From positions 1 through 34,077 of the forward strand of contig NZ_JACDNP010000015.1 in NCBI RefSeq assembly GCF_013839425.1: a DNA stretch of 34,077 nucleotides. The letters are read 5' to 3'. The notes beneath the pieces are model-generated. The model searched no databases and had not been told where the DNA came from. It saw only the letters and a program-made list of their open reading frames with translations. Positions 1 through 34,077 of this stretch are shown here, in pieces. Each line of letters opens with the position of its first letter. The first letter of the stretch is position 1. The translations under genes and the position numbers were made by a program. The stretch is from Halorhabdus salina. Its GTDB lineage: Archaea > Halobacteriota > Halobacteria > Halobacteriales > Haloarculaceae.

Positions 1-55
1 AGCAAGCCACACTAACAACCCGTTCTGTGCGTGCAACCGGTTCTCCGCCTGGTCC
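1..55. repeat. Direct repeat copy A (duplicated argF 3' segment)
   Basis: These 55 bases match 229-283 with a single mismatch (T at 28 against G at 256). The second copy lies inside the 3' end of argF, so this is a detached duplicate of codons near the argF C-terminus. The offset is 228 bases. The window begins exactly at the start of the match, so the repeat may extend further left. Confidence 0.9.
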
Positions 56-216
56 GGCAACCACCTTTTTCTCCTCGGGTTCGCTCGCTTCGCTCTCGAA
101 CCACTCTCTGCTCACGGACGTTTCGCGTCCGTTCGCATGGTCAGCGGGACCTTCGGTCCCGCTCGAGTCGAAAAAGATGGACCAAAAACCCGCGACTCGC
201 TTCGCTCGTCGCGGTC
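56..216. other. Hairpin-rich spacer downstream of argF
   Basis: No convincing gene is present. The stretch holds several short perfect inverted repeats: a 7-bp stem at 114-120/126-132 with a TTTCG loop, and a 9-bp stem at 143-151/155-163 with a TTC loop. A GCGAC...GTCGC pair follows near 191-211. These could end transcription of the arg operon, which runs leftward through here, but there is no clear T tract. Confidence 0.5.
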
Positions 217-1110
217 CTACGCCCGCTCAGCAAGCCACACTAACAACCCGTTCTGGGCGTGCAACCGGTTCTCCGCCTGGTCCCAGACGATGGCGTTGTC
301 GCTTTCGACGACCTCGTCGGTCACTTCCTCACCGCGGTGGGCGGGCAGGCAGTGCATCAGCGTGCGATCGCCGAGTAGATCGGCCGTCACCTGAAAGCCC
401 TCGAAGGCGTCGAGTTTCTCCTCGCGCTCGTCTTCTTGACCCATGCTCACGAAGACATCGGTGTAGACCACGTCGGCGTCGGCCACGGCAGTTTCGGGGT
501 CCGTCGTCGTGTCGGGCGCGGTACCGAGTTCCCCGGCCCGCTCTACCACATCATCGTCAATCCCGTATCCCTCTGGGGTCGCAACCGTCAGGTCGAGCCC
601 GACCATCGCCGCGCCGAGGACCAGGGACTGGGCGACGTTGTTGCCGTCGCCGACCCAGGCGACTCTGACCTCGTCGAACCCGCCGAAGTGCTCGCGGATC
701 GTCAGCAGATCCGCGAGCGTCTGACAGGGATGGGCGTCGTCGGTCAACCCGTTGATCACCGGCACTGTCGCATACTCGGCGAGGTCCTCCGCATCGGCGT
801 GATCGAACAACCGCGCCATGATCGCGTCGGTGTACCGCGAGACTGCCCGGGCGGTGTCTTTGATGGGTTCGCCATCTCCGAGGTGAATGTCGTCGGGGCC
901 GAGGAAGATAGCGTGGCCACCGAGCTGGGTCATCCCCGTCTCGAAGGAGACTCGCGTTCGGGTCGAGGGTTTCTCGAAGATCATCGCCAGCGTTTCGTCT
1001 TCAAGCGGGGTGCCAGCCTCTTCGCCAGCCTTGATCGCGGCCGCGCGATCGAGCACGGTCGTCAATTCCTCGCTCGTCAGGTCGTCGACGTCGAGTACGT
1101 TGCGTGGCAT
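217..1110 (-). CDS. argF: Ornithine carbamoyltransferase
   Basis: Catalyses carbamoyl phosphate + ornithine to citrulline + phosphate in the cytoplasm, the sixth step of arginine synthesis. At 297 residues it is of normal length. Visible family motifs are the carbamoyl-phosphate loop STRTR at residues 49-53, HPCQ at 127-130, the SMG ornithine loop near residue 225, and HCLPAHRG near 258. The start is ATG at 1110, two bases after the argE stop, so it is the last gene of the operon. Its last codons before ERA-stop (positions 229-283) are duplicated at 1-55. The motifs fit anabolic ornithine transcarbamylase; a catabolic enzyme cannot be excluded by sequence alone, but the operon argues for biosynthesis. 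Confidence 0.95.
   Translation of the reverse strand: MPRNVLDVDDLTSEELTTVLDRAAAIKAGEEAGTPLEDETLAMIFEKPSTRTRVSFETGMTQLGGHAIFLGPDDIHLGDGEPIKDTARAVSRYTDAIMARLFDHADAEDLAEYATVPVINGLTDDAHPCQTLADLLTIREHFGGFDEVRVAWVGDGNNVAQSLVLGAAMVGLDLTVATPEGYGIDDDVVERAGELGTAPDTTTDPETAVADADVVYTDVFVSMGQEDEREEKLDAFEGFQVTADLLGDRTLMHCLPAHRGEEVTDEVVESDNAIVWDQAENRLHAQNGLLVWLAERA
229..283. repeat. Direct repeat copy B (inside argF)
   Basis: The genuine coding copy of the repeat also found at 1-55. It covers the codons just before the last three residues of ArgF. The flanking bases on both sides differ from those of copy A, so the match is confined to this segment. Confidence 0.9.
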
Positions 1111-1112
1111 TG

Positions 1113-2189
1113 TCAGTCCTCCAGGAGTCTCGTGGTGACGTCCGCTAAGACCGCGACCGAGCGGTCGTACTCCGACAGCACGAGGTGTTCGTCGGGCGCG
1201 TGATCCAGATCCGAGTCACCGGGGCCGTAGGTCACCATCTCGGCGTCCCAGGCGTCGGCGTAGATGTTCATGTCGCTGGTCCCGGTTTTCCGAAGGAGAC
1301 GCGGATCCCCGTCCCGTTCGCGGATCGCCGCGCGAAAGGCCCGTGCGACCTCAGTTCGAGGATTCATCATCACCGGCTCGACCCAGTCGTCCCAGTTGAC
1401 TGTTCCGTTCTGGAGGTGGCCCCCAGCCATCTCTCTGATTTCGTCCGTCGTGTACTCCGGGGGGACGCGCAACTGGACGCGCATCGTCGTCTCGACGGAC
1501 AGGCCATCATCGCTAATCCCGCCGTCGATGTCGACCGGCTTGCAGGTCACTCGCTCGAAGACTGGGTGCCACTCGTCTTTGGCGAACTCGCTTTCGACGC
1601 GATTCCACCAGTCGATGGCGTCCTGGATCGCGTTGTTGTCGGGCCGTGAGGAGTGCCCCGATTCGCTCGTGGCGACGTACGTGCCGCCCAGCAAGCCACG
1701 GTAGCCCAGCGTGATCCCGTCCCAGCCGGAGGGTTCGCCGTTGATCACGACATCGGGTTCGTCCTCGCGGTCTTCAACCAGATAGCGACCCCCAGTGGAG
1801 TCGACCTCTTCGCCGACGACGCCGGCGAAACTCGCACCGGTTCGGACTGCAACGACAGCCATCGCTGCCAGTGGCCCCTTCGCGTCGACGCTCCCGCGAC
1901 CCCACAGCACTGTCTCGCCGTCATCGTTTTCTTCCAGCCGCACCGGAATGTCTCCTGGCACCGTGTCGATGTGGGACGTCAGGAGGACACCGTCGTCGGC
2001 CGGTGCGCGGACGTTGCCCACGTCGTCGGTCCAGACCTCACGGTCGTGGCTCTCGAAGAAGGCCGCGAGAGTCTGGGCCGCCTCCTCAACGTTGCCCGAG
2101 ACGGAGGGAGTCTCGACGAGATCGATCAACAACTCACGGGCCGCTTTCGTCGAGACCTGGGCCGTCGGCGCGTCAGTGGCGGCGCTCAT
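1113..2189 (-). CDS. argE: [Amino-group carrier protein]-ornithine hydrolase (ArgE/LysK)
   Basis: M20-family zinc peptidase, 358 residues. In LysW-type pathways this enzyme frees ornithine (or lysine) from the carrier protein. Visible metal and catalytic motifs are SHIDTVPG (about residue 72), GRGSVDAKGP (about 97), GVVGEEVDSTGG (about 124), NGEPSGW, and a late GDSDLDHAPDE segment. The ATG at 2189 overlaps the argD stop by one base (TGATG), indicating translational coupling. Haloarchaea generally make lysine by the diaminopimelate route, so the arginine assignment (ArgE) is preferred to LysK. This rests on family knowledge and operon context. Confidence 0.9.
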   Translation of the reverse strand: MSAATDAPTAQVSTKAARELLIDLVETPSVSGNVEEAAQTLAAFFESHDREVWTDDVGNVRAPADDGVLLTSHIDTVPGDIPVRLEENDDGETVLWGRGSVDAKGPLAAMAVVAVRTGASFAGVVGEEVDSTGGRYLVEDREDEPDVVINGEPSGWDGITLGYRGLLGGTYVATSESGHSSRPDNNAIQDAIDWWNRVESEFAKDEWHPVFERVTCKPVDIDGGISDDGLSVETTMRVQLRVPPEYTTDEIREMAGGHLQNGTVNWDDWVEPVMMNPRTEVARAFRAAIRERDGDPRLLRKTGTSDMNIYADAWDAEMVTYGPGDSDLDHAPDEHLVLSEYDRSVAVLADVTTRLLED

Positions 2190-3316
2190 CAGTCGATCGC
2201 CTCCGACAGCGCCGCTACGGTCGCGTCGGCGTGGGCCTCGTCGATAATCAGCGGCGGCAGCAGCCGTACGACGGTCCGGCCGGCCGGTAATGCCAGCAGC
2301 TGGTGATGCAACGCCAGATCCTTGAGCACTCGATTGGCACCGCGCTTGATCTCGACGCCGATCATCAGCCCCTCGCCGCGGATCTCGCGGGTGCTGTCAC
2401 CGAGCTCATCACGGAGTTGCCCACGAAGGTACTCGCCGACGTCGGCAGCGTGCTGGGGGATCTCTTCCTCGACGAGCGTCGAGATCGTCGTCTCTGCGGC
2501 CGCGGAGACGACCGGCCCGCCGGAGAACGTCGAGGCGTGGCTGCCGTAGTTCTCGGCGATCCAGTCACGACAGAGCGTCGCGCCCATCGGGAAGCCGTTG
2601 GCAAGCCCCTTTGCCGTCGTGAGCATGTCCGGGACGACGCCGCTTTTCTCACAGGCCCACAGGGACCCCGTCCGGCCCATGCCGGTCTGGACCTCGTCGA
2701 AGATCAACGCCGCGCCAGCATTTTCGGTGATCTCACGGGCGGATTCGAGGTATTCGGTCGATGCGGCATGGATCCCGCCCTCGCCCTGGATCGGTTCCAT
2801 GATGACGGCTGCTGTTTCGTCGTCGACAGCCTCGGCGAGCGCCTCGCTGTCGTCGTATGGCACGAACTCCACGTCGCCGATCAGCGGTTCGTACGGTTTC
2901 TTGTATTTGTCCTTCCAGGTGGTCGCCAGCGCGCCCATCGTCCGGCCGTGAAAGCCCTGCATCGTGGCGACGATCTTCGAGTCGCCTGTGGCGCTCCGGG
3001 CGAATTTCAGTGCGGCCTCGTTGGCCTCAGTGCCCGAGTTACACAGCCAGACGTTGTCGATGTCGCCCGGAGCGACGGCCGCGAGCGTATTGTACAGGTC
3101 CGTCCGAGTTTCAACGGGATAGGACGCCTGGACGTAGGTCAGCTCATCAATCTGGCTTTTCGCGGCCGTATCGACGGCCTCGTGGCTGTGCCCCAGCGGG
3201 ACACAGGCGTAACTCGCGCCCATGTCCAGATACTCCGTTCCCGCGTCGTCGTAGACGACGGCGCCGTCACCGCGCTCGATCTGTATCGGTTTCTCCGAGA
3301 ATACGAATCCGCTCAT
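2189..3316 (-). CDS. argD: [Amino-group carrier protein]-glutamate semialdehyde aminotransferase (ArgD/LysJ)
   Basis: PLP-dependent class III aminotransferase, 375 residues. It transfers an amino group from glutamate to the carrier-bound semialdehyde, giving the carrier-bound ornithine derivative. The PLP-binding region shows FDEVQTGMGRTG followed by TTAKGLANGFPMG, whose Lys should form the Schiff base. The ATG at 3316 overlaps the argB stop by four bases (ATGA), a standard coupling arrangement. Length and order match the argB-argD-argE block of other haloarchaea. Substrate (acetylated or carrier-bound) cannot be read from this protein alone; the choice rests on the neighbouring argX. Confidence 0.92.
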   Translation of the reverse strand: MSGFVFSEKPIQIERGDGAVVYDDAGTEYLDMGASYACVPLGHSHEAVDTAAKSQIDELTYVQASYPVETRTDLYNTLAAVAPGDIDNVWLCNSGTEANEAALKFARSATGDSKIVATMQGFHGRTMGALATTWKDKYKKPYEPLIGDVEFVPYDDSEALAEAVDDETAAVIMEPIQGEGGIHAASTEYLESAREITENAGAALIFDEVQTGMGRTGSLWACEKSGVVPDMLTTAKGLANGFPMGATLCRDWIAENYGSHASTFSGGPVVSAAAETTISTLVEEEIPQHAADVGEYLRGQLRDELGDSTREIRGEGLMIGVEIKRGANRVLKDLALHHQLLALPAGRTVVRLLPPLIIDEAHADATVAALSEAID

Positions 3317-4155
3317 GAGTGGTCCTCCGTGTCGATCGCTGTTTGATAGACGTGCGTTCCAGTACCTTCGAGGGCAGCACTGATCGGTTCGTCCGCGTTC
3401 GCGTCAGTGACGACGACCTCGGGTGCACCGCCTTTCAAGGCCTCCTCAGTAGCCATGATTTTCCGCTCCATGAACCCCTCGGCCGCCGCTTCGAGTGACG
3501 TCCAGTCCTCGCTCGTCTCGACTGATTCGATCAGCGTCGCCGGATCGTCGGGATCGGCATAGACGCCTTCGACGTCCGTTAGCAGGACAAGCGTTGCATC
3601 GAGTGCCCCGGCGATGGCCGCCGCCGAGCGGTCGGCGTCGGTGTTGACCGGGATCCACTCCCCGTCATCCTTTCCGGCCATTGGCGGCCCGGCGACCGGC
3701 GTGTATCCATCGTCTAACAACGTATACAGCAACTCGTCGTTAACCTGCTTGATCGACCCCGAATGGTCGCCGCGTTTGATCTTGCGCTTGCCGTCATCGA
3801 GGACCCGCACGGCTGACTTGCGAGGACCAGCCAGAAGCTTGCCGTCAACGCCGTTGAGTCCGGCCGCGTCGACGCCCTGGCTCTGCAGGCCCGCGACCAG
3901 TTGCGTGTTGAGGTGGCCAAAGACCATTTCGAAGACTTCCATCGTCTCCTCGTCGGTGAACCGGCCGACGACACCCGACGGGGTTTCGACGTACTCAGGC
4001 TCGATTCCCATGCGTTCGAGAGTGTCGTCGACCGCGGTCGAGCCGCCGTGAACGACGACGATGTCTTCTCCATCCTCTACGAGTGTGGCTACGTCCGCCA
4101 GGGCACCCTCAGGATCGACCGCGCGTGCGCCGCCGACTTTGACGACGACCGTCAT
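3313..4155 (-). CDS. argB: [Amino-group carrier protein]-glutamate kinase (ArgB/LysZ)
   Basis: Amino acid kinase family protein of 280 residues. It phosphorylates the gamma-carboxyl of the carrier-bound glutamate using ATP. Visible motifs are VKVGGA at the N-terminus, VVHGGSTAVD, the substrate segment NGVDGKLL, and the C-terminal nucleotide region NTDADRSAAAIAGAL followed by FMERKIMA. The start is ATG at 4155, 16 bases downstream of the argC stop. This is the longest gap between arg enzyme genes apart from the argH/argX gap. N-acetylglutamate kinase and LysZ share this fold; the presence of argX favours the carrier-protein substrate. Confidence 0.92.
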   Translation of the reverse strand: MTVVVKVGGARAVDPEGALADVATLVEDGEDIVVVHGGSTAVDDTLERMGIEPEYVETPSGVVGRFTDEETMEVFEMVFGHLNTQLVAGLQSQGVDAAGLNGVDGKLLAGPRKSAVRVLDDGKRKIKRGDHSGSIKQVNDELLYTLLDDGYTPVAGPPMAGKDDGEWIPVNTDADRSAAAIAGALDATLVLLTDVEGVYADPDDPATLIESVETSEDWTSLEAAAEGFMERKIMATEEALKGGAPEVVVTDANADEPISAALEGTGTHVYQTAIDTEDHS

Positions 4156-4171
4156 TCTGTGGTCACCTCGC

Positions 4172-5230
4172 TCATGGCGATCCCACCGGGTGCATGCCCG
4201 CGAAATCCAGTCCGGCCGTCTCCTCTAAGCCGAGCGCGATGTTGGCGGCGTGGACGGCCTGGCCGGCCGACCCTTTCATCATGTTGTCGATGGCCGAGAA
4301 GACCACGACGCGTTTGTTTCCGGGGTCGAGTTCGAACCCAACTTCCGCGAAGTTTGAGCCCGCGACGGCCTTCGGCTCGGGGTAGCGATAGACGCCACCC
4401 CCGCCGGCGACCATGCGGACGAACGACTCCTCCTCGTAGGATCCTCGATAGGCCCCCCAGAGGTCGCCCTTCGAGACCGGTTCTTCGGGGAAGGCATGGA
4501 TCGTCGCGCTCGCACCGCGGATCATCTCCACCGCGTGGACGGTAAAGGAAACCTCGGTGCCGAGGAACTGCTCGATCTCGGCCTCGTGGCGGTGGCCCGT
4601 CGGCGCATAAGGGCGGACGACGCCCGAGCGCTCAGGGTGACTGGAGGCCTCTCCGCCGCCCGCGCCACCCTCGCTGGAGCCGACTTTCACGTCGACGACG
4701 ATCTGCTCGTCGCCGGAGAGGACGTCGTTCTCGAACAACGGCAGCAGGCCCAGGATCGTCGCCGTGGCGTTGCAGCCACCGGAGGCGATCAGGTCCGCCC
4801 CGGCCAGGTTCTCCCGATTGAGTTCCGGCAGGGCGTACTCGGATTTGTCGAGCAACTCTGGGCGCGAATGCCCGTCGTACCACTCGTCGTACTGGGCTTC
4901 CGAATCGAGTCGGAAGTCCGCCGAGAGGTCGACGACGGTGTCGGCGGCGTCCTGAAACGCGTCGATGTGCTCCATCGAGACGCCGTGGGGAGTTGCTGCA
5001 AACAGCACGTCAACCGACTCCAGGTCTTCGGGTGAACTGAACCGAAGATCGAGGTCCCGCAGGTTCGGGTGGACGTGGCCGATCGTCTTGTTTGCCTTCG
5101 AGCGACTGGTCGCCTGGGCGATATCGAAGTCCGGATGGCCGGTGAGCAGGCGCAGGAGTTCGCCGCCGGTGAAGCCGCTTGCGCCCACGACGGAGGCAGT
5201 CAGCGACGCCTCACCTTCGCTCGCGGACAT
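4172..5230 (-). CDS. argC: [Amino-group carrier protein]-glutamyl-phosphate reductase (ArgC/LysY)
   Basis: NADPH-dependent reductase, 352 residues, converting the carrier-bound acyl phosphate to the semialdehyde. The N-terminal Rossmann motif is VVGASGFTGGELLRLL. The catalytic Cys lies in ASGGCNATA, and a later GHRHEAEIEQF supplies the conserved His. A GTG at 5233 could add one residue, but the ATG at 5230 is preferred because it overlaps the argX stop by one base (TGATG), the same junction used between argD and argE. It belongs to the semialdehyde dehydrogenase family and sits between argX and argB as in other haloarchaea. Confidence 0.92.
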   Translation of the reverse strand: MSASEGEASLTASVVGASGFTGGELLRLLTGHPDFDIAQATSRSKANKTIGHVHPNLRDLDLRFSSPEDLESVDVLFAATPHGVSMEHIDAFQDAADTVVDLSADFRLDSEAQYDEWYDGHSRPELLDKSEYALPELNRENLAGADLIASGGCNATATILGLLPLFENDVLSGDEQIVVDVKVGSSEGGAGGGEASSHPERSGVVRPYAPTGHRHEAEIEQFLGTEVSFTVHAVEMIRGASATIHAFPEEPVSKGDLWGAYRGSYEEESFVRMVAGGGGVYRYPEPKAVAGSNFAEVGFELDPGNKRVVVFSAIDNMMKGSAGQAVHAANIALGLEETAGLDFAGMHPVGSP

Positions 5231-6105
5231 CACTCACTCACCCCCGCTTTCGTCTCCAGCCAGTCGACGACCTGGGCGGGGATGTCTGTCTCGACGGCGT
5301 CGTTCAGTGCTTTGAACTCGACAGTGTGATTGACTTCGTGGACTGTGTAGCCGGTCGGATTCCCGTCCTCATCCACTCCTGTTTCCATTAGATCTATTCC
5401 TAAGAGCCCGCCACCGACGGCTTCGCTCGCCGCCGCGACCAGCTCCTCGGCGCGTTCGTCGAGTTCGAAGACGTCGGTTTCGGCCCCTTTCGCGGCGTTG
5501 GTCAGCCAGTGGTCCGAGGAGCGGACCATCGCCGCGATTGGCTCGCCGTCGGTCGCTAGGACGCGAATGTCCCGGCCTGGCTTTTCGACGAACTCCTGGA
5601 CGTAGAAGACCTTGTGCTCGTAGTGGCCAAGCGTCGCCTTGTGTTCGAGGATGGCCTCGGCGGCGTCTCGCGTGTCGATCTTGGCCATCAGCCGGCCCCA
5701 GGATCCAATGACAGGCTTGAGTACACAGGGATAGCCGAAGTCCTCGATGATATCCAGGGCCGTGTCTTTGGTGAATGCGACCTCCGTTTTCGGGGTCGGC
5801 ACGCCGGCCTGTTTCAGCGCGAGGCTGTTGGTCACCTTATCAGCGCAGGTTTCGGCCGTCTCGTGGCTGTTGACGACGGGAATGTCGTAGGCATCGAGGA
5901 ACTCCGTCGCATAGAGACTCCGGCTGGTCGCCAGACACCGATCGAGCACGACGTCGACGCCCTCGAAATCCGCCGGCGGTTCGTCCAGGCTGAAGCGCTG
6001 TTTGCGCACGTCGACTTTCGTCACCTCGTGATCGCGCTCGCGCAACTCCGAGAGGAGCAGCTTCTCGTCCTGGCGGATGCGCGAATACAGCAATCCGACG
6101 TTCAC
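5230..6105 (-). CDS. argX: Glutamate-[amino-group carrier protein] ligase (ArgX/LysX)
   Basis: RimK/ATP-grasp ligase, 291 residues. Such enzymes attach glutamate (ArgX) or aminoadipate (LysX) to the C-terminal Glu of the small carrier LysW/ArgW. Visible ATP-grasp elements are the central CVLKPVIGSWGR, the VQEFV segment, FYV nearby, and the metal-binding HEVNHTVEFK near the C-terminus. The start is set at GTG 6105 because a perfect GGAGGTG ribosome site (6113-6119) lies seven bases upstream. An ATG at 6126 would add RRCGR-type residues and would place the ribosome site inside the gene. The GTG overlaps the stop of the preceding 43-codon ORF by four bases (GTGA). Confidence 0.92.
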   Translation of the reverse strand: MNVGLLYSRIRQDEKLLLSELRERDHEVTKVDVRKQRFSLDEPPADFEGVDVVLDRCLATSRSLYATEFLDAYDIPVVNSHETAETCADKVTNSLALKQAGVPTPKTEVAFTKDTALDIIEDFGYPCVLKPVIGSWGRLMAKIDTRDAAEAILEHKATLGHYEHKVFYVQEFVEKPGRDIRVLATDGEPIAAMVRSSDHWLTNAAKGAETDVFELDERAEELVAAASEAVGGGLLGIDLMETGVDEDGNPTGYTVHEVNHTVEFKALNDAVETDIPAQVVDWLETKAGVSE

Positions 6106-6233
6106 GCGGCCGCACCTCCGGGACATACGGGCGTCGCGGCTGTCGGTGCTGTTCCGCCGGCGGTCGACGGCTGATGTGATACCGTACTCGGTGTCGTGAA
6201 CATGGCGTGGATCGCTGTGGTGATCTCAGACAT
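6102..6233 (-). CDS. 43-residue ORF at the expected lysW/argW position
   Basis: A short ORF that fills the gap between argH and argX. Its ATG (6233) overlaps the argH stop by eight bases and its TGA shares GTGA with the argX start, so it is placed exactly like a translated operon gene. In haloarchaea such as Haloferax this slot holds the 54-residue carrier LysW/ArgW, which has two CxxC zinc motifs and ends in EDWGE. This ORF has a single Cys, no acidic tail, is Thr/Ala/Pro-rich, and uses fewer G/C third positions than its neighbours. It may be a coupling leader, a remnant, or an unrelated small protein. Whether it is translated is unknown. Confidence 0.4.
   Translation of the reverse strand: MSEITTAIHAMFTTPSTVSHQPSTAGGTAPTAATPVCPGGAAA
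6113..6119 (-). promoter_or_regulatory. Strong ribosome binding site of argX
   Basis: GGAGGTG on the minus strand, seven bases before GTG 6105. It is complementary to the conserved 3' end of archaeal 16S rRNA and decides the argX start. It also lies inside the last codons of the 43-codon ORF. Confidence 0.85.
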
Positions 6234-7722
6234 ACGTCTCTACCTCCGCCTGCAGGGTCTGGGCCGCTGCATCGAGGTTCGCTCGACGGTCGGCCAGCGC
6301 GTCGCTGTCTGTGGCGTGTTCGTCGCGGGCAGTTGCGATCTGGTCGGCGACGGCCCCGGGGGCCGGCCCACCGGGAGAGTCGCGACTGGCGACGCTCTCC
6401 GTGGGATCGAGTGCGGCTTCGACCGTCTCTCGGTCGACGTACTCGGTCAGCGGCGCATCGAGTACCTTCCGCGTCGCGGCGTCGAGCGTCTGGAAGTCCG
6501 TTTCCCCGGCGGCTTCGGCCGCGCCGGCAACGACTTCGTGGGCCATCCGGAAGGGAACGCCGGCCATCGCCAGCGCGTCGGCGACGCCCGTCGCGGTCGA
6601 GAAGCCCTCGCCCGCAGCGTCGGCCAAGGCTTTTTCGTTCCACTCGGCGGTCGCGACCGCGCCGGCGGCGACTTCGGTCGCCTCGCTGACCCCGTCGATC
6701 GTCCGCCAGGCGTGCCCGCCGGCTCGCTGGAGGTCGCGGTTGTACGCCCGCGGGAGCCCCTTCAGCGTACTCAACAACCCGTTGAGGCCCGCCGCGGCGT
6801 CGCCAGCGCGGGCGCGGACGAGTTCGAGCGTGTCGGGGTTCTTCTTCTGTGGCATGATCGAGGAGGTCGAAGCGTAGCTGTCGTCGACCTCGATATACCC
6901 CTTGTTCGCGTAGAGGACGACATCCTCTGCGAGCCCCGACAGCGTCGTCGCCAGGCTCGCGAGTGCGGCTGTCGACTCGACGAGGAAGTCCCGCGCCGAG
7001 ACGGCGTCCATCGCGTTGTCCATCGTCCCGTCGAAGCCCAACAGCTCGGCCGTCCGCTCGCGGTCGATCTCGAAAGGCGTGCCCGCGAAGGCGGCCGCCC
7101 CGAGTGGCGACTGGTTCGTACGGGCGTAGGCCGCCACGAGGCGCTCGATCTCACGGGCAATGGCCCGCTCGTAGGAAAGCGCCCAGTGGGCGACCGTCGT
7201 CGGCTGGGCCGGCTGGAGGTGCGTAAATCCCGGCATGATCGTCTCACGCTCGGCCTCGGCGGTCTCGATCAGCGCGCCGCGAGCCTCAAGTGTTGCCTGT
7301 GCTGCATCCAGCAGGTCCTCACGAAGTCGGTAGCGAATACAGGTCGCCACCTCGTCGTTGCGCGAGCGGGCGGTGTGCATCCGGCCGCCGTCGGGGCCGA
7401 CGCGATCGATTACGGCCGTTTCGATGGCCTCGTGGACGTCTTCGCCGTCGGGCAGGGCGTCGTGGCCTGCGTCCTCGATTTGGTCGAGGGCAACCAGGAT
7501 TTCACCGGCGGTCTCCGCCTCGACGATCCCCCGCTCTTCGAGCATGACGACGTGGGCGCGATCGACCGCAAGGTCGGCCGCGAAGATGCGCTCGTCAGCG
7601 GCGAGCGACGAGAGGAACCCCCGGGCGGGGCCGCCGCTGAACCGCTCTCGACGGACGACACCGTCGCTGCTCGTATCGCCGTCGTCGGCTCCGTCACCGT
7701 TCACCGTGGGTTCCTCTGGCAT
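6226..7722 (-). CDS. argH: Argininosuccinate lyase
   Basis: Fumarase/aspartase-superfamily enzyme, 498 residues, splitting argininosuccinate to arginine and fumarate, the last step of the pathway. The superfamily signature appears as SSIMPQKKNPD in the middle of the protein. Upstream are the substrate loop HTARSRNDEVATC near residues 115-130 and FTHLQPAQPTT near 170. The start is ATG at 7722, three bases after the argG stop. The N-terminal 25 or so residues are acidic and low-complexity before the conserved RFSGGPARGF. The gene is co-transcribed after argG, and its stop overlaps the start of the 43-codon ORF. Confidence 0.95.
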   Translation of the reverse strand: MPEEPTVNGDGADDGDTSSDGVVRRERFSGGPARGFLSSLAADERIFAADLAVDRAHVVMLEERGIVEAETAGEILVALDQIEDAGHDALPDGEDVHEAIETAVIDRVGPDGGRMHTARSRNDEVATCIRYRLREDLLDAAQATLEARGALIETAEAERETIMPGFTHLQPAQPTTVAHWALSYERAIAREIERLVAAYARTNQSPLGAAAFAGTPFEIDRERTAELLGFDGTMDNAMDAVSARDFLVESTAALASLATTLSGLAEDVVLYANKGYIEVDDSYASTSSIMPQKKNPDTLELVRARAGDAAAGLNGLLSTLKGLPRAYNRDLQRAGGHAWRTIDGVSEATEVAAGAVATAEWNEKALADAAGEGFSTATGVADALAMAGVPFRMAHEVVAGAAEAAGETDFQTLDAATRKVLDAPLTEYVDRETVEAALDPTESVASRDSPGGPAPGAVADQIATARDEHATDSDALADRRANLDAAAQTLQAEVETYV

Positions 7723-7725
7723 GGC

Positions 7726-8958
7726 TTACTCCTCGTCGTCGGCAAGTGACTCCGTGACGCGGTTGGCCAGGCGCGACTGGAACCCGTGGTACTTTGCGAC
7801 GCCCGTAGCGTCGTCCTGCGTGATACTCCCGGTTACAGCCTCCTCGTTGAACGAGGCCGCCGACTCGCTGTACACCGAGTAGTCGGATTCACGCGAGACG
7901 GCCCGACAGTGGCCGCCTTCGAGTTTGACCGTTACCGTCCCCGTGACGCGGGATTGGGTCTGCTCGATGAATCCTTCGAGGTCTTTCACGAGGGGCGCGT
8001 CGATCAACCCCTCGTAGGCCTTTTCGGACCAGCGCTGATCGATGGAAGTCTTGAACTGGCGTTCTTCCTGGGTGAGGACGAGTCCTTCCAGAGCCTCGTG
8101 GGCCGTCAGCAGCACCGTCGCGGCTGGATGTTCGTAATTCTCGCGGACCTTCAGGCCGAGCATCCGGTCTTCCATCATGTCCGTCCGACCGATCCCGTGC
8201 GCGCCGGCGCGTTCGTTGAGTGCCTCGATGAGTTCGACCGAGCCGAGTGCCTCGCCGTCGACGGCCACAGCGGTGCCGTCCTCGAAGGTAATCTCGACGA
8301 GTTCGGCGTCTTTCCCGGAGGGATTGTCCGTCCAGAGGTAGATATCGTCCTCCGGGATCGTCGCGGGGTCTTCGAGTTCCGAGCCCTCGATCGAGCGACT
8401 CCAGAGGTTCGTGTCGATCGAGTAGCGACCGCCGGCCCCGCCCTCGACGGGCAGGCCCTTCTCCTCGGCGTACTCGTTCTCCCACTCGCGAGTGAGGCCG
8501 AGTTCGCGGATCGGCGCGATCACGTCCATGTCAGTGTCGCGCCAGACGGCCTCGAAGCGCAACTGATCGTTGCCCTTGCCAGTACAGCCGTGGGCGAGGG
8601 CGGTACAGCCCTGCTCGCTGGCGACGTCGGCGATCGCTTTCGCGATGACCGGGCGGGCGAGTGAGGTTCCCAGCGGGTAGCCCTGATAGTCGGCGTTGGC
8701 CTTCACCGCGTCGAGACAGAGGTCGGCGAACGCTTCCGTCGCGTCGACGACGTAGTGCTCGAGTCCGAGTGCCTCAGCGGTCTCTTCGGCCTCGTCGAAC
8801 TCGTAGTCGGGCTGGCCGACATCGACCGTGACGCCGATGACGTCGTCGTAGCCGTATTCTTCTTTGAGTAGCGGGACGCAGACTGTGGTGTCGAGCCCGC
8901 CCGAGAAGGCGAGTGCGACGGTACCGTTTCCGTTCTGTTGTGTCGTGGATTGTGTCAT
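7726..8958 (-). CDS. argG: Argininosuccinate synthase
   Basis: ATP-dependent condensation of citrulline and aspartate to argininosuccinate. It is 410 residues, normal for the family. The PP-loop ATP-binding motif SGGLDTT is near residue 19, and the GCTGKGNDQLRFE segment near residue 125 contains the citrulline/aspartate site. The start is ATG at 8958, followed by a short TQSTTQQNGNG linker. It is the first gene of the operon. Upstream there is a leader with inverted repeats (9052-9130), and a possible TATA element lies near 9165-9175 on the minus strand. Confidence 0.95.
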   Translation of the reverse strand: MTQSTTQQNGNGTVALAFSGGLDTTVCVPLLKEEYGYDDVIGVTVDVGQPDYEFDEAEETAEALGLEHYVVDATEAFADLCLDAVKANADYQGYPLGTSLARPVIAKAIADVASEQGCTALAHGCTGKGNDQLRFEAVWRDTDMDVIAPIRELGLTREWENEYAEEKGLPVEGGAGGRYSIDTNLWSRSIEGSELEDPATIPEDDIYLWTDNPSGKDAELVEITFEDGTAVAVDGEALGSVELIEALNERAGAHGIGRTDMMEDRMLGLKVRENYEHPAATVLLTAHEALEGLVLTQEERQFKTSIDQRWSEKAYEGLIDAPLVKDLEGFIEQTQSRVTGTVTVKLEGGHCRAVSRESDYSVYSESAASFNEEAVTGSITQDDATGVAKYHGFQSRLANRVTESLADDEE

Positions 8959-9051
8959 GTGCGTGACTGTCGGGTGAGAGATGACCGCCCCGGAACCCGA
9001 CGGTGGGCGGCGATGAGAACGTTCGAACGCGTGAAGAGAGTAGTAGTGACG

Positions 9052-9130
9052 GGCCTAACGGCCCCGTCGTCGGCGTCGAAGAAGGGAGACGGACCCACCG
9101 GTCTCGGAACCGTTTGCGTTGGACCGGTGG
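9052..9130 (-). promoter_or_regulatory. Inverted repeats in the argG upstream region
   Basis: A perfect 8-bp inverted repeat, CCACCGGT at 9095-9102 and ACCGGTGG at 9123-9130, encloses a 20-base loop. A second, smaller one (GGGCC/GGCCC with a TAAC loop) lies at 9052-9065. If transcription starts from the TATA-like element near 9165-9175, both fall in the untranslated leader of the arg operon. Regulatory function is inferred only from position. Confidence 0.3.
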
Positions 9131-9260
9131 ATCGGCGTCATGTACCCCGGAATATCCGGCATGCAGTACAAATATCTTCCGGGTTCGATCCTGGCGTGTG
9201 GGTCTCTGACGCGCCCGTTCCGGCATGGTTCTCTGCCATTCGGACCGGCGACTGCCACAA

Positions 9261-9270
9261 CGACTATTTG
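9261..9270 (+). promoter_or_regulatory. TATA-like element of the 9293 gene
   Basis: CGACTATTTG is centred about 27 bases before ATG 9293, the spacing expected for a leaderless haloarchaeal transcript. Confidence 0.55.
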
Positions 9271-9292
9271 GGTCGCCTGTGATCTAACACAC

Positions 9293-9472
9293 ATGAACCT
9301 CGATGTCGAAGACCTCTTGAAAATCGTCCTGGTCCTGGTGATCGTCCTCATCGCGCTCGAAATCGTCGGCATGGTCATCGAGGGGGTTGCGGGCCTTCTC
9401 GGCCCGTTCCGCCCGCTGCTCGGATTGATCATCGTCGTACTGATCGTCCTGTGGCTCCTCGACCGGATCTGA
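9293..9472 (+). CDS. Small hydrophobic membrane protein
   Basis: A 59-residue protein with an acidic start (MNLDVEDLLK), then two hydrophobic stretches at about residues 11-31 and 41-56 separated by a Gly/Pro-containing turn. It should form two membrane segments. It resembles short conserved haloarchaeal proteins of unknown function; I do not recognise a role. A TATA-like element 27 bases upstream supports ATG 9293 and a leaderless mRNA. It stands alone, divergent from the arg operon. Confidence 0.75.
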   Translation: MNLDVEDLLKIVLVLVIVLIALEIVGMVIEGVAGLLGPFRPLLGLIIVVLIVLWLLDRI

Positions 9473-9525
9473 GACGTTGTTGCCCAGTCCGGGTGTGGTT
9501 CGCCCGGCATTGATCGATCGGGGCG

Positions 9526-9533
9526 CTTATTCT
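9526..9533 (+). promoter_or_regulatory. TATA-like element of the 2'-5' RNA ligase-family gene
   Basis: CTTATTCT is centred about 26 bases before GTG 9556. This supports the GTG start and a leaderless transcript. Confidence 0.55.
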
Positions 9534-9555
9534 GCTCGATCTCTCCAGTCCAGAC

Positions 9556-10059
9556 GTGTACAGTCTGAACGTCCCGGTTCCCGCCGCGGTCGCACGCCTG
9601 GCGAGCGACCTGGCCCGGGAGCTTCCGCTGGCTCGGGAGCGGACCAGAGGCGAGCACACGCTGGTCCTCAAACGACTCGGCCAGGACCGGTCAGTGCCAC
9701 GCTTACGGGCTCAGATGCGGGAGTATCTGGCCGGACAGCAGCCATTCGAGGCACAGGTGACCGGCATCGACTACTTCGCCCAGGCGACGGATGGTCCCTC
9801 ACCGGTTGTGTATCTCACCGTCGAGAGTCCCGGACTCTGGGACATTCACGAGCAACTCGTCGAGCAGTTTTCACCAGTTGCGGGATTTGAGGGCGACGAC
9901 TACTCCCCGCACGTTACGATCGCCCGGGGCGGCGATCGGGACGCGGCCACCCGGTTGGCCGAACGCTCGATCGACCCGATCACCTGGACAGTCTCGCGAC
10001 TGACCGTTCGTGATGCCCGACGCGGTGAGCCGGCAAGCAGTGTGTCCCTCCCGGTCTGA
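9556..10059 (+). CDS. 2'-5' RNA ligase family protein (2H phosphoesterase superfamily)
   Basis: A 167-residue protein of the LigT/2H family, whose members cleave or form 2'-5' or cyclic phosphodiester bonds in RNA. The second catalytic motif is perfect, HVTIARG near residue 116. The first appears as HTLVLKRLG at residues 34-42, where Thr directly follows His instead of the usual His-x-Thr. I believe this variation is a feature of the haloarchaeal branch. The start is GTG 9556. It converges with the site-2 protease gene at 10089. RNA substrate and physiological role are unknown. Confidence 0.8.
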   Translation: MYSLNVPVPAAVARLASDLARELPLARERTRGEHTLVLKRLGQDRSVPRLRAQMREYLAGQQPFEAQVTGIDYFAQATDGPSPVVYLTVESPGLWDIHEQLVEQFSPVAGFEGDDYSPHVTIARGGDRDAATRLAERSIDPITWTVSRLTVRDARRGEPASSVSLPV

Positions 10060-10088
10060 TACGGACTGCTGTGACTGCTGCTGTGTGT

Positions 10089-11333
10089 TTACTCTCCGAA
10101 GCGGCGGTCCTCGTTGGAGACATCGTCCTCAGCCTCCCGAACCGTCGTCGGGATGTCCCTGCCCCCGAACGATCCTCCGCCAACGACCCGATCGCGGCCG
10201 CTCTGTTTGATGATGTCCAGGGCCGTCATCAGGTCTGTCCGGGTGAGCAAGCCAGCGAACTCGTCGGCCTCCATGACGAGTAGCCGGCCGATGTTGTTCT
10301 CCTGAAGGCGAGTCAGGGCTGCCATCGCGTCTTCGTCCGGTCCGATCGTCCGCAGGTCGGTCGTCATCACGTCCGAGACGGTGAAGGCTTCGCGTTCGAC
10401 TTCTCTGACGGCACGAGCGTCCTCTAAGGTCACTAGCCCGACGATCTCGTCGTTCTTGACGACTGGAAAGCCCGTGTGACGTTCACGGAACATCAGCTCC
10501 ATCAGCTCGGCGACCGACATATCCGTCTCGACCGACTGGACGCGATCGGCCGGCGTCATGACGTCCCGGACGGTCACGCCCTCGAAGGCCGCCTTCATGG
10601 TCGTCATCTGGGCTTCACTGGAGGCGCCGATGTAGATGAAGAAGGCGATCGCGATCAGAAACGGGCTGCCCCCACCGAACAGGCCGAACAGGCCCAACAG
10701 GAGGGCAAAGAGCTTCCCGACCTCGGCGGCGATCTGGGTCGCGCGGGCGTACGGTCGGTTCCGGGCCAGCAGCGCGCGAAGGACTCGACCGCCGTCCATT
10801 GGGAACCCGGGCAACATGTTGAAGATCGCCAGGGCGAGGTTCATCAGCGCAAAGTACCCGAGCAGGAACTTCAGCGACGCAATGCCGACCGCCTCACCCG
10901 TCGGGACGAGCCAGAAGCCGGCGTAGGAAATGCCGGCGAGGCCCACGCTGACGGCTGGCCCGGCGATCGCGATGAACAGTTCCTGCTTCCAGTCTTCTGG
11001 CATCTCTTCCAGTTGGGCGATGCCGCCAAACAGCCATAGCGTGATCGAGGAGATGGGAAACCCAAACCGCATCGCCACGACCGAGTGGCCGAGTTCGTGG
11101 AGGACGACGCAGGCGAAGAGGCCGACGGCCGCGGTGATCCCGAGCACGTACGGAAACGCACCCGTCGAGAGGGGTTCGACGGGAATGCCAGCCCCCCAAA
11201 CCTCGTTCATGAGTTCGACCGATTGTCCCACTTGCGCGCCGATGATCCAGGCAAACAGCGGGAGCACCAGCAGGAACGTGAAATCCAGCTGTATCGGGAT
11301 CCCGAAGGCGCTACCGATCCGGATGCGTCGCAT
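10089..11333 (-). CDS. Site-2 protease-like zinc metalloprotease with CBS domains
   Basis: A 414-residue M50-family intramembrane protease. The zinc motif HELGH is at residues 79-83 and the second metal-binding segment, NMLPGFPMDGGR, at about 172-183. Several hydrophobic segments surround them between residues 15 and 235. The C-terminal 160 residues form a pair of CBS domains (TVRDVMTPADRV and VSDVMTTDLRTIG mark their starts), which usually bind adenine nucleotides. The start is ATG 11333 (MRRIRIGSAFG, standard for this family). The frame stays open upstream, but a TATA-like CTTAAG at 11358-11363 fits a leaderless mRNA from 11333. Its substrate is unknown. Confidence 0.92.
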   Translation of the reverse strand: MRRIRIGSAFGIPIQLDFTFLLVLPLFAWIIGAQVGQSVELMNEVWGAGIPVEPLSTGAFPYVLGITAAVGLFACVVLHELGHSVVAMRFGFPISSITLWLFGGIAQLEEMPEDWKQELFIAIAGPAVSVGLAGISYAGFWLVPTGEAVGIASLKFLLGYFALMNLALAIFNMLPGFPMDGGRVLRALLARNRPYARATQIAAEVGKLFALLLGLFGLFGGGSPFLIAIAFFIYIGASSEAQMTTMKAAFEGVTVRDVMTPADRVQSVETDMSVAELMELMFRERHTGFPVVKNDEIVGLVTLEDARAVREVEREAFTVSDVMTTDLRTIGPDEDAMAALTRLQENNIGRLLVMEADEFAGLLTRTDLMTALDIIKQSGRDRVVGGGSFGGRDIPTTVREAEDDVSNEDRRFGE

Positions 11334-11357
11334 GTTCGGGGGTAGTCCTGGCAGCGT

Positions 11358-11363
11358 CTTAAG
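11358..11363 (-). promoter_or_regulatory. TATA-like element of the site-2 protease gene
   Basis: CTTAAG (palindromic core) is centred 27 bases upstream of ATG 11333 on the minus strand. Confidence 0.5.
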
Positions 11364-11378
11364 GCCCCGTGTCACGGC

Positions 11379-11774
11379 ATGTCGTCCTGGTGCGATCGGG
11401 TCCGAGACGTCGGGCGACACCTGGCAAGCATCCACGACGCGGGGTTTGTCCACGGCGATTCGACGACGCGGAACGTGCGAGTGGGCGGCGCGAGCGAAGA
11501 GAGCGCCGCCGACAGTGCAAGCGGTGACGGACGGAGCCGCGAGCAAGCCGACGAGCGAACTCACCTCATCGACTTCCGGCTCGGGTACTACACCGATCAC
11601 GCCGAGGACCACGCGATGGACCTCCACGTCTTCGCCTAGTCGCTCACCAGCACGGCCGACGATCCTGAGCAGTTGCGCTCGGCCGCCGAGGACGCCTACC
11701 GCGAGGCCGCGAGCGAAGGCGACGAGGACTTGGATCGACTCCGCGAGATCAAGGGGCGCGGCCGGTATCAGTGA
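11379..11774 (+). pseudogene. Decayed fragment of Bud32 (Kae1-associated) kinase
   Basis: One reading frame reads as the C-terminal half of Bud32, the small kinase of the KEOPS tRNA-modification complex, usually fused to Kae1 in haloarchaea. Recognisable pieces are RHLASIHDAGFVHGD, TTRNVRV, LIDFRLGYYTDHAEDHAMD, LHVF, and the terminal LREIKGRGRYQ. The frame is broken by TAG at 11637-11639, where family members have a Gln. The metal-binding DFG is changed to DFR, and the N-terminal half and Kae1 are absent. It is therefore a nonfunctional partial copy; an intact gene should exist elsewhere in the genome. Confidence 0.85.
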
Positions 11775-11833
11775 GTCCTATACATTATATACCCTAACAG
11801 AAAATTCATGGTCGGCAATCAAATAATGCTGTT

Positions 11834-12061
11834 ATGGGAAAAACACCAGTCGAAGAAAATTTCATCACTAGAATTGTATTAGGTCTTGTAGTAATTTTTG
11901 CGATGATCATTATGGGTGGTGCAGTTGGTGATATTATGTCTTCAATTAATGAATATGCAGTATGGCTTGGATTTACAATCGGTGCCATTTTCGTCTTCGT
12001 GATTTTCACTGCAGTGTACTACAATTATAGTCGATCATACATGGGATTCTCAACCGACTAG
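11834..12061 (+). CDS. Small membrane protein in an AT-rich islet
   Basis: A 75-residue protein with two strongly hydrophobic segments at about residues 12-33 and 42-62 and a Tyr/Ser-rich tail. I recognise no family. Codon use is strikingly AT-rich (for example ATT, AAT, GTA, TTT codons), unlike every neighbouring gene. TATA-like runs occur upstream near 11781-11795. It lies between the Bud32 fragment and the helicase, and its stop codon coincides with the point where G/C-rich coding sequence resumes. Transfer from a plasmid, virus or lower-GC halophile is likely. Confidence 0.6.
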   Translation: MGKTPVEENFITRIVLGLVVIFAMIIMGGAVGDIMSSINEYAVWLGFTIGAIFVFVIFTAVYYNYSRSYMGFSTD

Positions 12062-12115
12062 CTGGCGAAAGCCGTCTCCGAGCGACTCAAGTACCGCGGT
12101 TCCCGTAGTGAGGGT

Positions 12116-14200
12116 GTGTCCCAGCAGCTTTCGGCTGTCGATACGCTGTTCCTCCACGAGGACGGCGAGGACTTCCGGGTGGTCGTCCAGCAGGACGGAC
12201 AGCGGGTGCTTGGCGGTCGACTGGAAATCAAGGAGACCTCGGCCGGGCCCCGACCCGCCCGCCTTCGGGTCGAGCGTGGTAGCCAGGAGGATCTGCGCAG
12301 CCCCGACCAGTTCGTCGAACTGGCCCGTCGAGCCGACCGTATCCGCGTCTCCGAACAGACCTCCAGTCGTGGTCGACGGGTCGCTCGCGAGATGCTCGAG
12401 GCCTACCAACTCGAGGCGAAGGTCGTCCGGACCTGTCGGTACTGTGCCTCCGGTGGCGAGTACGCGCCGATCACGAGCGAGACCGCGATCGCCGCCGATG
12501 GCGACGACATCTGTCCGGACTGTGCGATCGCTGAACTCGAACGCGAACTCGCCTATCACGGGGATGTGACGGGGACTGCCCGCGATCGCCTCGAAGCGCT
12601 CTTACTCGAAGTCCAGGACCTAGAACGCATCAAGAACCTCCTCTCGGGCGAACTCGACCCGGAACTCACGAAGTTCGACGAGATCAGTGCGACGGTCGAA
12701 GACGTCGACCTCGTCCCGACGGACTCGTTGTCCCTCCATACGGGCATGCAACAGAAACTTGAATCGCAGTTCGACGAACTCCTGCCGGTCCAGAGCCTCG
12801 CCGTCGAACATGGCGTGACCGATGGCCAGGACCAACTCGTCGTCTCGGCGACAGCGACGGGGAAGACGCTCATCGGTGAGATGGCCGGGATCGATCGCGT
12901 GCTCAACGGGAAGGGAAAGATGCTGTTTCTCGTCCCGCTCGTGGCGCTGGCCAACCAGAAATATCAGGACTTTCAGGACGAATACGGCGACATCGTCGAC
13001 GTCAGTCTCCGCGTCGGGTCCAGTCGGATCCGGGGCGAGGGCGGTGGCTTCGATCCGAGCGCCGACATCATCGTCGGTACCTACGAAGGAATCGACCACG
13101 CCCTGCGGGTCGGCCACGACCTCGGCGAAATCGGGACGGTCGTCATCGACGAGGTCCACACCCTCGGCGAGGGCGAGCGTGGCCACCGCCTGGACGGCCT
13201 GATCTCCCGACTCAAGTACTACTGTGAGGAAGGTGGCGCGACGGCGGCCCGAGAGGGTCGCGGCGGTGGGACGAGCGACCCCGGCGATACCCAGTGGATT
13301 TACCTCTCGGCGACCGTCGGCAATCCGGGCTCGCTGGCGGAATCCCTCGAGGCCCAACTCATCGAGTTCGAGGAGCGCCCGGTCCCGATCGAGCGCCACG
13401 TCACCTTCGCCGACGACTACGAGAAGGTTGACATCGAGAACAAGCTCGTCAGGCGGGCCTTCGACTCGAAATCCTCGAAGGGGTATCGCGGCCAGACGAT
13501 CATCTTCACCAACTCCCGGCGGCGCTGTCACGAGGTCTCCCGCCGGCTGGAATACTCCTCGGCCCCCTATCACGCGGGCCTGGACAACAGCCGCCGCGGG
13601 AAGGTCGAGTCGATGTTCGCCGAGCAGGAACTGTCCGCCGTCGTAACGACGGCCGCTCTCGCCGCAGGCGTGGACTTCCCGGCCTCCCAGGTCATCTTTG
13701 ACTCCCTGGCGATGGGCATCGAGTGGCTGACCGTCCAAGAGTTCTCCCAGATGCTCGGGCGGGCGGGCCGGCCCGATTATCACGACAAGGGGACCGTCTA
13801 TCTGCTGGTCGAACCCGATGGCGTCTATCACAACAGTCAGGAGATGACTGAAGACGAGGTGGCGTTCAAGCTCCTCAAAGGCGAGATGGAGCCGGTCACG
13901 AGTCTCTATGACGAGAGCGCGGCCGTCGAGGAGACGCTGGCGAATATCGTCGTCGCGGGGAGTGGGGCCAAGCGACTCAACGAGCGGATGCTGGGGGAGG
14001 TTCCGACAAAGCACGCCCTCGGAAAACTCCTTGAGTACGAGTTCATCGACGGACTGGAACCAACGCCGATGGGCCGGGCCGTAACCCGGCACTTCCTCTC
14101 GCCCGATCGAGCGTTCCTGTTACTCGACGGGATTCGGAAGGGGATGGATCCCTTCGATATTGTCGCCGACGCGGAATTGGCTGACGACGAGGAACGGTAG
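12116..14200 (+). CDS. DEAD/DEAH-box helicase, Ski2-like, with zinc-finger N-terminus
   Basis: A 694-residue ATP-dependent helicase. A Cys pair at 107-110 (CRYC) and another at 133-136 (CPDC) probably bind zinc. Motif I is SATATGKT at 244-251, motif II DEVH at 345-348, motif III SAT at 398-400, and motif VI QMLGRAGRP at 545-553, typical of superfamily 2 Ski2-type enzymes. The first 100 residues form a separate domain. The only in-frame start is GTG 12116. Coding-like sequence continues in frame back to the TAG at 12059, so the original N-terminus may have been cut when the AT-rich islet arrived. A copy of its C-terminal tail occurs at 15243-15309. RNA or DNA substrate is unknown. Confidence 0.88.
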   Translation: MSQQLSAVDTLFLHEDGEDFRVVVQQDGQRVLGGRLEIKETSAGPRPARLRVERGSQEDLRSPDQFVELARRADRIRVSEQTSSRGRRVAREMLEAYQLEAKVVRTCRYCASGGEYAPITSETAIAADGDDICPDCAIAELERELAYHGDVTGTARDRLEALLLEVQDLERIKNLLSGELDPELTKFDEISATVEDVDLVPTDSLSLHTGMQQKLESQFDELLPVQSLAVEHGVTDGQDQLVVSATATGKTLIGEMAGIDRVLNGKGKMLFLVPLVALANQKYQDFQDEYGDIVDVSLRVGSSRIRGEGGGFDPSADIIVGTYEGIDHALRVGHDLGEIGTVVIDEVHTLGEGERGHRLDGLISRLKYYCEEGGATAAREGRGGGTSDPGDTQWIYLSATVGNPGSLAESLEAQLIEFEERPVPIERHVTFADDYEKVDIENKLVRRAFDSKSSKGYRGQTIIFTNSRRRCHEVSRRLEYSSAPYHAGLDNSRRGKVESMFAEQELSAVVTTAALAAGVDFPASQVIFDSLAMGIEWLTVQEFSQMLGRAGRPDYHDKGTVYLLVEPDGVYHNSQEMTEDEVAFKLLKGEMEPVTSLYDESAAVEETLANIVVAGSGAKRLNERMLGEVPTKHALGKLLEYEFIDGLEPTPMGRAVTRHFLSPDRAFLLLDGIRKGMDPFDIVADAELADDEER

Positions 14201-14218
14201 TCAGTAAAGAGAGCCGTC

Positions 14219-14668
14219 TCAGAGAGCGCCGACCTCGTCGAGGTAGTCGTAGATTTCCACGAGGAATTCCCGATACCGTCCCAGATCCTGCAGAGCGTCG
14301 TAGACGACATCCTGATCGAGCACGTCGCCGTACTCGTGAGCCAGGACGTTTCTGAACATGGCGGCTTCGGCCATCGACTCGGCCGTCTCGTCAGTCAGGA
14401 CGTCGATCTCGCCGAGTCGCCGCATCGTGGCGGCGTTCGATCCAGGTGCGTGCCCGTCGATATCACGCACCAACATCCGGGCGATGTCGATGCACGCCTG
14501 GCTCGACTTTTCGAGGCGGCGTTCGACGACGTCGCGCGTCTCCGGTCGTTCGCGGAATGACTCCCTGGATACCGACTGGTTCGCCACAAGAATCTCCAGA
14601 CACGTCTAGACGTATTCGGCCTTCTCGACGATCGTCTCCACCCGTTCTGGGTCGTGTGGATTCGACAC
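14219..14668 (-). pseudogene. hepT: HepT-type toxin (HEPN RNase, DUF86) with internal amber codon
   Basis: From GTG 14668, three bases after the mntA stop, the frame gives a good HepT of 149 codons, except that codon 21 is TAG (14606-14608). Changing that one base to GAG restores the frame. After it come ERRLEKSSQACIDIAR, a family hallmark, and the catalytic Rx4H motif in FRNVLAHEYGD. A GTG at 14587 could restart translation of the last 122 residues, keeping the Rx4H motif but losing the first helix. HepT proteins are tRNA/mRNA-cleaving or NMP-modified toxins paired with MntA. The gene is probably inactive or weakened. Confidence 0.85.
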
Positions 14669-14671
14669 GTC

Positions 14672-15142
14672 TCACCCACCCGTTTCGACGAGCCGGTCGA
14701 GGTTTTTGATCGTCTCGTCGAAGCGATCTCGTAACGTTCCCTCGGATCGGTGCTCGTCGACGCGCTCGGTGAACCGTTCCCGAAACTGCTCGATCCGATC
14801 GGCGCTGCCAACGAGGGCAGTCCCGTGTGTAAACGCCGCCCGACCGACGCGTGGCTCGATGTCGGAGACGAGCGCCAGGTCAAGGTCGTTGCGATCCAGC
14901 GCGACAGAGAGATCTGTCAGTAGCGAGAGGAACGCATCCGTCCGCTCGTCGACCCGTGGGTCGAACTCGACAACGATGTCGACGTCACTGGTCGGATCGG
15001 TCCGGCCGGTCACCTGCGAACCGAACAGGACAGCCACACGGACGGGATGATCGGCCAGCACCTCGCGGAGTCGGTCCGGATCAACCGGCCCGGAATCCGT
15101 CGGTTCGCCGGGATCATCCCCGTGGTCGGACCGTTCGCTCAT
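14672..15142 (-). CDS. mntA: MntA-type antitoxin (minimal nucleotidyltransferase)
   Basis: A 156-residue protein with the nucleotidyltransferase signature FGSQVTGRTDP followed by SDVDIVVEF, that is GSx(10)DxD at about residues 41-56. In the best studied MntA/HepT pairs this enzyme neutralises the HEPN toxin by attaching nucleotides to it. The N-terminal 25 residues are a low-complexity acidic leader. The gene lies directly upstream of hepT in the same operon. A TATA-like run near 15168-15180 lies about 30 bases before ATG 15142. The frame is intact, unlike its partner. Confidence 0.88.
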   Translation of the reverse strand: MSERSDHGDDPGEPTDSGPVDPDRLREVLADHPVRVAVLFGSQVTGRTDPTSDVDIVVEFDPRVDERTDAFLSLLTDLSVALDRNDLDLALVSDIEPRVGRAAFTHGTALVGSADRIEQFRERFTERVDEHRSEGTLRDRFDETIKNLDRLVETGG

Positions 15143-15242
15143 TGTGTTCGTATTAGCCAGCCGACGACAAACATATTAGGGTGGCTGAGATGTCACGGTG
15201 CCTTCGGTCCGACGCCACCTGGCTGAACGTCCGTTACGTCGG

Positions 15243-15309
15243 GAGCCGAAAAAGGATTGACCCCTTCGATATCGTCGCCGACGCGGAGTTAGTTGCAGAT
15301 CGCGAGTGA
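15243..15309 (+). pseudogene. Second copy of the helicase C-terminal tail
   Basis: In the plus frame this reads GSRKRIDPFDIVADAEL then VADRE and stop, closely matching the helicase end at about 14132-14200 (RKGMDPFDIVADAEL...). It has no start and no helicase body. It lies just before the convergent gene at 15311, which suggests it marks the original helicase end before the toxin-antitoxin module was inserted. Confidence 0.8.
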
Positions 15310-15310
15310 C

Positions 15311-16246
15311 TCAGTAGCCCGCGTTCTCGCCGAGGAAGGTGTCGGCTGCGTAGGCGGCGCCGAACGCTGCGATGCCACCCATCAAGCCGACGATCGCGCT
15401 GTTGATGAGGAGGTTCCCGAACTGGATCGAACTGAGGTTGTCGAGCGACCCGGAGAGTTCTGTTGCGCCAGCCATGCCGAACCCGCCAAGGTCGCCCGCG
15501 CTCGATCCCGCGGCCTCCGCGAAGGCGCTCAGCGACGGCACGACGAACGACGCGATGACCGTCGTCACGAGGACGAACACGAACGCGCCGAGGAAGACCC
15601 CGACGCCGGCCGTCATGCGACGAGTCTGTGCGTCTTCACTCATCTGGGTCGCGACGAACAGCCCGATCAGCGGCGCGAGTCCGAAGGCCACGAACGGCGC
15701 GATCTCGGCGGTCAAATAGCCGATCGTGAGCTGATGGCTCGTTCCCATCAGCTGTCCGACTTGGGGTCCGCCCGAGGCACTCATCGCCGAGGCCGCGCTG
15801 TCAGCCACTTCGACAGCACCGGGGACGAACGGGAAGCCACCGATCAGTCCCAGCAGGAACGTCATCACGCCGAGGAGCACCGATGCGATCCCCATCGTCC
15901 CGACGATGCCTTTGAGGTAGCGCTTGGGTTCGGGCCGTTGCAGGTCGTTCAACAGGTTCGAACCACCGAAGCCACTCCCTTGGGCGAATGTGCCTTGCTG
16001 GCCCTGCTGGCCCTGAGGGTATTGGCCGCCCTGACCCTGCTGGCCCTGGGGGTACTGGCCGCCCTGACCCTGCTGGCCCTGGGGGTACTGGCCGCCCTGA
16101 CCCTGCTGGCCCTGGGTCCCTGTGCCCGCCGGTTGCTGGCCGCCGGGAGCCCCAGCCTGGTTCGCTGGTTGTTCACCTGTATTCCCACGTGGCTGACTGT
16201 CTTGCTCGTCATTCCGCGTATCGCTCGGATTGTTTCCTCCAGACAT
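15311..16246 (-). CDS. Multi-pass membrane protein with Gln/Gly-rich repeat N-terminus
   Basis: A 311-residue protein. Residues 1-100 or so are hydrophilic and rich in Gln, Gly, Asn and Pro, containing three tandem copies of GQGGQYPQGQQ plus a partial one. The rest holds four or five hydrophobic segments (for example GIASVLLGVMTFLLGLIGG and VGVFLGAFVFVLVTTVIASF), so it is an integral membrane protein with a soluble disordered head. The family looks like conserved haloarchaeal membrane proteins of unknown function. The start is ATG 16246, supported by a TATA-like GTATAAGT (16271-16278) 28 bases upstream. The frame remains open upstream without a better start. Confidence 0.8.
   Translation of the reverse strand: MSGGNNPSDTRNDEQDSQPRGNTGEQPANQAGAPGGQQPAGTGTQGQQGQGGQYPQGQQGQGGQYPQGQQGQGGQYPQGQQGQQGTFAQGSGFGGSNLLNDLQRPEPKRYLKGIVGTMGIASVLLGVMTFLLGLIGGFPFVPGAVEVADSAASAMSASGGPQVGQLMGTSHQLTIGYLTAEIAPFVAFGLAPLIGLFVATQMSEDAQTRRMTAGVGVFLGAFVFVLVTTVIASFVVPSLSAFAEAAGSSAGDLGGFGMAGATELSGSLDNLSSIQFGNLLINSAIVGLMGGIAAFGAAYAADTFLGENAGY
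16002..16116 (-). repeat. 33-base in-frame tandem repeat
   Basis: Three full 33-base units (16002-16034, 16035-16067, 16068-16100) and a 16-base partial unit code for GQGGQYPQGQQ. Units 2 and 3 are identical and unit 1 differs at two bases, pointing to recent copy-number change. Confidence 0.92.
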
Positions 16247-16270
16247 CAGTGCATACCTGTTCCAGCAAAC

Positions 16271-16278
16271 GTATAAGT
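16271..16278 (-). promoter_or_regulatory. TATA-like element of the 15311-16246 gene
   Basis: ACTTATAC on the minus strand is centred about 28 bases before ATG 16246, as expected for leaderless transcription. Confidence 0.55.
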
Positions 16279-16388
16279 CTTTGATATCACGGAACGACGG
16301 GTTCGGCGCGAGGCGTGTCACGATAACCCAAGAGGTGCCTTTTGTTCGTGTCCGCCCCTGCATCGACTGTGCTCCACCGGTCTCGACG

Positions 16389-16880
16389 ATGCTCGTCTGG
16401 GGACTGCTGGCCGAGCCGATCTACGTCCTCCGGGTACCGGGGAGTGTGGTGACAGCCGTCGAGTGCGGTCTCTCCGGGTTTGCCAGTGTGGCGACGATCA
16501 CCGTTCTGGCGATGTTCATCCTCAGCGCGGGGATCTGTCGGACCGGCGTCATCCAGATTCTCGGGCGGAAGATCAGCGAGTGTATCGGGGATAGCGAGAC
16601 CAAGCAGCTCGGGGCGACCGTCGGGATCGTCAGTCCGATCTCGGGGTTCATCAACAATACCGCCGCGGTTGCTATCTTCATGCCGATGGTTACCGACCTC
16701 GTCGAGTGGGGCAAGACCCCCCCGTCGAAGCCGCGCTGACGCTCGGTACTCATACGGTCTCGCTCGGCCTCTCGGTGACGTTTGCGGCTTCGACGGCGCT
16801 CATGACACCCGTCGGCTACCAGACGAATCTCTTCGCTACGGCCCGGCGGCTACGGGTTCATGGCTCACTCTGCGGAATTC
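16389..16880 (+). pseudogene. Decayed SLC13/ArsB-type anion permease
   Basis: The frame from 16389 reads as the core of an SLC13-type (TrkA-C domain) permease: GLSGFASVATITVLAMFILS, TGVIQILGRKIS, and GFINNTAAVAIFMPMVTDL up to GKTPPSK. The frame then ends at 16739. In another frame follow SVTFAASTALMTPVGYQTNL, and after a further one-base slip YGPGGYGF, which normally lie hundreds of residues later. The N-terminus, the whole middle (with TrkA-C domains) and the C-terminus are gone. It probably once transported a carboxylate or sulfate. Confidence 0.85.
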
Positions 16881-16922
16881 GAGGCGAAAGCCTCGCGCTT
16901 TCGCACGGGGAGGATGTCAACA
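16875..16922 (+). mobile_element. Solo right end of an IS1341/TnpB-type element
   Basis: A hairpin CGAGGC-GAAA-GCCTCG (16880-16895) is followed by a G/C run and GGGGAGGATGTCAAC (16907-16921), which I recognise as the usual terminus of haloarchaeal IS1341 elements. No tnpB gene lies to its left; instead it abuts the broken permease. The remaining bases to 17042 show no gene. Confidence 0.5.
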
Positions 16923-17042
16923 GTGAGTGCGAGACCCCGTGACGGTACTGCCACCCTTCGTGAGCTGGTTGATAGCTATCGCCATGGACGAACGCCACCG
17001 GGTCAGACGATTCGTCACGGGTGAACGTCGCCCATAGTGGTC

Positions 17043-18737
17043 TCAATCCCGGTATATCGCTGCTTCGTAGGGGCGGAACGTCGTCCCATCGGGAGCCGAT
17101 GGCACATCCATGTAGTTTCCGGCAACAGGGTCGACATCGTGGGTCGGGACCGGCGACTCGAAGGTGGCCGGCTCGGCCGACCAGTTGAGCACGATCAGTG
17201 CGCGCTCCTCGCCGAGCGTCCGGGTGTAGGCGTAGAGCTGCTCGTGATCGGGGAGCAATAGCTCGTAGTCGCCATAGACCAGGACGTCCCATTCGTGACG
17301 CAAGTCGATCAGGTCTCGATAGTGATCGAGTACCGAATTCGAGTCGGCGCGGGCGGCCTCGACGTTGATCTCCCGGTAATTGTCGTTGAGTTTGAGCCAC
17401 GGATCGCCCTCCGTGAAGCCGGCGTTTGTGCCGTCGGTCCACTGCATCGGCGTCCGAGAGTGGTCCCGACTCCGGTAGTTAACCATGCCTTTGACGTCTT
17501 CGAAGGAATCGGCGACGCCCTCGGCGTCGTGTTCCTCGACGTGGCTGACCGTCATCACGTCCTCAACTTCCTCGAGACGCTCGAAGGTGACGTTCGTCAT
17601 GCCGATTTCTTCGCCCTGGTAGACAAACGGTGTGCCCCGCAGCGTCAACAGGAATGTGGCGAGCAGTGTCGCCGACTCGCGATGGTATTGCTCGTCGTCG
17701 CCGAATAGCGAAACGGCACGGGGCAGGTCGTGATTGCCGAGGAACGGTGCCGGCCAGGGGATCTCGGTCTGTTGTCGCGTCACGATGGCTTTCAGCGCCG
17801 TGAGATCCCACTCGTCGCTCGCTTCCGGGTCGAAGAGGTCCTCGGGACTGTCCCCGATCCCGACGTGATCGAACTGGAAAACCGTGTCGAGGCCATTACC
17901 CTCTCTGGCGACGTACTCGGTTGCCTGTTCGATGGTCGTGTGGCCCATCTCGGCGACAGTCATTACGTTACCGTCGCCCAGTGTGCGTTCGTGGAGTTCG
18001 TCGAGATACGCGTCCAGTCGGGGGCCGTGGCTGTAGTGGGCAATCCCGGTTGGATGGGTGTCTGGATCGCCATCCGGGAGTCCGTCCGTCTTCGAAATGT
18101 GCGAGGCCGCGTCGATCCGGAACCCGTCAGTCCCCTTCTTGTGCCACCAGCGGATCACGTCGGTGATCTCCCTGCGAACGTCTGGGTTGCGCCAGTTGAG
18201 GTCGGGTTGGCTCTCGTCGAAAACGTGGAGATACCACGCTTCGCGTTGGGCATCGTACGACCAGGCCGGGCCGCCGAAGATCGACTCCCAGTTGTTCGGT
18301 GGTTCCTCGGGATTGCCCTCCCGCCAGATGTAGTAGTCGTCGTAGGGTTCCTCGCCGGCCCGTGAGCGCTGGAACCACTCGTGTTCGTCTGCGGTGTGGT
18401 TGATGACCAGATCCATGATGAGGCGCATGTCCCGGTCGTGGAGTTCTGCGAGGAGCGTCTCCCAGTCGGCCATCTCGCCGTACTGGTTGTCGATGGCGCG
18501 GTAGTCGCTGATGTCGTAGCCGTTGTCCTCGCCGGGCGATTCGTACACCGGAGACAGCCAGACGGCGTCGATTCCCACTTCGTCGAGGTACTCGACGTTC
18601 TCGACGATGCCGGAGAGATCACCAACGCCGTCACCGTCGCTGTCGTTGAAACTCCGTGGGTAGATCTGGTAGACGACGGCTTCGTTCCACCACGCACGAT
18701 CGATGCCGTCGTCGCCTGTCTCGACGTGTGTGTCCAT
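17043..18737 (-). CDS. GH13 alpha-glucosidase, predicted alpha-1,4-preferring
   Basis: A 564-residue glycoside hydrolase family 13 enzyme that should release glucose from the non-reducing end of malto-oligosaccharides in the cytoplasm (no signal peptide). Conserved regions: DLVINHT (109-115), GFRIDAASH with nucleophile Asp209, VAEMG with acid/base Glu263, and GNHDLPR with Asp337; QPDLNW is at 177-182. The residue after the nucleophile is Ala210. In yeast and bacterial enzymes a small residue or Thr here goes with alpha-1,4 specificity and Val with alpha-1,6. ATG 18737 lies four bases after the stop of the upstream paralogue, so the two genes are one operon. Specificity is an inference. Confidence 0.92.
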   Translation of the reverse strand: MDTHVETGDDGIDRAWWNEAVVYQIYPRSFNDSDGDGVGDLSGIVENVEYLDEVGIDAVWLSPVYESPGEDNGYDISDYRAIDNQYGEMADWETLLAELHDRDMRLIMDLVINHTADEHEWFQRSRAGEEPYDDYYIWREGNPEEPPNNWESIFGGPAWSYDAQREAWYLHVFDESQPDLNWRNPDVRREITDVIRWWHKKGTDGFRIDAASHISKTDGLPDGDPDTHPTGIAHYSHGPRLDAYLDELHERTLGDGNVMTVAEMGHTTIEQATEYVAREGNGLDTVFQFDHVGIGDSPEDLFDPEASDEWDLTALKAIVTRQQTEIPWPAPFLGNHDLPRAVSLFGDDEQYHRESATLLATFLLTLRGTPFVYQGEEIGMTNVTFERLEEVEDVMTVSHVEEHDAEGVADSFEDVKGMVNYRSRDHSRTPMQWTDGTNAGFTEGDPWLKLNDNYREINVEAARADSNSVLDHYRDLIDLRHEWDVLVYGDYELLLPDHEQLYAYTRTLGEERALIVLNWSAEPATFESPVPTHDVDPVAGNYMDVPSAPDGTTFRPYEAAIYRD

Positions 18738-18741
18738 TGGT

Positions 18742-20460
18742 TCACTCCGTGAGATAGACGCGCGCCTCCCACGGTGAGAGTTCGAGTGTCGACCCGGGGG
18801 TTCGAGGGGCGTCGTCGTTCGCGATCGCCAGTTCGAGCCCCGGTTCTACGTGATCTGGGACATCGATCGATCTCGGTTCGCCGGACCAGTTGAGCACGAT
18901 CAATCCGCGTTCGTTCCCGAGTGTCCGCGTGTACGCAAACACGGACGAATGGTCGGGATAGAGCAGCTCGAACTCGCCAAAGACGAGGACGTCACGCGCT
19001 TCGCGCAGGGCGATCAGGTCGTGGTAGTACTGCCAGACTGAGGCGGTGTCCGTCTGCTCGCGCTCGGCGTTGACGGTCTCGTAGTTGGGGTTGACCTTGA
19101 TCCACGGTTCGCCGTCGGTGAACCCGGCATGGTTCCCGTCGGTCCACTGCATCGGCGTCCGGGCGGTATCCCGGCTGACCGCTTCGATAGCGCCCCGGAC
19201 ATCCGCGTAGGACTCGGCGTCGCCGGTGGCGATTGCCTCCTCGACGAAGTTGATCGCCTCGACGTCGCGAAGCTCTTCGATCGACTCGAAGGGCGTGTTT
19301 GACATCCCGAGTTCCTCGCCCTGGTAGACGAACGGCGTCCCCTGTAGGGTGTGTGTAAACGTTCCAAGCAGCTTGGCGGACTTCCGGCGGTACCCGTCGT
19401 CGTCGCCGAATCGTGAGACCATCCGGGGCTGGTCGTGATTCGAGAGGTAGATGCTGTTCCAGCCTTCCTCGGCCAGCCCGGTCTGCCAGCGTTCGATAAT
19501 CTCCTTGAACTCGGGCAGGCCCCATTCGCCGACGTCCCACTTGCTGTCGCCGTCGCCGACGCCCACGTGTTCAAACTGGAAGACCATCGAGAGCCCGTCG
19601 CCGTCCTCGCCGACGAACTCTCGGGCGTCTTCGACGGAGACTCCGGGGGTTTCTCCGACAGTCATAATCTCCCGGTCGACCGTCTCGACTGTCTCGGCTA
19701 GCATTTCTGAGAGGTAGTCGTGGATCTTCGGGCCGTTCATGAAGTGCTCGGCCCCGGTTAACCCTCCCTCGGGATCGCCGTCAGGTAGCCCTTCGGCCTT
19801 GGAGAGGAGGTTGATGACGTCCATCCGGAAGCCGTCGATGCCCTGCTCCAGCCACCAGCGCATCATCTCGTAGATCGCCTCCCGGACGGCGGGATTGCGC
19901 CAGTTGAGGTCGGGCTGTTTCTCGTCAAAGAGGTGGAGGTACCACGCTTCGCGCTGCTCGTCGTAGGACCAGGCGGAGCCGCCAAAAAACGACTCCCAGT
20001 TGTTCGGTGGTTCCTCGGGATTGCCCTCGCGCCAGTAGTAATAGTCGTCGTAGGGGTCCTCGCCGCGCCGCGAACGCTGGAACCATTCGTGTTCGTCGGA
20101 GGTGTGATTGACGACCAGGTCCATGATGAGACGCATGTCCCGGTCGTGGAGTTCTGCGAGGAGCGTTTTCCAGTCGGCCATCTCGCCGTACTGATCGTCG
20201 ATGGCGCGGTAGTCGCTGATGTCGTAGCCGTTGTCCGCCTGCGGTGACGCATAGACCGGGGACAACCAGACGGCGTCGACACCGAGCTCGTCGAGATACG
20301 AGACTTTCTCGACCATACCGGGAATGTCGCCGATGCCGTCCCCATCGGTGTCGTTGAAACTCCGCGGATAGATCTGGTAGACGTCCGCCTGTTTCCACCA
20401 CGTTTGTGACCGTTCTGTCGACGCGTCGGCTCCGTGTGCCGGGCCGTTCGGGTTGTTCAT
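18742..20460 (-). CDS. GH13 alpha-glucosidase, predicted oligo-1,6-glucosidase
   Basis: A 572-residue GH13 enzyme, clearly paralogous to its downstream neighbour over the whole length. Conserved regions: DLVVNHT (114-120), GFRMDVINLLSK with nucleophile Asp214, TVGET with acid/base Glu270, and SNHDQPR with Asp343. The MDVIN motif with Val215 is the one seen in oligo-1,6-glucosidases and isomaltases, so this member should act on alpha-1,6 bonds of isomaltose or panose. There is no signal peptide, so it is cytoplasmic. It is the first gene of a two-gene operon divergent from the TrmB-type regulator. A TATA-like CTTAAT lies near 20488-20495. Confidence 0.92.
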   Translation of the reverse strand: MNNPNGPAHGADASTERSQTWWKQADVYQIYPRSFNDTDGDGIGDIPGMVEKVSYLDELGVDAVWLSPVYASPQADNGYDISDYRAIDDQYGEMADWKTLLAELHDRDMRLIMDLVVNHTSDEHEWFQRSRRGEDPYDDYYYWREGNPEEPPNNWESFFGGSAWSYDEQREAWYLHLFDEKQPDLNWRNPAVREAIYEMMRWWLEQGIDGFRMDVINLLSKAEGLPDGDPEGGLTGAEHFMNGPKIHDYLSEMLAETVETVDREIMTVGETPGVSVEDAREFVGEDGDGLSMVFQFEHVGVGDGDSKWDVGEWGLPEFKEIIERWQTGLAEEGWNSIYLSNHDQPRMVSRFGDDDGYRRKSAKLLGTFTHTLQGTPFVYQGEELGMSNTPFESIEELRDVEAINFVEEAIATGDAESYADVRGAIEAVSRDTARTPMQWTDGNHAGFTDGEPWIKVNPNYETVNAEREQTDTASVWQYYHDLIALREARDVLVFGEFELLYPDHSSVFAYTRTLGNERGLIVLNWSGEPRSIDVPDHVEPGLELAIANDDAPRTPGSTLELSPWEARVYLTE

Positions 20461-20689
20461 ATCCGTATGGACCCAATAGTTGAACGCTCTTAATGTTATT
20501 CAAATCTACGAAGAACATATACTACAACTCTGTGGAGCAGTGTACGGACTCACGTCCTGTTCAGACGGGCCATCGGTTCGATCCTCGTGTCCTCACTCGC
20601 CGCTGTTCGTGTGGCGACGGTCAGGGTTCAGTTTTCGCCTTCGTCGTGGATGGGTAACGTATTCAAGGCAACCCGTAGAATGTGGGACG
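20461..20689. promoter_or_regulatory. Divergent promoter region between GH13 operon and TrmB gene
   Basis: This holds a minus-strand TATA-like element near 20488-20495, about 31 bases before ATG 20460. Overlapping it is an imperfect palindrome, TTGAA (20479-20483) and TTCAA (20499-20503). A plus-strand ACGTATTCAAGG at 20657-20668 lies about 28 bases before ATG 20690. The palindrome over the TATA box is a candidate operator for the regulator. I did not find the TACT-N7/8-GAGTA motif known for Halobacterium TrmB. Confidence 0.4.
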
Positions 20690-21748
20690 ATGAGCGAGCG
20701 ATCAGACGGCCGTGACCGAGAGATTCGAGAGGAACTCGCTGTCTTTGGCTTCTCGGACACGGAAATCGACGCGTATCTTGCGATATTGGCCCACGACGAG
20801 GCGACGACGCGAACGATCGCGGAGGCGGCCGACGTGACCCAGCGAGCGGTCTACAACATCGCCGAACGGTTGGCGGATCGTGGATTGGTCCGGGTCAAAG
20901 CGCACGCTTCACCGACAACAATCAGTGCTCTGCCCCCCGACGATGCGATCGAGAACCTCACCGCCCGGCTTGAGTCAATTCGGCCCCACTTGGCTGCAAC
21001 GTACGACGAAACAGCGGAGACCTCTCCCGACATACAGATAATCAGATCGAGGGAAACGGCGTTGAAACGTCTGCGGCAGGCGATTGAGTTGGCCGATCAC
21101 GAAATCGTCATTTCGATCCCACAAGCGATCTATCCCGAGATCGAATCCGCGCTACAGGCCGCAAACGAGCGAGGTGTCCTCGTGTTGTTGTTGCTCGGGG
21201 ACTACGAAGACGACACTGATCCGGAAGCGTTCGAACCCATCGCCGACGTCGTTCGGTACTGGGACGAACACCTGCCGTTTCTGTACGCCATCGACAACTA
21301 CCGTGAGGCGATGTTCGGAGAAGCGTCGGTTCTGGCTGGGACCCACCACGACGGCTATGCCGTCTACGTTTCCGAAGCGTTCTTGACGAGTACGATTTTC
21401 AGCATGTTCATCGCGACGTACTGGCCCGCCGCCAAGGAACTGTTCGTCACATCGCCCGATCCGCTGCCCGAGTCGTTCGAGTGGTTTCGCCACGCTGTCC
21501 TCCAGGCTACGCTGTTAGACTCGGACGGCACGACGCTTCGCGCCGAGGTTGAGACGGCCAGCGGCGAGAGTCTGGTCGGCCGAATCACTGACGTCGTTCA
21601 GCAACTCATCGAGCCCCGGAGCGAGACCTTTTCACTACAGCACTCTCTCCACCTCGAGACTGCTGACGGGACGGTCTCACTCGGCGGCCGTGATTGCTTC
21701 TTGGAGGAGTACGAAGCCGAATCTATCACGCTACTCTCCGAAGACTGA
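20690..21748 (+). CDS. TrmB-family sugar-sensing transcriptional regulator
   Basis: A 352-residue regulator. Residues of about 8-75 form a winged helix-turn-helix (FGFSDTEIDAYLAIL, ATTRTIAEAADVTQRAVYNI, ERLADRGLV), typical of TrmB. The remaining part is the TrmB effector domain, which in characterised homologues binds maltose, glucose or related sugars and changes DNA affinity. The frame is open upstream to 20480, but ATG 20690 gives the normal N-terminus and has a TATA-like element in place. Its divergent orientation to the two alpha-glucosidases suggests it controls them, and perhaps the GH31 gene. Whether it represses or activates is not visible. Confidence 0.9.
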   Translation: MSERSDGRDREIREELAVFGFSDTEIDAYLAILAHDEATTRTIAEAADVTQRAVYNIAERLADRGLVRVKAHASPTTISALPPDDAIENLTARLESIRPHLAATYDETAETSPDIQIIRSRETALKRLRQAIELADHEIVISIPQAIYPEIESALQAANERGVLVLLLLGDYEDDTDPEAFEPIADVVRYWDEHLPFLYAIDNYREAMFGEASVLAGTHHDGYAVYVSEAFLTSTIFSMFIATYWPAAKELFVTSPDPLPESFEWFRHAVLQATLLDSDGTTLRAEVETASGESLVGRITDVVQQLIEPRSETFSLQHSLHLETADGTVSLGGRDCFLEEYEAESITLLSED

Positions 21749-21876
21749 CTGGCAAACCCATCCTGCCCGTTGCCGGCCCGTTGTCCCACTTGTGGATCGT
21801 TGCTTGAGTATCTGCCAGCCTTCCGGTTCGGCTGTGTGCCTGTGTCCGTACCCACTGCGGCTAGCTATCTCATTCC

Positions 21877-21941
21877 GCGAGAGAATCCCGCCGTCTGCCC
21901 GTGGCGTCTCCGACGCCACGCTGTTCAGGGCGGGCGTGAAT
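21877..21941 (+). ncRNA. TnpB-associated (omega-RNA-like) stem-loop remnant
   Basis: An outer stem CCCGCC (21885-21890) with GGGCGGG (21926-21932) encloses an 8-bp perfect hairpin GTGGCGTC-TCC-GACGCCAC (21899-21917). It is followed by CGTGAATCGCG. The layout resembles the 3' structured end found after haloarchaeal tnpB genes, but no tnpB body precedes it, only the TrmB gene. The assignment is by resemblance. Confidence 0.4.
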
Positions 21942-21970
21942 CGCGTACGCTCCGGTGAGAAACGACTGTG

Positions 21971-22090
21971 TTACGACTGATATTGAGTCTCCAACGCTTC
22001 TAGACCAGCTTTTAACACCTCCGCATAGGCTTTAGAGAGGTCCAAATCGTTCGCTTCCGGGTAGTCTTTGATCCGGCCACCAAGTGTGTG
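21971..22090 (-). pseudogene. Orphan C-terminal coding fragment, family unknown
   Basis: On the minus strand 39 codons read HTLGGRIKDYPEANDLDLSK and then an acidic, helix-like tail ending in LETQYQS-stop. The composition is that of a real haloarchaeal protein end, but there is no start codon and a TGA closes the frame upstream (22091-22093). It looks like the tail of a truncated gene. I do not recognise the family. Confidence 0.5.
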
Positions 22091-22150
22091 TCAAATGTCA
22101 ATGTTGCGATGCTTGACCAAAAGACGTTACGACTAAATGTATACTAATCT

Positions 22151-22728
22151 GTTGCCGTAAATCGTGCCAACACGTTCGCTGTGCGACCCCTCTCCAGCGA
22201 TGGGGTCCTGGTGCGACAAGACTTGTTGGACGCTTCTGGCGCTCTCTGGAACGAAATCAACTACCAGCGCCTCATGCGGTACTGAGCGGAGCACAGATCC
22301 GCGATGTACGCAAATATTCGCTCTGCTTGACAACGACGAGGGCGGCCTCGAGGGCGACGTATAGGACGCCGACACCGGAACACTCGGCGGAACGTACAGC
22401 GGTGTTCTCGGCGCGTCCACCGCCCAAACTGTGTGGCGAGCAAACAGTGAAGCGTGGCGCGGGTTCTTCGAGACCAAGAAGGCGTACTACGACGAGTCGA
22501 ACACGTCGGTTCCGGAACATTCAGAACCATTCGGATTCCGTGGTCTTGGAAATCGAAGATTTCCGGGCTGCTGAAAACGCGCAGCGTTTTCCAGCACGGT
22601 TCCAGTGGGACGACCACGACTGGTCGGGAATACCACTCTCCCATGCAAGTCTCACAGAACAGTGCACAGATTCGAGTACCGTCCACCGTGACGGGAATGT
22701 TGCCTCCGGCGAGTCCCAGACCGGCTGA
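22151..22728 (+). pseudogene. tnpB: TnpB (IS1341-type) pseudogene with internal deletion
   Basis: Three stretches in different frames belong to one TnpB. First comes NTFAVRPLS...ASGALWNEINYQRLMRY, ended by TGA at 22283-22285. After a frameshift come DADTGTLGG...VLGASTAQTV and AWRGFFETKKAYYDESNTSV, with a TAG replacing the Trp expected before DADTG. Last is the C-terminal tail RFQWDDHDWSG...NVASGES ending at 22728. The catalytic core (RuvC and zinc-finger parts, a few hundred residues) is missing, and the start codon is GTT. TnpB is the RNA-guided nuclease of IS200/IS605-type transposons. This copy cannot be active. Confidence 0.8.
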
Positions 22729-23063
22729 GACTCTCACGGAGGAAACCCAATCGTCATCGGGCGAAGCCCGACTGCCTGTGGAACGTAGTCTCTCTGTGCA
22801 GGATGGGGTGGCTGTCATTTCGCCGCTTGGCGTCTACGATCACGTTGTCACCGCTGGCATCGATCGTCTGGACCCGTGCGTGACCCCACCCAGCTTGCCG
22901 ACTCGACCGTGGTCATATTTTCCGCACCAGCGGTCCCGTGTCCGACGTGTCTCGTTTCGCTGGCCGTCGTTTCGGTAGCAGACAGCACAGCAAATCTGGT
23001 AATATCCTTGAAGAATGTCTTCTACCAGAGATTTTATTACCGTTGTTCCTGCATATTAAATTG
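22729..23063. other. Degenerate spacer, no gene recognised
   Basis: A small hairpin GGGC-GAA-GCCC near 22760 follows the TnpB tail and may belong to its end. The rest contains frames with protein-like pieces but no start codon or family I can name. The last 60 bases become AT-rich and carry TATA-like runs ahead of ATG 23064. Confidence 0.4.
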
Positions 23064-23276
23064 ATGCCCAGTACTACCGATGGTGGGGCCAACGACGGAC
23101 CCCTTTCACGGCGACGCTTTGTCCAACTCGCGGGGGTAACTGGTGCCGATGTACTCGCGGGCTGTGGCGGTGACGAGCAGACGACCGATGAACTGGGGAC
23201 GCGCTCGCTCGGGACAACGGGGCGGCTCGCGATGGCTCCGCGAATCGCACGACAGCGACGACTGGTAAGCGCCTGA
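23064..23276 (+). pseudogene. Truncated Tat lipoprotein, probably an ABC solute-binding protein remnant
   Basis: The 70-codon ORF starts with a clear twin-arginine lipoprotein signal: SRRRFVQLAG followed by the lipobox LAGC, where Cys would be lipid-modified outside the membrane. The acidic Gly/Asp/Thr stretch that follows is typical of haloarchaeal solute-binding proteins, but the frame ends after 70 codons. A second frame continues a short way with TTATTGKRLTVRSQ-like sequence, consistent with a frameshift. No binding domain remains. Given its place between a TrmB-type gene and a GH31 gene, it was perhaps part of a sugar ABC transporter. Confidence 0.6.
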
Positions 23277-23397
23277 CGGTGCGGTCCCAGAATAGATGAT
23301 CGACCTTCCCTCGACGTGGCTCTCTCGCAACGGCCACTTCCGATACGTGGACGCCTAACCACCGTCTCGTTCCCTCAACCTCCACGAATACGCATCC

Positions 23398-26058
23398 ATG
23401 AATTTATCACATCGACACGTTCCGGATTTCGAACCGCACGCACAGCCTGATGCGATCGTTTCGGCTCCCAACTGCCGAATTACTGTCCTCACGCCCCGCG
23501 TCCTCCGGTTGGAGTACGATCCGACCGAGTCTTTCGAGGACCGTCCAAGCCAACTGGTGTGGTATCGCGACCAGCCGGTTCCCGACTTCGAGGTTACCCG
23601 GACCGGCGCGTCTCTGGTCGTCGAAACCGACGCTATGGAACTCGAGTACGACCACACTGCCGATGGGTTCTCCCCTGAGACACTGTCCATCGAACTCGCG
23701 GACGGCACTGAGTGGACGTACGGCGCGGACAACGACGGCAACCTGGGCGGATCGTTGCGGACCTTAGACGAGGTCGACGGGGCGGCCCCCCTCGAAGACG
23801 GGTTGGTGTCCCGTGACGGCTGGGCAGTCATCGACGACACTGATCGGTTGGTCTTCGGCGAGGACGGCTGGGTCCATCCCCGGGAGGCCGCCGATGGCTA
23901 CGAGGATCTGTACTTCTTCGGCGACGGCCAGGACTACCAGACTCGCTTGACGGACTTCCGGGCCATCACCGGCGAAGTCCCGATGATCCCTCGGTGGGCG
24001 CTTGGCAACTGGTGGAGTCGCTACTGGGAATATTCTCAGGACGAACTCCGCGATGTCGTCGAGGGCTTTTTCGATCACGACATCCCGCTGTCGGTCGCCG
24101 TGATCGACATGGACTGGCATGTCGTCGACAATGCCTTTCACGATGGCTGGACGGGCTGGACCTGGAACGACGAGTGCTTCCCCGATCCATCGGGGTTCAT
24201 CGATTGGCTCCACGACAACGACGTCAAAACGACGCTCAACCTTCATCCCGCGGAGGGCGTCCATCCCCACGAGGCTCAGTACGAGGCCTTCGCCCAGTTC
24301 ATGGGGATCGATCCCGCGAGCGAGGAGCCGATCGAGTTCGACGCGAGCGATCCGCAGTTCCTCCGTGGCTATTTCGAGCACTTGATCGACCCGATGGAGG
24401 ACGAGGAGGGTGTCGACTTCTGGTGGATCGACTGGCAGCAATGGGACGAATCACCGGAGATTGATGGTCTCGACCCGCTGTGGGCGCTCAACCACCTCCA
24501 CTCCCTGGACCGGACCCGCGACGGGAAACGGCCGTTTATTTTCTCCCGCTGGCCCGGCCTGGGCGGGCACCGCTATCCGATCGGCTTCTCCGGCGATGCG
24601 TACATCTCCTGGGAATCCCTACAGTTCCAGCCCCATCTGACGGCTACCTCGGCGAACGTGGGCTATGGCTGGTGGAGTCACGACATCGGCGGTCACATGG
24701 GCGGGGAGGGCGACCCGCGCGACTTCGCGGAACTGTACGCCCGCTGGACCCAGTTCGGAGCTCTCTCGCCGATCAACCGCATCCACACGACAAAACACCG
24801 CTTCGTGGACAAGCGCCCGTGGGCCTTCGATGGAACGATTTCGGAGACGCTCGAAGACGCCCTGACCCTCCGCCACGAGTTGCTTCCGTACCTCTACACG
24901 ATGGCGTGGCGCGATCACGAAGCGAGCGTCCCGCTCGTTCGCCCGATGTACTACCACCATCCCGAGGCTGAGGCGGCCTACGAGACCGTCCACCAGTACT
25001 ACTTCGGGAGCGAACTGCTCGCCGCACCTCATCTCAGCGAGCGCGACGACGAGACCAACCTGGCCCGGCGCTCAGTCTGGTTGCCCGAGGGTGAGTGGTT
25101 CGACTTCACGTCCGGGGAGTCCTACGAGGGAGGTCGCTTCCACGCTCGCTACGGGGATCTCGAGGACCTCCCGGTCTACGCGAAGGCCGGTGCGATCGTG
25201 CCGATGGATCCCGACGCGAGTCAGGACGGCGAAAACCCCGACCGGCTGCGGGTGGTTGCGTTCCCTGGCGCTGACAACAGCTTTACACTCTACGAGGACG
25301 ACGGCACCACGATGGCCCACCGTGAGGGTGCCTTTGCGACCACGACCCTCACTCAGACCTTCGAGGGCGACAGCCTGACCGTCGAGATCGAGCCTGCCGA
25401 GGGTGACCGCTCGCTCATCCCCGAGGAACGAGCCTACGAACTCCAGATTCGGGGCGTCACCGAACCCATGGCCGTGACGGCTGATGCGCCGGTCGACTTC
25501 GAGACAACCTACCGACGCGAGGACGCCACGCTCCTGATCGAATTCGACGCGATGCCCGTCACGGATGGCCTCACGGTCACCCTCGAGACGGACGCTACCT
25601 CGTTGGTCTCCCGGCAGGACCACACTCGCGAGCGCGTCGAGACTCTCCTCTGGTCGTTCAAGACTCATGTCGCTATCAAAGAGGCCATCCTCGACGATTT
25701 CGAGCCAGATTCGATCGAGTGGCTGGCCGAGTACACTGGGCCACTCACGACCGCCCAGATGCGGGCGCTCGTCGAGACGATTACCGGCGCTGGGGCAGAC
25801 CTGATCGACCACGACGGCGAAGATCAACTCGTCGTCTGGAATCCCGATGACGAACCTGTCTCCTATCGATTCACCACCTGGGACTGGCGGGACGAACCGT
25901 TCCTCTTTGACGCCGGCTCGGCCGAGTCCGGCACAGTCCCTGACTGGACTGCCTTTGACGTGAGTGACGCCGCAGTCGAAGGGTGTCTCGAACTCACCTT
26001 CGGCGACACAGTCACGATGACTGTTGAGAGTGATGCTCCGGACAAACCGACTAACTGA
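23398..26058 (+). CDS. GH31 alpha-glycosidase (alpha-glucosidase/alpha-xylosidase type)
   Basis: An 886-residue family 31 glycoside hydrolase. After an N-terminal beta-sandwich (to about 190), the barrel begins with IPRWALGNWWSRYWEYSQDEL. The nucleophile is Asp345 in FWWIDWQQ and the acid/base Asp400 in GFSGDAYISWESL; GWWSHDIGGHMGG (424-436) and the RIHTTK loop follow. WWIDWQQ differs from the WxDMNE form of typical alpha-glucosidases and marks a distinct subgroup. The last 180 residues form an extra domain, making the protein longer than common members. There is no signal peptide, so it is cytoplasmic. ATG 23398 follows a TAA-containing spacer. Exact substrate (maltose, isomaltose, xyloside or a transglycosylation product) is not decidable here. 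Confidence 0.88.
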   Translation: MNLSHRHVPDFEPHAQPDAIVSAPNCRITVLTPRVLRLEYDPTESFEDRPSQLVWYRDQPVPDFEVTRTGASLVVETDAMELEYDHTADGFSPETLSIELADGTEWTYGADNDGNLGGSLRTLDEVDGAAPLEDGLVSRDGWAVIDDTDRLVFGEDGWVHPREAADGYEDLYFFGDGQDYQTRLTDFRAITGEVPMIPRWALGNWWSRYWEYSQDELRDVVEGFFDHDIPLSVAVIDMDWHVVDNAFHDGWTGWTWNDECFPDPSGFIDWLHDNDVKTTLNLHPAEGVHPHEAQYEAFAQFMGIDPASEEPIEFDASDPQFLRGYFEHLIDPMEDEEGVDFWWIDWQQWDESPEIDGLDPLWALNHLHSLDRTRDGKRPFIFSRWPGLGGHRYPIGFSGDAYISWESLQFQPHLTATSANVGYGWWSHDIGGHMGGEGDPRDFAELYARWTQFGALSPINRIHTTKHRFVDKRPWAFDGTISETLEDALTLRHELLPYLYTMAWRDHEASVPLVRPMYYHHPEAEAAYETVHQYYFGSELLAAPHLSERDDETNLARRSVWLPEGEWFDFTSGESYEGGRFHARYGDLEDLPVYAKAGAIVPMDPDASQDGENPDRLRVVAFPGADNSFTLYEDDGTTMAHREGAFATTTLTQTFEGDSLTVEIEPAEGDRSLIPEERAYELQIRGVTEPMAVTADAPVDFETTYRREDATLLIEFDAMPVTDGLTVTLETDATSLVSRQDHTRERVETLLWSFKTHVAIKEAILDDFEPDSIEWLAEYTGPLTTAQMRALVETITGAGADLIDHDGEDQLVVWNPDDEPVSYRFTTWDWRDEPFLFDAGSAESGTVPDWTAFDVSDAAVEGCLELTFGDTVTMTVESDAPDKPTN

Positions 26059-26119
26059 CAGTTCGTCTCTCCGTTGGCACCCCTTCGCATCCGAAATAGT
26101 GTCGTGATGTAGCGGTATC

Positions 26120-26138
26120 CGCCGACCCGGGGTCGGCG
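26120..26138. terminator. Palindrome between convergent genes
   Basis: CGCCGACCC and GGGTCGGCG form a perfect 9-bp inverted repeat around a single G. It lies between the convergent GH31 and BofA-like genes and may end both transcripts, although no T tract follows. Confidence 0.35.
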
Positions 26139-26168
26139 TCATCCGGAAATAATCGACAATATTCCGTA

Positions 26169-26447
26169 TCAGTGCACGAAGACGGCCGCGCCGGGCACGA
26201 ACGCGACGTCGAGCACTGACAGCAAGATCACGAGCACCGCGCCCGGCACCCCACCGACGGCGACGACCAGCAACGCCAGCGGCGTAATCGTCACTTCCAG
26301 TCCGAGCAGGAGATCGACGAGCACAAAGATGGCCAGACCCAGTATGGCGTTCCAGATGAACGGTTTGACCGCTTTGACGATCCAGTACGCGCCAAAGACG
26401 ACCGCTAAAACGACCAGCAGCGCCCCGACTTCGAGTGATGTGACCAT
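26169..26447 (-). CDS. BofA-like (pro-sigmaK processing inhibitor family) membrane protein
   Basis: A 92-residue protein with three hydrophobic segments (about 5-22, 33-50 and 58-85) and the pattern VKPFIWNAILGL...ITPLALLVVAVGGVPGA seen in archaeal members of the BofA family. In Bacillus BofA regulates an intramembrane protease. Archaea lack sigma-K, so the role here is unknown, though a site-2 protease is encoded in the same window (10089-11333). The start is ATG 26447; the open frame continues upstream across the tRNA gene, which is not coding. The gene is divergent from tRNA-Pro. Confidence 0.8.
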   Translation of the reverse strand: MVTSLEVGALLVVLAVVFGAYWIVKAVKPFIWNAILGLAIFVLVDLLLGLEVTITPLALLVVAVGGVPGAVLVILLSVLDVAFVPGAAVFVH

Positions 26448-26529
26448 GTGCGAGCTTCGCTGCAAACTCGTATGTGCTTTCTGGCTAGAACGAAACGCTT
26501 TAGCTCGCCTCGCCGTAACTCTTGGTTGC

Positions 26530-26602
26530 GGGACCGTGGGGTAGCTTGGTATCCTTGCGGCCTTGGGTGCCGTTGACCTCGGTTCAAATCCGAGCGGTCC
26601 CA
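26530..26602 (+). tRNA. tRNA-Pro (anticodon UGG)
   Basis: The 73-base gene folds into a cloverleaf. The acceptor stem GGGACCG pairs with CGGTCCC (26595-26601), with A as discriminator at 26602. The D loop contains GGGTAGCTTGGTAT. The anticodon stem GCGGC/GCCGT encloses the loop CTTGGGT, giving anticodon TGG. The T arm carries GGTTCAAATCC. CCA is not encoded, as is usual in archaea, and there is no intron. Confidence 0.95.
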
Positions 26603-26844
26603 TGTTGCGTGGCGCGAACAAGCTCGTGAGCGCCTGCAAACGGAAGGGTGAGGATTTGAATGAGAGAACACGCAGCGCGAGCGAAGCGAGCGACCGTGTT
26701 CGCGTGGTTCAACATCCCTGAAATAACTCTGAGTAAGCTCTATGAGGGAAATGAGTGAATACCGGATGGGTCCTATAGGTTCCTGCTGGTAATAGCACTA
26801 CGTACAAGTATTACGGCTGACTTTTTCACTACCGAGAAATCGAG
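26603..26844. other. Spacer between tRNA-Pro and IS6 remnant
   Basis: No gene is seen. It contains a GCGAGCGAAGCGAGCG low-complexity palindrome (about 26676-26692), common downstream of haloarchaeal tRNA genes, and AT-richer sequence toward the transposase. Confidence 0.4.
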
Positions 26845-27543
26845 TCATATCCTACATGAATTTGAACTTCGACCGATAAGAGGCCATTCGACAACAGTTG
26901 GTCGTGTTTCGTTTAGCGAGTCCCACCATCGTGCGAAGCTTTGGAGCCAATTTTTGGCTGTTTCTGGTTCGACGTGACTGAACTAGTTTGAGAACGAAGA
27001 GGTTCGTCGTTTTACCTTTCGAGATATATGCTCGACACAGTTCCGATTTCCGCGGCGTTCAACCTGAAATCGGGGCTCGACGCGTTGAAGCGCCGTTTGG
27101 AGATGGTGAGCACCATCGACGAGAACTCTGGCGTCCTCGACGTTGTGTTTCTCGCGGAGTTCCTGCAGGAACATCTCCGTCAACGCGGTCGTTGTGGTCG
27201 AATACAGCCGCATATGCAGCACTTCGTTTGTTTGTGGATCCACAGCGGCGTACAGCCAGTACTGCTGGTCGTCGATACGAATCACTGTCTCGTCTAGCGC
27301 GATCTGCGTCGGCTCTTTGGCGGAGACTGGCTGTAAGTCGGCTTTCTGCACCCACTCGTGGATGGCCTTTCGCGAGCGTTGGACACCGGATTTCTCAAAT
27401 TCCGAAACTATATCCAAAAGTGATAGTATCGCGAGATGCAATCGAGTACCAAGCTCCATCAGCCGGCGTGGTGACCGCTCGTGCTCTACGAAATCTAACC
27501 CAATCCAGTCGCTACTGCCACTGTAGCGTGTGATTTCTGGCAT
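26845..27543 (-). pseudogene. IS6-family transposase disrupted by a stop codon
   Basis: From ATG 27543 the frame gives a haloarchaeal IS6-type DDE transposase: MPEITRYSGSSDWIGLDFVE, AIHEWVQKADLQP, the first catalytic Asp in LDETVIRID, the second in LVDGAHH, and GNRNCVEHISRKVKRRTSSF with the Glu. Codon 187 is TAG (26983-26985). Directly after it, in the same frame, the expected C-terminus continues (FSHVEPETAKNWLQSFARWW) to TGA at 26845. The truncated 186-residue product still holds all three catalytic residues, but lacks the terminal helix. I could not define convincing terminal inverted repeats. Confidence 0.85.
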
Positions 27544-27612
27544 AGAACACCATATACTCACACCGTCTCATTTTTCACGCTTCACTACACACCGCCGCCC
27601 GCATTGCGCGTA

Positions 27613-27619
27613 CATTTAT
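27613..27619 (+). promoter_or_regulatory. TATA-like element of the 27645 gene
   Basis: CATTTAT is centred about 29 bases before ATG 27645. Confidence 0.5.
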
Positions 27620-27644
27620 GGTGCTCTCACTCGTTCGTGTTCGT

Positions 27645-27851
27645 ATGGGAAAACGAATGAAGAAAGCGATGAGTCGAGCCAAGTTCGCAGCGATCGGCGG
27701 CGCGGTCGGTGCCACCGCCGGAGCCTTGATTAGCCGTAACGCCGCCAGCACGGGAGCGGGCGTCGGCGCGCTCGTCGGCGCGACGATCGGCGAAAAGCGC
27801 GTCGACCTGGGTGAGATGGCCGAGAAAGTCACGGATCGTTCCGCCGAGTGA
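27645..27851 (+). CDS. Small glycine-zipper protein
   Basis: A 68-residue protein with a basic N-terminus (MGKRMKKAMSRAKF), then an Ala/Gly-rich stretch with GxxxG-type spacing (AIGGAVGATAGAL and GAGVGALVGATIGE), and an acidic tail. The spacing suggests paired helices in or on the membrane. It looks like a conserved haloarchaeal small protein, but I cannot name its function. The start ATG 27645 is preferred over the GTG-like upstream site because of the TATA element 29 bases away. It converges with the lactonase gene. Confidence 0.7.
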   Translation: MGKRMKKAMSRAKFAAIGGAVGATAGALISRNAASTGAGVGALVGATIGEKRVDLGEMAEKVTDRSAE

Positions 27852-27863
27852 CAAGCCGGGGCA

Positions 27864-28886
27864 CTACTGGGGGCGGACACACACGGGGCTGGGGGCAGTC
27901 ACCGTCTGGCCAGTCGCATCGAGGGTTCCGATCGCGTCGTCGATAGCGAACGGCACGATCGAATCCGTGTCAGCGTTCACGACGAGCAGGTAGTCGCCGT
28001 CGGGATCGAGCGCGAAATCCCGGGGACATTCGCCACGGGTCGAAACGATTTCGACGGCCTCAAGTCCTGTCGAAGTGACTTCAAACGTCGCGATGCTGTC
28101 GTGTCCCCGGTTCGACGCGTAGACGAACCATCCGGACGGGTGGACGGCGACAGCACCGGGCGCGTTCTCGCCGTCGTAGTCGGCCGGAACCGTCTCGACA
28201 GTCTCGCGGATGGTCAGCGTCCCGTCGGCCTCACGATCGAGGACCGTCAGTGTCGAATCGAGTTCGTTGACGCAGTAGACCGTCCCGTCGGGGCCGTAAT
28301 CGAACTGGCGCGGGCCGGCACCCTCGTGTAGGGAGACCGCCTCCTTTGCATCGAGTGTCCCCGCATCGTCGTCGAGTACATAGCGAACGATCTCGTCCGT
28401 CCCGAGGTCGGCAACGTAGACGAACCGCCCGTCGGGCCCGGGTCGGATCGTGTGCGGATGCGGGGCGGTTTGTCGGTCCGGATCGACGCTCGAACCCTCG
28501 CGTTCGTGAACGGTCGACTCGCCCAGGCTGCCATCTGCGCCGATCGGCACCACCGAGATCGCCCCGCCGGTGTAGTGGGCGACCAGCAGGTACTGGCCCG
28601 TCGGATCGACACTGCAATGACAGGGATCGGCGGGCCCGATCGACCGGCGGTTCAGTTGGTTTAGCTCGCCTTCATCGTCGATCGCGAACGCCGTCACTGC
28701 CCCCTCGGCGACTTCGTTGACGGCGTAGAAGTAGTTCCCTGACGGATGGATGGTCAGATACGATGGATCCGTTGCCGGGGCGGCCAGCTGTCCGTCGCCT
28801 AGCTGTCCAGCGGTTGTCTCGTGAGCGTAGATCCCGTCGCTGTCGCCGTCAGTGTAGGTACCGACGTACGTGTGGGCGGTAGGCAT
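27864..28886 (-). CDS. Lactonase family beta-propeller protein (6-phosphogluconolactonase-like)
   Basis: A 340-residue seven-bladed beta-propeller of the YbhE/Pgl-like lactonase family. Bacterial members hydrolyse 6-phosphogluconolactone. Haloarchaea use semi-phosphorylated sugar oxidation routes, so the substrate here may be another sugar lactone. Repeated blade motifs are visible: YLTIHPSGNYFYAVNE, HTIRPGPDGRFVYVADLGTD, VAVHPSGWFVYASNRGHDSI, and FALDPDGDYLLVVNADTDSI. The start is ATG 28886 (MPTAHTYVGTYTDG), giving the normal N-terminus; upstream extension lacks conservation. There is no signal peptide. It is divergent from aroC. Confidence 0.85.
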   Translation of the reverse strand: MPTAHTYVGTYTDGDSDGIYAHETTAGQLGDGQLAAPATDPSYLTIHPSGNYFYAVNEVAEGAVTAFAIDDEGELNQLNRRSIGPADPCHCSVDPTGQYLLVAHYTGGAISVVPIGADGSLGESTVHEREGSSVDPDRQTAPHPHTIRPGPDGRFVYVADLGTDEIVRYVLDDDAGTLDAKEAVSLHEGAGPRQFDYGPDGTVYCVNELDSTLTVLDREADGTLTIRETVETVPADYDGENAPGAVAVHPSGWFVYASNRGHDSIATFEVTSTGLEAVEIVSTRGECPRDFALDPDGDYLLVVNADTDSIVPFAIDDAIGTLDATGQTVTAPSPVCVRPQ

Positions 28887-29003
28887 TGGTGGATCGTCGG
28901 CCGGCCCCCCCATGAGCGTGTCGGCGACGATGACCTGCTGGTCACCGGCCAGGCACCCGGACATTCTCAACAACTAAATGGCCCCACACCCCACACCGGG
29001 ACA

Positions 29004-30203
29004 ATGAACGGCAACAGTTTCGGCCGACTCTTCGACGTCACCACGTTCGGGGAGAGCCACGGCGGGGCGATGGGGTGTACCGTCTCGGGCGTTCCTGCCG
29101 GCGTCGAGTTGAGCGAGGACGACATCCAGCACGATCTCGACCGGCGCAAACCCGGCCAGTCGATGATTACAACCTCGCGGGACGAACCGGATGCCGTCTC
29201 GATCAAGTCCGGCCTCCAGGACGGCTACACGACGGGCACGCCGATCGGGATGGTCATCCAGAACAAGGACTCTCGCTCTGGCAAGTACGAGCCGTTCGTC
29301 ACTGCCCCGCGACCCTCCCACGGCGACTTCACCTACTCGGCGAAGTTCGGCACGCGCAACTGGGGCGGCGGGGGCCGGTCCTCCGCGAGGGAGACGGTCA
29401 ACTGGGTCGCCGCGGGTGCCATCGCCAAGCAAGTCTTGGCACAGAGCGAGTACGACGTCCAGATCAAGGCCCACGTCAACCAGATCGGCGACGTCCGAGC
29501 CCCGGAGGTCTCCTTCGAGGAGATGCTCGAACACAGCGAACAGAACGATATCCGGTGTGCGCATCCCGAGACGGCCGAGGAGATGCGCGACCTTGCCGAG
29601 GAGGTCCAGCAGGAGGGCGATTCGATCGGCGGCTCGGTCTACTTCGAGGCGCAAGGCGTCCCGCGAGGGCTGGGTGCGCCCCGCTTTGACTCCATCCCCT
29701 CGCGACTCGGCCAGCTCATCTACTCGATCCCGGCGGTCAACGACTTCGAGTACGGGGTCGGCCGAGACGCCCGGACGATGCGCGGGACGGAGTACAACGA
29801 GGACTGGGAATTCGACGAGAACGGTGATCCTGCGCCCGTCGGCAACGACCACGGCGGCATCCAGGGCGGGATCACCACAGGCGACCCGATCTACGGCGAG
29901 ATCACCTGGCACCCGCCGGTCTCGATTCCCAAAAAACAGGAGACTGTCGACTGGGAGACGGGCGAGCGCAAGGAGATCCAGGTCGTCGGCCGTCACGACC
30001 CCGTCCTCCCGCCCCGAGCGGTCCCTGTCGTCGAGGCGCTGCTGTACTGCACGGTGCTTGACTTCATGCTGCTTTCCGGCCGCATCAACCCCGACCGGCT
30101 CGACGATCGGCCCGGCGAGTACGACACCGACTATCACCCGTCGAGTCCGGTCAACGATCCCGAGGACGCGGACACACAGGCCGAGACGATCGACGACGAG
30201 TGA
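29004..30203 (+). CDS. aroC: Chorismate synthase
   Basis: A 399-residue enzyme converting 5-enolpyruvylshikimate-3-phosphate to chorismate with reduced FMN, the last shared step to aromatic amino acids. Signature segments are FGESHGGAMGCTVSG at residues 15-29, the RSSARETVNWVAAGA-type motif near 125-140, and GNDHGGIQGGITTGDPI near 287. The C-terminal tail after the conserved RINPDRLDD region is acidic, as in other haloarchaea. The start is ATG 29004, because MNGNSFGRLFDVTTFGESHG is the family N-terminus. A TATA-like AACTAAATGG (28971-28980) lies about 28 bases upstream. Confidence 0.96.
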   Translation: MNGNSFGRLFDVTTFGESHGGAMGCTVSGVPAGVELSEDDIQHDLDRRKPGQSMITTSRDEPDAVSIKSGLQDGYTTGTPIGMVIQNKDSRSGKYEPFVTAPRPSHGDFTYSAKFGTRNWGGGGRSSARETVNWVAAGAIAKQVLAQSEYDVQIKAHVNQIGDVRAPEVSFEEMLEHSEQNDIRCAHPETAEEMRDLAEEVQQEGDSIGGSVYFEAQGVPRGLGAPRFDSIPSRLGQLIYSIPAVNDFEYGVGRDARTMRGTEYNEDWEFDENGDPAPVGNDHGGIQGGITTGDPIYGEITWHPPVSIPKKQETVDWETGERKEIQVVGRHDPVLPPRAVPVVEALLYCTVLDFMLLSGRINPDRLDDRPGEYDTDYHPSSPVNDPEDADTQAETIDDE

Positions 30204-30279
30204 GGCGACGGCGTTTGAGGTCAGTCACGTTGGGGTCTTCGGTCCGCTCTGCGTTACTGCCGGACTCATAAGTCGTTTT

Positions 30280-31581
30280 TCAGGCTGTACGAAGCGCGTA
30301 CACCCTTCCGTCAGTACAGCCGGCGTACACTGTCGATTCCACGAGTGCGAGTGACGTAATCCGACTCGGTGTCGAAACGGTCCACAGCACGTCCCCGGAA
30401 TCGGCATCATATGCACGGATTCGACCGCTTTCCTCTTCTCGGTGGCCAGCATACGCCTCACCGTCGGGATAGCCACCACAGGCGACAACAACGCCGTTGT
30501 CCCCGACGACAACAGCGTTTTGCACCCACTCGGTTTCTCGCGTCCACATGACCGTTCGATCCTGGAGGTCAACTGCCCGAAGTTCGCCGCTGTTCGGCAA
30601 GAAGTAATCGCCGAAATCTTCAGAAATAGAGAGGCTGAGATATGCCGTGTCGTTAACGACGGCGGGTGCATTTGCGGTGCCACCGTATTTCGCTGGGTCC
30701 CACAATGTATCACCTGTCTCAGTGTCGTAGCCGTAAAGCGTCGGAAGCCCTCCCGGTGGACTCCAGTCCCCGCCGACGATGACGCTCCCAGAATCGACTG
30801 CTGGCACAGTCGATCCCGAATACTGGGTAGACCACGTTTCCTTGGGGCCACTGTTTAGCGTAGCACCAAGCCCCGTTCGTGGACGATATCGGGAGACACC
30901 CGAGTTACCGGTCACGAAGAGTGATCCGTCAGCAAGCGTCGGATAGATCCCCTCATTCTGCCACTGAATGTCGGCAGATTTCGCGTCGAAGGCAACAAGT
31001 TGCTCGTCATGCCCTGCATAGTGGCCGACAACGACTGTCTCCTGGTTAGCGACGAGCTGTGCGGGTCCACGGCTATCACCCGTCTCGTACGTGCTCCAGA
31101 CCGCGTGTGTACTGACTTCGGAGGTGTACTCCCAGCCTCGGAGAAGCTGGACAAACGACTCGTCACGGACACCCAGAGGCCCAGCCGCGTACAGCCGCCG
31201 TCCGCCAGCAGAGACGGGTACGATCCCAGCGACATAGGCGGGGACGAACTCCTCGAAAACCCGCGTTCGGTCACGCAGCTGGATAACGACGAGACCTTGG
31301 CCACCGAACGCAGTCAGCAACCCATCGGCGATGAGGAGGCCGTGGGCAGGAACGGGTAGTTCGACCGTCCAGCCAGCTTCGACATCGCTTCTCGGAGGGG
31401 ATGCGTTCGGATTGTGCCCGGAGTTGGAGGGACCGTAGCGTTCGAGCGGCCACGTCTCTTCGGCTGGTGACCACGTGTCTACCGAAATAGCACTCCCACC
31501 GGAACAGCCTGCCAGCGCGGCTGTTGTGCAGGTGGCACCAGCACAAAGGAAGGATCGTCGGCTGAAGGGAGGCATCTCCAT
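30280..31581 (-). CDS. Tat-exported lipoprotein with PQQ-type beta-propeller repeats
   Basis: About 430 residues. The N-terminus has a twin-arginine signal (FSRRSFLCAGA) and lipobox LAGC, so the mature protein should be lipid-anchored outside the cell. The rest is a PQQ-like WD-type beta-propeller with repeated blades: DTETGDTLWDPAKYGG, LRAVDLQDRTVMWT, RAYDADSGDVLWTVSTP, and VYAGCTDGRVYAL. Such proteins act as scaffolds or bind quinone; no enzyme residues can be claimed. Possible starts are ATG 31581, ATG 31575 and TTG 31590. A TATA-like TTTTAT at 31601-31607 fits either ATG. Several codons are less G/C-rich than in neighbours. Confidence 0.85.
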   Translation of the reverse strand: MEMPPFSRRSFLCAGATCTTAALAGCSGGSAISVDTWSPAEETWPLERYGPSNSGHNPNASPPRSDVEAGWTVELPVPAHGLLIADGLLTAFGGQGLVVIQLRDRTRVFEEFVPAYVAGIVPVSAGGRRLYAAGPLGVRDESFVQLLRGWEYTSEVSTHAVWSTYETGDSRGPAQLVANQETVVVGHYAGHDEQLVAFDAKSADIQWQNEGIYPTLADGSLFVTGNSGVSRYRPRTGLGATLNSGPKETWSTQYSGSTVPAVDSGSVIVGGDWSPPGGLPTLYGYDTETGDTLWDPAKYGGTANAPAVVNDTAYLSLSISEDFGDYFLPNSGELRAVDLQDRTVMWTRETEWVQNAVVVGDNGVVVACGGYPDGEAYAGHREEESGRIRAYDADSGDVLWTVSTPSRITSLALVESTVYAGCTDGRVYALRTA

Positions 31582-31704
31582 TGATTTCAATCTTCAGCTC
31601 ATAAAACGTTCTGATATTTTTTCAAGAACGACTCGGCTTACATCGCTAAAACGCTAGTATGACATTCCGTGCAAAAACTGGGCCACACTCGAGGAGACGG
31701 ACTG

Positions 31705-31917
31705 TCACTCGATAGAATCGTCGAGTAGTGATCCGTCAATCGACCGCCACCCGCGAACGGCACACACCAGCGCGTCCAGGCCGACGATGGCGACGCCGAT
31801 GATCCCGATCAACTCAAGCGTTGGATACGTTGTGAAGACGCCCGTGAACTGCTGGACGACGATGAACGCGAGCAGGTACACCACGCGCCCGATACGTCGG
31901 CGAGACATACGTCGCAT
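31705..31917 (-). CDS. Small two-segment membrane protein
   Basis: A 70-residue protein with an Arg-rich start (MRRMSRRRIGR), two hydrophobic segments at about 12-27 and 36-54, and an acidic tail ending DDSIE. ATG 31908 is an alternative start. The Arg-rich N-terminus predicts an inside location. I do not recognise the family. It is divergent from the BCCT transporter unit. Confidence 0.6.
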   Translation of the reverse strand: MRRMSRRRIGRVVYLLAFIVVQQFTGVFTTYPTLELIGIIGVAIVGLDALVCAVRGWRSIDGSLLDDSIE

Positions 31918-31996
31918 TAGGGCTTTACACGTATGAGGGTACGGACTGCAGCGGAACGTGTCGCGGTTTTCGTTCCATCGGCTGTCTACACGACCC

Positions 31997-32006
31997 AATT
32001 ATTTGG
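31997..32006 (+). promoter_or_regulatory. TATA-like element upstream of the BCCT unit
   Basis: CAATTATTTG is centred about 28 bases before ATG 32030. This is the spacing of a leaderless transcript starting at the short ORF, 110 bases ahead of the transporter. Confidence 0.5.
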
Positions 32007-32029
32007 TGACGGACTGTGATTTCTTTCGC

Positions 32030-32143
32030 ATGTATCGTCTCAACGCAGTTACGCTGGCGTTCGGACCCGATCGGGGCCTTGCCGACCCACTTTGGCACCG
32101 CGATCGGGCGTGTCGTTGCTTCAGCGTCGGTGGTGACCTGTGA
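32030..32143 (+). CDS. Putative 37-residue upstream ORF coupled to the BCCT gene
   Basis: An ATG at 32030 opens 37 codons (MYRLNAVTLAFGPDRGL...) whose TGA shares GTGA with the transporter start at 32140. The TATA-like element at 31997-32006 is at leaderless distance from this ATG. The predicted peptide is basic, with two Cys near its end. It may be a leader that feeds ribosomes to the transporter gene or senses conditions. No homologue is recognised and translation is unproven. Confidence 0.4.
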   Translation: MYRLNAVTLAFGPDRGLADPLWHRDRACRCFSVGGDL

Positions 32144-33870
32144 CGGACCCCACCGAGGAGACGATGCCAGCGGGAGATGAGACAATCCGGGAACGCCTGT
32201 TCCACGCGGACGTGACGCGGGAACCAGGCGACACCAACGTCCACCGATGGGGCATCGACGTGCATCCGGTCGTGTTCCCGCTCGCGCTGGCGTTCATCGT
32301 GGTGTTCGTCGCCCTCACGATCGGGTTCGGTGATCGAGCCGCCACCGCGTACGAAACCGTCTTCGACGCTGTCAATGCCAACTTCGGCTGGTTTTACGTC
32401 CTGTCGGTCAACGTCTTCATCATCGCACTGGTCGCGTTCGGGGTGAGTGGATACGGCCGGATCAGGCTCGGCGGGCCCGACGCCGACCCCGAGTTCTCCA
32501 CGTTTGCCTGGCTGGCGATGCTGTTCAGCGCCGGCATGGGAATCGGCCTCCTGTTTTTCGGCGTGGCCGAACCGATGTACCACTTCCTCTCGGGTGGCGG
32601 GTCGTTCTTCGACGTGCCGGCCAGATCACCGGCCGCAGCACGGTCAGCGACGGCCCTCACGATGTTTCACTGGGGGCTGCACCCGTGGGCGATTTACGGT
32701 ATCGTCGGACTGGGATTGGCGTTTTTCTCGTTCAATCGTGGTCTGCCGATCACCGTCCGGTCGATCCTCTATCCGCTGCTCGGCGAGCGGATCTACGGCT
32801 GGCCCGGACACGTCGTCGATCTCGCCGCCGTCCTCGCGACAGTGTTCGGTCTGGCGACGACCGCGGGGCTCGGGGCACTCCAGATCAATGCAGGGCTCGA
32901 TTTCCTCGCGAGAAACTACCTTGCCACCGGGATCCCGACCGGCACTTGGGCGACGATTGCGATCATCGCTGCGATCATCGGCGTGACGGTCCTCTCGGTC
33001 ATGGCCGGGCTTGAGGGCGGTATCAAACGTCTGTCGAAGCTAAACGTGGTGTTGATGGGCCTGTTGCTCGCGTTCATGTTCGTCGCCGGCCCGACGGTGT
33101 ACTTACTCGACGTCTTCGGCGGTGGCGTCGGCGCGTACCTGGGCAACATCTTCGAGTTGAGCTTCTATACGGAGGCCTTCGCCGGGGAGGCAGCCGGCTG
33201 GCAACACGAGTGGACGATCTTCTACTGGGGCTTTTGGATCGCCTGGGCGCCGTTCGTGGGCATGTTCATCGCGCGGATCTCGAAGGGGCGGACGATCCGC
33301 CAGTTCGTGGCTGGCGTGTTACTCGTCCCGACGCTGTTCTCGCTGGTCTGGATGGCGGCGTTCAACGGCTCGGCGCTGTTCGTCGAGCTAAACGTCCTCA
33401 CTGATGGCATTCTCGGCCCGCTCCAGGAACAGGGACGGGCAGTGGCGCTGTTCGAAATGCTGTCGTTCTATCCGCTCACTTTGGCGACGAGTGTCGTTGT
33501 CACCGCGAACCTGCTTACCTTCATCGTCACGTCGGCCGACTCGGGCGCGTTGGTGACGAGCTATCTGGCAGCCGGTGGGAAACAGGAGACAGCCACCCGC
33601 CAGCGCGCACTGTGGCCGCTCCTGATCGGCGGCACGTCGGCGGCCTTGCTCGTGGGAAACGGCCTGGACGCGCTGCAGACGGCCGTGATCGCGGCCGGCC
33701 TCCCCTTTGGAGCGATCATGTTGGTGATGGTCTATACGATCTATCTCGGCCTGCATCGTGAACGCGAGATCCACCAGTCTGGGGCGTATCGAGAGGCTGT
33801 GGCTGCAGACGCTGACCGGGCGGATGACGCCACAGATATGCCATCGACGGCGCGACGACCGGACGATTGA
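32140..33870 (+). CDS. BCCT-family betaine/choline/carnitine transporter
   Basis: A 576-residue membrane transporter importing compatible solutes such as glycine betaine. About twelve hydrophobic segments are visible. Family motifs are AGMGIGLLFFGVAEPMYHF near residue 127, HWGLHPWAIYG near 178, and the signature YWGFWIAWAPFVGMFIARISKGRTIRQF near 366. The N-terminal 45 residues and C-terminal 45 residues are hydrophilic, possibly cytoplasmic osmosensing ends. The start is GTG 32140, supported by a GGTGGTGA ribosome site at 32129-32136. For a halophile this fits osmoadaptation by uptake of osmolytes. Substrate and coupling ion are inferred only from the family. Confidence 0.93.
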   Translation: MTDPTEETMPAGDETIRERLFHADVTREPGDTNVHRWGIDVHPVVFPLALAFIVVFVALTIGFGDRAATAYETVFDAVNANFGWFYVLSVNVFIIALVAFGVSGYGRIRLGGPDADPEFSTFAWLAMLFSAGMGIGLLFFGVAEPMYHFLSGGGSFFDVPARSPAAARSATALTMFHWGLHPWAIYGIVGLGLAFFSFNRGLPITVRSILYPLLGERIYGWPGHVVDLAAVLATVFGLATTAGLGALQINAGLDFLARNYLATGIPTGTWATIAIIAAIIGVTVLSVMAGLEGGIKRLSKLNVVLMGLLLAFMFVAGPTVYLLDVFGGGVGAYLGNIFELSFYTEAFAGEAAGWQHEWTIFYWGFWIAWAPFVGMFIARISKGRTIRQFVAGVLLVPTLFSLVWMAAFNGSALFVELNVLTDGILGPLQEQGRAVALFEMLSFYPLTLATSVVVTANLLTFIVTSADSGALVTSYLAAGGKQETATRQRALWPLLIGGTSAALLVGNGLDALQTAVIAAGLPFGAIMLVMVYTIYLGLHREREIHQSGAYREAVAADADRADDATDMPSTARRPDD

Positions 33871-33909
33871 ACGTTCGAAAGAGCGGCTCATCTTTATTCA
33901 GCGAGGAAA

Positions 33910-33929
33910 CCCCGCCGCTTGCGGCGGGG
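33910..33929 (+). terminator. G/C-rich hairpin after the BCCT gene, possible TnpB-element end
   Basis: CCCCGCCGC and GCGGCGGGG form a 9-bp perfect stem with a TT loop, followed by AGGAATC. It lies 40 bases after the transporter stop and could end its transcript. The pattern GAAACCCCGCC...GGCGGGGAGGA also matches ends of haloarchaeal IS1341/TnpB elements. Confidence 0.5.
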
Positions 33930-34028
33930 AGGAATCGCGGAAGCTCCGTCCCACAACCGGCGACGACACCCTGATAACTCCCTGATATGAACGATACTAT
34001 TATAAATACAGATTTATTTACATGACGT

Positions 34029-34077
34029 ATGGCGGAGGTCCGTCGTACAGTCGTCGTCAAGATCGACGTAGACGATA
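34029..34077 (+). CDS. tnpB: TnpB-type protein, N-terminal part (cut by window edge)
   Basis: ATG 34029 opens a frame reading MAEVRRTVVVKIDVDD, the usual beginning of one group of haloarchaeal IS1341-type TnpB proteins. Only 16 codons are inside the window, so integrity cannot be judged. The sequence just upstream (33990-34025) is AT-rich with TATA-like runs (TATTATAAATAC), consistent with its promoter. An alternative frame from ATG 34022 has no resemblance to TnpB. Confidence 0.6.
   Translation, partial: MAEVRRTVVVKIDVDD

Follow-up and report, generated by a model that had tools for sequence, protein, structure and literature searches.

Relocation of the arginine carrier gene lysW in Halorhabdus, and a bridging reading frame that probably relays translation from argH to argX

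The gene for the arginine carrier LysW/ArgW has been relocated, and not lost, in Halorhabdus. Comparison with other haloarchaea shows that lysW has gone from its usual slot between argH and argX together with a putative terminator and a promoter-like element, and that the slot now holds a short open reading frame (ORF) overlapping both neighbouring genes. Taken as a whole, it is quite probable that the carrier moved, that a deletion fused two transcription units, and that the ORF in the deletion scar acts as a translation relay.

The window analysed here, a stretch of 34,077 nucleotides from the 2.86 Mb, 99.99% complete genome of Halorhabdus salina, carries the arginine genes on its minus strand. 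The fused operon opens with argG (7726-8958; NF010392, 655.5 bits), which ends 3 nt before argH, the argininosuccinate lyase gene (6226-7722; TIGR00838, 462.9 bits). A 43-codon bridging ORF (6102-6233) follows in the former terminator-promoter-lysW slot. It leads into argX, which encodes the ATP-grasp LysW/ArgW-glutamate ligase (5230-6126; TIGR02144, 284.3 bits) and overlaps argC by 4 nt (4172-5233; TIGR01850, 363.9 bits). The kinase gene argB (3313-4155), whose product acts on carrier-bound glutamate, matched NF010661 at 499.4 bits and the [LysW]-aminoadipate kinase model NF010659 at 273.5 bits, and the aminotransferase gene argD (2189-3316) matched Aminotran_3 and argD/LysJ models. They are followed by argE for the carrier-releasing hydrolase (1113-2189; NF003367, [LysW]-lysine hydrolase, 514.1 bits) and argF for ornithine carbamoyltransferase (217-1110; NF001986, 421.1 bits). 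The first-pass annotation had thus listed the carrier-dependent enzymes correctly: a LysX/ArgX-type ligase, a LysW-type kinase, argC, argD and a [LysW]-lysine-hydrolase-type argE are all present, along with argF, argG and argH. Because the bridging ORF overlaps argH by 8 nt and argX by 4 nt, no junction in the operon exceeds 16 nt when this ORF is included.

The argX ORF opens at ATG 6126; homology to its relatives begins at GTG 6105 (residue 8). Since this is where the homology starts, and since a GGAGGTG ribosome-binding motif read from the sequence (6113-6119, minus strand) precedes it, GTG 6105 is the likelier argX start. The motif lies within the 3' end of the bridging ORF, and a G-rich block resembling it is found at the same place in the seven Halorhabdus species. 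The bridging ORF was also considered as an N-terminal extension of argX and rejected, as its frame is not that of argX, and the latter is already closed a short way upstream in three of the species (G002, G004 and G005).

Directly before the argG start (8960-9015, minus strand) lies a block that hardly varies among the seven Halorhabdus species and can also be recognised in other Haloarculaceae. It contains two interleaved complementary stems, CCGCCC/GGGCGG and GTCGGGT/ACCCGAC, the second of which shows compensated changes in G012 (GCCGGGT/ACCCGGC) and G017 (GTCCGG/CCGGAC). The block is a candidate pseudoknot leader or operator; it had no Rfam match, and its nested fold alone was not more stable than those of shuffles. 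A conserved hairpin-like block, CGACGACCGGGCCGTTAGGCCCG, was also observed upstream of argG in most sampled haloarchaea (about 9045-9075 of the window, minus strand, and loci L202-L231), and might act as a terminator for the gene before it. Four genomes from two genera (G099, G152, G162 and G164) have a second argX-like gene, whose identity to the ArgX of the window is 62-65%.

A LysW family search of the whole H. salina genome returned a single match, on contig 20 (G000:C20:33424-33558; 4.3e-21). The protein is 54 aa long (MSDCPECG...CATCG...EEDWGE) and has two CxxC pairs, the C-terminal EDWGE and profile scores of 77.8 bits against TIGR01206 (cut-off 53.2) and 76.5 against PF21344 (cut-off 27), which place it among the carriers; its NF041070 score is below the domain cut-off (63.4 vs 75). 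The annotation offered relocation of the carrier and a new occupant of its slot as alternatives; both appear to hold, and relocation is shown by this match, with lysW away from the arg operon and argX in all seven Halorhabdus genomes. The surroundings of the relocated gene are partly common to the species: a moaA-like gene lies upstream in four genomes (G000, G001, G004 and G006), six genomes share a downstream membrane-protein gene, and a similar TATA-like segment (CTTGAAGT, CTTCAAGT) is located about 31 nt before its ATG in all seven. Its dN/dS within Halorhabdus is 0.04, indicating strong purifying selection. In Natrinema gari, argW and argX are required for arginine and not for lysine, and ArgW carries the substrate on its C-terminal Glu, E54 (PMC10433800). 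The GSWGR motif of ArgX, which recognises EDWGE in other species (PMC10433800), is kept in the ArgX of the window. Because of its intact motifs, the strong purifying selection, its being the only copy and the retained GSWGR, the relocated LysW is the expected partner of ArgX, and we infer that it feeds ArgX as the carrier in arginine synthesis.

A cysteine-free LysW/ArgW was seen in G014, G023, G033, G037, G047, G053, G137, G138, G150, G165 and G167, and as a second copy in G043 (L232-L243). EDWGE is kept in these proteins and both CxxC pairs are replaced (EDPITG...DSPITG), so that they lack the zinc site typical of the family.

The slot was compared with a control set of 105 other haloarchaeal arg loci with an operonic lysW, in which a few genomes are counted twice via two collections. 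In these loci lysW lies between argH and argX, 152-347 nt away from argH. In a typical gap, argH is followed by a GC-rich hairpin (CCCCGCGAGGGG is one example), and a TATA-like TTTAAGT precedes the lysW ATG by about 33 nt; a TTTAW box occurs 30-48 nt upstream of lysW in 100 of the 105 loci. With this hairpin and this box, the usual arrangement resembles two transcription units, argGH and argWXCBDEF, of which the latter has hardly any leader or none. A TTTAW-type box was found in none of the eight fused argH-argX junctions, i.e. those of the seven Halorhabdus species and of G011, which belongs to another genus of the family. Beyond the missing lysW that had been noted earlier, the deletion thus appears to have removed a promoter and a terminator as well, fusing the two units. 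In many of the operons that contain lysW, this gene and argX do not overlap and are separated by up to about 90 nt; argX therefore evidently can start without coupling, and coupling at that point is not universal.

The translation of the 43-codon ORF is MSEITTAIHAMFTTPSTVSHQPSTAGGTAPTAATPVCPGGAAA*. As the annotation had described, it has neither CxxC pairs nor EDWGE (its C-terminal end is CPGGAAA), it overlaps argH by 8 nt (ATGTCTGA), its ATG being supplied by the final argH codons TAT GTC TGA, and its stop overlaps the argX start in GTGA. Pfam and NCBIfam searches of the ORF gave no family match, LysW/ArgW models TIGR01206 and PF21344 included, and viral contigs contained no match to its first 30 nt. 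A divergent LysW in the slot is not supported, there being no similarity, no EDWGE and a real LysW elsewhere; tblastn found no LysW-like sequence at the junction, which also disposes of a LysW remnant. A coupling leader, as the annotation proposed, is the reading best supported by anatomy and comparison. The position of a short ORF between two arginine genes might bring to mind an arginine-sensing attenuator leader peptide. This is very improbable, since the ORF has no arginine codon in H. salina and 2-4 scattered ones in the other Halorhabdus species, sits in mid-operon, and lies in a region without an Rfam match at E values up to 1.

The same lysW-free bridge was found at the junction in all seven Halorhabdus species, and Halorhabdus amylolytica (L091) is the closest named relative to share this junction; there is no normal lysW at this position in close relatives and the ORF corresponds to no known unrelated protein. 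A sequencing error or a strain-specific loss of lysW is excluded by the agreement of the seven species. In each of them the frame opens at an ATG within ATGTCTGA or ATGTTTGA, in an 8-nt overlap with the argH stop, and closes at a TGA within GTGA or ATGA, in a 4-nt overlap with the argX start. Both overlaps (-8 for argH and the ORF, -4 for the ORF and argX) are thus of the types found in termination-reinitiation pairs (-4, -1 or -8 nt). No two of the argH-argX gaps are equal in length (99, 108, 120, 123, 144, 147 and 156 nt), and each is divisible by 3; an invariant internal ATG splits the gap into two halves that each preserve phase in all seven species. Summed over the species, there are no stop codons in the ORF frame and 8 and 5 in the other two frames.

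Could such a frame be accidental, the deletion having left it open by chance while argX is translated on its own from its ribosome-binding site? We regard this as unlikely, even if several observations agree with it. The start and stop codons follow automatically from what argH and argX encode: an argH ending in ...YV* supplies the ATG (it is also present in 97 of the 105 control loci), an argX start of (A/G)TG-AA supplies the TGA, and for this reason only phase and the absence of stops are informative. GC-rich DNA such as this is often stop-free, and dinucleotide shuffling gave P ~0.55 for an open frame of this length in H. salina and 0.27-0.63 for openness per Halorhabdus species. The GC by codon position differs from the pattern usual in haloarchaeal genes, a separate ribosome-binding motif serves argX, and the pairwise dN/dS of the ORF is 0.37-1.36, mostly below 1, compared with 0.15 for argH and 0.04 for lysW. 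On the other hand, seven lengths in seven species are all in phase and open despite a divergence of ~21-34% at third codon positions of the neighbouring genes, and G011 reached the same arrangement separately. A bridging open frame was present in just 1 of the 105 control loci, as opposed to all seven Halorhabdus species and G011 with their matched overlaps, although the greater length and higher AT content of the control gaps mean that this is not a like-for-like rate. When neutral evolution was simulated along the species tree, the probability of all seven frames being open came to 0.008-0.10, with in-phase indels not counted in; each independent in-phase indel multiplies this value by about 1/3, or by 0.46 with the control distribution, in which multiples of 3 are somewhat enriched (24 of 52 distinct lengths). 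A single open frame would be unremarkable; what appears unlikely is the same in-phase bridge in seven species and again after a separate loss. Selection for translation through the argH-argX gap is accordingly rated as likely on these comparisons, though not proven.

It is improbable that the ORF encodes a small protein with a function of its own, such as a disordered, Thr/Pro-rich polypeptide that partners ArgH or ArgX. An MSE(T) start and the invariant internal Met recur in seven species, an MTT(T/R)-type segment in five, and the majority of the pairwise dN/dS values are below 1. However, the ORF ranges from 36 to 55 codons across Halorhabdus, is weakly conserved, is of low complexity and has no family match, and the short ORFs of G011 and of Halapricum G061 share its architecture only, not its sequence. 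The open frame and its matched ends, then, appear to be under selection, and the peptide itself largely not.

The loss of lysW in G011 is separate from that in Halorhabdus; its gap of 48 nt holds a 19-codon ORF with the same overlaps. In Halapricum, four genomes have one lysW in the operon and another at a distance, whereas G061 has the distant one alone. It is plausible that an extra copy came first and the operonic one was lost later, and Halapricum shows what such an intermediate state may have looked like. G061 has retained the old promoter and the lysW start codon without lysW itself, and contains mini-ORFs of 12 and 11 codons which ATGA joins to each other and to argX. As such a chain arises in 14% of shuffles, it is supportive only. 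In a tree of the 54-residue LysW proteins, the AU p value was 0.44 for the Halorhabdus and Halapricum extra copies as one clade and 0.20-0.24 for two alternatives; the extra copies of the two genera lie in different gene neighbourhoods. Of the two lysW genes of Halapricum (L078-L083), one belongs to the arg operon and the other, at a different site, is preceded by a TTTGATAG-like box.

Our proposed explanation is as follows. In the ancestor of Halorhabdus, a lysW copy at another genomic site would have come to supply the pathway, and a deletion would then have taken out the operonic lysW, the terminator of argGH and the promoter driving lysW-argXCBDEF; removal of the terminator and the promoter would therefore have fused argGH to argXCBDEF. 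After the deletion, some 100-150 nt separate argX from argH, no promoter specific to argX is visible, and argX is now presumably transcribed by read-through from argG-argH. In Haloferax volcanii, where genes often overlap by 4, 1 or 8 nt, efficient termination-reinitiation requires an overlap or a very short distance, and a gap of ~20 nt nearly abolishes coupling (PMC10666635, PMC6728339). Ribosomes finishing argH would most likely reinitiate on the bridging ORF, read its codons, 36-55 in number according to species, and then start again at argX, so that translation would continue without a break along the operon. Shielding of the nascent RNA by ribosomes may, speculatively, be an added benefit. 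We infer both the translation of the ORF and the coupling, and a translation relay is the simplest reading of the slot. A wider proposition, which has in our estimate about an even chance of being correct, is that archaeal operon scars left by gene and promoter loss repeatedly become short ORFs selected only for phase and end overlaps, keeping ribosomes moving between the flanking genes, with three separate cases in the haloarchaeal arg operon.

These findings explain an apparent hole in the pathway, since the carrier is present at another site of the genome, and point to the fusion of a split transcription unit. They provide a natural experiment on why archaeal operons keep their genes overlapping. 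A conserved frame with a drifting peptide suggests that translation through the spacer matters, not the product, and serves as a warning that a short ORF with a conserved frame need not be a small protein.

Short translated leader or spacer ORFs can be coupled to a downstream gene. The bridging ORF is likewise short, and we propose that its translation hands ribosomes on to the gene that follows. It differs from them in being intra-operonic with overlaps at both ends, and similar arrangements occur in three lineages, each after losing the same gene.

The operon has the same gene set (argG, argH, argX, argC, argB, argD, argE and argF) and the same carrier motifs as the ArgW(LysW)-dependent arg systems of Natrinema gari and Haloferax volcanii (PMC10433800, PMC8305020). 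Unlike in those species, argW of Halorhabdus lies outside the operon, and the internal terminator and promoter are missing, with a bridging ORF in their place.

Termination-reinitiation at overlaps of -4, -1 and -8 nt has been described in E. coli and in Haloferax volcanii, which belongs to the same organism group as Halorhabdus (Huber et al. 2019, 2023), and the same overlap types are present at both ends of the bridging ORF. The overlaps studied by Huber et al. join two functional genes, whereas both Halorhabdus overlaps belong to a short ORF of drifting sequence, which, unlike those gene pairs, seems to exist for carrying coupling across a deletion scar.
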